Source: Brevibacillus sp. (GTDB lineage Bacteria; Bacillota; Bacilli; Brevibacillales; Brevibacillaceae). Taken from it: 64,000 nucleotides of DNA. The stretch is taken from positions 992,001 through 1,056,000 of the forward strand of contig JACDOF010000001.1 of NCBI GenBank assembly GCA_017656235.1. The letters run 5' to 3'. The notes beneath the pieces are model-generated. The model was not told where the DNA came from, did not search any database, and saw only the letters and a list, made by a program, of their open reading frames with translations. This document shows positions 1 to 64,000 of the stretch, piece by piece (within the stretch, counting starts at the first letter, position 1; each line of letters opens with the position of its first letter). Position numbers and translations under genes: made by a program.

Positions 1-19
1 ATTTCCGTTGGTCTGCCAT
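1..19 (-). CDS. resB: Start of cytochrome c biogenesis protein ResB (partial)
   Basis: Only the first six codons (MADQRK) lie inside the window; the gene runs off the left edge. An ATG preceded by a GAGGTAG ribosome-binding site begins 13 bases after the resA stop codon. The identification rests on position alone: in Bacillales resB follows resA in the resABC operon for cytochrome c maturation. Nothing in six residues can confirm it. Confidence 0.45.
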
Positions 20-32
20 GCTGCTACCTCGC

Positions 33-557
33 TTACGGCATTATTTTTGCCAACTTTTCTTCGATCATCTCTTCCGTCAGTTGAACCACCAGGATGTCTG
101 TTATTTTGCCATCCTTGTCAATAAAATAGGTGGTGGGAATCGGACCGATCTTGTACAGTTTCGTAATCTCCCTTTCCCGGTCGAGCAGGATCGGGAAGGT
201 GACACCAACTTGCTTGACAAATGTTTCAACCGTGACCGGGGTTTGCCCAATGTTGACCCCGATGAAGACCACACCGTCATCCTTATGCTTCTGATACTGC
301 TTCTCCAGTTCGGGCATCTCCGCTTCACAGGGCTTGCACCAACTGCCCCAGAAGTTGAGGACAACCCCCTTGCCGCGCAGGTCGTTCAAGGTAATCGAGC
401 CCCCTCCCAACTGCTCCAGTTGGAAGTTTGGTGCAGCATCGCCAGCTTTCAGCACGGAATCCGAAGCCAGACTGGAATATACGGCAAAGACCAGTGCGGC
501 CAACAATACGCCGAGAATGGCGACGCGTATGAACATCCGGTTTTGTTTGCCCATCAC
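33..557 (-). CDS. resA: Membrane-anchored thiol-disulfide oxidoreductase ResA
   Basis: ResA reduces the haem-binding cysteines of apocytochrome c on the outer face of the membrane so that haem can be attached. The 174-residue protein has one N-terminal membrane anchor (about residues 8-29), then a thioredoxin-like domain with the active site WCKPC (73-77), a nearby Glu (80) and a cis-proline loop GPIPTT (139-143). The length matches the family. The order rluB, resA, then a probable resB agrees with the known Bacillus res locus. A TATAAT-like box (660-665, minus strand) lies about 100 bases upstream, without a clear -35 box; ResD activation would be expected from B. subtilis but is not shown here. 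Start codon is the first of two adjacent ATGs. Confidence 0.93.
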   Translation of the reverse strand: MMGKQNRMFIRVAILGVLLAALVFAVYSSLASDSVLKAGDAAPNFQLEQLGGGSITLNDLRGKGVVLNFWGSWCKPCEAEMPELEKQYQKHKDDGVVFIGVNIGQTPVTVETFVKQVGVTFPILLDREREITKLYKIGPIPTTYFIDKDGKITDILVVQLTEEMIEEKLAKIMP

Positions 558-719
558 ACATACTCCTGTTCTTACTTTCGAGGTTCATCCCCCCATCCAA
601 AGGGGATTGGGTCCGGTTGACAGCTTCAGCATACGCTTCAGCCGCTTTTTCTTGTACCTATTATAACGTTCTCGCGGTTTGGCCCGACCTATCATTTATG
701 AACAGATTTTGAACGATCC

Positions 720-1457
720 TTACAGCCTTGGGGAAGGGACAAGCAGTTCCCGCTTCAGTCGTGCCACTTCGTCCTCCGTCAAGTAACGATATTGACCGGG
801 TGTCAATCCATCCAGGGTGAGAAACCCAAGGCGAATCCGCTTTAAGGCAAGTACCGGATGGCCTACTGCTGAGCACATCCGCCGAACCTGTCTGTTGCGC
901 CCCTCGTGGATGGTCAGCTCCAGCAGGGCCCGGCCGCCAGCGGTGTCCTCCCTGATCAGGCGGGCCTTGGCAGGAGCAGTCATCCCGTCCTCCAGAGGCA
1001 CGCCTTCGGCAAGCAGGCGGATGCTCTTCATTGCGGGAACCCCCTTTACCCACGCATGGTACACTTTCTCGATTTCAAATGACGGATGGGCGATGCGATT
1101 GGCCATATCCCCATCGTTGGTTAACAGCAGCAAACCGGAGGTATCGTAATCGAGCCGACCAACCGGAAAGACACGCTGTTTCACGCCGTGGAGCAGGTCA
1201 GTAACAACGGGACGCCCCGCGGGATCACGCAAACTGGTTATGACGCCGGTCGGCTTGTACAGCAGCAGGTAGACGTACGATTCTCGCCGGATTGGACGGC
1301 CGTCAACACGAATCTCGTCCTGCTGCGGATCCACCTTGGTACCCAGCTCGCGTACGGTCACACCGTTAACCTGAACGCGTCCCTCTCTGATCAGATCTTC
1401 ACATTTGCGGCGAGAAGCTACGCCTGCCTGCGCCAGCACTTTTTGCAAGCGTTCCAT
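720..1457 (-). CDS. rluB: 23S rRNA pseudouridine synthase RluB
   Basis: This 245-residue protein of the RsuA/RluB family is predicted to make a pseudouridine in 23S rRNA. It begins with an S4 RNA-binding domain (about residues 1-60) and continues with the catalytic domain, in which GRLDYDTSG (100-108) carries the catalytic aspartate (D103). The frame is open further upstream, but the ATG at 1457 is chosen because AGGAGGTG lies nine bases before it and the S4 domain starts there. A terminator precedes the gene, so it is probably transcribed apart from spmAB. It sits between spmB and resA as in B. subtilis. Confidence 0.95.
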   Translation of the reverse strand: MERLQKVLAQAGVASRRKCEDLIREGRVQVNGVTVRELGTKVDPQQDEIRVDGRPIRRESYVYLLLYKPTGVITSLRDPAGRPVVTDLLHGVKQRVFPVGRLDYDTSGLLLLTNDGDMANRIAHPSFEIEKVYHAWVKGVPAMKSIRLLAEGVPLEDGMTAPAKARLIREDTAGGRALLELTIHEGRNRQVRRMCSAVGHPVLALKRIRLGFLTLDGLTPGQYRYLTEDEVARLKRELLVPSPRL

Positions 1458-1515
1458 ACGCTGTTTCACCTCCTTCTCATGATACCCATTTCTTCCAACG
1501 TGGACAAGGAAAACG

Positions 1516-1546
1516 AAAAAAACTTCCCACAGCACATGGGAAGTTT
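1516..1546 (-). terminator. Intrinsic terminator after spmB
   Basis: A perfect 10-bp stem (1520-1529 with 1537-1546, seven-base loop) is followed on the minus strand by a run of seven T (1516-1522, overlapping the stem foot). It ends the dacB-spmA-spmB transcript before rluB. Confidence 0.85.
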
Positions 1547-1567
1547 CTGGAAAGGGGAAGCAATTCG

Positions 1568-2101
1568 CTACAAGAAAACAAGGTAAACGATGAGAACGGA
1601 GGCAACGACACCCACCAGATCGGAGAGAAGACCAACTTTTAATGCGTACATCCCGTTGCGAATGCCGACCGCTCCAAAGTAAACGGTCAGTACGTACAGT
1701 GTCGTATCGGTGCTTCCCTGCATGGTCGAAGCCAATCGTCCGATCAGTGAATCAGGACCGTGTTGGGCAATCAGGTCCGTCGCAATCGCCAGCGAACCGG
1801 TCCCTGACAGCGGCCGCAGCAGTGCAAGCGGGACAATCTCCGCTGGTACGTGCAGCAGCGTGAGCAGCGGCTTAAGTGCCCGCAGCACCAGCTCCAGGGC
1901 GCCGGATTCACGGAACAATGTAATCGCCACCATCATCGCCACGAGATGCGGCATGATCTTGATCGTGGTGACGAGTCCACCTTTTGCTCCATCCACAAAC
2001 GTCTCGTAAACAGGTACTCGCTTGTACCATCCATAGACCAAAATGAAGGAAAGGATCAGTGGAATGGCCCAAAGCGAGAGGAGCGATACCCAAGCGTACA
2101 A
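1568..2101 (-). CDS. spmB: Spore maturation protein SpmB
   Basis: SpmB is an integral membrane protein of the nucleoside-recognition (Gate) family that acts with SpmA in dehydrating the spore core. The 177 residues hold several hydrophobic segments and conserved stretches such as RPLSGTGS and TMQGSTDTT. The frame extends 69 codons further upstream, but that stretch lies inside spmA and is not SpmB-like. The TTG at 2101 is preceded by GGAGGG with seven bases of spacing and gives the usual family length (about 178). The ribosome-binding site overlaps the spmA stop codon, which suggests translational coupling. A TTG start is inferred, not proven. Confidence 0.93.
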   Translation of the reverse strand: MYAWVSLLSLWAIPLILSFILVYGWYKRVPVYETFVDGAKGGLVTTIKIMPHLVAMMVAITLFRESGALELVLRALKPLLTLLHVPAEIVPLALLRPLSGTGSLAIATDLIAQHGPDSLIGRLASTMQGSTDTTLYVLTVYFGAVGIRNGMYALKVGLLSDLVGVVASVLIVYLVFL

Positions 2102-2112
2102 GCCGTTCCCTC

Positions 2113-2703
2113 CTAGCGCTTGCGGCGTATATGCTGATGGCGGTACCAGCGGTCCAGAAGCAGCGCCACCAGTGTGGCAAAAAACGATGCGATCAACGTC
2201 GTCCCCACGATCTCTACGGGATTTGCGGAACCGTACTGCATCCGGATCGCGATCATCGTCGTGGGAATCAGGGTAATGCTGGCCGTATTGATCGCCAGCA
2301 GGGTACACATCGCCGGCGAGGCCGTCTGTTTGTCAGGGTTTAGTTTTTGCAGCTCTTCCATCGCCTTGATGCCCATCGGTGTGGCCGCATTCCCCAGCCC
2401 CAGCAGATTGGCGCTCATATTGGACAAAATGTAGCCAAGTGCCGGGTGTCCTTTGGGGATATCGGGGAACAGACGCTGCACGACAGGAGAGAGTGCTTTC
2501 GCCAACAGCTCCAGCAAACCCGCCTTCTCAGCAATTTTCATCATCCCCAGCCAAAAGATCAGCACGCTCAAAAGGCCGAAACTGACAGTGACACCCGTTT
2601 TGGCTCCTTCAAAGGACGCCTGACTGATTACCTCGATCCGGCCGTTGAGTGCAGCCACTACGATGCTGAACACGATCAGGCTCAACCAGATCACGTTAAG
2701 CAT
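2113..2703 (-). CDS. spmA: Spore maturation protein SpmA
   Basis: This 196-residue membrane protein of the nucleoside-recognition family has exactly the usual SpmA length. It contains about five hydrophobic segments and the stretch GLGNAATPMG, typical of this family. SpmA and SpmB work with the peptidase DacB to set spore cortex structure and core dehydration. The start overlaps the end of dacB by eight bases, so dacB, spmA and spmB form one operon, under the sigma-E-like promoter upstream of dacB. Confidence 0.94.
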   Translation of the reverse strand: MLNVIWLSLIVFSIVVAALNGRIEVISQASFEGAKTGVTVSFGLLSVLIFWLGMMKIAEKAGLLELLAKALSPVVQRLFPDIPKGHPALGYILSNMSANLLGLGNAATPMGIKAMEELQKLNPDKQTASPAMCTLLAINTASITLIPTTMIAIRMQYGSANPVEIVGTTLIASFFATLVALLLDRWYRHQHIRRKR

Positions 2704-3880
2704 GGAGCAATCCTCCTGCCATCAACTGCCAGACACGCTGCCAATACGGCTTGGCAGCCTGATGGGCGGCGCTCCCGGCCGTCATCGTCGGAATCGCTTC
2801 CTGTACGAATAGTGGAACCCGACCGATCATCTGGCTGCCAAGGTAGATTTGCAGGAACCCCGCATGTTGGTTCAACATCCTCCGGTCAAGGTGGCGCGTA
2901 AACAAGTAAACGCGCGAGGAAACGGAAGCCACTTCTTCCTCTTTTAGCGGGTAGACAAACTCACTGCTGCTTGCCAGTATGAGGTTATCGTCTTCGGTTT
3001 CAAGGCTGACCTCCGGTTCGACGGTATCGCCCTTGTGCACGATCTTGACAGGTTGGAAGTTTTGGAAACCCCAGTTCATGAGATTCATGGAATCGTTCCA
3101 ATCGTCAGGAGCGTTTAGCGTAACGACAGCCAACTGTCTGCCGTCCCGGGTAGCGGAAGAGGCGAGACAGCGCTTGGCCAGTCGCGTGTAGCCGGTCTTG
3201 ATGCCATCTGCCCCTTTGTACAGGGTCAGCATTTTATTTTTATTCTGCAGCCGTCGGCTCCACTCTTCTCCCTCCCAGGAAATCGTCTTTAGTTTGGTGG
3301 CGACAATTTTCTGAAAGACCGGGTTTTTCAGGGCGTATGCGGACAGCTTCACCATGTCGGAAGCAGTGGAATAATGCTGGTTGCTGTCGTCCAATCCGTG
3401 CGGGTTCATAAAGTGGGTCCGGGTCATCCCAATCATGGCCGCTTTTTCGTTCATCATGTAAACAAACCCCTCTACCGATCCACCCACATGGTTGGCGATG
3501 GCCACAGCCGCATCATTGCCGGAGCGAAGCATCAGTCCGTACAGCAGCTCTTCCAGGGTAAGCCGTTCTCCCTTTTTCAGAAATATGGAAGACCCTTCCA
3601 CCCCAACCGCAATGTCGGGGACGATGACCACGTCGTTCAGGTCGCCGGACTCAATAGCCACGATGGCCGTCATGATTTTGGTCAGACTGGCGATCCGCAT
3701 CTTTTTGTCCGCATCTTTTTCATAGAGAATCCGTCCCGACTGCACGTCAATCATCGCCGCCGCCTCCGCCGACAGATGAGGAGGCTGGTTTGCCGCAGCC
3801 GCGGGAGACACCGCTCCCCACAACCCTTGACAAAGAAGAAAAACGACAAGCACGCGGGACAAGTGCTTACGGAAAATCAT
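2696..3880 (-). CDS. dacB: Sporulation D-alanyl-D-alanine carboxypeptidase DacB
   Basis: DacB is a penicillin-binding protein of the S11 peptidase family that trims stem peptides of spore cortex peptidoglycan and so limits cross-linking. The 394-residue product starts with a signal peptide ending near AAAA (about residue 30). It then shows the three penicilloyl-serine motifs: SLTK (S65, K68), SGN (120-122) and KTG (228-230). The ATG at 3880 follows GGGAGG; the earlier in-frame ATG lacks a good site. Its place before spmAB marks it as the sporulation enzyme rather than vegetative DacA. Confidence 0.94.
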   Translation of the reverse strand: MIFRKHLSRVLVVFLLCQGLWGAVSPAAAANQPPHLSAEAAAMIDVQSGRILYEKDADKKMRIASLTKIMTAIVAIESGDLNDVVIVPDIAVGVEGSSIFLKKGERLTLEELLYGLMLRSGNDAAVAIANHVGGSVEGFVYMMNEKAAMIGMTRTHFMNPHGLDDSNQHYSTASDMVKLSAYALKNPVFQKIVATKLKTISWEGEEWSRRLQNKNKMLTLYKGADGIKTGYTRLAKRCLASSATRDGRQLAVVTLNAPDDWNDSMNLMNWGFQNFQPVKIVHKGDTVEPEVSLETEDDNLILASSSEFVYPLKEEEVASVSSRVYLFTRHLDRRMLNQHAGFLQIYLGSQMIGRVPLFVQEAIPTMTAGSAAHQAAKPYWQRVWQLMAGGLLHA

Positions 3881-3928
3881 AACGTCCTCCCATCCTTTGT
3901 TCCGTCGATGAAATGACGGTTTGTACAA

Positions 3929-3957
3929 AGTATATGGGGACGAGACGTATGATAGTA
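3929..3957 (-). promoter_or_regulatory. Sigma-E-like promoter of dacB-spmA-spmB
   Basis: Minus-strand TACTATC, 14 bases, then CATATACT. The -10 box differs from the sigma-E consensus CATACAnT at one position and the -35 box at two. Sigma-E control of this operon is known in B. subtilis. Matched by eye. Confidence 0.7.
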
Positions 3958-3964
3958 CCGACAG

Positions 3965-4561
3965 CTATTCCGGCGACTGGTCGTTTCGTTTTTCCTCGTT
4001 CCTGGCAAACAAGGCGGATGCCTCCAGGTGGACCTCTTCCAGATTGATCTCGACGGGAGGTTCAGGCAAGTCAGCCAGCTCCCGCAGTCCAAAATATTCC
4101 AAAAATTCCTTGGTGGTACCATAGAGGATCGGGCGGCCGATCCCTTCCGCCCGCCCTACCTCGCGAATCAACTGTTTGGACAGCAGGGTGTTGAGCGCCT
4201 TTTCGCACTTCACGCCGCGGATCTCCTCTATGTCAGAGCGGGTAATGGGCTGCTTGTACGCGATAATCGCCAATGTTTCCAGGGCCGCCTGGGACAGCGA
4301 GGCATGGCCGGGCGACGAAGCCATGCGCTCAAAGTACGGCGCGTGCTCGGGCAGCGTCGTCAATTGATAGGCGCCGGCCACCTCGACGATTTGGATCCCG
4401 CGGCCGCTGCGGCGGAAATCTGCCTTCATGTCTTCCAGCAAATCGACCACCGTTTCCGCATCCAATTCCACGATCTCCGCGATCTGCTTTGCCTCAATGC
4501 CTTCGTCGCCGGCCAGAAACAGCAGTCCCTCAATGACGCTCTTCAGCTTGTCGTAATCCAT
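3965..4561 (-). CDS. scpB: Segregation and condensation protein ScpB
   Basis: ScpB is the winged-helix kleisin-associated subunit of the SMC-ScpAB condensin that compacts and separates sister chromosomes. The 198-residue protein has the two winged-helix regions and the conserved segment with LAIIAYKQPITR followed by IEEIRGV. The frame is open upstream, but the ATG at 4561, with GGGAGGGG before it, matches the start of the family (MDYDKLK). It overlaps the end of scpA by 32 bases, which indicates coupled translation. Confidence 0.95.
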   Translation of the reverse strand: MDYDKLKSVIEGLLFLAGDEGIEAKQIAEIVELDAETVVDLLEDMKADFRRSGRGIQIVEVAGAYQLTTLPEHAPYFERMASSPGHASLSQAALETLAIIAYKQPITRSDIEEIRGVKCEKALNTLLSKQLIREVGRAEGIGRPILYGTTKEFLEYFGLRELADLPEPPVEINLEEVHLEASALFARNEEKRNDQSPE

Positions 4562-5318
4562 CACTTTCCCCTCCCGTCGGAACAGCCTGTTCGCAAATGA
4601 GAATGTCCGCAAACAGCCGGTTTTGGATGCAGATGATTCGCTTTGCCTTCATCAGCTCCAGAATGGCCAGAAAAGTCGTGACGATCTCTGTCCTCGTCAC
4701 CCGCTCCGAAAAAAGCTGCGAAAAGCGGATACTTCCTCCGCCTGCCGCCAGCATCTCGGTAATATCCCGCATCCGGTCCTTCACCGAAATCTCATCGCGG
4801 GAAACTTTGGCCAACGGTTCTGGCTGCATCCGCCGTCTGTACAGTTTCTCCAACGCAGCCAGCATATCGTACAGCGTGACGTGAAGCACCGGCTGTTCCT
4901 CGCGGATGTACGGGCTTAAATCCTCTGCCGGACGGGTAAACACCTGACTGCGGCCCGTCTCCATCTCCCGCAGCTGCTCCGCCAGCATCTTGTAACGCTT
5001 GTACTCCAGCAGCCGCTGCACCAGTTCTTCACGCGGATCCGTCTCCTCCAGCTCCATGTCAAACAGCGGTTGGAACACGTGTTCTTCTTTTTTGGGCAGG
5101 AGCATCTTGCTTTTAATCGACAACAGCGTTGACGCCATGACCACAAACTCACTGGCCACTTCCAGCTGCAGCTCCTGCGCTTCGTCGAGAATCTGCAGAT
5201 ACTGCTCGGTAATCTCGGCTATGGGAATGTCGTAGATGTCCACCTCGGACTTGTCAATCAAGTGGAGCAGCAAGTCGAGCGGCCCCTCGAACGAATCCAG
5301 CTTCACACTGTAAGCCAC
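4530..5318 (-). CDS. scpA: Segregation and condensation protein ScpA
   Basis: ScpA is the kleisin that bridges the SMC heads in the bacterial condensin. The 262-residue protein opens with the hallmark FEGPLDLLLHLI (residues 9-20) and IAEITEQYL, and has the middle acidic/charged linker and C-terminal winged helix expected. Together with the overlapping scpB it forms the usual two-gene unit, next to dacB as in B. subtilis. Confidence 0.96.
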   Translation of the reverse strand: MAYSVKLDSFEGPLDLLLHLIDKSEVDIYDIPIAEITEQYLQILDEAQELQLEVASEFVVMASTLLSIKSKMLLPKKEEHVFQPLFDMELEETDPREELVQRLLEYKRYKMLAEQLREMETGRSQVFTRPAEDLSPYIREEQPVLHVTLYDMLAALEKLYRRRMQPEPLAKVSRDEISVKDRMRDITEMLAAGGGSIRFSQLFSERVTRTEIVTTFLAILELMKAKRIICIQNRLFADILICEQAVPTGGESDGLRQAEERH

Positions 5319-5374
5319 ATGCGATCCCGCCTATCATTACGATCATCATATTTCTTCCCTGTCTGGCCGGCTGA

Positions 5375-6043
5375 CTACCCGAGAATCAGCGAAGCAAGGT
5401 AGAGCACTCCATTCAAGAGAAGCGTGAGCGGCCATCCCAGGATGATTCCGCTCAGTCCCGGAATGAAAATCATCAACAGCAGCAGCCACGGCCCGTACAG
5501 TTCAAACTGGTAAAAGTAGCGGTCCCAGCGGCGCGGCGAAAGAAACCGTACGATTTTTGAGCCGTCCAGCGGATGAACGGGCAGCAGGTTGAAAACGAAC
5601 AGACCACAGTTGATCAGTACGCAGAACTCGAGGGTATAGCCAAGGGCGAAGGCGGCTTTCTCAGGCAGTGTGTCCAGCAATCCCCCCTGGTAAACTGCCA
5701 GCAGTGCGACCGCAAACACAAGCGCCAGAACCAGGTTGACTACCGGACCTGCGGCCGCCACGTAGACGATGCCGAGCCGCTTGTTGCCGCGAAAGTTAAG
5801 GGGATTAAACGGTACCGGTTTGGCCCATCCGAACGGTCCGAACAAGATCAGAATCAAGCCAAACGGATCGATGTGCGGGATCGGGTTTACCGTCAGGCGC
5901 CCTTCCCGCTTGGCCGTATCGTCTCCCAAACGCCAGGCGGCGTAGGCGTGCGCCCACTCGTGAAGCGAAAAAGCGATTACAAAGGCAAGCAATCGAAACG
6001 GTACCGTTTTCCAATCGAAATGAAACAAGTTGGAAAAATCCAT
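5375..6043 (-). CDS. Site-2 protease family membrane metalloprotease (YwhC-like)
   Basis: This 222-residue membrane protein belongs to the M50 site-2 protease family in its short form without a PDZ domain. The zinc motif HEWAH (28-32) lies in the first membrane segment and the third ligand region NLLPVHPLDGSK (152-163) near the fourth. Four or five membrane segments are visible. The physiological substrate is unknown; M50 proteases cleave membrane-embedded peptides. The ATG at 6043 has AGGAGG seven bases upstream; the longer open frame has no ribosome-binding site. It follows no obvious partner gene, and is transcribed away from the adjacent Lrp-type regulator. Confidence 0.85.
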   Translation of the reverse strand: MDFSNLFHFDWKTVPFRLLAFVIAFSLHEWAHAYAAWRLGDDTAKREGRLTVNPIPHIDPFGLILILFGPFGWAKPVPFNPLNFRGNKRLGIVYVAAAGPVVNLVLALVFAVALLAVYQGGLLDTLPEKAAFALGYTLEFCVLINCGLFVFNLLPVHPLDGSKIVRFLSPRRWDRYFYQFELYGPWLLLLMIFIPGLSGIILGWPLTLLLNGVLYLASLILG

Positions 6044-6275
6044 GCATAAGCCTCCTGCCAATGCACAATGGCATCCTTGTCGTTTAAGCAAAAATCGCCA
6101 ACTACTAGCATACCAAGAGAGTCTTATGGTTACAAGAACCGAAAAAGAGAAACACAATCCGGGCAGGTACTGGACAAATTTACAAAATTGTATACATGTT
6201 CGAAGAATTTTTGCCGATTATAGTTGATAGACCGTATTGGTTTGAGGGAACCATCTAACGTTGGGGGATTGTTCA

Positions 6276-6728
6276 GTGGACTACATTGACAGACAAATTC
6301 TGGAGCGGCTGCAGGTAGACGGCCGCATCTCTCTTAGCCAGCTGTCAAAGGAACTTCACCTGAGTCGGCCGAGTATTGCAGAACGGATGCGTCGGCTGCA
6401 AGAGCGGGGAGTGGTGGAAGGGTTCACGGCCCTCATCTCGCATGAAGCGATCAACCGCGGTATCCTGGTATTGGTGCAGATAAGTGCATTGAAGACCGAT
6501 TGCGAGCGCTTCGAGGAGTACGTCAAGGAAGATGCGGAGATCATCGAGTGTCACCGCGTTACCGGTGTCAACAGTTACGTCATGAAGGCCGCCGTCTCGT
6601 CCATGAAACGGTTGGAGGCCCTGGTAGACCGTCTGACTCCCTTTGGGCAGGTGACCACCTCTATCGTTCTTTCCACCCCGGTCTCGCACCGAATTCTGCT
6701 GCCCATGGAAGACGGCAGCCTCAACTAG
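6276..6728 (+). CDS. Lrp/AsnC family transcriptional regulator
   Basis: The 151-residue product has an N-terminal helix-turn-helix (about residues 1-55, with LSQLSKELHLSRPSIAERM) and a C-terminal RAM effector-binding domain. Such proteins sense amino acids and form octamers; the ligand here is not known. It is one of the few plus-strand genes and is divergent from the site-2 protease gene across 232 bases. The GTG start (6276) is chosen because a GGGGG stretch lies eight bases upstream; a TTG at 6261 is an alternative that adds five residues. A TATAGT-like -10 box lies about 50 bases upstream, without a good -35 box. Confidence 0.88.
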   Translation: MDYIDRQILERLQVDGRISLSQLSKELHLSRPSIAERMRRLQERGVVEGFTALISHEAINRGILVLVQISALKTDCERFEEYVKEDAEIIECHRVTGVNSYVMKAAVSSMKRLEALVDRLTPFGQVTTSIVLSTPVSHRILLPMEDGSLN

Positions 6729-6729
6729 G

Positions 6730-6762
6730 AAAACCAGCTGCCTCCCCGGTCGGGGAGGCAGC
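6730..6762 (-). terminator. Terminator between ppiB and the Lrp gene
   Basis: A 12-bp perfect GC-rich stem (6737-6748 with 6751-6762) with a very short loop. On the minus strand it is followed by TGGTTTTCC, so it best serves ppiB. It could also stop plus-strand transcription of the Lrp gene, but there is no T-run on that side. Confidence 0.7.
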
Positions 6763-6773
6763 ACGCCCTAGAG

Positions 6774-7202
6774 CTAGAACACTTCCACTTTTTCCATAAC
6801 GTCGCCCTGCTTGATCTCGTCAACGTGTTCCATTCCTTCCGTCACCTTGCCGAACACGGTATGGACACCGTCCAGGTGCGGAAAGGAATCATAGCAGATG
6901 AAAAACTGGCTGCCGCCAGTATCTTTTCCGGCGTGGGCCATGGACAGCGCACCTCGTACGTGCCGGTGGGGATTCCCCTCTGTCTCGCATTTGATCGTAT
7001 AACCTGGTCCGCCGGTACCCGTGCCGTACGGGCATCCTCCTTGGGCGACAAATCCTGGAATCACACGGTGAAAAGTCAATCCATTATAAAATCCTTCATT
7101 GGCCAGCTTCTCAAAATTGGCGACAGTACCAGGCGCCGCTTCCTCGTACAGTTCAAGCAGCACCTCTTTGCCGCCCGCCAGTGTAATCTTGGCTTGTTTC
7201 AT
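6774..7202 (-). CDS. ppiB: Peptidyl-prolyl cis-trans isomerase (cyclophilin) PpiB
   Basis: This cytoplasmic cyclophilin speeds cis-trans isomerisation of proline peptide bonds during protein folding. The 142-residue length is that of B. subtilis Ppi[14 protein letters not shown] (44-56, with catalytic R46) and GGSQFFI (97-103) form the active-site walls. No signal peptide is present. It stands between lysA and the Lrp regulator, with its own terminator. Confidence 0.95.
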
Positions 7203-7339
7203 CCCATTCTCCTCCTCGGCCGTTTATCCTCTCTATCTTATCCGTTTGCGTGTGGACAATCAAGGCTGTCACAAGTTACAGCACCATTGGTGGTTGGCAG
7301 CGGAGTGAGGGAAGGAAAATGGCCGCCACCTTCTGTCGT

Positions 7340-8662
7340 TTATCGCTGCAATTGAATGCGGTTGGGGATCCGGTCCAGGCGAATCAAGTCATCCAGTGTT
7401 TCCCGCTTAACGATCAGTTCCGCGCTGCCGTCCTTGACGAACACGACGGCTGGCCGCACGATCCGGTTGTAGTTGTTGGCCATCGCGTACCCGTACGCAC
7501 CGGTACACGGAACTGCAAGAATGTCGCCGGGCCGGACCGGCGGCAGCGCCACATCCCAAATCAGCATATCACCCGACTCGCAGCATTTGCCGGCAATCGA
7601 GACCAGTTCACCGCTCTGCTCGTTCATCCGGTTGGCCAGAGCCGCTTCGTATTTGGCCTGGTAAAGCGCCGGACGAAGGTTGTCCGTCATGCCGCCGTCG
7701 ACGGCCACATATTTGCGAACGCCGGGGATTTCCTTGACCGAGCCGACGGTATACAAGGTTGTCCCGCTCTCGCCAACAATGCTGCGCCCCGGCTCAATCC
7801 ACAGTTCCGGAAAGGGAATGTTTCGTGAGCCGAACTCCCGCCGAACCGCTTCCGTAATCGCCTTCACATACTCTTCCGGACGGCGGGGGGTATCCCCTTC
7901 CACGTAGCGAATGCCGTATCCGCCGCCCAGATTGACCACTTTGGCCGTAAAGCCGGTCGCTTGTGTCACTTCAAGCAAAAAGTCCGCTATGTGGCCAACG
8001 GCAGCAACAAAGCCATCAGTTTCAAAGATTTGGGAACCGATGTGGCAGTGGACTCCGAGCAATTCCAGCGCCTCCGCCTGCAAACTGTTGCGAATTGCCT
8101 GAAGCGCCTGACCGCTCAAAAGATCAAACCCAAACTTGGAGTCCTGCTGACCGGTGGAAATATACTCATGTGTGTGCGCCTCCACCCCTGGTGTGATCCG
8201 GAGCAGAATCGCCGCGGTTTTCCCCCGTTCTTTCGCCAAGTGATTCAAGAGTTCCAGTTCGTAAAAGTTATCAGCAACAAAACAGCCAATTCCGGCATCC
8301 AGCGCCATCTCCAGCTCTTCCGGGGATTTGTTGTTGCCGTGAAAATGAATCCGTGAGGCGGGATATCCAGCTTTAAGTGCCGTGTACAGCTCTCCGCCCG
8401 AAACCACGTCGAGCGACAGCCCCTCTTCTTCCACCAGCTTGCACATGGCCATCGTGCAAAAAGCCTTGCTGGCGTAAGCCACCTGGAAGGCGAAGCCGCT
8501 TTGCTGAAAGGCCTCCACATAGGCACGGCAATTGTCGCGAATGAGCTGTTCATCGTAAACATACAGCGGAGTGCCGAAATCCGCAGCCAATTGGACCGCA
8601 TCACATCCCCCAATCTCCAGATGACCGCGGCTGTTAATTCGACTCGTACCGTGTAAGTACAT
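7340..8662 (-). CDS. lysA: Diaminopimelate decarboxylase LysA
   Basis: LysA removes carbon dioxide from meso-diaminopimelate, the last step of lysine synthesis, using pyridoxal phosphate. In the 440-residue protein the cofactor lysine is K66 in YASKAF. Further cofactor and substrate motifs are VHCHIGS (204-210), GGGYGI (247-252), EPGRS (290-294) and the active-site cysteine in CCESGD (C361). The gene follows the spoVA operon, as in several Bacillales, but an apparent sigma-A promoter and a roughly 170-base leader ending in a terminator lie between, so it should have its own control. Confidence 0.97.
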   Translation of the reverse strand: MYLHGTSRINSRGHLEIGGCDAVQLAADFGTPLYVYDEQLIRDNCRAYVEAFQQSGFAFQVAYASKAFCTMAMCKLVEEEGLSLDVVSGGELYTALKAGYPASRIHFHGNNKSPEELEMALDAGIGCFVADNFYELELLNHLAKERGKTAAILLRITPGVEAHTHEYISTGQQDSKFGFDLLSGQALQAIRNSLQAEALELLGVHCHIGSQIFETDGFVAAVGHIADFLLEVTQATGFTAKVVNLGGGYGIRYVEGDTPRRPEEYVKAITEAVRREFGSRNIPFPELWIEPGRSIVGESGTTLYTVGSVKEIPGVRKYVAVDGGMTDNLRPALYQAKYEAALANRMNEQSGELVSIAGKCCESGDMLIWDVALPPVRPGDILAVPCTGAYGYAMANNYNRIVRPAVVFVKDGSAELIVKRETLDDLIRLDRIPNRIQLQR

Positions 8663-8702
8663 TTCTGCCTCCTCCTCAATTCCCCCAGGTTAAATCACAG
8701 CC

Positions 8703-8738
8703 AAATAATAAAAACAACTGACGCGATGACGCCAGTTG
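8703..8738 (-). terminator. Terminator in the lysA leader
   Basis: A stem of nine to ten pairs with one wobble (8715-8724 with 8729-8738) is followed on the minus strand by TTTTTATTATTT. It lies between a promoter and lysA, hence a likely attenuator or small-RNA terminator. Confidence 0.75.
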
Positions 8739-8873
8739 CCGGATAGGTCTCATCTGACCGCGACGCCTCCTGTCAAGACACCCCACAGCCACCTGGGTCA
8801 TGGGATTTCAGAGCGTCGTGACTGTTCCTTTCCATTCGTCCGCGAACTGCTTTGTCGTTTCTGTTCCTGTTTT
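8703..8873 (-). ncRNA. Structured lysA leader or small RNA, class unknown
   Basis: A transcript from the promoter at 8879-8908 would run about 170 bases and meet a terminator before lysA. Within it GACGC...GCGTC arms enclose a CCCA...TGGG hairpin, followed by a GGTC-AGATGA-GACC hairpin and the terminator stem. I could not match it to the lysine, SAM or T-box consensus. It may be an attenuator of lysA or an independent small RNA. Confidence 0.5.
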
Positions 8874-8878
8874 TCGTT

Positions 8879-8908
8879 ACTATACCACAGCGACAAACAG
8901 CTTGACAA
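8879..8908 (-). promoter_or_regulatory. Sigma-A promoter upstream of lysA
   Basis: Minus-strand TTGTCA, 18 bases, TATAGT. It lies just past the spoVAF stop codon and about 210 bases before the lysA start. Confidence 0.75.
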
Positions 8909-8920
8909 TGGGGGGACATC

Positions 8921-10411
8921 CTACTTGCGAAACGGGTTCTGCGGTTTGACGATGCTTGGCCTCGTCTTTTTTAGCGGAATGGCCAGACGCAGCATCACAT
9001 CTGTCAGCGCCTTGAAATCAAAGGGAATGAACGGCCACAGGTACGGTGTATTCAGCGACCGCGTCATCGCCAGGCCGATCAGCACCGCCACAATCCCCAG
9101 GACAAAGCCGGGCACCGCAAAAATTCCGACCATCAGCAGCAAAAAGATGCGAACCAACCGATTGGCCAAACCCAATTCATAGCTGGGAGTGGCAAACGTG
9201 CCAATCGCAGCGACAGCCAAATAAAGGATTACTTCCGGCGTGAACAGTCCCACTTTCATCGCCACTTCACCGATCAGGATGGCTGCGATCAAGCCCATTG
9301 CCGTGGCCAATGGAGTGGGGGTGTGAATGGCTGCCATGCGCATCAGATCCACCCCCAGTTCGGCCAAAATAAACTGGGCGATCAGCGGAACACTGCCCTT
9401 CTCCTTCACCCCGATGTAGGAAAGCGGTTCCGGGATGAGCGATGGATTCAATGCCAATAACGCCCACAAGGGCAGCAAAAAGATCGATGCGATCATGCCG
9501 AAGAAACGCACCCAACGAAGATAAGCTCCTACCACTGGCGTCTGACGGTATTCTTCGGCGTGCTGGACGTGATGAAAGTAGGTGGTCGGTGTTATCATTA
9601 CACTAGGCGATGTGTCGACATACACCAGGACATGTCCTTCAAACAGATGAATCGCAGCCACGTCAGGCCGTTCGGTATAGCGGACCAGCGGAAAGGGATT
9701 GAGCGGCTGTCGAATCATAAACTCTTCGATCGTCTTTTCCGCCATCGGAATCCCGTCGATTTTAATCTCCTGAATGCGCTCTTTCAATGTTTTGACCAGC
9801 TTGGGGTTGGCAACGTCTTTTAAATAGGCGACGGCCACATCTGTTTTGGAGCGTTCCCCTACCTGCATGATCTCAAAACGCAGCCGTCCATCACGGACCC
9901 GTCTTCTGGTAAGAGCAGTATTCATGACCAAGGTTTCCGTAAAACCATCGTGTGCGCCGCGGACCACTTTTTCCAGGTCTGGTTCTTCCGGATTTCGCCC
10001 CGGGTACTTTTTGGCGTCGAGGATCATCCCTTGCCGCTCGTCCTCGATGATCAGGCCAACCTGGCCCATCAGTACCTTGTCCATAAAGTCGTCCAGGTTG
10101 TCCACTTTCTCCATCTGGAAAAACGGAATGTACTTGTGATACAGCCACTCCAAAGCAGGTCGATCCAGTTCGCCTTCCCCCACATTATTCAGATCGCGAA
10201 GGATCATCGTCACAATTTCATTGTCGGCAAACCCGTTGATGTAGTAGAGGAGGATGCGGCGGCTGCCAACATGTAACTCATGGGCGCCGATATCAAAACT
10301 TTCCCCGACGCCCAGTTTTTCGTTCAGGAATTCCTTGTTTTCCGCCAGGTTGGAGGAAATCTGCTTTTTTTGATGTGTCTTCTCGCTCATCAACCTCGAC
10401 ATGTTTGCCAT
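8921..10411 (-). CDS. spoVAF: Spore germination protein SpoVAF
   Basis: SpoVAF belongs to the GerA A-subunit family and is found in the inner membrane of the spore, where it supports the SpoVA dipicolinate channel and nutrient receptors during germination. The 496-residue protein has a soluble N-terminal half and a C-terminal half with about five membrane segments (roughly residues 285-450), as the family does. The ATG at 10411 is eight bases after AAGGAG. Its first 119 bases overlap the end of spoVAEa in another frame. It is the last gene of the spoVA operon. Confidence 0.93.
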   Translation of the reverse strand: MANMSRLMSEKTHQKKQISSNLAENKEFLNEKLGVGESFDIGAHELHVGSRRILLYYINGFADNEIVTMILRDLNNVGEGELDRPALEWLYHKYIPFFQMEKVDNLDDFMDKVLMGQVGLIIEDERQGMILDAKKYPGRNPEEPDLEKVVRGAHDGFTETLVMNTALTRRRVRDGRLRFEIMQVGERSKTDVAVAYLKDVANPKLVKTLKERIQEIKIDGIPMAEKTIEEFMIRQPLNPFPLVRYTERPDVAAIHLFEGHVLVYVDTSPSVMITPTTYFHHVQHAEEYRQTPVVGAYLRWVRFFGMIASIFLLPLWALLALNPSLIPEPLSYIGVKEKGSVPLIAQFILAELGVDLMRMAAIHTPTPLATAMGLIAAILIGEVAMKVGLFTPEVILYLAVAAIGTFATPSYELGLANRLVRIFLLLMVGIFAVPGFVLGIVAVLIGLAMTRSLNTPYLWPFIPFDFKALTDVMLRLAIPLKKTRPSIVKPQNPFRK

Positions 10412-10979
10412 TCCGCGCACTCCTTTCCAAGATCCACTCCACCGCTCTTCTGGTCACCGGACATCCTCGGCGAACACTGTCACGGCCCTCCATTTTGCCG
10501 ATGTCGCCAATTCCGATTACACAGGGGATGCGGTATTCGTTGAGAATGTCCACCGTATCTCCGTAGATGACATGCTCAAGCTGCTTGTTCGGGTTGCCGT
10601 ACTTGTCCACCGCTTCTTCCACAACGTTTCCGTCTTTGTCGACCGAGTACCTTACCCGGGTTCCGCTGACCCATTTTGTGTTGGAGGCGACGGCTATGAC
10701 TCCCAGTACTTCAATGCCGGGGTGCAGCAAAACGTATTCGAGCGCTCGTTCCCCCATTCCACAGCCAAAATCCCCATTGTCGTCAAACATGACCAGGACG
10801 GGGTCGCAGGCTGCCTGTTTGATGAGGCGAACCACCTCCGGTCCGCTCAGCGGAGTCGGATTGCCGGCCGAAAGGGAGATACACCGCCCCCCTACCTGTC
10901 TGGCCACTGTTTCGATCACCCTTTGGGCGGCATGATCGCCATCGGTGACGAGAATGACCCTCCGGACCTGCTCACCCAT
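10293..10979 (-). CDS. spoVAEA: Stage V sporulation protein AE, soluble form (SpoVAEa)
   Basis: This soluble 228-residue protein of the SpoVAEa family has the conserved segments VILVTDGDH (8-16) and MFDDNGDFG (64-72) and the stretch IGDIGKMEGRD. It is predicted to be part of the SpoVA machinery that moves calcium-dipicolinate into the forespore and out during germination. B. subtilis SpoVAEa has about 203 residues; here the C-terminus is longer, and its last 39 codons are charged and read through the start of spoVAF. Confidence 0.9.
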   Translation of the reverse strand: MGEQVRRVILVTDGDHAAQRVIETVARQVGGRCISLSAGNPTPLSGPEVVRLIKQAACDPVLVMFDDNGDFGCGMGERALEYVLLHPGIEVLGVIAVASNTKWVSGTRVRYSVDKDGNVVEEAVDKYGNPNKQLEHVIYGDTVDILNEYRIPCVIGIGDIGKMEGRDSVRRGCPVTRRAVEWILERSARNGKHVEVDEREDTSKKADFLQPGGKQGIPERKTGRRGKF

Positions 10980-11003
10980 GCTCTGCCACCTCCAGCGGAA
11001 GGA

Positions 11004-11354
11004 CTACCCTTTTGGCCTAAAGAAAAGAGCTGCGAGAAACCCGAATACAATGGCTGCCGAGATGCCGGCACTGGTCACTTCGAAAATGCCTGTCAGCACA
11101 CCGATAACCCCGTTCTGCTTGGCCTCGGCAATCGCGCCGTGATAGAGAGCGTGACCAAAACTGACAATCGGTACGGTAGCTCCTGCTCCGGCGAACTCAA
11201 TAAAAGGATCGTAGACTCCGATGAAGTCGAGCACCACACCGCAGACGACCAGCGTGCTCATCACGTGGGCCGGCGTCAATTTGGCCACATCCAACAGCAG
11301 TTGGCCCACCACACAAATGAGGCCGCCGACGGCAAATGCGATCAGATACTCCAT
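11004..11354 (-). CDS. spoVAEB: Stage V sporulation protein AEb (membrane)
   Basis: A 116-residue integral membrane protein of the SpoVAC/SpoVAEb family with three to four hydrophobic segments and the family hallmark [18 protein letters not shown]. It and SpoVAC are thought to form the membrane channel for dipicolinic acid in the spore inner membrane. It lies between spoVAD and spoVAEa in the conserved operon order. Confidence 0.95.
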
Positions 11355-11404
11355 CTGCTCTTACCCCCTCCGATTTGACTTGCGCCCGGGTAATTTCCCC
11401 GTCA

Positions 11405-12433
11405 CTATGGAGCTTCCAGGGACACGGCGTGTGCCACGCATGGAATGGAATGGCCCTGCTGGTAGCTGACCGGACTCAAAAGTGCGCCCGTCGCGCATAC
11501 CAGAACCTTTTTCCAATGACCGCTCAACAGTTGTGAAACGATGTAGCCATACGTTACGGCGGCGCTGCTTGCACAACCGCTGGCCCCGGCAAACACGTTC
11601 TGCTCAGGCGAGTACACCATCAAGCCGCAATCATTGTACACATGATCCAGCTCAAATCCCTCTTTACGCATCAATTCCTTGGCGATCGGGTAGCCAACCG
11701 CGGCCAAATCCCCTGTGACAATCAAATCATAATCCTGCGGACGACGGCCTGTATCGGTAAAGTGGGCTGCCAGCGTGGAAACGGCCGCCGGAGCCATTGC
11801 CGAACCCATATCGTACGGATCCGTTATACCCATGTCGATGACTTTGCCCAATGTGGCGCAGCTGATCAGCAGACCGCTGTCACCTCTTCCCACAACTGCC
11901 GCTCCCGCCCCGGTTACGGTCCACTGCGCGGAAGGCGGTTTCTGTCCGCCATACTCGGTTGGATATCGGTACTGCCGTTCGGCTGAGGCATTGTGGCTGC
12001 TGCAGGCAGCAACAACATAGTCGGCATACCCGGCATCGACCAGAGCGGCCGCATTTGCCAGTGTCAACATGGAGGTGGAACAGGCTCCGTACATGCCGAG
12101 CAGCGGGATGCCCAACAATTCAGCCGTAAAGGAAGTCGTGATGTTCTGGTTGAGCAGATCCCCGCCCAGGATCAAGTCGATCTGATGCTTGCCCAGTTTT
12201 CCTTTCTCAAGCGCAATGGCAATCGCCTCTTCCATCAAGTGCTGTTCCGCCTTTTCCCACGAGCTCTGACCGGCATACATGTCCGGATATACCTTGTCAT
12301 AGTAGGGGCGAAGTGGTCCTTCTCCTTCTTTTGGTCCAACAACTACGGCGGAGGCCACCAGCCGCGTGTGATCTGAGAATTTCCAGGTCTGTTTTCCCAG
12401 TTTTCGTCGGGGCACAGCTAAATCGGTTCTCAC
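11405..12433 (-). CDS. spoVAD: Stage V sporulation protein AD
   Basis: SpoVAD is a thiolase-fold protein (like beta-ketoacyl synthase III) that binds dipicolinic acid rather than acting as an enzyme. It sits on the spore inner membrane and feeds the SpoVA channel. The 342-residue length is typical. The thiolase-type motif YGACSTSML (115-123) and the late segments NDCGLMVY and AGASGCASSA are visible. It lies 17 bases after spoVAC. Confidence 0.96.
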   Translation of the reverse strand: MRTDLAVPRRKLGKQTWKFSDHTRLVASAVVVGPKEGEGPLRPYYDKVYPDMYAGQSSWEKAEQHLMEEAIAIALEKGKLGKHQIDLILGGDLLNQNITTSFTAELLGIPLLGMYGACSTSMLTLANAAALVDAGYADYVVAACSSHNASAERQYRYPTEYGGQKPPSAQWTVTGAGAAVVGRGDSGLLISCATLGKVIDMGITDPYDMGSAMAPAAVSTLAAHFTDTGRRPQDYDLIVTGDLAAVGYPIAKELMRKEGFELDHVYNDCGLMVYSPEQNVFAGASGCASSAAVTYGYIVSQLLSGHWKKVLVCATGALLSPVSYQQGHSIPCVAHAVSLEAP

Positions 12434-12450
12434 CTGTTTTTCCTCCTCAT

Positions 12451-12924
12451 TCAGGCCAGTCCAAACAGGCTTTTGACGATACCCGCGACAAAGGCAGCCA
12501 CTACGCCAAAAACAATCACCGAACCGGCCAGTTTAAACATGTTGCCGCCGACCCCCAGAACAAACCCTTCGCTGCGATGTTCGATGGCAGCCGAGGCGAT
12601 CGAGTTGGCAAATCCGGTAACGGGTACGGCAGAACCGGCTCCCGCATACTGACCGATGTTGTCGTAGACGCCGAGGCCGGTCAGCAGAACAGAGAGAAAG
12701 ATCAGGGTGGCCACAGTTGGATTGCTGGCTGTTTTCTCCGTAAAGTCAAACACGTTAATATAGAAGTTTTGCAGGATTTGACCAAAGAGACAAATAGTGC
12801 CGCCAACCCAGAAGGCGCGCCAGGAGTTAAGCAGTACATTCCGCTTCGGCTGAAACCTGGACGCCAGTTGTTTGTACGTGGCCTTCGTTATTTGCATGGA
12901 TGGAGATTGTTTCGCTTTGGTCAT
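12451..12924 (-). CDS. spoVAC: Stage V sporulation protein AC
   Basis: This 157-residue membrane protein is the SpoVA channel component described as mechanosensitive in B. subtilis. It has about four hydrophobic segments and the hallmark QYAGAGSAVPVTGFANS, shared with SpoVAEb. The ATG at 12924, preceded by AAAGGA, gives the usual length; the frame is open 18 codons further up, but those residues are not family-like. The 107 bases between it and spoVAB hold nothing else I can name. Confidence 0.94.
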   Translation of the reverse strand: MTKAKQSPSMQITKATYKQLASRFQPKRNVLLNSWRAFWVGGTICLFGQILQNFYINVFDFTEKTASNPTVATLIFLSVLLTGLGVYDNIGQYAGAGSAVPVTGFANSIASAAIEHRSEGFVLGVGGNMFKLAGSVIVFGVVAAFVAGIVKSLFGLA

Positions 12925-13031
12925 CCGTTCCACGTCCTTTCTACACAAACGTTCTGACTCTGCCAGTTTGAGGTGCAAAGATAGTTTTACTGCTTTCCGG
13001 GCAATCTATAAGCCGTGATGTTTGGCAATAT

Positions 13032-13451
13032 TTACAACCGGAACAGCCACTGCAGCATAGATCCGCACACTTTGCCAAGGACCATCGCCATCAACAGCAC
13101 GAGCAGGTGCCCGTCGATATTCAGCCGCTTGGCCAGAATCGGAAAGACGTTCAAAACCTCTGTCAGCCCGGCAGCCAGCAGTCCAACGAAGATGCCCGCC
13201 CCCAGGCCAAGGGGAAGCATCAGGTAGCGGGACAGATGCCAACTCCAATCAAAAAAATCGATCACGGTGAAAAACAAGGCGCCGCTGATGAGCGCCCATT
13301 CGTATGCCTTGATGTAGGGGCGGGAATTGGTCAACTGGGTTAATCTGGGGATGATGTCCAGGACAGTAACAAAGGCCACCAGTCCGCTGCCTACCGCCAA
13401 CCCTCCCCCCAAGCCCACAACCACCAGCACAAGCTGCTTCAGGATGATCAT
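13032..13451 (-). CDS. spoVAB: Stage V sporulation protein AB
   Basis: A 139-residue membrane protein of the SpoVAB family with four hydrophobic segments, starting with the glycine-rich GLGGGLAVGSGLVAFVTVL. It is needed for dipicolinic acid uptake into the forespore in B. subtilis; its exact role is unknown. Its ATG overlaps the spoVAA stop codon (ATGA-type overlap), so the two are translated together. Confidence 0.93.
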   Translation of the reverse strand: MIILKQLVLVVVGLGGGLAVGSGLVAFVTVLDIIPRLTQLTNSRPYIKAYEWALISGALFFTVIDFFDWSWHLSRYLMLPLGLGAGIFVGLLAAGLTEVLNVFPILAKRLNIDGHLLVLLMAMVLGKVCGSMLQWLFRL

Positions 13452-14062
13452 GGCTTGATTTTCTGATTCTCCTTGTTTTCATGATGCAAATAGTACTGGT
13501 CCAGATTTTGCTGGTATAAAAACAACTCCACTTCCAGCGGGCTTGGTTCTTCGTTGATCCGTTTTCGGAAGAGGTGATTAAAAAACAGCACCATTCCCAG
13601 TCCAATTCCCAGCGAATAAGGAACCTGCAAGAGCAGCGGCTGTCTGTTCTGTTCACCGGTTATAAGCTGGTAGAGACGCTGATGGACCTCAGGCATGCTG
13701 ACATCGGTATGAAAATTCATGATCGCCAACCCCGAACCAATAAACAACACGATCCAGGCACAAGCGACCAAAAACAAATTGGGCGTTTTGCGCGGGCGGT
13801 CGACTTCCACAATAATCTGCGCCGCCCCCTGAATCTCCAACGCCAGTTCCGGAAACACCGTTCTCAGCTTTTCAATCACCTGCATGATATCAATAATGAT
13901 CATGTCGCCATCTTCCGGCTTGACCCGGTAAATCGGCAGGCTGGCGATTCTCTTTTCCTGCCGACCGTCTATGTACAATTGGCAGATGTCGCCGATTGTA
14001 ATCACGGCTCCCGGTTTGACCGACAAACGTTTGCGCAGACGCAGATACAAAGGTTCGGTCAT
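13448..14062 (-). CDS. spoVAA: Stage V sporulation protein AA
   Basis: First gene of the spoVA operon. The 204-residue product has a soluble N-terminal domain (to about residue 95) and two membrane segments (about 97-115 and 148-165), then a charged tail. This matches SpoVAA, an inner-membrane part of the dipicolinate transport system. A sigma-G-like promoter lies 35-64 bases upstream. Confidence 0.92.
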   Translation of the reverse strand: MTEPLYLRLRKRLSVKPGAVITIGDICQLYIDGRQEKRIASLPIYRVKPEDGDMIIIDIMQVIEKLRTVFPELALEIQGAAQIIVEVDRPRKTPNLFLVACAWIVLFIGSGLAIMNFHTDVSMPEVHQRLYQLITGEQNRQPLLLQVPYSLGIGLGMVLFFNHLFRKRINEEPSPLEVELFLYQQNLDQYYLHHENKENQKIKP

Positions 14063-14096
14063 CCAGTCTCCCTCCTGTAACCTGCGGATTATAGCC

Positions 14097-14126
14097 TAGT
14101 ATGCGCGTCGGACGGGTGAACAATGC
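14097..14126 (-). promoter_or_regulatory. Sigma-G-like promoter of the spoVA operon
   Basis: Minus-strand GCATT, 18 bases, CATACTA. The -10 box fits the sigma-G pattern CATnnTA exactly and the spacing is standard. Sigma-G control of spoVA is established in B. subtilis. Confidence 0.8.
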
Positions 14127-14164
14127 ACAGCAACCGAAGCACGCGGAACCCCAGGCCGCAGCCG

Positions 14165-14257
14165 GAGGGGACAAAGATCCTGCCCGTGCTGCTGCCTGGC
14201 CAGAAGCGATGCACGACTGCCCGCTGCGAATCGATCCCGAGGGCGAGGGCAAACCGG
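14165..14257. repeat. Partial copy of the dispersed inverted-repeat element (left arm)
   Basis: This stretch between spoIIAC and the spoVA promoter aligns by eye with 57579-57672. It shares blocks such as CTGCCCGCTGCGAA and GGGCGAGGGCAAACCGG and the order of the blocks between them. Only the left arm of the element is present, so the long hairpin cannot form. A 66-codon minus-strand frame across it has no family resemblance and is not called as a gene. Confidence 0.65.
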
Positions 14258-14267
14258 TTCCACCAAA

Positions 14268-14301
14268 GAAAAAAACCAGAACGAGCTAGAGCTCAATCTG
14301 G
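14268..14301 (-). terminator. Terminator after spoIIAC
   Basis: A 12-bp stem with one mismatch and one wobble (14276-14287 with 14290-14301) overlaps the spoIIAC stop codon and is followed on the minus strand by seven T. Confidence 0.85.
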
Positions 14302-15041
14302 TCGCGAATCGACTGCAATATCCTTTTTTCCAACCGGGAGACCTGCACCTGTGAGATGCCCAGCCGTTCTGCCACCTCTGACTGTGTCTGATCCTTGTAG
14401 TACCTTAGGTAGACAATCAACTGCTCCCGCTCACTCAACTTGCTGATCGCATCCTTTATCGCAATCTTTTCAAACCACTTGCCTACGTCGTCGTCGGCAA
14501 TCTGATCGATGAGTGTGATGGGATCGCCGTCGTTCTCAAAGACGGTTTCATGAATGGAGGACGGTGCCCGATTGGCTTCCTGGGCAAAGACAACCTCCTC
14601 GGGAGTGATCCCGAGTGCTTCCGCCACTTCTCCCACAGTTGGCGACCGCCCGTAGCGTTTGTACAGCTCATCCTTGGCCCGACGTACCTTATTGGCCGTT
14701 TCTTTCAGCGAGCGGCTTACTTTGACCGTGCCGTCGTCGCGCAGAAAGCGCTGAATCTCACCGATAATCATCGGCACCGCATACGTGGAAAATTTGACGT
14801 CGTAATTCAAGTCAAACTTGTCTACAGCCTTCAACAGTCCGATACAACCAATCTGGAACAAGTCTTCCGCCTCGTAACCGCGGTTCATGAAGCGCTGCAC
14901 CACCGACCAGACCAAGCGTATGTTGCTGTTGACCAGACGTTCGCGCGCATCGGTATCACCCTGCTGGCTTTTGGCGATTAAATCCTTAACCTGTTCATTC
15001 GTCAGATATGGTTGACCTGCATGTTTGATTTCAGCTCCCAT
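14286..15041 (-). CDS. sigF: RNA polymerase sigma-F factor
   Basis: Sigma-F (SpoIIAC) directs the first forespore-specific genes of sporulation. The 251-residue protein has the sigma-70 regions: region 2 with DLFQIGCIGLLKAVDKFD and KFSTYAVPMI, region 3, and region 4 with SQVQVSRLEKRIL at the C-terminus. It is held inactive by SpoIIAB, whose gene ends ten bases upstream. The ATG at 15041 is seven bases after GGAG. Confidence 0.97.
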   Translation of the reverse strand: MGAEIKHAGQPYLTNEQVKDLIAKSQQGDTDARERLVNSNIRLVWSVVQRFMNRGYEAEDLFQIGCIGLLKAVDKFDLNYDVKFSTYAVPMIIGEIQRFLRDDGTVKVSRSLKETANKVRRAKDELYKRYGRSPTVGEVAEALGITPEEVVFAQEANRAPSSIHETVFENDGDPITLIDQIADDDVGKWFEKIAIKDAISKLSEREQLIVYLRYYKDQTQSEVAERLGISQVQVSRLEKRILQSIRDQIEL

Positions 15042-15051
15042 GGCATTACTC

Positions 15052-15498
15052 CTAATTCTGCATGGCATTTGCGAAAGAGAGGCGCTTTGTCATGCGAATT
15101 CTCGTTCCCTTTCCAACGCCGGTCGCAACCTCGATGGAATCCACGAAGTTTTCCATGATGGTAAACCCCATCCCGGAACGCTCCAGCTCCGGCTTCGTCG
15201 TGTACAGCGGCTGCATCGCCTGATCCAAGTCAGCGATTCCTTGTCCTTTGTCCTCGATGACCAATTCAACCAGACCGTCGCGGTAAGAAACCTCGATAAA
15301 GACAATTCCTTCCGGATTTTCCTCGTACCCGTGGATGATCGCGTTGGTCACGCCCTCGGAGACGACTGTCTTGATTTCTTCCAGCTCTTCCATCGTGACA
15401 TCCAACTGCGAAAGGAAGGAAGCCACCGCCACCCGGGCAAATGATTCATTTTGGCTGAGGGCGGCAAACTCCAGGCGCATGAAATTTTGCTGACTCAT
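15052..15498 (-). CDS. spoIIAB: Anti-sigma-F factor and kinase SpoIIAB
   Basis: SpoIIAB binds sigma-F and keeps it inactive, and with ATP it phosphorylates SpoIIAA. The 148 residues form a GHKL-type ATPase: the N box [12 protein letters not shown] (48-59, N52), the G1 box with DKGQGI and the G2 region with GMGFTIM. It is the middle gene of the spoIIA operon. Confidence 0.97.
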
Positions 15499-15500
15499 GA

Positions 15501-15851
15501 TTAGGCCACCCCCAACACATGCAGGGCTTCCGCTTCGCTTTCCCTGAATTTGATCACCTTAAACAGCCCGGACATTTCAAAGATACGGTGAATGGTCGGG
15601 TTAATCGAGCACACCACCATCTCACCGGAACGAGCCGATATTTGCTTATAGCGTCCAAGAATCACCCCGATTCCGGAGCTGTCCATAAACTCCAGGTCGG
15701 TAAGACTGAGAACAATGTGGCGAATTTCGGAATTGCGCAGGACGTCGTCCACCTTCCGGCGAAGGTCTTCGGCAGTGTGGTGATCCAGTTCTCCCCGCAG
15801 CCGAACGACGAGTACATCGTGTTTGATCTCCATGTCGACAGACAAACCCAT
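15501..15851 (-). CDS. spoIIAA: Anti-sigma-F factor antagonist SpoIIAA
   Basis: SpoIIAA frees sigma-F by binding SpoIIAB; it is switched off when SpoIIAB phosphorylates a serine and on again by the phosphatase SpoIIE. This 116-residue STAS-domain protein carries the phosphorylation site in FMDSSGIGV with serine 58, the same number as in B. subtilis. It opens the spoIIA operon and is preceded by a sigma-H-like promoter. Confidence 0.97.
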
Positions 15852-15886
15852 GCTCGTAACACTCCTCTTCCCGTTGATAAACTCTC

Positions 15887-15913
15887 ATTTCTCCGCATCA
15901 TCAGGTAAATCCT
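15887..15913 (-). promoter_or_regulatory. Sigma-H-like promoter of the spoIIA operon
   Basis: Minus-strand AGGATTT, 12 bases, then GGAGAAAT. This fits the sigma-H pattern RnAGGAwwW and RnnGAAT with GAAA in place of GAAT. Sigma-H plus Spo0A~P control is known for B. subtilis spoIIA. Confidence 0.6.
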
Positions 15914-15931
15914 CCCAGCCGACAAAAGAAC

Positions 15932-15973
15932 AAAAAAATCGAGAAGCCATGTCGATACCGGGACATCTCGATT
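15932..15973 (-). terminator. Terminator after dacF
   Basis: AATCGAGA pairs with TCTCGATT (15937-15944 with 15966-15973) around a second short stem; seven T follow on the minus strand. It separates dacF from the spoIIA operon. Confidence 0.75.
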
Positions 15974-15989
15974 CTTTGCGTGAATGATA

Positions 15990-17165
15990 TTACACGTAGC
16001 TTAGCAGGATCAGTTTGGACGTACGTTTGAGAATCTCCCACAGGCTTGCTTGACTGATCGTTTTTTGCGGATGCAGGTCGATGCGTGCTACTTCGACACC
16101 ATCCTTTTTAATAAAAATGTGTCCAATCACATCTTCTGTGCTGACGGGAGCCTGAACAAAGGGTTTCAGTACCACTTCACGGGTGAACATTTCCGGTCGT
16201 TCTCCCCGTTTGGTGAGCAGACTGACGGCCTGGGAGGTGACGACGTTTACCTTTGGTTCTTTCCCCTTGTCTACACGAAGCTGCTCAACCACTTCCCCTC
16301 TTTTGAAGATGGGGAAAACCTGGTAGTGCGTAAAGGCGTAGTTGAACATCGCTGCCACTTCGCTATTGCGGGTTTTGGTATCCGGCTCGCCCAGCACGAC
16401 GGCAATCACTCGCATGTTGTTTCGTTTGGCGGTTGCCGACAAGCAGTACTTGGCTTCCGAAGTGTATCCGGTTTTGAGACCGTCCACCCCTTCGTAGAAC
16501 CTGACCAGCCGATTCGTGTTGACCAACCAGAACGGATTGTCGCTCTCCTTCCGCAGGTAATCCTGGTAGATTCCCGTATACTTGGTGATCAGCTCGTGTT
16601 TGAGCAGTTCGCGGGACATGATGGCGATGTCGTAAGCCGTGGAATAATGATCGGCAGCGGGCAGGCCGTTGGAATTGACGAAGTGGGTGTTCTTCATCCC
16701 CAACTGCCGGGCCCGTTCGTTCATTTTGGCGACAAACGCTTCTTCCGTTCCCGCTATGTGTTCGGCCATGGCAACCGAGGCGTCATTGCCGGAAGCGATG
16801 GCAATCCCCTTGATCATCTCTTCCACCGTCATCTCTTCGCCTGCCTGCAGGAAAATTTGCGAACCTCCCATCGAAGCCGCCCGCTCGCTGGTGCGAACCT
16901 TGTCCGTCAGCTTGATTTCACCGCGGTCAAGTGCTTCCATGATCAAGAGCAAGGTCATGATCTTGGTGATGCTGGCCGGCGGCAGTTTTTGATGCGGATT
17001 CTTTTCATACAATACCGTACCCGAATCCATCTCCATCAGGATGGCAGATGTTGCATGGGGGGCCATGTTCAGTTTCGGCTCCGCTTCCGAAGCGGCCAAA
17101 ACCGGCGAGGAAAAGAAGACGAAACACAAGATCGTACAAACAAGTTGGCGAGATCTGCTTCTCAT
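15990..17165 (-). CDS. dacF: Forespore D-alanyl-D-alanine carboxypeptidase DacF
   Basis: DacF is an S11-family penicillin-binding protein made in the forespore, where it reduces cross-linking of germ-cell-wall and cortex peptidoglycan. The 391-residue protein has a signal peptide ending near VLAA (about residue 25) and the motifs SITK (S65, K68), SGN (125-127) and KTG (231-233). The start is uncertain by eight codons: the ATG at 17165 lies downstream of GGAGGG, while the ATG at 17189 is too close to its own site. Position before spoIIAA and the sigma-F-like promoter support DacF rather than another DD-peptidase. Confidence 0.94.
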   Translation of the reverse strand: MRSRSRQLVCTILCFVFFSSPVLAASEAEPKLNMAPHATSAILMEMDSGTVLYEKNPHQKLPPASITKIMTLLLIMEALDRGEIKLTDKVRTSERAASMGGSQIFLQAGEEMTVEEMIKGIAIASGNDASVAMAEHIAGTEEAFVAKMNERARQLGMKNTHFVNSNGLPAADHYSTAYDIAIMSRELLKHELITKYTGIYQDYLRKESDNPFWLVNTNRLVRFYEGVDGLKTGYTSEAKYCLSATAKRNNMRVIAVVLGEPDTKTRNSEVAAMFNYAFTHYQVFPIFKRGEVVEQLRVDKGKEPKVNVVTSQAVSLLTKRGERPEMFTREVVLKPFVQAPVSTEDVIGHIFIKKDGVEVARIDLHPQKTISQASLWEILKRTSKLILLSYV

Positions 17166-17194
17166 GACGCTCTCTTCCCTCCATTTCATGCTCC

Positions 17195-17224
17195 TATTTT
17201 CTCCAAGCCGAAAGGAAAATATTC
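17195..17224 (-). promoter_or_regulatory. Sigma-F-like promoter of dacF
   Basis: Minus-strand GAATA, 15 bases, GGAGAAAATA. Both boxes fit the sigma-F pattern (GwATA and GGnnAnAnTn). Sigma-F control of dacF is known in B. subtilis. Confidence 0.75.
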
Positions 17225-17269
17225 ACAAGCCCCGTCTGCGTTCCCCCATGCAGAAAAAAGCATAACTGT

Positions 17270-17301
17270 AAACAAAACAGCCCCTTTCGTTGGAAAAGGG
17301 C
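17270..17301 (-). terminator. Terminator after the chemoreceptor gene
   Basis: Eight-pair stem with one wobble (17280-17287 with 17294-17301), followed on the minus strand by TGTTTTGTTT. Confidence 0.75.
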
Positions 17302-17316
17302 CGGCTTTGCCGATGC

Positions 17317-19431
17317 CTACGAGATGACAAACCGCTTTACCTGTTCGTTCAGCTCGTCGGCCAGTTTTTTCAGATTTTCGACGTGTTCCGTCATCTGTGC
17401 GATCGAGTCAAGCTGCTGGTCGATGGTTGCGACTACACCGCCAATCGTACCGTTAATCTCATCCGACATCGCAGTGAGCCGTTCCATCGAGGAGATGACC
17501 ACTTGATTCCCTGCTGCCATCTGTTCCGACGTGGCGCTCATCGCTTCGCTCTGTTCGGCAGCTGACTGAATGTCCTGCAGGATGTGTGCAAACGCTTCAC
17601 CTACCGATTCCACAGACTGCAGGCCATCTCCCACCATTTCAACTACCTTGTCCATGTTGGAGCTCATATCAACTGCTTCATCGTTGATGGAATGGGCAAT
17701 GTGAGCAATTTTTTCTGAAAAGGCACTGCTCTCCTCAGCCAGTTTGCGCACTTCGCTGGCTACCACCGAGAAACCTCTGCCCGCTTCACCGGCTCGTGCC
17801 GCTTCGATTGCTGCGTTAAGGGCCAGCAGGTTGGTCTGTGCCGCAATGGTCGAAATCATTTCGACAATGCTGGTAATCTCCTTGGCCCGATCACGCAAAC
17901 TGTGCATACGCTTACTGGTGGATTGGACCTCCTCTGTCGCATGTCGCACCTTTTCTATAACTTCCTGTACCAGGCTGACACCGCTCTGTGCCCGCTCGAA
18001 CGTCCGCGTCGTCGCCGTCGAGGTAGCTTCCGCAGCCACTGCGACCTGTTCCACTCCCTGTGAAATTTCCTTCACCGTGGCGGCAGCCGCTTGGACTTCC
18101 TTGGCTTGCAGACCAACCCGTTCGGAAATGGCACCGATGTTGCCGGAAATCTGGTCGACAGCTTCTCTGTTCATCTGCGCGTGGTTGTTCAACTCGTCCG
18201 CCGCTTCATTGAGGTGGGTGGCTTGTCCCTGCACCAGCGAAATCAACCCGCGCAGTTCTCCCACTGTTTGGTTCATCGTATTCCCCAACAGCGCCAGTTC
18301 GTCATTCCCGCGTACCTGAACCTGTACGTTGAAATCCCCGCTTCCGATACGCTGCATATCCTGGCTAATCTGATGCAGCAGGCGGCGAATCCGGCGGGCA
18401 AACCACCAGATCAAAAGCACGGCTGCGATGATAATCGGCACGCTGAATAAAAGGAAGAAAATGCCCATTTGATCCACTTCTCCGTAAATTTCGTCAACAG
18501 AAGTGGTCAGCGCAATATTCCATTTCAGCGATGGGATCGGGGCGAAAGCGGCGAACGATTCCACGCCATTGTTGTCATAGATCAGGCTGTTCCCCTGCTG
18601 TGTCCTCATCAGTTCCAGCATTTCCTGATAGGCCGGGTCCTTGTCAAGCTCCAGTCTGTTGTTGTATTTCGACTCGCGGTGTGCGACGACCAAGCCGGAC
18701 GAGTTGACCACAAACGCGTAGCCCTGCTGCATAAACGGTATGGACGCCACTCTGTCCAGGAATTGCTGGACGGAAAAGCCGACAATCAAAAGACGGCTGG
18801 CATCGTCGTTCTTGTCACCGATCGGGCTGGCTATGTACAGGACACTTCGCTCCGATCCCGGTTGGATCTCTTCATCAGATATGTATGCCGATTTGTTTTC
18901 TTTCGCCTGTTTGAAGTATTCCGTCTCGGCAAAGTTGGTGTCACTCTTGCCGGTGAGGGAATACAGCTGCTCACCCGTTGCCCCGTCCACCAGGTACACC
19001 TTAATAATCTCCTGGTGGCTTTGAGCCAAGAGGCGGAATTGTTCCATGATCAACGGCTCCAGATCAGTACCCATTACGCGTTTGGAAGCCGTATCCTGCG
19101 TCGAGGCGATCAGTTCCCTGATCCATTCCTCGGTACTGGTGCTGTGCTGTTCGGCCAGCATTTTGGCTTGGTTGGAAGTAATCTGGATTAGCGTATTTTT
19201 GGAATAGGAAAGTGCAATGATTTGTGATGAAGCCATCACGATTACAACGAGCAAAATCCCGAATCCGATCATCTTTGTGGCGATGGAACCGGTTTTCTTT
19301 CCTGAACCGCCAGCAGCTGCCCCGTCTGCAGTCATTCCTGCTTTCTTTCCTCTTCCGGGCAGAGGGAAGAAGCGAGCCAGCCGTTTTCCAATATGCGTAC
19401 GGTTTGATGGTTTCTTCTCGGTATTCAACAT
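17317..19431 (-). CDS. Methyl-accepting chemotaxis protein with dCache sensor
   Basis: A 704-residue chemoreceptor. It has a charged N-terminal tail (about 50 residues), a first membrane segment (54-74), a large extracellular sensor domain of the dCache type (about 75-318), a second membrane segment (322-344), a HAMP domain (about 345-400) and a long cytoplasmic coiled coil. The conserved signalling tip is at 531-556, with [20 protein letters not shown]. It should control flagellar motion through CheA and CheW in response to an unknown ligand, possibly an amino acid or other small solute. The 50-residue N-terminal tail is longer than usual. The ATG at 19431 follows AGGGGG. It sits alone between dacF and the opp operon. 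Confidence 0.93.
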
Positions 19432-19598
19432 GACGCCCCCTCTCGTAGTCCCAAGCACCTACTTGCCCTATTACAAATACTCTTTCCATCCGGAAAAACC
19501 CTTCTTTTGTACCAATATTACCCCAATGCTTCCGTACTTAAACAGCAATATAATCTGGTTTACTTCGCATAAACCGATTGCCCGAACGGAACATTGGG

Positions 19599-19643
19599 CA
19601 AAAAACAAGCGGGAAAGCCTCTTTATCTTCGAGGCATTCCCGC
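19599..19643 (-). terminator. Terminator after the opp operon
   Basis: A 13-bp stem with one mismatch (19609-19621 with 19631-19643, nine-base loop) followed on the minus strand by TTGTTTTTT. The rest of the 232-base gap between oppF and the chemoreceptor gene holds no gene that I can see. Confidence 0.9.
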
Positions 19644-19664
19644 CAAATGCTGCATGGGTCGATA

Positions 19665-20624
19665 CTAGCTGTACAAGTGACAAGCTGTAAAGTGGCCCGG
19701 TTCGACTTCCTTCCAAACCGGCTCCCGTTCCGCACACTCCGGCATCGCTTTCGGGCAGCGTGTGCGGAAGTGGCAGCCGCTCGGCGGGTTCATTGGGCTT
19801 GGCACGTCCCCCTCCAGGACGATTCGTTCCCGTTTGCGTTCCACTTCCGGATCCGGAATGGGAATCGCGGACAAAAGAGCTTGCGTGTAGGGATGAAGCG
19901 GTTTCTCATACAGCTTGTTACTCTCTGCCAGTTCCACCATTTTACCCAGGTACATCACGCCGACCCGGTCGGAAATGTACTTGACCATCGACAGGTCATG
20001 CGCGATAAACATGTAGGTCAAGCCCATTTTTTCCTGAAGCTGCTCCAGCAAATTGACCACCTGGGCCTGAACCGACACGTCAAGTGCCGAGATCGGCTCG
20101 TCACAGACGATGAACTTTGGCTCAACGGCCAGTGCCCGCGCAATACCGATCCGCTGCCGCTGTCCGCCGGAAAACTCGTGCGGGAAGCGGTTCATGTGCT
20201 CCGGGTTCAAGCTGACCAGGGAAAGCAGTTCCTGAATCCGCTCCTTACGCTTTTTCCCGGTGGCCAACCCGTGAATGTCCAGCGCTTCGCCGATAATGTC
20301 GCCCACGGTCATCCGCGGGTTCAAGGAGGCATACGGGTCCTGGAAGATCATCTGCATGTTGCGCCGCATCGCTTTCATCTCTTGCGGATTCAGCTTTGTA
20401 ATGTTCTGACCGTCAAAGATCACTTCACCGCCTGTCGGTTCGTACAGGCGCAGAATGGTCCGGCCGGCCGTTGACTTTCCGCAGCCGGATTCACCGACGA
20501 TCCCCAGCGTCTCGCCGCGCTTTATGTCAAACGTAATGTCGTTGACCGCTTTCAGCGTGTTGTCGCCCACTTTGAAAAACTTCTTCAAGTTGCGTACCTG
20601 CAGTAGTGGTTCCTGATTCGCCAC
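19665..20624 (-). CDS. oppF: Oligopeptide ABC transporter ATP-binding protein OppF
   Basis: One of the two ATPases that power peptide import. The 319-residue protein has Walker A GESGCGKS (44-51), signature SGGQRQR (152-158) and Walker B FIVCDEP (171-177). Its C-terminal oligopeptide-family extension has cysteines in CHFRTRC and C-terminal CHLYS. Last gene of the oppABCDF operon and followed by a strong terminator. Confidence 0.95.
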
Positions 20625-20639
20625 GGTTGCCCCTCCTTC

Positions 20640-21635
<996 letters not shown>

Positions 21636-21648
21636 TTTTTGTTCCCCC

Positions 21649-22563
21649 CTATTTCCGCAGTCTCGGGTCTACGGCGTCACGGATACCGTCTCCCAGCAAG
21701 TTAAAGGCCAGCATCGTCACACTGATAAAGATGGCCGGGAACATCAGACGCCACGGGTAGTATCGCAGTGCGGACAGTCCCTCAGATGCCATCGTCCCCC
21801 ACGATGCGACCGGTGCGGAAACACCGAGGCCGAGGAAGGAAAGGAACGACTCGGTAAAGATCGCTTGTGGAACCGTCAGACTGAGCGTGACGAGAATCGG
21901 TCCCAAAGCATTGGGAATCAGGTGTTTAAAGATGATCCGGCCATTGTCGGCTCCAAGAGAGCGGGCTGCCAGGACGAACTCCTGCGCTTTGAGCTGCAGC
22001 ACCTGTCCGCGGACAATCCGGGCCATCCCGATCCATCCGGTAATCGTCAGGGCGATGATAATCGTCCCCACGCCTGGTTGAAGCACAACCAGCAGCAGAA
22101 TGACCACCAGCAGGTACGGCACCGCGTACAGAATGTCGGCAAAACGCATCATGTATTCGTCGATACGCCCGCCAAAAAATCCGGCGATCCCGCCCCAGAT
22201 CACCCCGATGATCAGGTCGATCAGTCCGGCGGCAAACCCAACTTCCAGCGAGATGCGGGCACCGTGCCAGATCCGGACGAACATGTCACGTCCCAGGTCA
22301 TCGGTACCGAACCAGTGTTCCGCAGACGGCGGTTTGTTCTTATTGGTCAGCTCAGTCGTATAATAATCGTGGGAACTGATCAGCGGCACGAAAATCGCAC
22401 AAAGGCCGAGCAGAATAAGGAAGACCAGCGAGGCCATGGCCACTTTGTTCATTTTCAGTCGACGCCACGCATCTGCCCAGAAGGACAGCGACGGACGCTT
22501 GATGTCTTCCGCCTCGCGCAGATCCATGGAAATCGGTTCAAAATGTTCTTTGGTCAGCTGCAT
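21649..22563 (-). CDS. oppC: Oligopeptide ABC transporter permease OppC
   Basis: A 304-residue inner-membrane permease with an N-terminal cytoplasmic stretch, six predicted membrane segments and the permease loop that contacts the ATPases (around EFVLAARSLGADNGRIIF). The frame is open 29 codons further upstream within oppB. The ATG at 22563 after AGGAGTAGGA fits the usual start of the family (MQLTKEHF). Confidence 0.94.
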   Translation of the reverse strand: MQLTKEHFEPISMDLREAEDIKRPSLSFWADAWRRLKMNKVAMASLVFLILLGLCAIFVPLISSHDYYTTELTNKNKPPSAEHWFGTDDLGRDMFVRIWHGARISLEVGFAAGLIDLIIGVIWGGIAGFFGGRIDEYMMRFADILYAVPYLLVVILLLVVLQPGVGTIIIALTITGWIGMARIVRGQVLQLKAQEFVLAARSLGADNGRIIFKHLIPNALGPILVTLSLTVPQAIFTESFLSFLGLGVSAPVASWGTMASEGLSALRYYPWRLMFPAIFISVTMLAFNLLGDGIRDAVDPRLRK

Positions 22564-22570
22564 CGCTATC

Positions 22571-23503
22571 CTACTCCTTTCCGCCGTCGGCAAGTTTGAT
22601 GCGCGGGTCGACAATTGTGTAAGCCAGGTCGACCAGCAGGACCAGCACAACCAGCAATATCGCGTAAAAGACGGTAGTCCCCATGATGACCGTGTAGTCG
22701 CGGTTGCTGATCGACATCACGAATTCGCGGCCCAGTCCGGGAACGCCGAAGATGCGCTCCACGACGAAGGAACCGGTCAGGATGTTGGCGCTGAGTGGTC
22801 CCAGATAGGTGATGACGGGCAAAAGCGCGTTGCGGATCGCATGCTTCACCGTCGTCGTAAAGGTGCTCAGCCCCTTGGCTTTGGCTGTTTTGATGTAGTC
22901 CTGACTCATCACCTCAATCATGTTGGAACGTGTCAGGCGGGCGATAAAGGCCAGCGGCAAGGCAGCCAAGGCAAACGACGGCAGTACGGTGTACTCAAAG
23001 CCCTCCCACTGCGCAATCGGAAACCAGCCCAGTTTGATCGAAAAGATATACTGATAAAATGAGGCCAGGATAAAGTTGGGTACGGACAATCCCAGTACGG
23101 CGATGACCATCGCGGTATAGTCCTGCCATTTGTTATGGCGAAGTGCCGCGATTACCCCAAGGGTAATGCCGCCAAAGATGGCGATGGCCAGCGATTGCAG
23201 TCCGAGGTGCAGGGATACGGGAAACCCGCGTTCGATAATCTGGTTAACCGTAGACGCCTTTTCCTTGAAGGACGGACCCAAATCCCAGGTGATCACCCGT
23301 ATCAAATAGTCCACGTACTGCTCAAAAAGCGGCTTATCCAGTCCGTAATGGGCGTTGAGCGCCGCCTCAATCTCCGGCGGCACCTGCTTCTCTGACGTGA
23401 ACGGACCGCCCGGTACGGCCTGCATCAGCCAAAACGTAGCGGTAATGATCAGAAACAGCGCAATGATCATGTAAAAAATGCGCTTGCCAAGGTAGCGAAT
23501 CAA
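22571..23503 (-). CDS. oppB: Oligopeptide ABC transporter permease OppB
   Basis: A 310-residue permease with six membrane segments, a large extracytoplasmic loop after the first one (PGGPF motif near residue 30) and the EAA-type loop [12 protein letters not shown]. The TTG at 23503 is chosen as start: AAGGGGGT lies eight bases upstream and the product then begins at the first membrane segment as in other OppB proteins. The 250 bases between it and oppA contain three strong hairpins. Confidence 0.93.
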
Positions 23504-23546
23504 GATTACGTACCCCCTTATTTCCTTAAAGCTGCTTTCACTTCCC

Positions 23547-23705
23547 ATTTTTGCACTGTCGGGAGACTCCTCCCCACAGTGCAAAAATCGGTTGTGGAAT
23601 CCCCCGCCGCGTAATGGAACATGTCTATACTATTCTTTATGTGCCGCATCCGCTGAGGATGCGGCCGGCATAAGTTAAGGTATATGGAAACCCATATACC
23701 TTAAC
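23547..23705 (-). other. Three tandem hairpins between oppA and oppB
   Basis: Reading with transcription: a perfect 14-bp hairpin with a four-base loop (23674-23705), a perfect 9-bp GC-rich hairpin (23643-23665), then a perfect 13-bp stem with an inner GGGAG/CTCCC stem (23547-23588). None is followed by a proper T-run. Such structures after oppA usually protect the mRNA or reduce read-through so that binding protein is made in excess. That role is inferred. Confidence 0.75.
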
Positions 23706-23753
23706 CTGCAAAGCCTAGTGAGTTTCAAGCCACGTGTATCGATGTGCAGATGT

Positions 23754-25412
23754 TTACTCAGAGATGTACGCCCACTTGTAGTCTACGAAACCGAGGCCGT
23801 CAACCTGAACACCTTGTACTTTATCCGCTTTTACCCAGTTCATCGTGTAGAAGTAAATCGGTGCAACCGGCATTTCGTCCATCAGGATTTGTTCGGCTTG
23901 GGCGAGCAGTTCCTTCCGTTTCTCCGGATCTGTCTCCGATGCCGATTGCGTCAGCAGCTCTTTGTACTTTGGATGTTCCCAACGCGTATCGTTGGTACCG
24001 CCGTACTTGTCTTTAAACAGCTCCAGGAAGTTGACCGGATCGTTGAAGTCGCCCAGCCAGCCCATCCGACCAACCTGGAAGTTCCCCTCATGCAGGTCTT
24101 CGATGTAGACCTTCCACTCGGTGTTCTTCAGCGTTACCTCGACGCCGAGGGCTTTCTTCCACTGATCCTGAATCGCTTCGGCAATCTTCTTGTGACCGTC
24201 GTGCGTGTTGTAGGAGAGCGTGATCGGCGGCAGTTCGGTCAGGCCGGACTCCTTCATGCCCTCTTCGAGCAGTTTCTTGGCCGTTTCGACGTCGTTGTCC
24301 TTGAAGTAGCCATCCGGATTGAGCGCCATCGACGGAGGAACCGCACCCATCGCCGGAATTTCTCCGCCTTGCGAAACGTTTTCAACGATTGCCTTGCGAT
24401 CAATCGCATAGGCGAATGCTTTGCGGATCTTCACGTTGTCAAACGGCTTTTGCTCGGTGTTAAACTTGTACCAGTACGTACCGGCGATTGGATGCGTGGT
24501 CAGGCGTCCCTGGTCTTTCAGGGCCGGGAGGGCATCCAGCGGCAGGTCGCCAAGCGGTTCGCCCGCCCAATCCAGCTCGCCGTTTTCAAACATGGACAGT
24601 TCGGTGCTCAAGTCTTCGATCATGGAGAACTCGATGCGATCCAGCTTGACTGCGTCCTTATCCCAGTAGTTTTCGTTCTTGACAAGCACCAGCTTGCTCT
24701 TGTGCTCCCAGGTTTCCATCTTGAACGGCCCGTTCCCCACATGGGTAGCCGCCTCGTTGGCCCACTCCGGATTGGCCTCTACCACTTTCTTGTTGACCGG
24801 AGAGTAGGTGTAGAAGGTTAGCAGTTCCAGGAAGTAAGGGGTCGGATTTTCCAGCTCTACCTGCAGGGTGTAGTCATCCAGCGCTTTTACGCCCACATCG
24901 TCCCTGGTAATGCCCGCTTCACCTTTGTTGAACTTCTCACCGTTTTTGATGTAATACAGCTGGTAGGCGTAGTTGGCTGCCGTCGCCGGGTCGAGCACCC
25001 GCTTCCAGGCGTACTCGAAGTCATGCGCGGTAACCGGATCGCCATTGCTCCACTTCACGTCTTGGCGCAGCGTGAAGGTGTAGGTTTTCAAGTCGTCGGA
25101 TACTTTGTAATCCACAGCCACCGATGGCTCCGGCTTGCCATCTTTCAGGCGCATCAGGTTGTCAAAGGTGGCACGAATAATCGCACCTGAAGTGGTGTCT
25201 TCCGCAAGCCCTGGATCGGCTGTTGGCGGTTCGGAGTGCAGATTCAGCTTCAGCACCTGGGGCCCTTTGGGTTCAGCCGGTGCAGCAGGCTGCTCCTGAC
25301 TGCCGCTGTTTCCATTGTTTTGCTGTCCGGCCTGCTCGTTGCCTCCGCAACCCGCTAAAGCCGTACCAAGTACGAGAACGGAACTAAGCAATGCGAACAC
25401 ACTTTTTTTCAA
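23754..25412 (-). CDS. oppA: Oligopeptide-binding lipoprotein OppA
   Basis: This solute-binding protein of family 5 captures peptides outside the cell for OppBCDF. The 552-residue product has a lipoprotein signal ending in the lipobox LAGC (C22), then a low-complexity linker rich in Gln, Gly and Ala, then the SBP family 5 domain. The TTG at 25412 is taken as start because ATGGGGGT lies eight bases upstream; the ATG at 25427 has no ribosome-binding site and is itself part of that site. A CodY-box-like sequence lies just upstream. It might also be named DppE or AppA; the exact peptide range cannot be read from sequence. Confidence 0.92.
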   Translation of the reverse strand: MKKSVFALLSSVLVLGTALAGCGGNEQAGQQNNGNSGSQEQPAAPAEPKGPQVLKLNLHSEPPTADPGLAEDTTSGAIIRATFDNLMRLKDGKPEPSVAVDYKVSDDLKTYTFTLRQDVKWSNGDPVTAHDFEYAWKRVLDPATAANYAYQLYYIKNGEKFNKGEAGITRDDVGVKALDDYTLQVELENPTPYFLELLTFYTYSPVNKKVVEANPEWANEAATHVGNGPFKMETWEHKSKLVLVKNENYWDKDAVKLDRIEFSMIEDLSTELSMFENGELDWAGEPLGDLPLDALPALKDQGRLTTHPIAGTYWYKFNTEQKPFDNVKIRKAFAYAIDRKAIVENVSQGGEIPAMGAVPPSMALNPDGYFKDNDVETAKKLLEEGMKESGLTELPPITLSYNTHDGHKKIAEAIQDQWKKALGVEVTLKNTEWKVYIEDLHEGNFQVGRMGWLGDFNDPVNFLELFKDKYGGTNDTRWEHPKYKELLTQSASETDPEKRKELLAQAEQILMDEMPVAPIYFYTMNWVKADKVQGVQVDGLGFVDYKWAYISE

Positions 25413-25437
25413 CGTTACAACCCCCATTACTTTTGTT

Positions 25438-25452
25438 TATTTTCTGAACATG
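25438..25452 (-). promoter_or_regulatory. CodY-box-like sequence upstream of oppA
   Basis: The 15 bases TATTTTCTGAACATG (plus strand) match the CodY consensus AATTTTCwGAAAATT at 12 of 15 positions on the minus strand. CodY represses peptide transport genes when branched-chain amino acids are plentiful. Statistical weight is modest. Confidence 0.5.
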
Positions 25453-25503
25453 CAAAAAACAGACAAACCCCTGCCGCACATCGAGAGGCATCATCCCCTT
25501 TCC

Positions 25504-25974
25504 TTATATGACCACTTCGTCATTACGAACATACGTAAACGGGTCCTTGTACTGCTTTAGTTCGAGTGACACATCGGCAGACATGATTCCGTGGATCTGT
25601 GAGAGCCGTTCGTTGACGAAGGTGATTAACTCTTCGTTGTCGTGGAAGCAGGCTTGGATGATCAGGTCGTGTTTGCCGCTAAAGGCTCCGACAAAACGGA
25701 CCTCCGGCAGCTTGCACAACTCTTCTGCAACATTCTGCTGAAGTCCGAGCTTGGTGGTCAGTCCGATGATCGCGAGGACGTGCAGCCCCAACTTCCGGGG
25801 GTCTGTATGGATGCTGAAACCAAACACCCCTTCCTGCAGCAGCCTTGTAATCCTCGTGCGCACCGTCCCCTCACTGATTCCCAACTGGTGGGCAATCTCC
25901 GTGTAGGCGGCTCGGCCATCGTGCCGCAGGATCTGCAGTATTTGCCTGTCTACCTGATCGATTTCCTTCTTCAC
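25504..25974 (-). CDS. Lrp/AsnC family transcriptional regulator
   Basis: A 156-residue Lrp-type regulator with an N-terminal helix-turn-helix (about 1-55, LGISEGTVRTRITRL) and a RAM domain (about 65-145, with SGKHDLIIQACF). It lies directly upstream of oppA on the same strand and could control peptide or amino-acid uptake; the target and ligand are not known. The 245 bases above it, up to the pdp terminator, are strikingly AT-rich and hold no gene. Confidence 0.9.
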   Translation of the reverse strand: MKKEIDQVDRQILQILRHDGRAAYTEIAHQLGISEGTVRTRITRLLQEGVFGFSIHTDPRKLGLHVLAIIGLTTKLGLQQNVAEELCKLPEVRFVGAFSGKHDLIIQACFHDNEELITFVNERLSQIHGIMSADVSLELKQYKDPFTYVRNDEVVI

Positions 25975-26221
25975 CTATATCCACTCCGTTGTCGTATCCC
26001 TTGCAGAAGACAGGTAGATGACTGGTTTCGATGTTGGAGCAAGCTCGTTCAATTTTTTACGAAAAACGTAAAAAACTTTAACAATTTGTCTGTCAAAATT
26101 AAAATATACTGATTTGGTAACGGTGTCAACGAAATTTGGCGGAATGAAAAATAAAAAATTATAAACAGATCCCTAACAATAAATTTTATTTTGCAAAAGA
26201 ATGTGATTTTTTTACCTATAC

Positions 26222-26251
26222 AAAACGGGAGAAAGCGCGTACCTTTCTCCC
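26222..26251 (-). terminator. Terminator after pdp
   Basis: A perfect 9-bp stem (26227-26235 is GGGAGAAAG-type, paired with 26243-26251) followed on the minus strand by GTTTTG. Confidence 0.75.
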
Positions 26252-26260
26252 CGTGGATGA

Positions 26261-27571
26261 TCAGGATGCGGACACGATGTCATAGATTAACGTCGGCGGA
26301 TTTGTTGGATCATCAATAATTTTTATGGCATTTTCCAATTTCTTCAGAGCCATTTCTGCTTTGTTTTTGTCATTTGCTTGTATTTCCGCGATCGTTTCAC
26401 CTTTTTCCACCGCATCATCAACTTTTTTATTCAATAAAATTCCCACAGACAAATCAATGGGTGACTCTTTGGTTACTCTTCCGGCTCCCAGCAGTACGGC
26501 AGCGTGTCCTACCAGTTCGGCGTCAATCTGCGCGAGATACCCGGCTCGTGGTGCAGCGAGCTGCAGTTTGTACGGGGCCTCTGGCAGGTGTTCCGGCTGA
26601 AACACGTGCGTCGGGTCGCCTCCCTGGGCTTTTACCATGTCAGCCAGCTTGGCCAATGCGCTTCCGTCATGCAGAAGGGTCTGCAGGCGCCGGTAAGCGG
26701 AGGCAAGGTCTGCTTCCTTTCCTGCCAAAAGAAGCATGCGCGCCCCGATGGTCAATGCCAGTTCTTCCACATCCTTCGGCCCCTGTCCGGACAGCGTCGC
26801 AATCGCTTCCTTTACTTCCAGCGCGTTGCCGACGGCATAGCCAAGCGGCTGGTTCATGTCGCTGATCACCGCGATGGTTTCCCTGCCCACGTTGCGGCCA
26901 ATCTGCACCATCGCCCGGGCCAGATGTAATGCCTGCTGCCGCGTCTTCATGAATGCGCCTTTGCCCACCTTGACATCGAGGATGATCGCATCTGCACCCG
27001 CAGCAATTTTTTTGGACATGATCGAGCTGGCAATCAGCGGAACGGACTCGACCGTCGCCGTCACATCGCGCAGTGCGTACAGTTTCTTGTCGGCTGGGGT
27101 CAATTTGCCGGACTGGCCGATGATCGCCAATCCGACATCCCGCACCTGGGCTAAAAACTGTTCCCGGCTCAGCTCAGTCTGAAAGCCGGCGAACGACTCC
27201 AGCTTGTCGATTGTGCCCCCGGAAAAACCCAGCCCCCGGCCGGACATCTTGGCTACCGGGATACCGGCCGCCGCCACCAGCGGAGCGACAACCAGGGTTG
27301 TCTTGTCCCCCACGCCGCCGGTGCTGTGTTTGTCCACTTTCACGCCGGGGATGGAACTTAGGTCGAGCTGCTCTCCTGAGCGAGCCATCGCCATCGTCAA
27401 CTCAGCCGTCTCCTCCGGGGTCATTCCCTGGAAGAAGACGGCCATCGCCCAAGCGGACATCTGGTAGTCGGGGATGGAGCCGTCAGTATATCCGTTGATG
27501 ATATAGGCAATCTCATCAGCCGAATAAGCAAGCCCTTCCCGTTTTTTGGCGATCAACTCCACCATGTTCAT
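26261..27571 (-). CDS. pdp: Pyrimidine-nucleoside phosphorylase
   Basis: This enzyme splits uridine, deoxyuridine and thymidine with phosphate into base and (deoxy)ribose 1-phosphate. The 436-residue protein has the phosphate and substrate loop KHSTGGVGDK (81-90) and the following segment with MSGRGLGFSGGTIDKLE, the family signature. The ATG at 27571 has GGAGG nine bases upstream. It ends the deoB-punA-punA-pdp operon, in which all four genes lie four to 42 bases apart, so free and bound deoxyribose can be passed to DeoB. Confidence 0.96.
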   Translation of the reverse strand: MNMVELIAKKREGLAYSADEIAYIINGYTDGSIPDYQMSAWAMAVFFQGMTPEETAELTMAMARSGEQLDLSSIPGVKVDKHSTGGVGDKTTLVVAPLVAAAGIPVAKMSGRGLGFSGGTIDKLESFAGFQTELSREQFLAQVRDVGLAIIGQSGKLTPADKKLYALRDVTATVESVPLIASSIMSKKIAAGADAIILDVKVGKGAFMKTRQQALHLARAMVQIGRNVGRETIAVISDMNQPLGYAVGNALEVKEAIATLSGQGPKDVEELALTIGARMLLLAGKEADLASAYRRLQTLLHDGSALAKLADMVKAQGGDPTHVFQPEHLPEAPYKLQLAAPRAGYLAQIDAELVGHAAVLLGAGRVTKESPIDLSVGILLNKKVDDAVEKGETIAEIQANDKNKAEMALKKLENAIKIIDDPTNPPTLIYDIVSAS

Positions 27572-27575
27572 CCGG

Positions 27576-28397
27576 CTACACCTCCGCTACGATCTTCTTC
27601 ATCAATGCCATAAAGCGTGGGCGGGTGCGGTTGGCCACCTCCACCACCTGCTCGTGGGTGAGCGGTTCCAACTCTTCGCCAATTGCCATGTCGGTCACGC
27701 AGGAGATGCCCAGTACTTTGAGGCCGCAGTGGCTGGCTGCGATCACTTCCGGTACGGTTGACATGCCAATCGCATCGCCCCCCAACCGCGCCAGCATGGT
27801 CAACTCCGCTGGTGTCAGGTAGCTGGGGCCGCTTACGCCGCAGTAAACGCCTTTCTGAACGCGAATGCCCGCTTCCAATGCCTTTTGTTCGGCCAACGCG
27901 ACCAGTTCCGGCGTATAGGCACGGGACATGTCGGGAAAACGCGGGCCGAACTCCTCCAGATTGGGGCCGATCAGCGGGTTGTCTCCGGTCATGTTGATAT
28001 GATCGGTAATGATCATCAGATCGCCGGGAGCAAACGCGCGGTTCATCCCGCCGCAAGCGTTGGTGACAATCAACGTTTCGATCCCCAGGCGCTTCATGAC
28101 GTAGACCGGAAAGGTGACGGTCTGCATGCTGTATCCTTCGTAGTAGTGAAACCGGCCCTGCATCGCAGCCACCGGTGTGCCCTCCAAAGTCCCAAGGACC
28201 AGTTTTCCGGCGTGCCCGGCCACCGTTGAGCTGGGAAAGTGGGGAATCTCCTCAAATGGTATGGTTACGGGCTCTTCGATCTCATCTGCCATTACCCCCA
28301 GCCCGGAACCAAGGATCAAGCCCGCCCGGGGCTGAATCGAGGCCCGTTCTGCTATGTACGAGGCTGCTTCACGTATTTGCTCCATTCTGTCGGTCAT
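27576..28397 (-). CDS. Purine-nucleoside phosphorylase, copy 1
   Basis: A 273-residue trimer-type purine nucleoside phosphorylase that cleaves guanosine, inosine and their deoxy forms. It has the phosphate-binding GSGLG (30-34), the segment GRFHYYEG (81-88), TNACGGMN and the substrate loop with GMSTVPE. It is a tandem paralogue of the next gene; for example it has TNACGG where the other has TNAAGG, and DHINMTGDN for DHINFTFRN. The two may differ in substrate preference, or be a recent redundancy; sequence alone does not tell. Confidence 0.94.
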   Translation of the reverse strand: MTDRMEQIREAASYIAERASIQPRAGLILGSGLGVMADEIEEPVTIPFEEIPHFPSSTVAGHAGKLVLGTLEGTPVAAMQGRFHYYEGYSMQTVTFPVYVMKRLGIETLIVTNACGGMNRAFAPGDLMIITDHINMTGDNPLIGPNLEEFGPRFPDMSRAYTPELVALAEQKALEAGIRVQKGVYCGVSGPSYLTPAELTMLARLGGDAIGMSTVPEVIAASHCGLKVLGISCVTDMAIGEELEPLTHEQVVEVANRTRPRFMALMKKIVAEV

Positions 28398-28409
28398 CTT
28401 CCGTCCTCC

Positions 28410-29219
28410 CTACATCCGGCCTACGATTTCCTGGACCAGTGACAAGAAAGTGGATTTCACTCTTTCCGTTGTCTCGATCACTTCCTCGTGAGACAGCGGC
28501 TGTTCCAAAATACCGGCAGCCACGTTGCTGATGCAGGAAATGCCCAGCACTTCAAGGCCGGCATGGCGGGCGACGATCACTTCCGGTACAGTCGACATTC
28601 CCACGGCATCACCGCCAAGCGTACGCAGCATGCGGATTTCCGCAGGTGTCTCGTAGCTTGGGCCGAGCAGTCCGACGTAGACACCTTCCCTGAGGGGAAT
28701 CTTCAACTCTGCGGCAACCTCTTTGGCCAGCGCGCGCAGTCGCTTGGAGTATGCTTCCGACATGTCCGGGAAACGTACGCCCAGGCTGTCGTCATTGGGC
28801 CCGATCAGCGGATTGCGGAACGTGAAGTTGATGTGATCGGCAATCAGCATCAGGTCACCTGGCCGGTAATCGAAGTTGATTCCACCGGCGGCGTTGGTGA
28901 CAACAATCTTGCTTACGCCGATCGCTTTCATGACGCGAATGGGGAATGTAACGGCTTCCAGACTGTGGCCCTCGTAATAGTGAAAGCGGCCCTGCATCAC
29001 AACAACTGCCTTGCCGCGCAGGGTGCCGATGACGAGCTGCCCTTTGTGGCCTTCTACTGTTGATTTCGTAAAATGAGGAATTTGTTCATACGGGATGGCA
29101 ACGGCCTGCTCCACTTCTTCTGCCAGTACGCCAAGCCCTGAGCCGAGAACCAACCCGATCTCCGGCTTAATCCCGGTTTTTGCTTCGATAAACGATTTTG
29201 CCTGCTCAATGGCGTTCAT
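28410..29219 (-). CDS. punA: Purine-nucleoside phosphorylase, copy 2
   Basis: A 269-residue enzyme of the same family as its neighbour, with GSGLG (26-30), GRFHYYEGHS, TNAAGG and GMSTVPE. It directly follows deoB, the position held by punA (pupG) in B. subtilis, so it is the more likely true orthologue; copy 1 would then be the extra gene. AAGGAG precedes the ATG. Confidence 0.95.
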   Translation of the reverse strand: MNAIEQAKSFIEAKTGIKPEIGLVLGSGLGVLAEEVEQAVAIPYEQIPHFTKSTVEGHKGQLVIGTLRGKAVVVMQGRFHYYEGHSLEAVTFPIRVMKAIGVSKIVVTNAAGGINFDYRPGDLMLIADHINFTFRNPLIGPNDDSLGVRFPDMSEAYSKRLRALAKEVAAELKIPLREGVYVGLLGPSYETPAEIRMLRTLGGDAVGMSTVPEVIVARHAGLEVLGISCISNVAAGILEQPLSHEEVIETTERVKSTFLSLVQEIVGRM

Positions 29220-29261
29220 CTTTCTTCTCTCCTTATCATCTATACGTCTGGTTTGTTGATC

Positions 29262-30437
29262 CTATACGCGGGACAAGAAACTGGTACCGATTTCCGGCAG
29301 CGTGACGCCGAAGTTATCGGCGATCGTGGCGCCGACGTCGGCAAATGTCTCCCGCACCCCGAGATGAACCGCTTTTTCGATGTTTTGATGATAAACCAAC
29401 AGCGGTACGTACTCGCGGGTGTGATCGGTTCCATGATGGACCGGGTCATTGCCATGGTCGGCTGTAATGATCAGCAGATCATCGCGTTTGACCGCAGCGA
29501 GCAGTTCCGGAACCCGCGCGTCGAATTCCATTAATGCGGCACCGTAGCCTTCCGGATCGCGACGATGGCCGAACTTGGCGTCAAAGTCGACCAGATTGAC
29601 AAACGAAAGTCCTTCAAAGCTCTCTTTCATCGTTTTCAGCAGTTGGTCCACCCCGTCCATATTGTCCGCGGTGCGAATTTCGCGGGTGACCCCTTCACCG
29701 GCGTAGATGTCCGCGATTTTGCCAATCGCGATGGAGGCATAACCTGCTTCGACCAGGCGGTTCATCACCGTCGGTGCAAACGGTTTGACAGAGTAGTCGT
29801 GCCGGTTTGCCGTACGGGTAAACGCTCCAGGTTCCCCGACGTACGGACGCGCGATTACCCGGGTTACGGCAAACTCGTCACGTAGCGTCAGTTCACGGGC
29901 GATCTCACAAATCCGGTACAATTCCTCAAGAGGGATCACTTCTTCATGAGCGGCGATCTGCAGCACGCTGTCCGCCGAAGTGTAAACGATCAAATCACCA
30001 GTCTTCATCTGGTGTTCACCCAACTCGTCAATAATGGCCGTCCCGGAAGCGACTTTATTCCCAACCACTTTCCGGCCTGTACGCTCTTCCAGCAAGCGGA
30101 TCAATTCAGCCGGGAAACCGTCAGGGTAGGTCCGAAACGGCTTGGATACGTAAAGTCCCATTATCTCCCAATGACCTGTAGTCGTATCCTTTCCAATGGA
30201 AATCTCCTTCATCTTCCCCCAGTGTGCTTTTGGCTCGGCGGCCGGCGGCACATTGCGCAGGGGTTCAATATTGCCAAGCCCCAACTCGGCCAACCGGGGC
30301 AGGGCAAACGACTCTACTCGCTCAGCGATGTGGCCCAGCGTATGCGCCCCCTGGTCGCCAAACGAAGCGGCGTCAGGCAGTTCTCCGATCCCCACGCTGT
30401 CCAGTACGATCAGAAAGACACGTCGAAAACGCGGCAT
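29262..30437 (-). CDS. deoB: Phosphopentomutase DeoB
   Basis: DeoB converts (deoxy)ribose 1-phosphate from nucleoside breakdown into the 5-phosphate. The 391-residue protein is an alkaline-phosphatase-superfamily enzyme with the metal site [11 protein letters not shown] (13-23), the phosphorylated-threonine loop TTTGHWE (85-91) and a C-terminal metal site TADHGNDP. It opens the nucleoside operon; GAGGAGG precedes the ATG and an 18-bp near-palindrome lies about 30 bases before the start. Confidence 0.96.
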
Positions 30438-30466
30438 GATATTCCTCCTCTGGATGTGTCGGTTGT

Positions 30467-30484
30467 TTGACAGACGTCTGCCAA
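30467..30484. promoter_or_regulatory. Palindrome upstream of deoB (operator candidate)
   Basis: TTGACAGACGTCTGCCAA: a perfect 10-bp core palindrome (CAGACGTCTG) flanked by TTG and CAA, in the 66-base gap between xerD and deoB. It looks like a repressor operator; the regulator is unknown. Confidence 0.5.
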
Positions 30485-30503
30485 CAGTCTGAATAAGCTG
30501 ACC

Positions 30504-31391
30504 TTATGCACGGGGATGCGTTTTGGCGTAAACATCCTTGATCCGCGTCCGCGTCACATGGGTGTATATCTGGGTGGTGGAAATGTCGGCATGGCCCAGC
30601 ATTTCCTGCACCGATCGCAGGTCGGCTCCGTTTTCCAGCAGGTGTGTGGCAAACGAATGGCGCAGCGTGTGTGGTGTGATCTCCGTGTGAATGTTCGCCT
30701 GCTGCGCGTATTTTTTGATGATTTTCCAAAATCCCTGCCGACTGATTCGCTTGCCGAGATGGTTCAGGAACAACGCCGTTTCGGCCTTGGCCTTTAAAAG
30801 ACGGGGTCTCCCTGTTTCGATATACAGGCGGACCACGTCAACGGCGATTTTGCCGAGCGGGATAATCCGCTCCTTCGACCCTTTGCCCATACACTTTACA
30901 AAACCCATCTCCAGGTTGACATCGCCCATGTCCAGGTTAACCAGTTCGGAGACGCGGATACCCGTCGCATACAGCAGCTCCAGCATGGCTTTGTCCCGGA
31001 TGCCGGTTGGCTGGGTAAGGGCAGGCCCCTCCAATAATCGCTCCACTTCTTCTATTGTCAGCACCTTGGGCAGTCTCTTCTCAATCTTGGGCGTCTCCAG
31101 ATGGATGGACGGATCCTTGTCCAGGTACTTGTCGCGAACCAAAAACTGATAGAAGGCCCGGATCGAAGCCATGTTGCGGGACAGCGTCGCCGTCGCCCGC
31201 CCTTTTTGTTTCAGCATCATCAGATACCCAACGATATGGGAACGGTTTGTCTCTTCGATCCGCTCAATTCCCTGTTCGCGCAGATACGCCGCGTACATCA
31301 CCAGATCGCGCTGATACGATTCCAGGGTGTTGGCAGCCAATCCTTTTTCGACAGCGAGAAAATGTGTAAACTGGTCGATCAGAAAGTCCAT
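30504..31391 (-). CDS. xerD: Site-specific tyrosine recombinase XerD
   Basis: XerD, with XerC, resolves chromosome dimers at the dif site near the terminus. The 295-residue protein has the SAM-like N-terminal domain (1-85) and the catalytic domain with the active-site set R146 (TGIRVSEL), H241 and R244 ([10 protein letters not shown]), H267 and Y276 ([14 protein letters not shown]). It precedes deoB and follows the DUF4227 gene, exactly the B. subtilis arrangement (ripX-drm), so it is not a transposon or phage integrase. Confidence 0.96.
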
Positions 31392-31504
31392 GAAGCGCTC
31401 TCCTTCGAGGGATGGTTTTCCTATTTATGTTTCCACACCCGCTAAGCAAAATCCTCCTTTTGGCGGCTGTGCCCGGTACGCTGCATGTGGCGGAAGAGAA
31501 GAAC

Positions 31505-31744
31505 TTATTCTCCCACGAGGTAAAACAACTGCAAGCGATCAACATACCAATCGAGCTCCTTCGAATCGCTCACTTCCAGCAGGCCGATCACCTTGATCGC
31601 ATTGCCGTGCGGCTCCCGGTACGGATTGGCGGGCAGGAAGTTCTCCGCCAAAAAGGAGACGATGCCGTAACAAAGCAGCGAACAGGCCAGAAAAATGAGC
31701 ACGAAGCGAATGGCGTCCGTGACCCGCCGAAACGTACCGCCCAT
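31505..31744 (-). CDS. DUF4227 family small membrane protein (YqzK-like)
   Basis: A 79-residue protein with one membrane segment (about residues 12-34) and a short outside domain with WYVDRLQLFY near the end. It resembles B. subtilis YqzK, which also lies between fur and xerD. Function unknown. AAAGGAGG is about 11 bases before the ATG. Confidence 0.8.
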   Translation of the reverse strand: MGGTFRRVTDAIRFVLIFLACSLLCYGIVSFLAENFLPANPYREPHGNAIKVIGLLEVSDSKELDWYVDRLQLFYLVGE

Positions 31745-31811
31745 GTCAACCCATCCCTCCTTTGCGAAACAAGCCCTCTTGCTACTCTATGCCTTCAGCA
31801 GGCAGGGCATG

Positions 31812-32942
31812 TCAAACCGGAACGCCTCTGATCACGTCGCCAAGCGGCGTATAGGGGAGGTTGAGAGAGCGGGCGACCGCTTCGTACACGACCCGCCCGT
31901 CGATCACGTTAACGCCACGCGCCAAGGCCTTGTTTTCAAGAATGGCCCGCTCGTACCCCTTGTTCGCCAGCTGCAGTCCGTAGGGTAGAGTCACATTGGT
32001 CAAGGCAAGGGTAGAAGTGCGCGGCACGGCTCCGGGCATATTGGCTACGGCATAGTGTACGACTCCGTGCTTGACATAAACGGGATCGCTGTGCGTGGTA
32101 ATGCGGTCAATGGTCTCGATGGACCCGCCCTGATCAATGGCCACATCCACAATAACCGAACCAGGTGCCATACTCTTCACCATCTCTTCGGTGACCAGAC
32201 GCGGCGCGCGGGCGCCGGGAATCAACACCGCTCCGATCAGGAGATCGGCCTGCTTCACCATTTCGGCAATGTGATAAGGATTGGACATCATGGTTTGCAG
32301 ACGACCGTGGAACAGATCGTCCAACTCGCGCAGCCGCCCTGCGTTGATGTCCAGCAGTGTGACGTTCGCCCCCAGTCCCACCGCCATCTTTGCGGCATTG
32401 GTCCCGACCACTCCACCGCCGATGATCACCACCCGCCCTGGCATGACACCGGGAACGCCGCCCAGCAGAACCCCTTTGCCGCCGTGCGGCTTCTCCAAAA
32501 ATTGGGCCCCAACCTGTACAGCCATCCTTCCCGCCACTTCACTCATGGGCGTAAGCAGGGGCAGGGCCCCATCATCGGTTTGAATCGTTTCATACGCTAT
32601 GGCCACCACTTTTTTCTCCATCAAAGCGTGCGTCAAATCCGGTTCGGGAGCGAGGTGAAGATAGGTAAACAAGATCTGGTTTTCGCGAAAGAGATCGTAC
32701 TCGGCCGGCAGCGGTTCCTTTACTTTGCAAATCATCTCCGCCCGGCCCCAGACCTCCGCCGCATCGGGCACAATCCGGGCTCCCGCCGCACGAAAATCAT
32801 CGTCTGAAAAACCGCTTCCTTCTCCTGCATTTGTCTCAACCAGCACAGTGTGGCCCGCCTGTACGTAGGCAGCCACCCCGGCCGGAGTCAGCCCCACCCG
32901 GTTTTCGTTGTTTTTGATCTCTTTGGGAACGCCAATCAGCAT
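31812..32942 (-). CDS. ald: Alanine dehydrogenase
   Basis: This NAD-dependent enzyme interconverts L-alanine and pyruvate plus ammonia, and in Bacillales supports alanine use and sporulation. The 376-residue protein begins [17 protein letters not shown], the family's nucleotide-transhydrogenase-like start, and holds the NAD site [10 protein letters not shown]. The earlier in-frame ATG (32984) is rejected because GGAGGAG lies correctly before the ATG at 32942. Its place between fur and the DUF4227 gene is not the B. subtilis location of ald. Confidence 0.95.
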
Positions 32943-33009
32943 CTTGGGGTTCTCCTCCTCTGACACGATGTTCCTTCTTATCATGTCTCAGGAAGGCGAA
33001 TTGCAAACG

Positions 33010-33035
33010 AAAAAACTTCTCTCGATGAGAGAAGT
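33010..33035 (-). terminator. Terminator after fur
   Basis: Perfect 8-bp stem (33015-33022 with 33028-33035, five-base loop) followed on the minus strand by TTTTTTC. Confidence 0.85.
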
Positions 33036-33037
33036 CG

Positions 33038-33499
33038 TCATTTAAAGTCCTCGATATTGACCTTGTCGATGCAGCGGTGGCAGATGCCGTAAAAGTTGAG
33101 CCGGTGGTCGAGGATGGAGAAGTTGTACGCGGTACGCACCCGCTCCTCGGCTCCCCCCAGCAAATCTTCAAAGATTTCATCAACAGTGCCGCAGTTCATG
33201 CAGATCAGGTGATGGTGATGCCGTTCCGCGTTGTCATCACGCAAATCGTAACGGGCCACCCCGTCTCCGAAGTTCATTTTGTGGATGATGCGCAGTTCAC
33301 TTAGCAACTCCAACGTGCGATAAACCGTCGCCAGGCCGATCTCGGGGGCTTTTTCCTTTACCAGCAAGTAGACGTCTTCTGCGCTCAGATGATCTTCTTC
33401 GTGCTCAAGCAGGACGCGAACAGTTGCCTCCCGCTGCGGTGTCAGCTTGTAATTACGGGAATGCAGCAGCTGCTTGATTTTCTCAATTTTTTCTTCCAT
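33038..33499 (-). CDS. fur: Ferric uptake regulator family protein (Fur)
   Basis: A 153-residue Fur-family repressor with an N-terminal winged helix (about 1-85, LATVYRTLELLSE) and a metal-binding dimerisation domain with HHHHLICMNCG and CHRC, giving two CxxC zinc motifs. The location next to spoIIM, ald, the DUF4227 gene and xerD points to Fur rather than PerR or Zur. A sigma-A promoter and a Fur/PerR-type box lie upstream. The ATG at 33499 with GGGGAGGGG upstream is preferred. Confidence 0.92.
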   Translation of the reverse strand: MEEKIEKIKQLLHSRNYKLTPQREATVRVLLEHEEDHLSAEDVYLLVKEKAPEIGLATVYRTLELLSELRIIHKMNFGDGVARYDLRDDNAERHHHHLICMNCGTVDEIFEDLLGGAEERVRTAYNFSILDHRLNFYGICHRCIDKVNIEDFK

Positions 33500-33536
33500 A
33501 AAATAGCCCCTCCCCGTGCGCATGAAACCTGTTCCT

Positions 33537-33566
33537 ATTATAGAGGAGCCGCTTGAAATAAGTCAA
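33537..33566 (-). promoter_or_regulatory. Sigma-A promoter of fur
   Basis: Minus-strand TTGACT, 18 bases, TATAAT, about 40 bases before the start codon. Confidence 0.8.
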
Positions 33567-33579
33567 ATGCGTTATTAGA

Positions 33580-33594
33580 TGATAATTATTCTTA
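33580..33594 (-). promoter_or_regulatory. Fur/PerR-box-like operator upstream of fur
   Basis: TGATAATTATTCTTA (plus strand) matches the 7-1-7 Fur consensus TGATAATnATTATCA at 12 of 14 positions and the PerR consensus slightly less well. It lies 14 bases upstream of the fur -35 box and overlaps the spoIIM stop codon. B. subtilis fur is a PerR target. Confidence 0.55.
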
Positions 33595-34224
33595 ATAAAG
33601 ATTGAGCACGTAGCGCATCAGGTGCGGCGAGACATACGCCTCCAGCAAAGCTGCGAGGGTGAGGATGCCGAGCATCGCCGCACAGATCAGGGTATAGCTG
33701 AAAAAGTGAGGCTGAATGTCGCCGCGCCGGCTCAGCAATCGGGAGCGGACCAATCGCAGTGAAAACGTGATACCGGCTACGCCGACGATGATCATTGCCG
33801 GGACGACCAGCATGTTTTGCGGCAGTACGCCGGCAAGCGAGAAGGTGACGCCCTGCCACTGCAGCTGCTGGACCAGAAAGCCGACCGTAAAACCGACGAT
33901 CAACCCTTTTGCGAACAGCATGAGCAGGATGATCGGCAGGCCAATGACCGACAGGCCAAACACCCACATGACGACAACCGTTTTCAAATAGTGTCCAAAC
34001 GATTGCGCAAAGTGCTGGTTCGTCTCCGGGATGCCCTGTTCGCCGAGACTGGTAAAAAAGTAGCGGAGAAACGAAAGCAGATCCCGCTTTTGATCAGGCG
34101 ACAAGGCCTGTACAAAAAAAGTGCCAAAAATGATGCCCATCGCAAACAGGATGATGGTAAACACGTACAGGGAACGGTGTTCGAATAGGTAAGCCTGAAC
34201 GGTTGGGCCAAAGCGATTCCGCAC
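33592..34224 (-). CDS. spoIIM: Stage II sporulation protein M
   Basis: SpoIIM is the membrane scaffold that brings SpoIID and SpoIIP together in the engulfment complex of the mother cell. The 210-residue protein has five hydrophobic segments and belongs to the SpoIIM/DUF95 family. The GTG at 34224 is chosen because AGGAGG lies ten bases upstream and the length then fits (B. subtilis about 214); the longer frame from 34302 crosses the promoter. A sigma-E-like promoter lies 34-62 bases upstream. Confidence 0.93.
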   Translation of the reverse strand: MRNRFGPTVQAYLFEHRSLYVFTIILFAMGIIFGTFFVQALSPDQKRDLLSFLRYFFTSLGEQGIPETNQHFAQSFGHYLKTVVVMWVFGLSVIGLPIILLMLFAKGLIVGFTVGFLVQQLQWQGVTFSLAGVLPQNMLVVPAMIIVGVAGITFSLRLVRSRLLSRRGDIQPHFFSYTLICAAMLGILTLAALLEAYVSPHLMRYVLNLY

Positions 34225-34257
34225 GCGCCGCTCGCCTCCTGATCGGTTGATACTGTA

Positions 34258-34286
34258 TACGTATGCCCGCGGGAGGACAAGTATGA
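34258..34286 (-). promoter_or_regulatory. Sigma-E-like promoter of spoIIM
   Basis: Minus-strand TCATACT, 14 bases, CATACGTA. The -35 box fits the consensus at six of seven positions and the spacing is exact. spoIIM is a known sigma-E gene. Confidence 0.75.
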
Positions 34287-34305
34287 CAGCAGTACCGATC
34301 ACGTA

Positions 34306-35478
34306 TTACACTTCGATTCTTCCGTAGACACCGGCCCCTCCTGTGCGGATCGGAAGTCGGCCACTGCGCGCTTGTACGATCATGTGCGCCTTCTTTTCCC
34401 CCACGATCACCGCCAGATCTGCTTCGTTCGCCCGGTGCAGCACATCCATCTCGGTGCCAAACGCTTCATACAGCCTGGCCACTGTTTTCGATCCAAGCCC
34501 AGGTACAAACTCCAGAGGAATCTGTTCCACGTACGGCGGACGGTGCGGGGGATGATGGCCGGGTGGCAGGTCGGCAAGCTGCTCCACCCGCTCTTTCACC
34601 CCGCGGGCTGGCACGCGCGAGCCGCAGGCCGGGCATCGCGCATCCGCATCCGCAGGCAGGGCGGTTTGGCAGGAGGGACAAATCGTCTGATGGTATTTGC
34701 CGAGGCGCGGGTGAAGGCCGTAATTGACGAGAACGCCTCTCGATTCCGTCCGGCGGAGCGCTTTCACCCACTCTGCAAAAGATGGTTCTTTCATCCTCAC
34801 CTTTTGATACTCACGACCGATTTTTGCAAGCGAATGGGCGTCCGAATTGGTTAAAAACGTTTTGTCATGCAGCTCACTGATACGATCCGCCATCTCGGTG
34901 GTGGCGCTCAACCCCAGTTCAACAGCCCAAATCTGCGTTTCGTCGGCTACCTTGGCCATACGGTCGGTACAACTGCCATACAGGCCCTTGTGTGGAGTGA
35001 AAATGTGGGCCGGAATCACCACGCCGCCCAACTCTGACGTGTACCGCTGCAGTTCCCGCGCGGTAGCGCGCACCCGCTGTGAGCTCAGATGTACGTTTTT
35101 GCACCGCTCGGCAAGCCACCGTGTAAAGCGTCCCATCTCCACAAGAGAAGGCAGATAACACAAGAAGTGCGCCTCCCCTTCTCCCTCCTGAACCTCCACT
35201 TCCGCCCCCAGGATCAACGTTGTCTGTTCGTAGCGAATCCCTCCATCCGGCAGCGGTCGTGCCAATCCCCTGTCAATCAGCTCTCGCAGTTCCTCCTGTA
35301 CTTCCGGCGAGTGGGCATCGATGATTCCGATCATGTCCAAGCCTTTACGCCGGGACGACTCTTCGAGAATGCGGGGCAGCGTCATCTGGCGGGAAGCCGT
35401 TATCTTGACCGGCCTGCCGCTGAGCGTGCGGCCGATATGGATATGCATGTCGCAGAAGTAAGATGCCAGATCAGCCAC
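34306..35478 (-). CDS. Endonuclease Q-like PHP-family nuclease (YqxK-like)
   Basis: A 390-residue protein of the EndoQ type. It starts with a PHP phosphoesterase domain with the metal motif DMHIHIG (10-16), DAHSP (54-58), PAHIFTPHKG and NSDAHS (211-216). A four-cysteine zinc ribbon follows (C267, C270, C282, C285), then a helix-hairpin-helix-like stretch (about 324-348, VPGLGSKTVARL). EndoQ enzymes cut DNA next to deaminated or abasic bases. It is next to nudF, as yqxK is in B. subtilis. Activity of this protein is inferred from the family. Confidence 0.88.
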   Translation of the reverse strand: MADLASYFCDMHIHIGRTLSGRPVKITASRQMTLPRILEESSRRKGLDMIGIIDAHSPEVQEELRELIDRGLARPLPDGGIRYEQTTLILGAEVEVQEGEGEAHFLCYLPSLVEMGRFTRWLAERCKNVHLSSQRVRATARELQRYTSELGGVVIPAHIFTPHKGLYGSCTDRMAKVADETQIWAVELGLSATTEMADRISELHDKTFLTNSDAHSLAKIGREYQKVRMKEPSFAEWVKALRRTESRGVLVNYGLHPRLGKYHQTICPSCQTALPADADARCPACGSRVPARGVKERVEQLADLPPGHHPPHRPPYVEQIPLEFVPGLGSKTVARLYEAFGTEMDVLHRANEADLAVIVGEKKAHMIVQARSGRLPIRTGGAGVYGRIEV

Positions 35479-36028
35479 CCTGCTTCAACACCCGATTTTC
35501 CCAGGCAAACAAAGCCAACACCGTCTTTGCGTCGCGGATTTCCCCCCGCTCATGCAGCCGTTTTGCTTCCTCCAGTGTCAGTTCCTCCACCTCTACGAAC
35601 TCATCATCGTCCGGCTTGACCGGTCCTGGTTGCAGGCCCGTAGCCAAATAAAGGTGGAGCAGCTCGTCGGCAAAGCCGGGCGAGGTATAAAACGAGCTGA
35701 GATGGGTAAACTGTTCTGCCTGGTATCCTGTTTCTTCGGCCAGTTCCCGTTTGGCGCACTCCAGTGGGTCTTCCCCGGGTTCCAACTTCCCGGCCGGGAT
35801 TTCCACGATCGTCCGCTCCAGCGGCTTGCGGAATTGGCGAACCGTCACCATTCGCCCTTCGTCTGTCAGCGCCAGCACGGCGACTGCCCCCTGGTGGTTG
35901 ACAATCTCCCGCTTTGCGGTTTTGCCATTTGGCAAGCGGACTTCATCCACTTTTACCTTGATGATTCGTCCGTCGTAAATCGTCTGGCTGCTGATCGTCT
36001 GCTCGTACAAACGGTCATTGTGCCGCAT
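35471..36028 (-). CDS. nudF: ADP-ribose pyrophosphatase (Nudix family) NudF
   Basis: NudF hydrolyses ADP-ribose to AMP and ribose 5-phosphate. The 185-residue protein has a complete Nudix box (80-102, with GKLEPGEDPLE and REL-EETGY). The ATG at 36028 has GGAGG five bases upstream; earlier in-frame codons are not family-like. It overlaps the start of the EndoQ-like gene by eight bases and is divergent from mciZ. Confidence 0.94.
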   Translation of the reverse strand: MRHNDRLYEQTISSQTIYDGRIIKVKVDEVRLPNGKTAKREIVNHQGAVAVLALTDEGRMVTVRQFRKPLERTIVEIPAGKLEPGEDPLECAKRELAEETGYQAEQFTHLSSFYTSPGFADELLHLYLATGLQPGPVKPDDDEFVEVEELTLEEAKRLHERGEIRDAKTVLALFAWENRVLKQGG

Positions 36029-36127
36029 CCTATCCCTCCAAAGTTGGTGTTCTATGGCCAGCCGCTGCCACATAGGCTGACAACATAGCTGAACTTGTCC
36101 ATCTCATCATAACAGGAGGCGTTGAAG

Positions 36128-36268
36128 ATGAAAACCTATACCGCTCCCAAACACTTGCGTATGGTTGGAAAAGTGTGGGAAATCCGCGCTACTCTGCGTC
36201 GGCTGTCCCATACGTCCATGAGTTTGCAAGATTGGTTAGCTCGTCGCGACCGAGCGATGCGCCGCTGA
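36128..36268 (+). CDS. mciZ: Mother-cell inhibitor of FtsZ, MciZ
   Basis: A 46-codon gene with AGGAGG eight bases before its ATG. The product includes VGKVWEIRATLRRLS (residues 13-27) and LQDWLARR, which closely follow B. subtilis MciZ (VGKAWEIRAKL, then DWI). MciZ is a sigma-E-made peptide that caps FtsZ filaments in the mother cell so that no further division septum forms during sporulation. It also sits beside nudF in B. subtilis. Its last 80 bases overlap the 3' end of the convergent DUF3866 gene. A weak sigma-E-type -10 box (CATAGGCT, 36071-36078) lies upstream with a poor -35. Confidence 0.88.
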   Translation: MKTYTAPKHLRMVGKVWEIRATLRRLSHTSMSLQDWLARRDRAMRR

Positions 36269-37403
36269 CAGACGATCGCTGCCGCTCAACCCACTTCAGG
36301 CAATGGTCGGCGATCATCGCCGCGGCATAGGCCGTCTGAACCGGCGAGGGGTCATGCTGGCTGTCCCGGCCCATCGAGGTAATCGGTTCCGGGTAATCCC
36401 GCACCAGGTCAGCCAGCTTCGTCGGCGAAGGGACATCAGCCATCAGCGGCACATGGCGTAGAAACAGTCCCGCCACTCTGGCTTGTTCGGCGATCACCTG
36501 ATCCCTCCAATCCGCAAAACGGGGCAGGGCCAATAAAGACGGGACCAGAGTAATTCGTCCCAACAAGGTTCGCGTGTGATGACTAAGACCTTGGTGCCGG
36601 CTGCGCGAATCAGCAAAGCTGATGCGCGGCACCGAAACCGGGACACCCCCGAGCAGGGAAACCGCGTGGATCGCTTCCGCCAGCTGCATACCTGAAAAAC
36701 CGTACAACGTACCTGTTCCGACAATACCGGGCCCGGGCAGGCAGAGAATCAGATCGGCACCAGTCACATGCCTGGCAGCAAGCAAACCCGTGTACAGGTT
36801 GACCGCTTCCAGGTCGCCTCCCCACGCATGTCCTGTTGTTACGGTTCCTGCCAAAAGCCCGCGCTCCTTGAGATAGCGGACGTGCCGACTAAGCGCTATC
36901 GGCAGGGAAGCACAGTCCGGCATCACGTATGCCAGTCGAACGGAAGGGCTGATTTCCTTTAGCGCCAAAACAATCGCCGGAAGCAAGCTGTGCAGCTCCC
37001 CGATCAGCACTGGCGTTCGCTCCAGGTGACGAGCGGGATCACAAAACAGTTCGTGCCACGGACTGTTCTGCTCCTCCACTGCGTCCACAACCAGCTGCCA
37101 GGGGGAATACCGCAGCTTGACAATATGCCCCCAGGTACTGTGATGGTAATCGGCCGGGCGATCACTTTCCTTGGCCATCACAAAGTGACTCCCGCCTGTT
37201 CCCAGCCCGAGACGCTCCGCTGTCACATTCAGCAGCACACGCTCTCCGACTGTGCACCGCTCACTGCCGCGCCGGAAAAAATAGGCCTGTTCATGCCGGG
37301 GATCGGCCTGGGTATCGGCGTCAGCCACAACCACTTCCAAAAGCTGCATTCCCTCCGTCTCTTCCAGTACACGCTTCACGGTTCCGGAAACAACCTGTAA
37401 CAT
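36189..37403 (-). CDS. DUF3866 family protein
   Basis: A 404-residue protein of unknown function that matches the DUF3866 family found in Bacillales and some other bacteria. Features visible are a conserved mid region LILCLPGPGIVGTGTLYGFSG and an early HHSTWGHIVKLRYSPWQ stretch. It has no signal peptide and no clear membrane segment. Its end runs 80 bases into the convergent mciZ gene, so its last codons share DNA with MciZ's C-terminus. The location between the methylmalonyl-CoA operon and nudF gives no functional clue. Confidence 0.82.
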   Translation of the reverse strand: MLQVVSGTVKRVLEETEGMQLLEVVVADADTQADPRHEQAYFFRRGSERCTVGERVLLNVTAERLGLGTGGSHFVMAKESDRPADYHHSTWGHIVKLRYSPWQLVVDAVEEQNSPWHELFCDPARHLERTPVLIGELHSLLPAIVLALKEISPSVRLAYVMPDCASLPIALSRHVRYLKERGLLAGTVTTGHAWGGDLEAVNLYTGLLAARHVTGADLILCLPGPGIVGTGTLYGFSGMQLAEAIHAVSLLGGVPVSVPRISFADSRSRHQGLSHHTRTLLGRITLVPSLLALPRFADWRDQVIAEQARVAGLFLRHVPLMADVPSPTKLADLVRDYPEPITSMGRDSQHDPSPVQTAYAAAMIADHCLKWVERQRSSVSGASLGRDELTNLANSWTYGTADAE

Positions 37404-37481
37404 GCCTCTCCCCCTCTTCCTGTCCTATCAATGATCTTATTCCCGTGCAGGGAAAGAGATACATGGAAAACAGGAACGCAT

Positions 37482-37533
37482 CAAGCGGCGCCTGTCACGG
37501 ACAATGGGCACCCTTCCCGGACACTGATTTGTC
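37482..37533. repeat. Fragment of the dispersed inverted-repeat element (right arm)
   Basis: Aligned by eye with 57748-57800: it shares GTCACGGACAAT, CACCCTTCCC and a following TTGTC in the same order and spacing. Only this outer part of the right arm is present, between the DUF3866 gene and the peptidase terminator. Confidence 0.5.
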
Positions 37534-37540
37534 GCGGTAG

Positions 37541-37566
37541 AAAAAAAGCAGGGGTTTTTCCCCTGC
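37541..37566 (-). terminator. Terminator of the methylmalonyl-CoA operon
   Basis: Perfect 7-bp GCAGGGG/CCCCTGC stem (37548-37554 with 37560-37566) followed on the minus strand by seven T. Confidence 0.88.
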
Positions 37567-37568
37567 CC

Positions 37569-38696
37569 TTATTGACCGCTGTCCTCAAGCGACTCTTCCA
37601 CCAGCGCCAGAACCAGTTCCGCCGCTTTATACAGTTCTTCGAGCGGCATACGCTCGTTTGTGGTGTGAATATGCTCATAGCCAATGCCGAAGTTAACCGT
37701 GGGGATGCCAAACCCGTTAAACACGTTACCGTCGCTTCCGCCGCCCGAACTGTTCAGTTTCGGCTCACGGCCGATCCGCTTGACGGCGGCAATGGCCTTG
37801 GCGACGACCGGTGTGTTTTCGTCAAACTTAAACCCGTGGTACATGAACCTCACATCATTCTCGCAGCGAGCCCCCGCTTCTGCGGCAGCCGCTTCAAACG
37901 CCTCGGTCATCGCCTTGACTTGCGCTTCCAATTTTTCCATGACCAAACTGCGCGCTTCCGACCAGACTTCAGCATAATCGGAGACGATATTGTACGCTTT
38001 TCCGCCTTCAAAGCGGCCAATGTTGGCTGTCGTATCTGCGTCAATTCGGCCAAGCGGCATGCGGGAAATCGCTTTGCTGGCCACATTGATCGCACTGATC
38101 CCGTCTTCCGGATTGACGCCGGCATGAGCCGCCTTGCCGTAAATCTTGGTTACGATCCGATACTGACCGGCACCTGCCGCGATGATTTCGCCAACTTTTC
38201 CGTCGGAGTCCATGATGAAGCCCATCTCGGCTTTCAGAAGCGAACTGTCCATCGCCCTGGAGCCGACCAGACCCGATTCCTCACCAACAGTTATGACCAC
38301 TTGGATGGTGGGGTGAGGCAGGTTTTTTTCCTTGAGGGTCCGCATCGCTTCAAAGATGGCCGCGATCCCCGCCTTGTCGTCCGCACCGAGTATGGTTGTC
38401 CCGTCTGAATAAACGTAACCGTCTCGCACGGAAGGTTTGACTCCCTTTCCCGGGACAACGGTATCCATGTGGCTGCTGAACAGGATTGTCGGACCAGCGG
38501 CCGTTCCGGGAAGAGTAGCAATCAGGTTGTTGGCTTCGTGCCCCGTTTTGGCGGCAGCGTCGTCCTCTTCCACCGTAAATCCCATGTTGATCAGCTTTTC
38601 CTTGATCACCTTGGCGATCGCCGCTTCATGCTTTGTCTCACTGTCGATCTGGACCAGTTCCAGAAACTCCTCCAACAAGCGTTCTCGGTTAATCAA
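37569..38696 (-). CDS. M20 family metallopeptidase (PepT-like, YqjE-type)
   Basis: A 375-residue zinc aminopeptidase-like protein of the M20 family. Metal and catalytic motifs are SSHMDTVVPG (H76, D78), GADDKAG, and GEESG (catalytic E139 with E140), with the dimerisation domain between. The TTG at 38696 is seven bases after AGGAGG and gives the length of B. subtilis YqjE (about 371). It ends the operon with the carboxyltransferase, as yqjE follows yqjD. The actual substrate is not known; tripeptidase activity is only a family guess. Confidence 0.88.
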   Translation of the reverse strand: MINRERLLEEFLELVQIDSETKHEAAIAKVIKEKLINMGFTVEEDDAAAKTGHEANNLIATLPGTAAGPTILFSSHMDTVVPGKGVKPSVRDGYVYSDGTTILGADDKAGIAAIFEAMRTLKEKNLPHPTIQVVITVGEESGLVGSRAMDSSLLKAEMGFIMDSDGKVGEIIAAGAGQYRIVTKIYGKAAHAGVNPEDGISAINVASKAISRMPLGRIDADTTANIGRFEGGKAYNIVSDYAEVWSEARSLVMEKLEAQVKAMTEAFEAAAAEAGARCENDVRFMYHGFKFDENTPVVAKAIAAVKRIGREPKLNSSGGGSDGNVFNGFGIPTVNFGIGYEHIHTTNERMPLEELYKAAELVLALVEESLEDSGQ

Positions 38697-38778
38697 CAGT
38701 AACCCTCCTAGTTCTCGCTTCACACTTTCCGATCATACTTTACCAGTATAGCGCATCATCCGGGTCCTTCCAAGAAAA

Positions 38779-40335
38779 TCAGAGCGGGATGTTGCCGTGC
38801 TTTTTAGCCGGGCGGCTTTCCTTCTTGCTGCTGAGCATCTCCAGCGCTTGTTTCAGGTGTTTCCTCGTCTCCCGAGGATCGATCACATCATCCACCATCC
38901 CGTGCTCCGCCGCCACATACGGATTGGCAAATTTTTCCCGGTATTCGTTAATCTTCGCCTGACGGGTGGCGGCCGGATCGCTGCTTTGTTCGATTTCTTT
39001 GGCGAAGATTATGTTGGCCGCTCCTTCCGGTCCCATGACGGCGATTTCCGCATTGGGCCAGGCATATACCACATCGGCCCCGATCGCTTTGGAGTTGAGG
39101 GCCACATAGGCTCCACCGTATGCTTTGCGCGTAATCACCGTGATTTTTGGTACCGTCGCTTCCGAATAGGCGTAGAGAATCTTCGCCCCATGCCGGATGA
39201 TGCCGCCGTGCTCCTGATTGATCCCGGGGAAAAACCCGGTTACGTCAACGAACGTGATCAGCGGGATGTTAAAGGCATCGCAGGTACGGATAAAGCGGGC
39301 CAGCTTATCGGATGAGTCGATGTCCAACCCCCCCGCCATCACTTTTGGCTGGTTGGCGATCAGCCCTACACTCTGACCGTCGATCCGGCCAAAGCCGACG
39401 ACGATGTTGCGGGCAAAGTCAGGCTGAACCTCCAGAAAATCACCATCATCCACAATAAGCCGCAGTACTTTTTTCACATCGTACACTTTGGTTCCGGCCA
39501 CCGGCACCAACTCAACGATCTCTTCCAGCCAGTCACCGCTCTCCCCCCGCCAAGTACGAAGAGGCGGCTGCTCCTGCCAGTTTTGGGGCAGGAAGCCGAG
39601 CAGGCGACGAACCATCTCCAGCACCTCCGGCTCGGTTGCAGCCGTGAAGTGCGCATTGCCGCTGATGGAAGCGTGCACCCGGGCACCGCCCAGATCTTCA
39701 CTGCTGATCTTTTCCCCGGTGACCGTTTCGATCACTTTCGGACCGGTAATGAACATTTGCGACGTGTTTTCCACCATAAATACGAAGTCGGTTATCGCTG
39801 GTGAGTACACCGCTCCGCCGGCACACGGCCCGAGAATGACCGATATTTGCGGGATCACTCCGGAGTAGATCGCATTGCGATAAAAGATGTGGCCATAGCC
39901 ATCGAGTGAGACAACCCCTTCCTGGATGCGGGCTCCTCCGGAATCGTTAAGTCCGATGACCGGAGCGCCGGTTTTCGCGGCCAAATCCATAATGGCTGCG
40001 ATTTTTTGGGCATGCATCTCCCCAAGTGCTCCTCCAAAGACGGTAAAATCCTGGGCAAAGACGTAAACAAGCCGCCCGTTGATCTTGCCGCAGCCGGTCA
40101 CCACGCCTTCGCCAGGACCCTCTATCTTGTCCATTCCGAAGTTGGTTGCACGATGCTTGACAAACGGTTTCAGCTCCACAAACGTGCCGCGATCCAACAA
40201 GATGTCAATGCGCTCGCGAGCCGTCAGTTTTCCGCGGTTGTGCTGCGCTTCAATCCGCTGGTCCCCGCCACCCAGCTCCACTTTTCTTTTGCGCTCGTGC
40301 AGTTCGTCGATTTTTTTGTACATCTCCTCACTCAT
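38779..40335 (-). CDS. Acyl-CoA carboxylase carboxyltransferase (propionyl-CoA type)
   Basis: A 518-residue carboxyltransferase beta chain, with both crotonase-fold halves in one protein (oxyanion loops near GGARIQEG and GGAYVALN). The family adds carbon dioxide to propionyl-CoA (or methylcrotonyl- or acetyl-CoA) with a biotin subunit. The neighbours, methylmalonyl-CoA mutase and epimerase, point to propionyl-CoA. No biotin carboxylase or biotin carrier gene is in this operon, so those subunits must be encoded elsewhere. Its ATG overlaps the previous stop by eight bases. Confidence 0.9.
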
Positions 40336-41173
40336 CGGCGCCCGCCCTCCTTACCTTGCCGGGATGCTGGCAAAGTTCAAACAGCACGCCGCCGGCCTGT
40401 TTCGGGTGCAAAAAGGCGATTTGCGCCTGATGAGCTCCTTCTCGGGGTGTATCGTTGAGCAGACTGACGCCGTTTTCTTTCAAAGATGACAATCGCTGCT
40501 CAAGATCATCCACTTCAAGGGCGATGTGGTGTATTCCCTCTCCCCGCTTGGTTAAAAACCGGGCGACCGGACTGTCTGGGCCAAGCGGTTCCAACAGCTC
40601 CAGACGGCTCTCCCCGATTTCGAGAAAGGCAATCTTTACTTGTTCACCTGCCACTTCTTCACACCCCAGGAGCTTTAACCCCAGCACTCTGCAGTAAAAG
40701 GGCAAAGCTGCCTCAATACTGTGTACGGCAATACCGATGTGAGCGATTTTTTTGGGGGGCTTGGTCACGTTGACGGATTTTGGCTGCACCCGTTGACGGA
40801 TAAACGCAGCAATGTCCTTGGTTGGGGAGCCGGGGGTAAAGACCTTGGCAATCCCTGCAGACTCCAGAAAAGGAATATCCTCTTGCGGAATGACTCCTCC
40901 ACCGATGACCAGGATATCGTCCGCCTGCCGTTCCCGCAAAAGCCGAACCACTTCGGGAAACAGTTCGTTGTGCGCTCCTGACAGGCAGGACAGCCCGATG
41001 CAATCGACGTCTTCCTGAATCGCCGCGTTCACGATCTGCGCCGGAGTCTGCCTGAGACCTGTGTACACCACTTCCATACCTTCGTCGCGAAGCGCCTGGG
41101 CAATCACCAACGCCCCGCGATCGTGTCCGTCCAACCCCGGCTTGGCAACGAGGACGCGAATCTTTTTCTCCAT
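40328..41173 (-). CDS. Fused methylmalonyl-CoA mutase B12 subunit and methylmalonyl-CoA epimerase
   Basis: A 281-residue two-domain protein. Residues 1-130 are the cobalamin-binding domain of methylmalonyl-CoA mutase with DGHDRG (15-20, H17 as the cobalt ligand) and GGGVIP. A short linker leads to a VOC-fold epimerase (about 142-270) with H145, H215 and E266 at the expected metal-ligand places. It thus joins the two proteins that handle the R and S forms of methylmalonyl-CoA. The ATG at 41173 (GGGGGAAGCAGGA upstream) starts right at the B12 domain. The mutase catalytic domain is the separate next gene. Confidence 0.9.
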
Positions 41174-41207
41174 TCCTGCTTCCCCCTTATTCCATTTGCA
41201 GCCGTCC

Positions 41208-42860
41208 CTAAACGGCCCGATACTCTCCAAATACCTCGCGCAGCACACCGCAAATCTCGCCGATCGTGGCATAATGGCGCACACAGTCAAGGATAAGCGG
41301 CATCAGATTTTCCGTTCCTTCCGCTCCCTGCCGCAGCCGAGCGAGCGTTTGCTCTGTTATCGCGTTATCACGTCTGGCCCTGAGAGCATCCAGCTTCTCC
41401 TTTTGTTTTCTGCCAATCGATGGATCAACGCGAAGCAGTTCCGGCTGGGGTTCGTCTTCGAGTTGGAAACAGTTCATCCCGACGACCAACTGTTCTCCCG
41501 CTTCGATCTTGCGTTGTGTCTCATACGCCTGCTTGTGAATCTCCCGCTGCATGTAGCCGGCTTCTACCGCCGCCACTGCCCCTCCCATCTTCTCAATCTT
41601 CTCCATGTATTCCAGAGCGCGCAGTTCAATCTGGTCTGTCAGATATTCTACATACCAGGAGCCGGCAAGCGGATCTACCGTATCGGTGACGCCGCTCTCG
41701 TAGGCGATGATCTGCTGTGTCCTAAGCGCGATTCGGGCCGACTCTTCCGTCGGCAGGGCAAGTGCCTCGTCCCGTGAATTGGTATGCAGGCTCTGAGTCC
41801 CGCCCAACACCGCCGCCAAGGCCTGGATCGTCACGCGAACAATGTTGTTGTCCGGCTGCTGGGCAGTCAAAGTCGAGCCTCCCGTTTGCGTATGTACACG
41901 GAACTGCCACGACTTGGGGTTCTTGGCACCAAACCGTTCCCGCATCAGCCGCGCCCAGATACGCCGCGCCGCCCGGAATTTGGCGATTTCCTCAAAAAAG
42001 TGATTATGTCCGTTAAAGAAGAAGGAAAGCTGGGGTGCGAAGCGATCAATGTCCAAACCTGCCTGCAATGCGGCTTCCACGTAGGCGATCCCGTCTGCCA
42101 GCGTAAAGGCAACTTCCTGGACGGCGGTGGCGCCCGCTTCACGGATGTGGTACCCGCTGATGCTGATCGTATTCCACTTGGGTACGTGTTCGGAACAGTA
42201 GGCAAAGATGTCCGTAATCAACCGCATTGACGGTTTGGGTGGAAAGATGTAGGTTCCGCGTGCGATGTACTCTTTGAGTATGTCATTTTGAATCGTTCCG
42301 GACAATTTGCTTGATGGGACACCCTGCTTTTCGGCCACTGCGATGTACATGGCCAACAGTACTGACGCTGGTGCATTGATCGTCATCGAGGTGCTGACCT
42401 GATCAAGCGGTATTCCGTCAAAAAGGGTTTCCATATCCTCCAGCGAATCAATCGCCACTCCCACTTTGCCTACCTCACCGGCAGCCATCGGGTCATCGGA
42501 ATCGTATCCGATCTGGGTGGGTAAATCAAAGGCGACGCTCAATCCGGTCTGCCCCTGTTTAAGCAGGTAGCGAAACCGTTTGTTGGTCTCTTCGGCCGTA
42601 CCGAAACCGGCATACTGGCGCATCGTCCACAGGCGTCCGCGATACATCGTCGGCTGTACGCCGCGCGTGTAGGGGTATTCGCCGGGAAACCCCAGTTTTC
42701 CCATGTAAGCGCCATCAATCTGCTCCGGCAAATAGACGCGGTCCACTTCAATATCGGACGATGTGGCAAATCGCTGCTTGCGTTCCGGCGCCTTGACCAG
42801 ACGGTCCTTCACCTGTTGTTGCCACTCTTGATAGAGTTGGGTAAAATCTTTGTTGGACAC
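41208..42860 (-). CDS. Methylmalonyl-CoA mutase, large catalytic subunit
   Basis: A 550-residue protein corresponding to the TIM-barrel substrate domain of adenosylcobalamin-dependent methylmalonyl-CoA mutase, without the B12 domain. It has [10 protein letters not shown] and [27 protein letters not shown], and [12 protein letters not shown] as in mutase chains. It may alternatively be an isobutyryl-CoA mutase, but that chain often carries other residues in the acyl pocket, and the epimerase and carboxylase neighbours favour methylmalonyl-CoA. The GTG at 42860 is six bases after GGGGGG. First gene of the operon. Confidence 0.92.
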
Positions 42861-42949
42861 ATATTTCCCCCCGTTCCAAAAAGGCGATCCTAATGGGATG
42901 CTTCGTGATCCATGCAGCAATTCCCCTGAAAACAGACACCTTCGCTTCA

Positions 42950-42977
42950 ATTCTAGCACAGCTTGCCGGTTTTTCAA
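42950..42977 (-). promoter_or_regulatory. Sigma-A promoter of the methylmalonyl-CoA operon
   Basis: Minus-strand TTGAAA, 16 bases, TAGAAT, about 85 bases before the mutase start. Confidence 0.65.
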
Positions 42978-42993
42978 TAAACTTGCGGTGAGC

Positions 42994-43012
42994 GGTACAC
43001 GGCACGTGTACC
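42994..43012. promoter_or_regulatory. Inverted repeat, operator candidate
   Basis: GGTACACG and CGTGTACC, a perfect 8-bp inverted repeat with a three-base centre, sit 16 bases upstream of the mutase-operon -35 box and 53 bases upstream of the divergent peptide gene. It looks like a binding site for a dimeric regulator. Confidence 0.5.
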
Positions 43013-43065
43013 ATCGGTTCCATCAACTGCAACCCCTTTCGGTTCCATTTGAAGGAGGATTTGGT

Positions 43066-43155
43066 ATGAAGCGGTCAATTTTCATGAAAGTCATGATCAT
43101 CCTGTTGGTTTTGGCACTGGTTGTCCCCACGCTGACGATGATGCAGCCGTGGTAG
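43066..43155 (+). CDS. 29-residue hydrophobic peptide (possibly Prli42-like)
   Basis: A short plus-strand gene with a good ribosome-binding site (AAGGAGG, seven bases before ATG) and an own terminator 14 bases after the stop. The product MKRSIFMKVMIILLVLALVV... has a basic N-terminus, one membrane segment and the end MMQPW. Size and shape recall the stressosome-associated peptide Prli42 of Gram-positive bacteria, but the identity is not certain. It is divergent from the mutase operon. Confidence 0.6.
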   Translation: MKRSIFMKVMIILLVLALVVPTLTMMQPW

Positions 43156-43168
43156 CCGAATTGGATTG

Positions 43169-43215
43169 AAAAAGACTCCCTCGTCACGGTATCCGGTGAC
43201 AAAGGGAGTCTTTTT
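43169..43215. terminator. Bidirectional terminator between the peptide gene and the surface protein gene
   Basis: AAAAAGACTCCCT pairs with AGGGAGTCTTTTT (43169-43181 with 43203-43215) around an inner GTCAC/GGTGAC stem. It gives a T-run on both strands and serves the two convergent genes. Confidence 0.9.
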
Positions 43216-43243
43216 GTTTTATCCTCTATTCCTTCATCCGCTC

Positions 43244-45274
43244 TTATTTGTACATGACGATGCTGGAAGTAGCACCATCCCAGCCAATCGTATACTTGAG
43301 CGTGTCCGAGACAAAGCGGATCGGCAGCATCGGCATGTTGTTTTTCACCTGTACGGCTACCGGCAGTTTTACCGTGGTTTGCCCAATCTGGGCCTTGTCG
43401 GAACCGACAGTGAAGCGAATCACGGTAGAACCGCTGATGATCACTGCCGTGCTGCCGTTCCACTGGGTGGTCAGGCCGAGAGCATCTCGGAAGAACTGCG
43501 CCGGAACCAACGTATTGCCGTTGGCCGTATATGGCGCAACCGGCAGCGCATGCGTTTGGCCGTTTTTGGTAAACGATGCCACGTTCAGCTTCAGTCGGGC
43601 AGCGTCAGCCGGAACCGGCGGCGGCACATTGACTCCGCCTACTCCAACGGCGCGAATGAACAGCGGCGCTCTCTCCTTGGAGGTGTAGACACCGATGTTG
43701 TAGGCCTGGGCCGTGGGTGGCGTCTTGATACCGGCCGCTTCGCTGATTACCACGTTAATCGCCGCGTTGGCGTACAGATCCTGGGAGGGGTAGATCACCA
43801 GGTTTTGGCCGCGAGAGGTAACGAAGCCAGCCGCCAAGCCGTTCACCGTCACGCTGGAGGCGGTAAACGTCGCCGGGACAGTAAAACCGGCCGGGAAAGC
43901 CAACTCCAGGAAGTCCTGATTGCGCGTCAGCGGCACGGTTACCCCTTTGATCCCAACCGTGATCGCGGTCGGCGAATTAAGCGCGGTTTTGGACAGGGTA
44001 ATCGTCGCCGTGCTGTTGTCGATTGTACCGTTCGGAATCGTAATCAGGGTCCCCACGATGCTGAACTTCTTCGATCTGATGGTCTCGCCTGCCAGCTTGA
44101 CTGTCAGGTCGTACTCCCCAGCCAGCTTGGGATTGATGATGTTGGCGTCTTGCGAGAATTCCACTTTCACCTTGCTGTCGGGTTTAAAACTGAATGGCGT
44201 GGACAGATAGACCACGTTTCCGTATACCCAGACGCTGCTCGCCTTCGAGCCGTTGATGCTGACGCTTGTCGGGGCTATGTAGCTGGGAACCATTTCCGCC
44301 GACGGGAACTGAACCTGGATCTCGTTGTTGTAGGAAAGCTTTTTGCTGCCGAGGTTCACTTCAAAGCTGTAAGAAGAGCGGGATCCCACCGTCCTGTCGG
44401 ACAGGTTGACGGTGAAGTCCTTGCTGACTGAACCGGAGCTGGAACTCTTGATCTCAAACTCTTCCGACTTGTAGGTTACGCCATTGTACTTCACCTTGAT
44501 GGTGTAATCCCCTGCATCGGGATTGGTAAGGCCGGCATCCTCGCTGAATTCAATCTCTAATTCATCGTCGCCGTCAACATCCTCCGGGATCTTGATCCTG
44601 ACTTCGTCATCGTCCACCTCGACATCGTCCGCTTCTTCACCGTTGATTTCCACGTCTTCCTCATCAATGCTTCGCGGAAGCATGTCCTCATCCGGGAAGA
44701 TGACGGTGATCCACTCGGATTCTTCCAATGTGTCGCTGCCGTCCAGATCGAACGAGCCGAGTGTGTAGGAGGTTTCCACGCCAGCCTTGTTGTCGCCGAT
44801 TTTTACCCTAAAGCCGTCGTCATCACCGATTTCGATCTCCGCATCCTCCCAGCTCTCGTTATCGGTCTTTACACTGATCTCATAGTCATCTTCATCATCC
44901 GGGTTGGTGATGCCATCTTCAATGACAACTTCTACCGTGTCGCCATCTTCCAGATCTTCGGGTACCTCGATCTCGATTACGTTCCCGTCCACCTCCACAT
45001 CTCTGGCCGTCTCGCCGTTTACTTCCACATCCCTGCGGCCGATGGAGTCATCAATCTCGAAGTCCCTGTCAAACTTGATGTAGATCTTTTCACCTCTATC
45101 CAAGCTGTCTTCCAGCTTAAACTCAATCGTATACTCGCTCTCCTCGCCGGTTTCCGTATCGTCCGCACTTACCTTGAGATTTTTAATCGCATATGCTTGC
45201 GGCGGTGCCACAAACGGACTGGTCACTACGGTTGCCGCGAGTACGATCGAAAGTCCCTTTTTCGTCTTTTTCAT
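43244..45274 (-). CDS. Secreted repeat protein with copper-amine-oxidase-N-type C-terminal domain
   Basis: A 676-residue exported protein. A signal peptide ends after AYA (about residue 29). Four related modules of about 115-130 residues follow (about 34-147, 153-276, 285-405, 410-540). Each has the pattern of a V-x-V/I-N-G element and a late 'NP...G-Y-x-I/L-x-V' element. The last domain (about 565-676) is of the copper amine oxidase N-terminal family, common in Paenibacillaceae surface proteins; it holds LVPAQFFRDALG and MLPIRFVSDTL. Modules 1 and 2 are very acidic. A wall or polysaccharide role is likely but unknown. GGGGAGGAG precedes the ATG and an extended -10 box (TGCTAGAAT) lies about 32-40 bases upstream. 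Confidence 0.85.
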   Translation of the reverse strand: MKKTKKGLSIVLAATVVTSPFVAPPQAYAIKNLKVSADDTETGEESEYTIEFKLEDSLDRGEKIYIKFDRDFEIDDSIGRRDVEVNGETARDVEVDGNVIEIEVPEDLEDGDTVEVVIEDGITNPDDEDDYEISVKTDNESWEDAEIEIGDDDGFRVKIGDNKAGVETSYTLGSFDLDGSDTLEESEWITVIFPDEDMLPRSIDEEDVEINGEEADDVEVDDDEVRIKIPEDVDGDDELEIEFSEDAGLTNPDAGDYTIKVKYNGVTYKSEEFEIKSSSSGSVSKDFTVNLSDRTVGSRSSYSFEVNLGSKKLSYNNEIQVQFPSAEMVPSYIAPTSVSINGSKASSVWVYGNVVYLSTPFSFKPDSKVKVEFSQDANIINPKLAGEYDLTVKLAGETIRSKKFSIVGTLITIPNGTIDNSTATITLSKTALNSPTAITVGIKGVTVPLTRNQDFLELAFPAGFTVPATFTASSVTVNGLAAGFVTSRGQNLVIYPSQDLYANAAINVVISEAAGIKTPPTAQAYNIGVYTSKERAPLFIRAVGVGGVNVPPPVPADAARLKLNVASFTKNGQTHALPVAPYTANGNTLVPAQFFRDALGLTTQWNGSTAVIISGSTVIRFTVGSDKAQIGQTTVKLPVAVQVKNNMPMLPIRFVSDTLKYTIGWDGATSSIVMYK

Positions 45275-45470
45275 GTTCTCCTCCCCATTTCTCGTAATCC
45301 TTTTCATTCTAGCATAGATATTCCTGATGAGGAATGATGTAGCAACGGATTTTTCGTTCCTTGTACAAGGCGAGACGGCTTTTGTGCAGGGTAATCCATT
45401 ATTTAAGACGTGTGAGAGTGGAAAAGGTTACATATTTTTTTGGCAAATCTCATTTTTTTCACATGACGTC

Positions 45471-45508
45471 AAAAAAAGACCAGGGAGGCTGCCGTCCCTT
45501 GGTCTTTT
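45471..45508 (-). terminator. Terminator of the bkd operon
   Basis: AAAAGACCA pairs with TGGTCTTTT (45474-45482 with 45500-45508), with a further GGGA/TCCC inner stem, followed on the minus strand by a run of T. The remaining 190 bases to the surface protein gene are AT-rich and hold only its probable promoter. Confidence 0.85.
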
Positions 45509-45528
45509 CAATGTATGGTTATTAATAT

Positions 45529-46824
45529 TTAATAGATCGTTGTGTCCGGTCCCATCGCTTCCAGCTTCTGTTTCACCGACTGCAGGAAGCGACCGCAGAT
45601 CAAACCGTCCAGCACACGGTGGTCAAGCGAGAGGCAGAGGTTGACCATCGAGCGAATCGCAATCATGTCGTCAATCACAACCGGCCGTTTGACGATCGAT
45701 TCCACACTCAAGATGGCCGCTTGGGGACTGTTGATGATGGGCATGGAGAGCACGGAGCCGAACGAACCGGTGTTGTTAACTGTAAATGTGCCGCCTGTCA
45801 TGTCGTCAACTGTCAGCTTTCCTGCACGGGCGCGGGCAGCCAAATCATCAATCGCTTTGGCGATGCCGTAGATTGACTTCTGATCCGCGTCCTTGATGAC
45901 CGGAACGTACAGCGCGTCTTCGGTGGCCACGGCAATGGAAATGTTGATGTTTCGCTTCACCACGATTTTATCTCCAGCCCACGTGGAATTAAGCAGCGGA
46001 TACTCTTTAAGCGCCTCCACCACCGCTTTGATGAAGAACGGCAGGTAAGTAAGGTTCATGCCTTCCTTTCGTTTGAAATCCTCTTTGATCAGGTCGCGAA
46101 AACGGACCAGATTGGTTACGTCCACTTCCACCATCGTCCAGGCGTGGGGTGCTTCGTGTTTGCTCTGCACCATCCGGTTGGCGATGGTGCGGCGAATCGC
46201 ACTGACGGGGATGACGTGATCTCCCGCCGCAACCGTCACATCGCTGGAAACACCAGCAGCCTGGGCAGAAGAGGCTGGCACAGCAGGTGGTGCCCCGAGC
46301 CCCGGCGTGAAGGCAGGCGACTGCTGTTCAATCACTTGTGACGAGGAGACCGGCATACGGGATGCGGCTGCAGGCAGACCGCCCTGTTCCATTACTTTTT
46401 GCACGTCCTTGCGGGTGATGCGTCCACCGGCGCCGGTACCCACAAGACGCGACAAATCAATGTTATGTTCTTTTGCCAGACGCCGTACTGCCGGCGAATA
46501 CCGCTGCTTGTCAGCATGCTGCGATTCCTCGGTCCGTGAGGGGATTTTGGCATCAATGCCCGATGCTGCCCCTTCATCCTGTTCCCCTGCTTCCGTAATG
46601 TACAGAATCAGCGTCCCTACCGCTACCGTCTCCCCCTCCTGCACCACGATTTCCGCCACTCGGCCGGACACGGTAGAGGGCACTTCCGCTGTTACCTTAT
46701 CCGTCGTCACTTCACAAAGCGGATCGTACTTGTCGACGACATCACCGACGTTTACCAGCCACTTGGAGATCGTCCCCTCCGTGACGCTTTCTCCCAGTTG
46801 GGGCATCAGCACTTTTGTAGCCAT
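45529..46824 (-). CDS. bkdB: Branched-chain alpha-keto acid dehydrogenase E2, lipoyl acyltransferase
   Basis: The E2 core of the complex moves the branched acyl group from E1 to CoA. The 431-residue protein has one lipoyl domain (1-80, lipoyl lysine K43 in TTDKVTAE), a peripheral subunit-binding domain (about 108-140, SPAVRRLAKEHNIDL), a Pro/Ala/Ser linker and the catalytic domain with HRVLDG (H402, D406). The ATG at 46824 with AAGGAGG upstream starts at the lipoyl domain; the open frame above it is not coding. Last gene of the bkd operon. Confidence 0.95.
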   Translation of the reverse strand: MATKVLMPQLGESVTEGTISKWLVNVGDVVDKYDPLCEVTTDKVTAEVPSTVSGRVAEIVVQEGETVAVGTLILYITEAGEQDEGAASGIDAKIPSRTEESQHADKQRYSPAVRRLAKEHNIDLSRLVGTGAGGRITRKDVQKVMEQGGLPAAASRMPVSSSQVIEQQSPAFTPGLGAPPAVPASSAQAAGVSSDVTVAAGDHVIPVSAIRRTIANRMVQSKHEAPHAWTMVEVDVTNLVRFRDLIKEDFKRKEGMNLTYLPFFIKAVVEALKEYPLLNSTWAGDKIVVKRNINISIAVATEDALYVPVIKDADQKSIYGIAKAIDDLAARARAGKLTVDDMTGGTFTVNNTGSFGSVLSMPIINSPQAAILSVESIVKRPVVIDDMIAIRSMVNLCLSLDHRVLDGLICGRFLQSVKQKLEAMGPDTTIY

Positions 46825-46901
46825 GTTTGGTCCTCCTTCATCCTGGCGCTCCTGCATCGGAACAAAACGCCGAAACAGGAGCGAGGTGTCCTGCGGATTC
46901 A

Positions 46902-47885
46902 TTAAAAATAGGCAAGTTCGCGCATCGCCTCCAATACCTTTTCCGGTGTCAACATGAAAAACTTCTCCAGCGGCGGGCTGTACGGCATCGCTGGAATGTC
47001 CGGACCGCACAGGCGTTTAATCGGCGCGTCCAGGTCAAACAAGCAGTGCTCGGCGATGATTGCGGCCACCTCGCCGCCAACGCCCCCTTCCTTGTTATCT
47101 TCGTGTACGATCAGCACCTTGCCCGTTTTGGAAGCCGCCGTGATGATCGCTTCCTTGTCCAAGGGGTAAAGCGTACGCAGGTCGAGAACATGGGCGCTGA
47201 TTCCCTCTTCAGCCAGTTTTTCCGCCGCCTGCAGAGCAAAGTGCAGGGTCAGTCCGTACGAGATGACCGTGATGTCGTCTCCTTCTCTTTTCACGTCTGC
47301 CCTGCCAATCGGAACCACATAGTCGCCATCCGGCACTTCTCCTTTGATCAGGCGATAACAGCGTTTGTGTTCAAAGAACAGCACAGGATCGTTGTCACGG
47401 ATTGCCGCCTTGAGCAAGCCCTTGGCGTCATACGGCGTAGAAGGAGCGACCACTTTTAATCCGGGAATGTTGGTAAACATCGCCTCAACGGATTGCGAAT
47501 GGTAGAGTGCGCCGTGCACTCCCCCGCCGAACGGCGCCCGGATCGTGACCGGGCAGTTCCAGTCGTTGTTGGAGCGATAGCGCATTTTCGCTGCTTCGTT
47601 TACGATCTGATTGACCGCCGTCATGATAAAATCGGCAAACTGGATTTCGGCGATGGGGCGCATCCCGTACGCTGCCGCGCCAATGGCCACACCGGCAATT
47701 GCCGACTCGGCCAGGGGGGTATCAATTACACGTCCCTCGCCGAACTCCTCGATCAGTCCGTTGGTGGCCCGAAACACCCCACCGCGTACTCCCACATCTT
47801 CTCCCATCACAAATACGCTCGGATCTCGCCGCATTTCTTCCTGCATCGCTTGTGTAATGGCCTCTATAAATGAAATAACTGCCAT
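46902..47885 (-). CDS. bkdAB: Branched-chain alpha-keto acid dehydrogenase E1 beta
   Basis: The beta chain of the thiamine-diphosphate-dependent E1 component. The 327-residue protein has GEDVGVRGGVFRAT (28-41) and the transketolase C-terminal domain. With BkdAA it decarboxylates the keto acids of Leu, Ile and Val. It lies 15 bases after bkdAA. A pyruvate dehydrogenase identity is less likely because the operon includes leucine dehydrogenase and BkdR. Confidence 0.95.
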   Translation of the reverse strand: MAVISFIEAITQAMQEEMRRDPSVFVMGEDVGVRGGVFRATNGLIEEFGEGRVIDTPLAESAIAGVAIGAAAYGMRPIAEIQFADFIMTAVNQIVNEAAKMRYRSNNDWNCPVTIRAPFGGGVHGALYHSQSVEAMFTNIPGLKVVAPSTPYDAKGLLKAAIRDNDPVLFFEHKRCYRLIKGEVPDGDYVVPIGRADVKREGDDITVISYGLTLHFALQAAEKLAEEGISAHVLDLRTLYPLDKEAIITAASKTGKVLIVHEDNKEGGVGGEVAAIIAEHCLFDLDAPIKRLCGPDIPAMPYSPPLEKFFMLTPEKVLEAMRELAYF

Positions 47886-47900
47886 TCCCGCTTGTCCCCC

Positions 47901-48902
47901 CTACCTCTCGTAGACGTGATCCAGCGCCGATTCCGGCATCGGATACGGCGCGTTCTCCGCATATTCCGTCGCCTCGTCCACTTCCGCCTGTACTCGCTGT
48001 GCCATCTCCTGTTCCATTTGCTCATCCATTACCCCGGCTTCTTTCAAATATGCAGCAAACCGCGGGATGGGATCTTTTTTGCGTGCGTCTTCCACTTCTT
48101 CCCTGGTCCGGTAGGTCCGGTCATCGTCGTCACTGGAATGGGGCACCAGCCGGTAGGTGACGGCTTCGATCAAGGTTGGACCTTCCCCGGCGCGAGCCCG
48201 TTCTACCGCCTGTTTCATCGTTTCATAAACGACAATCGGGTCGTTCCCGTCGATGGTGATCCCAGGGAAGCCGTATCCAGCGGCGCGATCCGAGACGCGT
48301 TCGCAGCCCAGCTGCTTGGCAAGCGGCACAGAGATGGCATACTTGTTGTTTTCGCAAAAAAAGATGACGGGCAGCTTGTGCACTCCGGCGAAGTTGGCCC
48401 CTTCATGAAAATCCCCCTGATTGCTTGACCCCTCACCGAACGAGGTGAACACCACCAGATCCTTTTTCTGCATTTTTCCGGCCAGAGCAATGCCGACGGC
48501 GTGCGGGACCTGGGTGGTTACCGGACTGGAACCGGTCAGAATGCGGTATTTCCTGGAACCGAAGTGTCCCGGCATTTGCCGGCCGCCGCTGTTCGGATCC
48601 TCCGCCTTGGCGAACGCCGAGAGCATACAGTCGCGCGCGGTCTGACCAAACACCAGGACCATGGCCAGATCGCGATAGTACGGGCAAAGGTAATCTTTCT
48701 GTCTGTCCAGGGCAAATGCCGCCCCAACCTGGGCCGCTTCCTGCCCCTGGCAGGAAATGACAAACGGCACTTTCCCCGCACGGTTGAGCAGCCACTGCCG
48801 CTCATCAATGCGTCTTGCCAAGAGCATGTAATAGTACATGTCAAGCACCTGCTGATCCGTCAAACCTGCTGCGGTATGACGGTTACGCGTCGATTTCGTC
48901 AT
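47901..48902 (-). CDS. bkdAA: Branched-chain alpha-keto acid dehydrogenase E1 alpha
   Basis: The alpha chain of E1, 333 residues. The thiamine diphosphate motif runs from GEGSSNQGDFHEG (156-168) to NN (185-186); the usual GDG is GEG here, as in other Bacillales BkdAA proteins. The phosphorylation-loop region HSSDDDDRTYR is present. Followed by bkdAB after 15 bases. Confidence 0.95.
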   Translation of the reverse strand: MTKSTRNRHTAAGLTDQQVLDMYYYMLLARRIDERQWLLNRAGKVPFVISCQGQEAAQVGAAFALDRQKDYLCPYYRDLAMVLVFGQTARDCMLSAFAKAEDPNSGGRQMPGHFGSRKYRILTGSSPVTTQVPHAVGIALAGKMQKKDLVVFTSFGEGSSNQGDFHEGANFAGVHKLPVIFFCENNKYAISVPLAKQLGCERVSDRAAGYGFPGITIDGNDPIVVYETMKQAVERARAGEGPTLIEAVTYRLVPHSSDDDDRTYRTREEVEDARKKDPIPRFAAYLKEAGVMDEQMEQEMAQRVQAEVDEATEYAENAPYPMPESALDHVYER

Positions 48903-48923
48903 GATAAAGCCCCCCTCTTGCGA

Positions 48924-50345
48924 TTAACTGTGAATCGGGTTCCCCTCTACCGCCAAAGCCGCTTCCCCGATTGCCTCCGACAGCGCCGGATGCGGGTGGA
49001 TGGCATGACCGAGTTCCCATGGAGTGGCATCCAGCACCATCGCCAGGCCGGCTTCCGAAATCAGATCGGTTACATGGGGGCCGATCATGTGCACCCCCAG
49101 CAAGTCATTCGTTTTGGCATCGGCGACCAGTTTGACAAATCCGTCGTTTTCCCCAAACACCAACGCTTTTCCCAGCGCCTTAAAGCTGAACTTGCCCGTC
49201 TTCACCTCGTAGCCGCGCTGTTTTGCCTCCGCTTCACTCATGCCCACGCTGGCCAGTTCCGGTCGGCTGTACGTACAGCGAGGCACTTTGCCGTAGTCGA
49301 GCGGTTCAGGGGAGTGTCCCGCCATGTGTTCCACTGCGATGACCCCCTCCCGGGAAGCGACATGAGCTAACTGCAATCCGCCGATGCAGTCGCCGATGGC
49401 ATAAATATGCGGCTCTGCCGTCTGATAAAACTGGTTGACCGCTATCGCTCCCTGATGCAGCTTGATTTCGGTCGCTTCCAGGCCCAGATTCTCCACATTG
49501 GGCTTGCGTCCCACCGAGACAAGCAGTTTCTCGGCTGTAAAGGTTTGTTCGCGCTCTCCAACCGCTGCGGAGATCGTCACTGCGCCGTCATTTTTCACCA
49601 GCGTCTCCGGCAGCACTTTTGCCCCCGTGATGACATTGACTTTCCGCTTCTTGAGCAGGCGGGTCATCTCCCGGGAGAGATCTTCGTCCTCCTGCGGCAG
49701 GATTCGGGAGGCGTATTCCAGTACCGTCACCTCGACGCCAAAATCCCGCAACATGGAGGCCCATTCAATGCCGATCACCCCTCCGCCGACGATCAGCACG
49801 GATTGCGGAAGCTGCGTGAGGGCAAGTGCCTCATCACTGGTAATGACGTACTGGCCATCCACGTCAAGTCCGGGCAGCGTTCGGGGACTGGAACCGGTCG
49901 CAATCATCAGAAAACGCGGCACAATGATCTCCTGCTCTCCTTCAATCGTTTCGACGCGTACCGCTCCCGCCTGAGGCGAGAAGATCGATGGCCCCATTAC
50001 CCGCCCCAAGCCTTCAAACACCATTATGCTGCCTTTTTTCATCAGGTACTGAACACCCTTGTGGAGTTGATCCACGATCGCCTGTTTGCGCGCCTGTACT
50101 TTGGAAAAATCCAGGCGAACGTTATCGGACAGCACGCCAAATGACGCGCTTTCTTTCATTGTCGCATACACTTCTGCGCTTCTCAGCAGTGCTTTTGACG
50201 GGATGCAGCCGCGGTGCAGGCAGGTGCCGCCCAGTTTCTCCTTCTCGACAACCGCAACGCTCATTCCGAGCTGAGCGGCGCGAATGGCTGCTACATACCC
50301 ACCTGTACCGCCGCCCAGTACAACAAGATCAAACTCTTGAGACAT
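48924..50345 (-). CDS. lpdV: Dihydrolipoyl dehydrogenase of the BCKDH complex
   Basis: The E3 flavoprotein reoxidises the lipoyl group and passes electrons to NAD. The 473-residue protein has the FAD site LGGGTGGYVAA, the redox disulfide GGTCLHRGCIPSK (C42, C47), the NAD site GGGVIGIEWA and the C-terminal HPHPALSE (H452, E457). The ATG at 50345 follows AAGGGGG. Its place inside the bkd operon marks it as the branched-chain-specific lpdV. Confidence 0.95.
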   Translation of the reverse strand: MSQEFDLVVLGGGTGGYVAAIRAAQLGMSVAVVEKEKLGGTCLHRGCIPSKALLRSAEVYATMKESASFGVLSDNVRLDFSKVQARKQAIVDQLHKGVQYLMKKGSIMVFEGLGRVMGPSIFSPQAGAVRVETIEGEQEIIVPRFLMIATGSSPRTLPGLDVDGQYVITSDEALALTQLPQSVLIVGGGVIGIEWASMLRDFGVEVTVLEYASRILPQEDEDLSREMTRLLKKRKVNVITGAKVLPETLVKNDGAVTISAAVGEREQTFTAEKLLVSVGRKPNVENLGLEATEIKLHQGAIAVNQFYQTAEPHIYAIGDCIGGLQLAHVASREGVIAVEHMAGHSPEPLDYGKVPRCTYSRPELASVGMSEAEAKQRGYEVKTGKFSFKALGKALVFGENDGFVKLVADAKTNDLLGVHMIGPHVTDLISEAGLAMVLDATPWELGHAIHPHPALSEAIGEAALAVEGNPIHS

Positions 50346-50392
50346 CGTAAAAAATCCCCCTTCCGAAGATGGCCTGCCCCCATCATATCTGT

Positions 50393-51484
50393 TCACCTTG
50401 ATAAAATCGACTTTTCATTCCGTATAAACATGCTGCGGGACCGGGCGACACGGGCGATTCGTTCTTCAGCCATACGGTCAGCCGCTTTGTACGAAGGTAT
50501 CCCGTCGCGCTCGGCGATCTCGAAAACGAGCAGGATGTTGTCGTAAATGCCCTCCACTTTCTTCAATGCCCGCTCGCGATTATACCCATGTAATTCGTCG
50601 GCTACATTAATCAATCCTCCAGCATTGATCACATAGTCCGGGGCATAGATGAACCCTTTCTCATGGATCAGGTCTCCATGGCGCTCTTCTTTCAATTGGT
50701 TGTTGGCTGCTCCGGCAATCACTTTGGCCTTTAACAGCGGAATCGTGTCGTCGTTGATGACCGCCCCCAACGCGCAGGGTGAAAAGATATCGCACTCCAC
50801 ACTGAATATTTCACGGACTCCGACCGCTTTGGCGCCAAAGTCGGTGACAACCCGGTTGACATTTTCTTCATGAATGTCTGTCACTACCAGATAGGCGCCT
50901 TCTTCATGCAGATGCTTGCAAAGGTTGTAAGCGACATTGCCCACTCCTTGTACGGCAACCACTTTACCTGAAAGGTTGTCGCTGCCGAACGCTACCTTGG
51001 CTGCCGCTTTCATCCCGCGGTAGACTCCATAGGCGGTGACGGGGGAAGGATTGCCGCTGGACCCGAATGCCGGCGAAACACCGGTGACATAATCGGTCTC
51101 CTGGTGTATCGCGTCCATGTCTGCCACAGTCGTCCCCACATCTTCAGCGGTGATGTACCGGCCGTTTAGTCCTTGAATAAAGCGGCCGAACGCACGAAAC
51201 AGCGCTTCACTCTTGTCTTTTCGCGGGTCACCGATAATGACCGCCTTGCCTCCGCCCAGATTAAGGCCGGCTGCAGCGGCCTTGTAGGTCATGCCACGCG
51301 CCAGGCGCAATGCGTCGATGATCGCCTCCTCTTCAGAATCGTACGTCCACATCCGGGTTCCGCCCAGGGCAGGGCCCAGTGTCGTATCGTGTATGGCAAT
51401 AATCGCGCGCAGTCCGGACGCCTGATCCTGGCAAAGCAGAAGCTGCTCATAATCGTAACGCTGCATGTATTCAAAAATCTGCAT
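50393..51484 (-). CDS. bcd: Leucine dehydrogenase
   Basis: This NAD-dependent enzyme deaminates leucine, isoleucine and valine to the keto acids used by BCKDH. The 363-residue protein has the Glu/Leu/Phe/Val dehydrogenase signature [11 protein letters not shown] with the catalytic lysine K80 and the NAD site GVGNVAYNL. The ATG at 51484 has GGAGGG upstream. First gene of the operon behind a sigma-54 promoter. In B. subtilis ptb precedes and buk follows it; neither is here. Confidence 0.96.
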
Positions 51485-51573
51485 CGTTATGCCCTCCGTA
51501 CCAAAGTTTCGCGTTGACGCCGCTCGCATAATACATATAGGGTGTACCGTCACTACATCCACTATGTACCTTC

Positions 51574-51589
51574 TGCAATCGGTGTGCCA
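51574..51589 (-). promoter_or_regulatory. Sigma-54 (SigL) promoter of the bkd operon
   Basis: Minus-strand TGGCAC, five bases, TTGCA: a perfect -24/-12 element. It agrees with the adjacent sigma-54 activator gene bkdR. Confidence 0.95.
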
Positions 51590-51603
51590 AATCCGGCAAA
51601 GAA

Positions 51604-51617
51604 TGAAAGCGCTTTAT
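51604..51617. promoter_or_regulatory. cre-like CcpA site in the bkd control region
   Basis: TGAAAGCGCTTTAT matches the cre consensus TGwAArCGyTwnCw at 13 of 14 positions. It lies just upstream of the -24 box, so CcpA could block activator contact. Confidence 0.6.
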
Positions 51618-51645
51618 TTTACAGTTCTTTCTCCATTCAGCAAAA

Positions 51646-51693
51646 ACAAAACGCGCAAAAGGTTGCAGAGGACTGCAATTCCTTGCGCGCAAG
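51646..51693. promoter_or_regulatory. Candidate BkdR upstream activating sites
   Basis: Two inverted repeats, TTGCAGAGGACTGCAA (51663-51678) and the perfect palindrome CTTGCGCGCAAG (51682-51693), with a further CGCGCAAAA at the left edge. They lie about 75-105 bases upstream of the sigma-54 promoter, a normal distance for an enhancer-binding protein. Confidence 0.65.
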
Positions 51694-51738
51694 ATATTGC
51701 ATACCTTGTTTTTGTTACCATAATGTTCGTTACGTAAC

Positions 51739-53811
51739 CTAGCGGCTGTCAGGAGGAACGTGAATCCCCCCCAATTTTTCCATTTTGTAATACAGGCTGC
51801 GCACCGAGATGCCCAAGCGGCGAGCGGCCTCCGTTCGGTTCCCGCCGCAATCTGCCAATACCACTGCAATATGGGCTTTCTCCGCTTCCTCCAGCACCTC
51901 TTTCAGCGGCTTTGTGCTGCTCACCGGCCCTCGCCCGCGCTTTCCCGCCGGCTCATCCCGCTTCTGATCGAGCGCCGGCAGATGTTCCGGACGAATACTC
52001 GTCTCGCTGTACTTCATGTTGATCATTGCTCGTCCCAGCACGTTCTCCAGTTCCCGCACATTGCCCGGCCAGTGGTAGGTGGAGAGAATGCGCAGGGCCT
52101 CATCGGTGATCTCCTTCACATTTCGTCCGTACTCCTGATTGTGCTTGCGCAAAAGGTGCATGGCCAACGGCTTGATATCTTCCCTGCGCTGCCTGAGCGG
52201 CAGGATGTGAATCGGCACCACATTCAGCCGGTAGTACAAATCCTCCCGAAAGCGTCCCGTCTGGATGGCCGATTCCAGATTCACATGGGTCGCCGCGATC
52301 ACCCGCACGTCGATCGGCGTCGGCTTGCTTCCGCCGACGCGGACGATCTCTCGCTCCTGCAGTACCCGCAGCAGCTTGGCCTGCATGCTCATCGACAGCT
52401 CGCCGATCTCATCCAGGAAAATGGTACCGCCGCTGGCTTCTTCAAACAACCCCCGTTTTCCGCCGCGCCGGGCGCCGGTAAAGGCGCCCTCTTCATAGCC
52501 GAACAGTTCACTTTCCAACAGCGATTCCGAAATCGCCGCACAGTTGACGCGGATGAACTGGTTGTACTTTCGCCCGCTGGCATTGTGAATGGCATGAGCA
52601 AACAGTTCCTTGCCCGTTCCGGACTCGCCTCGCAGCAGCACCGTGGCCGGAGTCAGCGCCGCTTTCCTGGCCTGCTCAATCGCTACCCGCATCGGCTCGC
52701 TTTCCCCAATGATCTCTTCAAAGGTGTACTTTGCCTCCAGCGTGCGAATGATCCGGCGCGCTTTTTCCAATTCCTCCGTCAACGTTTTAAACTCGGTCAC
52801 GTCGTGAATGACGCCGACGCTTCCCTTCAACACCCCGTCCACCATGACCGGCGCCACATTGACAATGACGTCCTTGCGCTTTGGACCAAGCTTCATCGGA
52901 ACGCCGCGTACGGGTTTTTTGGTTTTGAGCACCTGCATGTGCATGCTCTCACCTTCGGAAATGTCGACAGTGGCCGGCTTGCCAATCACATCCTCCGCGG
53001 TAAGCCCGGTAATTCGGGTGTAGGCAGGATTAATCAACAGTCCATTGCCGTCTGCATCGACGACAGAGATCGCTTCGTCCGAGCAGTTGATGATCGCCTG
53101 CAGCATGCTTTTCAGTTCTTTCAGATCCGTTACTTCTTCGGCCAGACTCATGATTTCGGTAATGTCGCGAAAGACCGCGATCGCTCCGACCGGTTCCCCC
53201 CGCTCATCGCGAACGGGCACACGGTTGGTAATGATTCGTGTATGATTGGGAAGCACCTGCTCCTGGTTCAGTTCCGGCTGGCCGGTTTTCAACACGATAT
53301 GCAGACGTGTGTTGGGGATGCTTGTCTCTGCCTTCGTGCCCAGCACTTTCTTGGCAGGAATGCCCATCAAGCGCTCTGCTGCCTTGTTAAACAACGTAAT
53401 GACGCCGTCGGTATTGACAGCAATGATTGCATCGTGGGTGGAGTTGAGCATCGTGTCATACTCCCGCTGGCTGTTGGTCAGTGTGGCGATCAACCGTTCC
53501 CGTTCCTGGATCAGACGCATGATCAGGCTGGCAAACGTGCCAGGAATCAGCACCGTCTTGTCCGGTTTTTGGCGCAGGATCGCTTCATAGGTGGCCTGAT
53601 CGCCAGTCGCTTCCAGGATCACATCGACATCCTGCAGGTAGAATTGATAATCGGTTCCCACTTCTATTCCCAGCTCTTTGGCCAGCTTGATTCCAGGCGC
53701 GTCAGGTCGGCGGTCGACCATCGCCACTACCTGAATCTGTTCCATCTTTTGCAAAACCTGCAGAAGAGCAGTGCCGCCACGGCCGGCTCCCACAATCAGC
53801 AATCTGTGCAT
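51739..53811 (-). CDS. bkdR: Sigma-54-dependent activator of the bkd operon, BkdR
   Basis: A 690-residue enhancer-binding protein. The order is: an N-terminal Rossmann-like domain (about 1-110, VGAGRGGTA at 7-15), two PAS domains (about 115-225 and 235-345), a sigma-54 AAA+ domain with Walker A GESGTGKE (395-402) and the GAFTGA loop (442-447), and a Fis-type helix-turn-helix (about 658-682). B. subtilis BkdR is of the same length and senses branched-chain amino acids. The gene lies directly upstream of the operon with the sigma-54 promoter. Confidence 0.95.
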
Positions 53812-53842
53812 CCCCTGTCACCTCTCTTACCTCTCCTTCTCA

Positions 53843-53870
53843 ATTGTACCCCATTTTGTTTGGTGGACAA
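53843..53870 (-). promoter_or_regulatory. Sigma-A promoter of bkdR
   Basis: Minus-strand TTGTCC, 16 bases, TACAAT, about 30 bases before the bkdR start. Its -35 box overlaps that of the divergent DUF2627 promoter. Confidence 0.6.
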
Positions 53871-53892
53871 GGGCATGCCGATGTCTTAAGAT
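53864..53892 (+). promoter_or_regulatory. Sigma-A promoter of the DUF2627 gene
   Basis: TGGACA, 17 bases, TAAGAT on the plus strand, 35 bases before the start codon. Confidence 0.6.
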
Positions 53893-53927
53893 GTATGGTA
53901 GCGCCAAAAAAGGATGTGACGACGACG

Positions 53928-54194
53928 ATGCTGGGCCAGAAGCTGATCGCCTTGCTGATTATGGTGATACCGGCCGGGATTGCGGTTTGGGGCATCAAGT
54001 TGATGCGGGACGTCTTTTACCTTGCGTTTGACCCGTCCTACACGGGGGGATCGCTGTGGGGACAATTCCTGCTGGGACTCGTCTTGTTTGTCGTTCCGGT
54101 GCTGTTTATCGGCGGTTTCATATTGCACCATGACCGGAAGCGGAATCGCGTCCAGCCCCGCTTCATGAAACGGGACCCGGACGAAGAGGAATAG
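53928..54194 (+). CDS. DUF2627 family small membrane protein (YqzF-like)
   Basis: An 88-residue protein with two membrane segments (about 5-25 and 45-66), beginning MLGQKLIALLIMVIPAGIA, and a basic then acidic tail. It resembles B. subtilis YqzF, which also lies beside bkdR. Function unknown. The start is not certain: AAGGA lies about 13 bases upstream of this ATG, which is long; a GTG four codons earlier is the alternative. Confidence 0.82.
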   Translation: MLGQKLIALLIMVIPAGIAVWGIKLMRDVFYLAFDPSYTGGSLWGQFLLGLVLFVVPVLFIGGFILHHDRKRNRVQPRFMKRDPDEEE

Positions 54195-54202
54195 GGTATG
54201 GT

Positions 54203-55072
54203 TTATGTCGTTCTGCCCCACTCATCAAGCCGCCTGAGCAGGGGAACAGACTGAATGACCCGTGAAAAGGAAATCACCTCCGCCAACAGCTGAAGGGCTG
54301 TCAGGACGAGCAGGATCAACACCTTGATCCAGAACGGAAAGACCATCAGACAACCGAATCCGAGCAAAAAACCGAGGTAGTTTGCCCCAGCGTCACCCAG
54401 CATGACTTCCCCGCGCGCATCATGCCGAAAAAACATGACGGTGGCACTCAGCACAGGCAGTACCCAAACCCAGACGACCAGTGATGAGAACAGTGCCGGA
54501 ACCGCTGCCATGCCTGTAAAACCTGCCAGCCAAAACACCTTGATCGCCCTTGTGGGCCGCAGGTCAAACAAATTGATGACATTGCAGGACAAAGCGAGGA
54601 GAGCGGTGTGTACCACCAGTTCCGCGAGTGACCCGGAGACGGCAGCACTGATGAGGAGGGCCGTCAGCCCGCCGCCGACACATTTGACCAATCCGCTTGT
54701 GATCCGTCTTTCGCTCCATAGTGCGCAGAGATGCCCACGAAAGCCCTTCACCTCCTTTTCATCGGCCCGGTCATCCTGCCACCCCAGAAGCAGCATCAAG
54801 AGAGAGCCGCACAAAAACACCCCCATTTCGCGGGGCTGAAAGGCGCTTATCTTGACGGCCCAGCTGATCACCGTCAGGGTCAACAGAGTGAGCGTCACAC
54901 AGCCGGCAATCAGCAGTCCTCCGGAAGTAGGAACCTGTCTGCCCCGGTAATTTTGCCGGATCAGCCTGTGCCGTTTCAAACTTTCAATGAGTCGCCGGTA
55001 ACCCAGCCGGTGCAGGAGAGCCGGAAGCAGTGCGGACAGCAGCAGCAGTGCAAACAGCTCTACTCCTGTCAT
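54203..55072 (-). CDS. MraY/WecA-like membrane glycosyltransferase (family 4)
   Basis: A 289-residue protein with nine or ten membrane segments. It belongs to the family that moves a sugar phosphate from UDP-sugar to undecaprenyl phosphate. The first acidic motif is present (GWQDDRADE) and so is GDAGANYLG, but the central NxxNxxDGxDG motif of MraY is replaced by NVINLFDLRPTR. This fits a divergent MraY-like subgroup in Firmicutes. The sugar and acceptor are unknown. ATG at 55072 overlaps the previous stop codon (ATGA). Confidence 0.82.
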   Translation of the reverse strand: MTGVELFALLLLSALLPALLHRLGYRRLIESLKRHRLIRQNYRGRQVPTSGGLLIAGCVTLTLLTLTVISWAVKISAFQPREMGVFLCGSLLMLLLGWQDDRADEKEVKGFRGHLCALWSERRITSGLVKCVGGGLTALLISAAVSGSLAELVVHTALLALSCNVINLFDLRPTRAIKVFWLAGFTGMAAVPALFSSLVVWVWVLPVLSATVMFFRHDARGEVMLGDAGANYLGFLLGFGCLMVFPFWIKVLILLVLTALQLLAEVISFSRVIQSVPLLRRLDEWGRTT

Positions 55073-55749
55073 GTCCGAACCCCTTCTTTCCACTTTTGCC
55101 CCAGCGCCCGGCTAATTGCCACGAACTCACGACCGCGGTGCAGGAATCCGCTCCAATCGTTACCCGTGTACCGATGAGAAAAGGGTACGGGTATCTCTTT
55201 TACCACAAAACCTGCCCGCAGCGCATCAACGGTTAAGCCCACCTCTATTCCAAAGCCGCTGTCCAGCTTGCCCGCTGCTTCCAATACCTTTCGCCGCACG
55301 GCACGCTGACCGGACAACGGGGCCAGCGCCCAAAAGCCGGTCAACCAATAAATGCCCCGCCGCGCCAGTCCCTTGGCCAGCCCCAATCCGATCCTGCGCG
55401 AGGGGGCGGGAAGCTGTGCGATAGCCATGTCACATGTACCGCCCAGCACCGGCTGAATCAACCGGTTTGCTTCTGCGGCGCTTTCCCTAAGATCGGCGTC
55501 CAAAAATACCACGATGTCGCCGCAGCAATCCCGCCATCCTGTCATCAGGGCTGCCCCTTTGCCTTGATTGGTTTCATGCACAAGCACCCGGTCGGCCCGC
55601 TTCGCTGCCAGCTCGGCGGTTCCATCACAGCTGCCATCGTCCACGACGATCAGTTCATCACAGGGAACGGACCGCCTGATCGCGTGCAGTGTGTCGGTGA
55701 TGTACGCTGCTTCGTTGTAAGCGGGAATGACGATGCTAACTTTTTTCAA
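55069..55749 (-). CDS. Family 2 glycosyltransferase
   Basis: A 226-residue cytoplasmic or membrane-surface GT2 enzyme with VSIVIPAYNEA at the start, VVDDGSCDGT (36-45) and the metal motif DADLR. It resembles dolichol- or polyprenyl-phosphate sugar synthases but has no C-terminal membrane segments. It overlaps the MraY-like gene by four bases and the steB gene by 14, so the three are likely made together. The product may be a lipid-linked sugar; which one is unknown. Confidence 0.82.
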   Translation of the reverse strand: MKKVSIVIPAYNEAAYITDTLHAIRRSVPCDELIVVDDGSCDGTAELAAKRADRVLVHETNQGKGAALMTGWRDCCGDIVVFLDADLRESAAEANRLIQPVLGGTCDMAIAQLPAPSRRIGLGLAKGLARRGIYWLTGFWALAPLSGQRAVRRKVLEAAGKLDSGFGIEVGLTVDALRAGFVVKEIPVPFSHRYTGNDWSGFLHRGREFVAISRALGQKWKEGVRT

Positions 55750-56293
55750 TCTCCCACCTCATCTCTTTCATCAGCAGCTGGACATTTTCCAGCAGCTTCC
55801 ACTGCTTGGCCGGCGAGTCGGGCACCGTCTCCATGTGCAGCCACTTGCATTCGGCTGGGAGCGAGGACACCCATTCCGGCCGTTCCTTGCCGAACAACAA
55901 CAGCGGGTAGCTGTAATCAGACTGCCCGGGCTGAAATGGCACCGCTTCCACCCCGACAGAAGAGAGCACGCGATCCAGGTTGTGCAGTTCAAGATCCAGC
56001 GGACGCCAAACATACACTTTTTGCCCCTGCAGGTCATCCGCATAGCGGGCAGCCATCAGGTGGATGACCTCTTCATTGCTTCTCTCCACCTGCACGATCA
56101 GCTCGTTTACCTGTTGTTTCAATTCATTGTTGCTCTTAAGCGCGTTGTTGTACTTCTCTTCCAAGCTGAGCAAAAATTCCTGCTGGCGGGCCGCAAACCA
56201 GGACTGACCAGCCGTGCCTCCAAGCAGAATACCAATACCAAGCGCCAAAAAGATGGATGCAATTGTAAGCAGGTGATAGCGAATATGGATCAT
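55736..56293 (-). CDS. SteB-like membrane protein (MctB/copper transporter family)
   Basis: A 185-residue protein with a short N-terminal cytoplasmic part, one membrane segment (about 7-28, with ALGIGILLGG), a coiled coil (about 38-78) and a small outer domain. It is in the family named for mycobacterial MctB, but the partner gene steA next door indicates a SteB-type division role rather than copper transport. The ATG at 56293 has AGGAG five bases upstream and directly follows steA. Confidence 0.78.
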   Translation of the reverse strand: MIHIRYHLLTIASIFLALGIGILLGGTAGQSWFAARQQEFLLSLEEKYNNALKSNNELKQQVNELIVQVERSNEEVIHLMAARYADDLQGQKVYVWRPLDLELHNLDRVLSSVGVEAVPFQPGQSDYSYPLLLFGKERPEWVSSLPAECKWLHMETVPDSPAKQWKLLENVQLLMKEMRWEIEKS

Positions 56294-56301
56294 CTCGTCT
56301 C

Positions 56302-57462
56302 CTAATACATCATCATCGTCCACTGCTTCCAAATCATTTGGGCGACGTGGCGAGTGATGGGATTGACTGCCAGAATCGCACCGACCGGCACAAGCGCTGC
56401 CGCTGTAAACAGCAGCCAAGTGTTCCAGGAAACGCGCGGTTGATAAAGTTGACTTACCCCTTTGGCATCGATTAGACGCGGTCCGATTTTTGTCCGCACC
56501 AGGAGGGTACTGGCCATCCCTTTTCGTCCCTTTTCCAAAAAGTCGATCATGTTGGTGTGGGTGCCGATTGTGACAATCAACTCGGCCTGCTCTTCATAGG
56601 CCATCAGCATGGCCACGTCCTCGCTGGTTCCCGGCGCCGGCAGGATGTGATACGGCACCCCCAACTGCTCCATTCTTTCTCTGCCCGGAGCTCGTCCATC
56701 CGGGTAAGCGTGTACCACCACTTCCGCACCGCAGCGCAAGGCACGGTCGGTGACACTGTCCATGTCACCGATGATCACATCCGGCAGATAACCGGCTTCG
56801 ATCAGGGCATCAGCCCCTCCGTCGACGGCAATCAGCACGGGTCTGTATTCCTTGATATACGAGTAGAGCATCTGCAGGTCATCCCGGTAGTGCTTGCCGC
56901 GCACCACCACCACGACATGCCGGTTGGCCATCTTGACGGCAAGCCGCGGAATGGGAAGCGGCTTCAAAAAGAAATCCTTCTCAACCTGGGCGTATTGCAG
57001 CGTATTGTCGATAAACCGAGACAAGGTTTGATCCAGTCGAGCTTGTGCCTCCTGCCATTTTTCCTCGACGGCAGAAGGGGTTATCATTCTGAGCGGGACG
57101 ACCAGGGAACGACCGCCAGTCTGTATGTATAACTGATGGTTTACAATGGAAGCCGGGGTCTCATCGGGTAGCTGCATCAACTGATCGACATCGGCCTGAA
57201 CCACCTCATAAAGAGGAACGTCGGCGTCCAGCAGCCGCTTTGCACCGCAGGCCGGATAACTCCCGGTCATAAATGGTGCCGTGTTGATCACCGCTAGCAC
57301 GCGTGCCTCCAGCAAGGATTCGGCTGCAACCTCGTCGATGTCTTCATGGTGCAGCAGCACGATCCGGCCTGGTTGGATTCGCTTGCATAGCCGTTTGGTC
57401 TTATAGTCCGCGACCAGGCTCGCAGAGACCGAGCGGGAGCGGGTTTTCTTCTGTTTGTGCAA
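56302..57462 (-). CDS. steA: Putative cytokinetic ring protein SteA
   Basis: A 386-residue protein with a thiamine-pyrophosphokinase-like fold in the middle (VDGGADALIEAGYLPDV and IGDMDSV), a domain before it, and one C-terminal membrane segment (about 345-365). SteA was described in Corynebacterium as a division protein acting with SteB; the role in Bacillales is not settled. The TTG at 57462 is eight bases after GGAGG; a GTG five codons earlier is the alternative. First gene of a four-gene cluster with two glycosyltransferases. Confidence 0.83.
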   Translation of the reverse strand: MHKQKKTRSRSVSASLVADYKTKRLCKRIQPGRIVLLHHEDIDEVAAESLLEARVLAVINTAPFMTGSYPACGAKRLLDADVPLYEVVQADVDQLMQLPDETPASIVNHQLYIQTGGRSLVVPLRMITPSAVEEKWQEAQARLDQTLSRFIDNTLQYAQVEKDFFLKPLPIPRLAVKMANRHVVVVVRGKHYRDDLQMLYSYIKEYRPVLIAVDGGADALIEAGYLPDVIIGDMDSVTDRALRCGAEVVVHAYPDGRAPGRERMEQLGVPYHILPAPGTSEDVAMLMAYEEQAELIVTIGTHTNMIDFLEKGRKGMASTLLVRTKIGPRLIDAKGVSQLYQPRVSWNTWLLFTAAALVPVGAILAVNPITRHVAQMIWKQWTMMMY

Positions 57463-57528
57463 CACTCCCACCTCCACCCATAGTATGCCTCTTTTTATCC
57501 AGACTCATGCACCAAACCCTGAAAAACG

Positions 57529-57555
57529 AAAAAAAGGCTGTGCGTTTGCACAACC
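57529..57555 (-). terminator. Second (distal) terminator downstream of the DUF2759-like gene
   Basis: GGCTGTGC-GTTT-GCACAACC stem (57536-57543 with 57548-57555) with one wobble, followed on the minus strand by seven T. It is nearly identical to the terminator at 57809-57833. Confidence 0.8.
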
Positions 57556-57557
57556 CT

Positions 57558-57808
57558 CAGAATGGAGACAAAGTCCCGAAGGGACCAATCGTCCGACTCG
57601 CGCTGTTGCCTGACCAGCAATGATGCGCAACTGCCCGCTGCGAAACGATCCGTGGGGGCGAGGGCAAACCGGCTCAGCATCTCAGTGCAGCATCGAGTTG
57701 CCCTCGCTTTTCCCCACGTCCACGTTTCTTAAGCTCGGTTGGTCAGGCAAAGGCGCTCGTCACGGACAATCGCACCCTTCCCTTGGAAACAGGGTTGTCT
57801 GCAATCTG
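57558..57808. repeat. Long imperfect inverted-repeat element (about 250 bp)
   Basis: Nine nested pairs of arms in the right order form one long imperfect hairpin. Examples are 57606-57616 with 57740-57750 (11 perfect bases), 57658-57667 with 57698-57707 (10 bases), 57652-57657 with 57712-57717 and 57578-57583 with 57775-57780. The outermost are 57558-57561 with 57805-57808; the loop is 57668-57697. Parts recur at 14165-14257 and 37482-37533. It fills the 390-base gap between the small membrane gene and steA, together with two copies of one terminator. No convincing gene lies in it. Confidence 0.75.
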
Positions 57809-57833
57809 AAAAAGGCTGTGCGTTTGCACAGCC
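57809..57833 (-). terminator. Terminator after the DUF2759-like gene
   Basis: Perfect GGCTGTGC-GTTT-GCACAGCC stem (57814-57821 with 57826-57833) followed on the minus strand by five T. Confidence 0.85.
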
Positions 57834-57853
57834 CTTTCACGTCTGTTGCAGCA

Positions 57854-58036
57854 TTATAAACCGGCGTTCTTGATAAAGGCATAGTAGATAATCAAGGCAT
57901 CGGAGAACAGGAATACGAGCAGCGAAATGGTGCCAAACGCAACAGCAAACCTGTTTTTCGCCTTATACGAACGGTACACGCCGGCAGCGATGAAAATGGT
58001 GAACAAAAACATCAAGATGTCAAACAAGTTCATCAA
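57854..58036 (-). CDS. DUF2759-like small membrane protein
   Basis: A 60-residue protein with two hydrophobic segments (about 4-22 and 31-55) joined by a basic loop YRSYKAKNRF. The shape and the KN-F-A-AF stretch resemble the DUF2759 family (B. subtilis YqgW). Function unknown. AAAGGAG lies before a TTG-ATG pair, either of which could be the start. It has its own terminator. Confidence 0.65.
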   Translation of the reverse strand: MMNLFDILMFLFTIFIAAGVYRSYKAKNRFAVAFGTISLLVFLFSDALIIYYAFIKNAGL

Positions 58037-58145
58037 GGGACAACTCCTTTAGCAAAATCTGCGCACATACAATACCATATCCCATTATATAGTCTGCCCA
58101 GGACAGAAACAAGTCATCTGGCGATTTGTGACAAACGGTTCACAA

Positions 58146-59024
58146 TTAGCCCGTGTTTACTTCATGCCCTTTCCTCCTCAATGTCAGCAAGGCAATCTCG
58201 GGAGGGCAAAATAAACGGACAGGCAGACCCGTCGTGCCGATCCCTCGGTTGGTATATACCTGAAGCGGCCAATCGGCTGTCTGCTGCAAACCGTCAGGAT
58301 ACTTCTCGCCATGCGGCGGAACGACGAGGTGTCCGATCAGCGGCAGCCGTACCTGCCCGCCATGTGTGTGCCCGGATAGCTGCAAATCGACTCCGCCGGC
58401 TCCGCTCACCTCGGCAAAATCGGGCTCATGGACGAGTAGAATCGTACAAGCCGCTGTCGTCCGGTCCCCGAGGGCTTTCTTTAAATCGGGATTTCCGTGC
58501 AGCGTGTCGTCTACCCCGGCCAGAATCAAGTGGTCACCATCCCGTTCCATAAGCACATGCTGGTTGTTGAGTACATGAAACCCGGCGAGCTGCAACAGTT
58601 CTGCAACCTCCGCCGCTCCGCTGCGATAATCATGGTTGCCCAGTACCGCATACTTGCCCAATGGGGCCGACAGTCGGGACAGCACCTCAATTGTCTCATC
58701 CGCCTCGTGCAAACGGCGGTCAAACAGATCCCCGGTGAAGGTGATCAAATGTGGGGACAGGCTTTGTATTCGTTCAACGGCCTTTTCCAAATCGATCGGG
58801 CCATAAAAATGACCCAGGTGCGTATCGCTGAACTGTGCAATCTGCAGTCCATCGAAGGCCATGGGCAGCCGGTCAAGCAGAATGGTATGAAAACGGAGCT
58901 CAAGCCTGCTTCGTTCGATAAAGACGGAATAAAGTCCGGCCCCTACCGGCAGCCACAGCCAGTATGCCAACTGTCTGAGAAAATCGGTGCGGCTCAGCCG
59001 CACTTCGCTTGTGTTCTGCTGCAT
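58146..59024 (-). CDS. Membrane-associated metallophosphoesterase (YkuE/YaeI-like)
   Basis: A 292-residue calcineurin-like phosphoesterase with a likely membrane anchor or signal (about 15-36). Its metal motifs are SDTHLG, GDLFD, GNHDY and GHTHGGQ. Relatives include YkuE and YaeI; some act on lipids such as UDP-diacylglucosamine, others are of unknown substrate. It is not a clear orthologue of a studied enzyme. Confidence 0.85.
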   Translation of the reverse strand: MQQNTSEVRLSRTDFLRQLAYWLWLPVGAGLYSVFIERSRLELRFHTILLDRLPMAFDGLQIAQFSDTHLGHFYGPIDLEKAVERIQSLSPHLITFTGDLFDRRLHEADETIEVLSRLSAPLGKYAVLGNHDYRSGAAEVAELLQLAGFHVLNNQHVLMERDGDHLILAGVDDTLHGNPDLKKALGDRTTAACTILLVHEPDFAEVSGAGGVDLQLSGHTHGGQVRLPLIGHLVVPPHGEKYPDGLQQTADWPLQVYTNRGIGTTGLPVRLFCPPEIALLTLRRKGHEVNTG

Positions 59025-59079
59025 CCCATCGTCTCCTTATCCACCGGCAGAGCCGCAAACGGCATGGGGATTGCCAAAT

Positions 59080-59652
59080 CTAATTCTTTACCATGGGGTA
59101 TCCGTCTTCTACCAGATCAAGTTTTCCGGTGTGAGGATCGATAATCAGGCCGTGCACTGCGACTCGACCGGGCAGCAGCGGATGGTTGCGGATCAGCTGT
59201 ACGCTGTTCTTGACAGCGTCGGAGACGTGATCAAACCCTCTCAGCCACTTGTTCAGGTCGATTCCGGCGTTTTCCAGAATCGAAATGGTCTGTTCGGATA
59301 TTCCCTGCTGCATCATTTTCTCAACGATACCTGCCGGATTCATACCGCTCATGCCGCAGTCATAATGGCCGATTACGCATACTTCCTCCGCTTTCAACTG
59401 ATAGATGGCGACGAGGATACTGCGCATGACGCTGCCGAAAGGATGGGAGACAATGGCGCCGGCATTTTTGATGATCTTCACATCACCGTTTTTCAGATTC
59501 ATCGCGTTGGGCAGCAGCTCAACGAGCCGCGTATCCATGCAGGACAAGACAACGAGACTTTTGTCCGGAAACTTGGTCGTTTGAAACCGCACGTACCCTT
59601 TTTCTTGCAAAAATTGCTGATTGTACTGCAATATTTCGTACAGTCGGCCCAT
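59080..59652 (-). CDS. Beta-class carbonic anhydrase
   Basis: A 190-residue enzyme interconverting carbon dioxide and bicarbonate. The zinc ligands are C38, H96 and C99, with the D40-R42 pair in SCMDTRL (37-43) and HYDCGM (96-101). It is of the small soluble type (YtiB-like). It might supply bicarbonate to carboxylases such as the acyl-CoA carboxylase in this window, but that is only a guess. It has no operon partner. Confidence 0.92.
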   Translation of the reverse strand: MGRLYEILQYNQQFLQEKGYVRFQTTKFPDKSLVVLSCMDTRLVELLPNAMNLKNGDVKIIKNAGAIVSHPFGSVMRSILVAIYQLKAEEVCVIGHYDCGMSGMNPAGIVEKMMQQGISEQTISILENAGIDLNKWLRGFDHVSDAVKNSVQLIRNHPLLPGRVAVHGLIIDPHTGKLDLVEDGYPMVKN

Positions 59653-59763
59653 ATCCCTGATCTTCCTCTCTTTTTTCCTTCATTGTACCGGATAAAGACA
59701 AGATATGCACTCGGACGTCCGGTACGAAGAAAAAACCGGCCATTGTGCCGGCGGTTTCCGTAA

Positions 59764-60543
59764 TCAGCTAATCTTCGCTTCAATCCGCAGCTTGTCGGCC
59801 ACCATGGCGATGAACTCGGAGTTGGTCGGCTTTGCCTTGGAATTGGAAATGGTGTAGCCGAACAGATTGGAGATGGAATCCAGATTGCCGCGAGACCAGG
59901 CTACTTCTATGGCATGCCGAATGGCTCGTTCTACCCGGCTGGCCGTGGTGTTAAACTTTTTGGCAATATCGGGATAGAGAACTTTGGTGATCGAACCGAG
60001 CAGTTCAACATCGTTGTATACCATCGTGATTGCCTCGCGCAGATACAAGTACCCCTTGATGTGGGCAGGTACCCCGATCTCGTGAATGATATTGGTAATG
60101 CTTGCGTCCAGATTGCGCCCCTTGATGGCGGTCGGAGGATTTTTGACCGCTGGAACGTACGGGGTTTGATTGGTAATCATTTGACGAATCCGCTGAGCCA
60201 GCACATCCATGTCAAACGGTTTCAGGATGTAATAGGAAGCCCCAAGTTCAACCGCCTTTTTGGTCACTTCTTCCTGCCCGAATGCCGTCAGCATGATGAT
60301 TTTGGGTGATGGCGAGAGCCTCATCTGCTGCATTTGTTCCAACACGGCAAGCCCGTCGAGATGAGGCATGATGATGTCAAGGATCAGGACATCCGGAACT
60401 TGTTCCTGAAGGATTTTGAGAACCTCATTACCATTGTAGGCCACCCCTATTACATTCATGTCATGCTGGTTGTTGATATACTCTTCCAACAAGTTGACAA
60501 ACTCCCGGTTGTCATCAGCCAATACAACACTAATCCTGTTCAA
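59764..60543 (-). CDS. spo0A: Sporulation master regulator Spo0A
   Basis: Spo0A is the response regulator at the end of the phosphorelay that starts sporulation. The 259-residue protein has the receiver domain with D10, D11, the phosphorylated D56 (VLILDIIMP), T87 and K109, and the DNA-binding domain with [19 protein letters not shown]. The start is a TTG with GAGGAGG upstream. A sigma-H promoter whose -10 box overlaps a perfect 0A box lies about 90-117 bases upstream. It follows spoIVB as in B. subtilis. Confidence 0.98.
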
Positions 60544-60633
60544 TCTTGTACCTCCTCAGTTGACTGTATTTTGGTATATGCTCTGGCTGTCAGTCCCTCG
60601 CAGCAAAATATTACTATGACTGGGTCTAGGGAA

Positions 60634-60660
60634 AAATTCGACAAGCAATAAGCAGTTCCT
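60634..60660 (-). promoter_or_regulatory. Sigma-H promoter of spo0A
   Basis: Minus-strand AGGAACT, 11 bases, GTCGAATTT. The -10 part fits the sigma-H pattern exactly. Confidence 0.85.
60637..60643 (-). promoter_or_regulatory. 0A box overlapping the spo0A -10 region
   Basis: TGTCGAA on the minus strand, a perfect Spo0A-binding core, which lies across the sigma-H -10 box. Confidence 0.8.
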
Positions 60661-60695
60661 GCCAATGACGAAAGTTCGTTATTTTTTCCCGATTT

Positions 60696-60702
60696 TTCGA
60701 CA
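60696..60702 (-). promoter_or_regulatory. Second 0A box upstream of spo0A
   Basis: Another perfect TGTCGAA on the minus strand, about 60 bases upstream of the first and next to the spoIVB terminator. Confidence 0.7.
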
Positions 60703-60703
60703 T

Positions 60704-60727
60704 GAAAAAACCCGAGCAGAACTCGGG
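60704..60727 (-). terminator. Terminator after spoIVB
   Basis: CCCGAG/CTCGGG stem (60711-60716 with 60722-60727) followed on the minus strand by six T. The 112 bases up to the spoIVB stop hold a further CGAGCG/CGCTCG hairpin and no gene. Confidence 0.85.
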
Positions 60728-60839
60728 CCTGAGTAGCCATTTTTCTTTCCTCGTCGTAAAGCTGCTTCTTTGCTGGTTGGCCAGCGGAAGCGAGCGCGAA
60801 AAACGCCCGCTCGTGTTTCCTTTGCAGTCGGAAGAGGTG

Positions 60840-62165
60840 TTATCCTGCCTTTCGCTCCTCTTTCTGTTGGAGCGGTATGCCTGCGTCCTGAAGCATCCAC
60901 TCGATAAAACAGCCGTACCCGGTGGTGGGATCGTTAACAAAGACATGTGTCACGGCACCGACCAGTTTTCCGTTTTGAATGATCGGGCTGCCGCTCATCC
61001 CCTGGACAATGCCTCCCGTTTTTTCCAAAAGACGCTTGTCTGTAATCTTGATAATCATGCCCTTCGTGGCTGGAAACTGCTGTTTGACAACATTGACGAT
61101 CTCAATATCAAATTCTTCCACCTGCTGACCGTCAACCACCGTCAAGATTTTGGCCGGGCCTTCTTTTACGTTTTCCGCAAGTGAGACAGGAATCGGTTTT
61201 TGGTACGCGCTTTGCCCAGGCTGTTCCTTCATTTTGCCGAAGATGCCAAAAGGAGTATTGTGCGTGATGGACCCCAAGGTTTTACTCTCGTTGTAAAAAC
61301 GGGCAAACTTCTCACCTGGATTGCCGCTCTCCCCTTTCTCGATGGAGGTGACACTAGCCTGCACGATCTGCCCGTCCCCAACGACAATCGGCTGTCCGGT
61401 ATCCACATCGGAAATGACGTGGCCAAGTGCTCCGTATGCGCCCGATTTTGGTTCGTAAAAGGTCAGTGTACCCACTCCCGCTGCTGAATCGCGGATGTAC
61501 AACCCCAAGCGGTATTCATTGTCCTTTACGTCTTTGGCCGGTGTCAGGGTCAGATTCAGCTTCTCTTTGCCGCGCACGATCAACATGTCAATTGGTTGTT
61601 TCTGTTTTCCCGCTTCATTGACGATATTTTTCACATCGTTCATGTCGTTGATATACAGGTCATTCATTTTGACAATCATGTCGCCGACGTGGACACCTGC
61701 CTTTTCCCCCGGAGACAACTTCTCCTTGCCGGTGTCCACCAAATGATGACCGACCACCAACACCCCGGCCGTTTGCAGTTTGACGCCAATGGATTGTCCG
61801 CCAGGAATGACACGGATGTCGGGCAAGACGTTTACTTTAACCGCCTTTAGCGGGATATTCCCCCACTTTAACTGCAGCCGGGTCTGACCCGTTCGACGGG
61901 GTTCAAACGAAAGCGGTTTGCTCAAGTCCACGTTTACTTCCTTTGCCTCGGTACCGTTGACATGCATTACATCGGGATCACTGTTGATGAGCGTACCCAT
62001 CACGGGCATGGAGATCTGCCATTTTGCCAATGACCCTTCAAACATACGCATCTCATCAGGCAGAGAGGTCAGTACCTGAAACGGGGTAGAGCTGACGACC
62101 AGGGCAGTGATGAGCAATAGCATACTTCCCAACCATTTTTTTTTCTGTTGACGGATCACCAGCAT
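60840..62165 (-). CDS. spoIVB: SpoIVB peptidase
   Basis: SpoIVB is a serine peptidase secreted from the forespore that cleaves SpoIVFA and thereby activates the SpoIVFB protease and pro-sigma-K in the mother cell. The 441-residue protein has an N-terminal membrane or signal segment (about 12-32), a PDZ domain (about 128-208) and the S55 peptidase domain with H249 (GALGHV), D253 and the catalytic serine S391 in GMSGSPI. The length matches B. subtilis (about 426). Confidence 0.96.
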
Positions 62166-62218
62166 TCACTCCTACTTTCCTACCTGCACCTACTGCCACA
62201 TCTCCACCTTGCCGTATC

Positions 62219-62250
62219 TATAATGTTACCGAGCCCTTGCGTGTTTATAA
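62219..62250 (-). promoter_or_regulatory. Sigma-F/sigma-G-like promoter of spoIVB
   Basis: Minus-strand TTATA, 15 bases, GGTAACATTA: the -10 box fits sigma-F. The same bases contain CATTATA, which fits the sigma-G -10 box. B. subtilis spoIVB is a sigma-G gene with weak sigma-F use. Confidence 0.6.
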
Positions 62251-62251
62251 C

Positions 62252-62285
62252 AGTAAAAAAGCTGTCAACGGCTGTTGACAGCTTT
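62252..62285 (-). terminator. Terminator after recN
   Basis: Perfect 12-bp stem (62258-62269 with 62274-62285, four-base loop) overlapping the recN stop codon, followed on the minus strand by TTTTTTAC. Confidence 0.9.
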
Positions 62286-63995
62286 TCGTTCTTTTCCCAT
62301 GAGAATCATTTCACGGGCGTGTTCCATCGTTTTTTCGGTCACTTCCGCACCGCCCAGCATCCGCGACAGTTCGACGACGCGCTCCTCATCGTTGAGCGGT
62401 ATGACGCGAGTCGTCGTTTCCTGTTCATTCATCTCTTTGCAAATCAGGAAATGCACGTCCGCCAAGGAGGCAACCTGCGGCAGGTGGGAGATGCAGAGCA
62501 CTTGGCGGTGCTGGGCGACCCGAGCCAGTTTTTCCGCAATGGCCTGGGCGGCCCGCCCGCTCACGCCGGTATCCACTTCGTCAAAGATGAGCGTTTCAAC
62601 CTGGTCAGTGGAGGCGAGAATCGTCTTGATCGCCAGCATGATGCGGGACAGCTCGCCGCCTGACGCAATCTTGGCCAACGGTCGCAGCGGTTCCCCGGGG
62701 TTGGGGGCGATCATAAACTCTACCTGATCGATACCGTTCGCCGTGATCTGCCGCCTGACCCCTTCCACTTCGATCCCCTGTTCATCCGCGACCTGCCTTA
62801 CTTCGATGGCAAAGCGGGCCCGCTCCATACACAGCTCCTGCAGCTGCTGCTCAATGGCCGCAGACAGCACTTGGGCCAATTCCCGACGCTTGACGCTCAA
62901 CTCCAGTGCCTCTACCGCCAGATCGGCAGCCAGTTCCTTTACGTGCTGCTCCAGCTTTTGCAGGCGATCATCGTAATGTTCCATCTCTTCCAGCTCGTCT
63001 TGAATCATTGCCGCGTACTCCAGGATTTCATCCACCGTTTTCCCGTATTTGCGCTTCAGTCCGGAGATGATGTCGAGCCGCCGCTCTACTGCCTCCAGTT
63101 CGTCCGGCGAAAATTCCAGCTGCTCCCGCACCTGGCGCAAACCATGTACAGCGTCTTCTATCTGGTAATAGGCCGACTGGATTGATTCCACGATCGGAGC
63201 CAGACTGTCATCATACGGCAAGACACGCTCCAATTCACTCATCGCATGGCCCAACCAGTCCAGTCCGTGCTGGTCCCCGGACAGCGCCTGATACGCTCCT
63301 TCAATCCCGGCGAAAACCTTTTCCACATTGCTCCACTTTTTGCGCTGGGCCAGCAGCCGCTCGTCTTCACCGGGTTCAAGCGATGCTGCTTCAATTTCAC
63401 GCAGCTGGTAGTTGAGCAAATCGATTCGCTGCGCCAGCTCTCGCTCGTTTTTGGCCATTCGCTCCAAATCCTGCCTAATCCTGCGGTACGCCTGGTACAG
63501 TTTGGCGTACTCCTGCTTGGTCTGCCGCAGTTCCTGCTCCCCGTATGCGTCCAGCCACTCGATGTGCTTGTCAGCCTGCATCAGACGGTGGGCATCGTGC
63601 TGACCGTGAATCTGTACCAGCCAAGGCCCCAGTTCCCTCAGCATGGCCAACGTCACAAGCTGCCCGTTAATGCGAATGACGTTTTTGCCCGAGAGTGAAA
63701 TGTCGCGCCGCACGACGAGCATGCCATCTTGCTCCACGTGTACGCCAAAACCCTCACAGATGGCAAAAGCCGGCGAGTTTGGCGGCAGTTCAAACAGCCC
63801 CTCCACTTCCGCCCGCTTCTCGCCGTGGCGGACATATTCGGCCGAACCGCGTTCTCCCAAGAGCAGGCCGATAGCGTCGATGATGATCGATTTTCCCGCA
63901 CCGGTTTCTCCGGTTAGAATGTTCAAACCACGGCGAAAGGAAATCGTCACCGCTTTGATGATCGCAAAGTTGCGAATCGTCAATTCGTGCAGCAT
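62265..63995 (-). CDS. recN: DNA repair protein RecN
   Basis: RecN is an SMC-like ATPase that gathers broken DNA ends for recombination. The 576-residue protein has Walker A GETGAGKS (29-36), two coiled-coil stretches (about 150-205 and 320-380), the signature SGGELSRIML and Walker B LIFDEVDTGVSG. The start codon is only five bases from the right edge of the window, so the upstream region cannot be seen; ahrC would be expected there in B. subtilis. Confidence 0.96.
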   Translation of the reverse strand: MLHELTIRNFAIIKAVTISFRRGLNILTGETGAGKSIIIDAIGLLLGERGSAEYVRHGEKRAEVEGLFELPPNSPAFAICEGFGVHVEQDGMLVVRRDISLSGKNVIRINGQLVTLAMLRELGPWLVQIHGQHDAHRLMQADKHIEWLDAYGEQELRQTKQEYAKLYQAYRRIRQDLERMAKNERELAQRIDLLNYQLREIEAASLEPGEDERLLAQRKKWSNVEKVFAGIEGAYQALSGDQHGLDWLGHAMSELERVLPYDDSLAPIVESIQSAYYQIEDAVHGLRQVREQLEFSPDELEAVERRLDIISGLKRKYGKTVDEILEYAAMIQDELEEMEHYDDRLQKLEQHVKELAADLAVEALELSVKRRELAQVLSAAIEQQLQELCMERARFAIEVRQVADEQGIEVEGVRRQITANGIDQVEFMIAPNPGEPLRPLAKIASGGELSRIMLAIKTILASTDQVETLIFDEVDTGVSGRAAQAIAEKLARVAQHRQVLCISHLPQVASLADVHFLICKEMNEQETTTRVIPLNDEERVVELSRMLGGAEVTEKTMEHAREMILMGKERKAVNSR

Positions 63996-64000
63996 CCCAT

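Follow-up and report, generated by a model that had tools for sequence, protein, structure and literature searches.

Introduction

IS1272 and TnSha1, two members of the IS1182 family found in staphylococci, insert into transcription terminators by deleting the stem-loop, and they leave no target duplication (PMC5678879, PMC4923244). Two alternatives have been proposed: if the 5' feet of the stem-loop are attacked, the whole hairpin would be duplicated (pathway b), and if the loop is attacked, the loop would be (pathway c) (PMC5678879). Here we analysed a 64,000-nucleotide window (G000:C1:992001-1056000) of a 3.6 Mb genome, G000, assembled as a 31-contig draft. A preliminary description of this window had pointed to an imperfect inverted repeat of about 250 bp with two partial copies elsewhere, read it as a dispersed, non-coding, MITE-like repeat or a family of structured RNAs, and recognised no named family in it. 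As checks it had suggested a whole-genome search for copies, a look for flanking duplications and a covariance model, all of which were carried out. We find that the repeat is very likely a non-autonomous IS1182-type transposable element that inserted in the rho-independent terminator of a DUF2759 gene and duplicated the whole hairpin; its identity as a mobile element is well supported.

Results

The inverted repeat holds up, and its boundaries are exact, with the first base of CAG at one limit and the last base of CTG at the other (Table 1). Its predicted fold reaches -135.8 kcal/mol as against -98.2 +/- 4.8 for shuffled sequences (z -7.8), and none of 200 shuffles did as well. The element is short, carries no transposase gene and has inverted 15-bp ends, the right one of which is identical at 14 of 15 bases to CAGATTGCAGACAAA, the left end of the IS1182 copies in the sister species G001. 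We assigned it to the IS1182 type because its terminal repeats resemble those of IS1182-family insertion sequences and because target and duplication are of the same type; what the element shares with IS1182 is limited to the 15-16 bp ends. Rfam searches of the window in gathering and permissive modes returned no family (best match 22.5 bits, gathering score 50).

Table 1 Features of the element, its surroundings and its partial copies in the window
Feature	Positions	Strand	Basis
Complete 251-bp non-autonomous IS1182-type element (MITE), family A	57558-57808	+	CAG...CTG ends, terminal inverted repeats, flanking hairpin duplication, 13 near-full genome copies
Left terminal repeat CAGAATGGAGACAAA	57558-57572	+	2 mismatches against CAGAYTGMAGACAAA
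Right terminal repeat, minus-strand reading CAGATTGCAGACAAC	57794-57808	-	1 mismatch against terminal consensus
157-nt conserved-structure hairpin core (models R1, R2)	57600-57756	+	R1 185.9 bits; covariation
Left target-site duplication copy, whole terminator hairpin AAAAAGGCTGTGCGTTTGCACAACCCT	57531-57557		26/27 identical to 57809-57835; minus strand scored terminator-like
Right target-site duplication copy AAAAAGGCTGTGCGTTTGCACAGCCCT, adjoining the DUF2759 gene whose terminator it is	57809-57835		Single copy at orthologous place in G001 and G002
DUF2759 gene, owner of the target terminator	57854-58036	-	Pfam PF10958; synteny
steA-like gene, opposite side of the insertion	56302-57477	-	NCBIfam NF040608, 500 bits
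Left-half family-A fragment, between sigF (spoIIAC) and the next gene	14162-14260	+	78% identity over 100 bp, E 4e-17
Right-arm family-A fragment	37487-37533	+	~80% over 49 bp, E 1e-4
Terminator hairpin AAAAAGCAGGGGTTTTTCCCCTGCCCTT, abutting the right end of fragment 37487-37533, at the end of the 37569-38723 gene	37543-37570		Sequence

The element is flanked by a 27-bp direct repeat, identical at 26 of 27 positions and absent from the preliminary description. In the sister species G001 and G002, a single GGCTGTGC...GCACARCC terminator stem lies between the same two genes, and in more distant members of the family DUF2759 and steA are also neighbours with a single hairpin in between. The one native terminator at the orthologous site of G001 and G002 therefore indicates that the element inserted there, copying the terminator whole; with one genome sampled per species, these empty sites are seen between species and not between strains. 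Stem-loop replacement in the manner of IS1272 and TnSha1, with the hairpin deleted and nothing duplicated, is ruled out, because the hairpin is duplicated here. The insertion was mild, since an intact terminator remains on each flank. A hairpin stands on at least one side of every well-preserved copy of the element, as it would if the flanking hairpins belonged to a larger repeat bringing its own terminators and were no target duplication. Yet the hairpin sequence is specific to each locus while matching across the element, and the window hairpin equals the one terminator that the orthologous gene natively has in both G001 and G002. Contradicted by these empty sites, the larger repeat is highly improbable.

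Dispersed copies complete the picture of a MITE, which is short, gene-less and bounded by inverted ends, with a target duplication and an empty site. A whole-genome search (E<=1e-8) placed family A, as we call it, at 41 sites, the window copy among them; 13 are near full length with 84-100% identity and about 28 are fragments. Both partial copies noticed earlier count among the fragments and were recovered with slightly different limits (left arm, previously 14165-14257; right arm, previously 37482-37533), and each does lie between genes. The hairpin beside the right-arm fragment is as expected if that copy likewise entered a terminator. Aligned copies share the ends CAGAYTGMAGACAAA...TTTGTCTGCAATCTG, and beyond them each has its own hairpin, often identical on both sides. 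The copies occupy unrelated loci in either orientation. Flanking duplications are clear at L003 (24/24, AGTATGTTCGGTTACGAACATTCT), L004 (19/20) and L008 (24/25), and weaker at L005 and L006. Flanking repeats scoring at least 8 were present at 6 of the 13 near-full copies versus none of 156 mismatched flank pairs. The other seven lack a scorable duplication and are mostly truncated at one end; the rest may have decayed or inserted in a different mode. The earlier reading as a dispersed, non-coding, MITE-like repeat is thus borne out by the IS1182-type ends, the terminator-hairpin duplications, the empty site in two sister species and the copies.

At the DNA level, family A is absent from two genomes of the same genus, and its DNA pattern had no match across 84,980 species in a search whose scope excluded near-identical records. 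Copies L008 and L009, on G000 contigs C4 and C7, look identical inside and have different flanking terminators, which suggests fairly recent movement, although the assembly yielded no transposase. The same ends also bound a second MITE family, B (G000 loci L033, L035, L038, L040, L043, L047, L050, L052 and L059); its copies reach ~540 bp, some hold two inverted cores, and L033, which shows a hairpin duplication, looks chimeric between B and A. The repeat CAGATTGAATACAAA, tried as another terminal repeat, was rejected as internal to a different repeat, and a viral-contig match (L116) in an apparent integrase coding region was taken as chance.

Searches of the 31-contig draft of G000 with PF13751, PF01609 and NF033551 found no intact IS1182 transposase, and contig C12 gave only degenerate or unrelated DDE transposase matches. 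Missing IS copies could sit in the gaps of the draft assembly, and a MITE does not require a cognate transposase in the same genome. One region of C12 (16.6-20.0 kb; L065 3102-6471) holds a broken transposase gene cluster together with an IS3-like gene and what seems to be a piece of a group II intron maturase; the CAG terminal repeat is on none of its genes.

The sister species G001 has 13 IS1182-family copies (L096-L107 and L112), mostly of 1.53-1.55 kb, with L112 spanning 2.76 kb. One end reads CAGATTGCAGACAAA or a near variant and the other CAGCCTGTAGACAAA or similar, and a G001 transposase scores 491.7 bits with the NCBIfam IS1182 model NF033551 (cutoff 270). Most of these copies are flanked by exact hairpin duplications, for example AAAAAGGGAAGCCGGGTCGGCTTCCCTTTTT (31 bp) and AGACGCCTTCGTAAGGCGTCT (21 bp). 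In L096 (1845-3500) the transposase frame has no stop inside the IS and continues through the terminal repeat into the flank (compare L097-L107); where the target duplication starts with A, a TGA stop can arise at the junction, TCTG|A.

Searching with the G001 transposase, we retrieved 80 loci in named Bacillota and paired terminal repeats 1.4-1.8 kb apart over all fetched loci. Among the 81 pairs tested, 38 IS1182-type elements were flanked by distinct repeats of 19-40 bp, each of them a whole hairpin; many of the remainder are false internal pairs of the same loci. When left and right flanks were taken from different elements as a control, a score of 8 was reached in 0.28%. The centre of the duplication fell within 0.5 base of the centre of the best local hairpin in 35 of 38 cases. 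Pairing was 88-100% within the duplication, dropped to 68% one pair beyond its edge and was under 50% at a distance of six to nine pairs; A and T tracts account for the surplus next to the edge. The outermost pair of the duplication was A...T in 31 of 40. An A/T tract (>=6 of 8) stood at the hairpin foot in 53% versus 4% of controls, as expected of terminators. Duplication length correlated weakly with the hairpin length given by a simple stem finder (Spearman 0.34), because the A/T tracts carry the computed stem beyond the cut site. The same hairpin duplications flanked 14 of 29 elements with the core in G001, G002, G007 and G011, versus none of 812 mismatched pairs.

The core of these elements reaches well beyond family A. 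A covariance model built from 57600-57756 and one diverged copy, whose E-values are rough, gave full-length matches in G011 (61), G000 and G007 (54 each), G002 (27), G009 (13), G001 (11), G008 (7) and G004 (4). A broader model detected the core in 19 of the 151 class genomes. These 19 belong to 13 genera and 7 families and usually hold many copies, often arranged as inverted pairs. In G001, G002, G007 and G011 it lies between IS1182-type ends and duplicated hairpins. G004 and G117 (another family) have it within an element with a different terminal repeat, GAGCCCTGCAAAAGTCC, and in G008, G009, G015, G016 and most other families its carriers are without IS1182-type ends; the core is therefore not solely an IS1182 passenger. 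It belongs to a large and apparently undescribed family of hairpin elements that is widespread in related bacteria.

Several carriers were inspected individually. Loci L273-L275 (G004) and L281 (G117) represent a second IS type with GAGyCCTGCAAAA ends, and in L274 and L275 the core precedes an IS1182-like transposase frame. The L274 insertion lies within the loop of a terminator and has a short repeat, GAGAA, which resembles pathway c, duplication of the loop; among the three sites of the G004 IS examined for terminator-loop duplication, one was clear. In G011, L256 (540-1401) contains three tandem cores with ~353-bp spacing and identical scores, which suggests a recent tandem duplication of one element. 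A 321-bp G011 element had no match in a search of plasmids.

The structure of the core is conserved. Across 96 distinct cores, aligned by fitting to the covariance model, the covariation score was 0.588 versus 0.183 for shuffled and at most 0.117 for slid alignments, with 1181 versus 382 double-change cells. A structure-free MAFFT alignment (25 sequences, 57% mean identity) analysed with RNAalifold gave compensatory changes in 16 of 20 pairs, single-sequence folds agreed in the central helices for most of 12 representatives, and an unpaired CCGCU was 97-99% conserved.

Such strong covariation and invariant unpaired motifs would suit a dispersed structured RNA, for instance a 3'-UTR or small RNA, that spread for a useful RNA fold with mobility as a secondary matter, and a transcript reading through the element would stop at the terminator copy beyond it. 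However, G-U pairs are expected to be favoured on one strand in an RNA helix but not in a DNA hairpin. In the long helices of the fitted alignment we counted 59 G-U and 74 A-C cells, in contrast to 27 and 4 in a SAM-riboswitch control from related genomes (Fisher p 1.5e-5, a value overstated by sequence relatedness); the unfitted core alignment gave 24 and 15. Since G-U is not clearly enriched, unlike in the SAM control, core pairing is probably kept at the level of DNA and not RNA. The missing Rfam match and the unrelated loci of the copies in both orientations also speak against an RNA origin, which is unlikely. Of the earlier suggestion of a structured-RNA family, the structure thus stands, conserved and covarying across seven families, while the low wobble count argues for DNA-level pairing. 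A hairpin that covaries across 13 genera with few wobble pairs cautions against equating strong covariation with structured RNA.

The core is probably an old conserved hairpin module whose DNA-level pairing would be kept by selection for a DNA hairpin or by copying of one arm onto the other. Taken as a purely neutral process, with intrastrand template switching in an imperfect palindrome keeping the arms of a functionless core complementary, such copying would account for the observed changes, almost all of which replace one Watson-Crick pair by another, with few intermediates changed on one side only. But the unpaired motifs CCGCU (97-99%), GCAAnGAAGC and CUCCGCUnGG are conserved between families while the stems change, and we disfavour the neutral process, which is doubtful though less so than an RNA origin, because it would not keep unpaired motifs. 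Tentatively, and with somewhat more doubt than trust, we propose that the core represents an undescribed, class-wide superfamily of long DNA-hairpin elements, with DNA-level covariation and an invariant unpaired motif, which rides on several kinds of mobile unit (IS1182-type MITEs, transposase-bearing IS1182-type IS and carriers with other ends), with a new protein moving it or recognising it in the form of a folded DNA strand.

Discussion

The flanking repeats are duplications, and they coincide with hairpins. We infer that the target had already folded at the time of attack and that the window MITE was mobilised in trans by an IS1182 transposase. An IS1182-family transposase acting in trans would recognise the terminator in extruded form, hairpin or cruciform, and would join the element to the 5' feet of the terminator stem on both strands. 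Gap repair would then copy the entire stem-loop, so that the length of the duplication would be set by the hairpin and not by a fixed stagger. The insertions look like pathway b in Fig 13 of PMC5678879.

Whole-hairpin duplication fits a proposed outcome of hairpin-directed IS1182 transposition, and in the literature that could be searched we found no paper reporting it for IS1182. ISfinder gives IS1182 duplications of 0 to ~60 bp and notes palindromic targets; hairpin duplication may thus be partly familiar to its curators. DDE transposases normally duplicate one fixed target length, whereas in dozens of natural insertions here a length of 19-40 bp follows the target hairpin. This points to a folded target, and it opens the structure-directed insertion model put forward for IS1272 to direct testing. 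Copying a terminator instead of breaking it also explains how such elements build up in intergenic DNA with little harm.

Among other known systems, REP/BIME palindromes are likewise dispersed hairpin repeats, often in inverted pairs and possibly active as DNA hairpins; REPs, however, measure 20-40 bp and carry GTAG or CGTC tags, whereas the core here has ~157 nt. Group IIC introns also use terminator hairpins as insertion sites, but they are retroelements with an intron RNA and duplicate no hairpin, and the window element contains nothing resembling group IIC intron content. In the Bacillus cereus group, bcr1 and the further bcr repeats are MITE-like and intergenic, with 147-167 bp, tens of copies and a conserved secondary structure (PMC2267715, PMC3446304). 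Compared by description, they differ in being confined to one species group and in having no described IS1182 ends or hairpin duplication (PMC2267715, PMC3446304). IS1272 and TnSha1 resemble the present element in the IS1182-family transposase, here putative, and in the choice of hairpin targets, mostly transcription terminators, with little sequence preference (PMC5678879, PMC4923244). They delete or replace the stem-loop, whereas the element described here duplicates it and has no transposase gene of its own.
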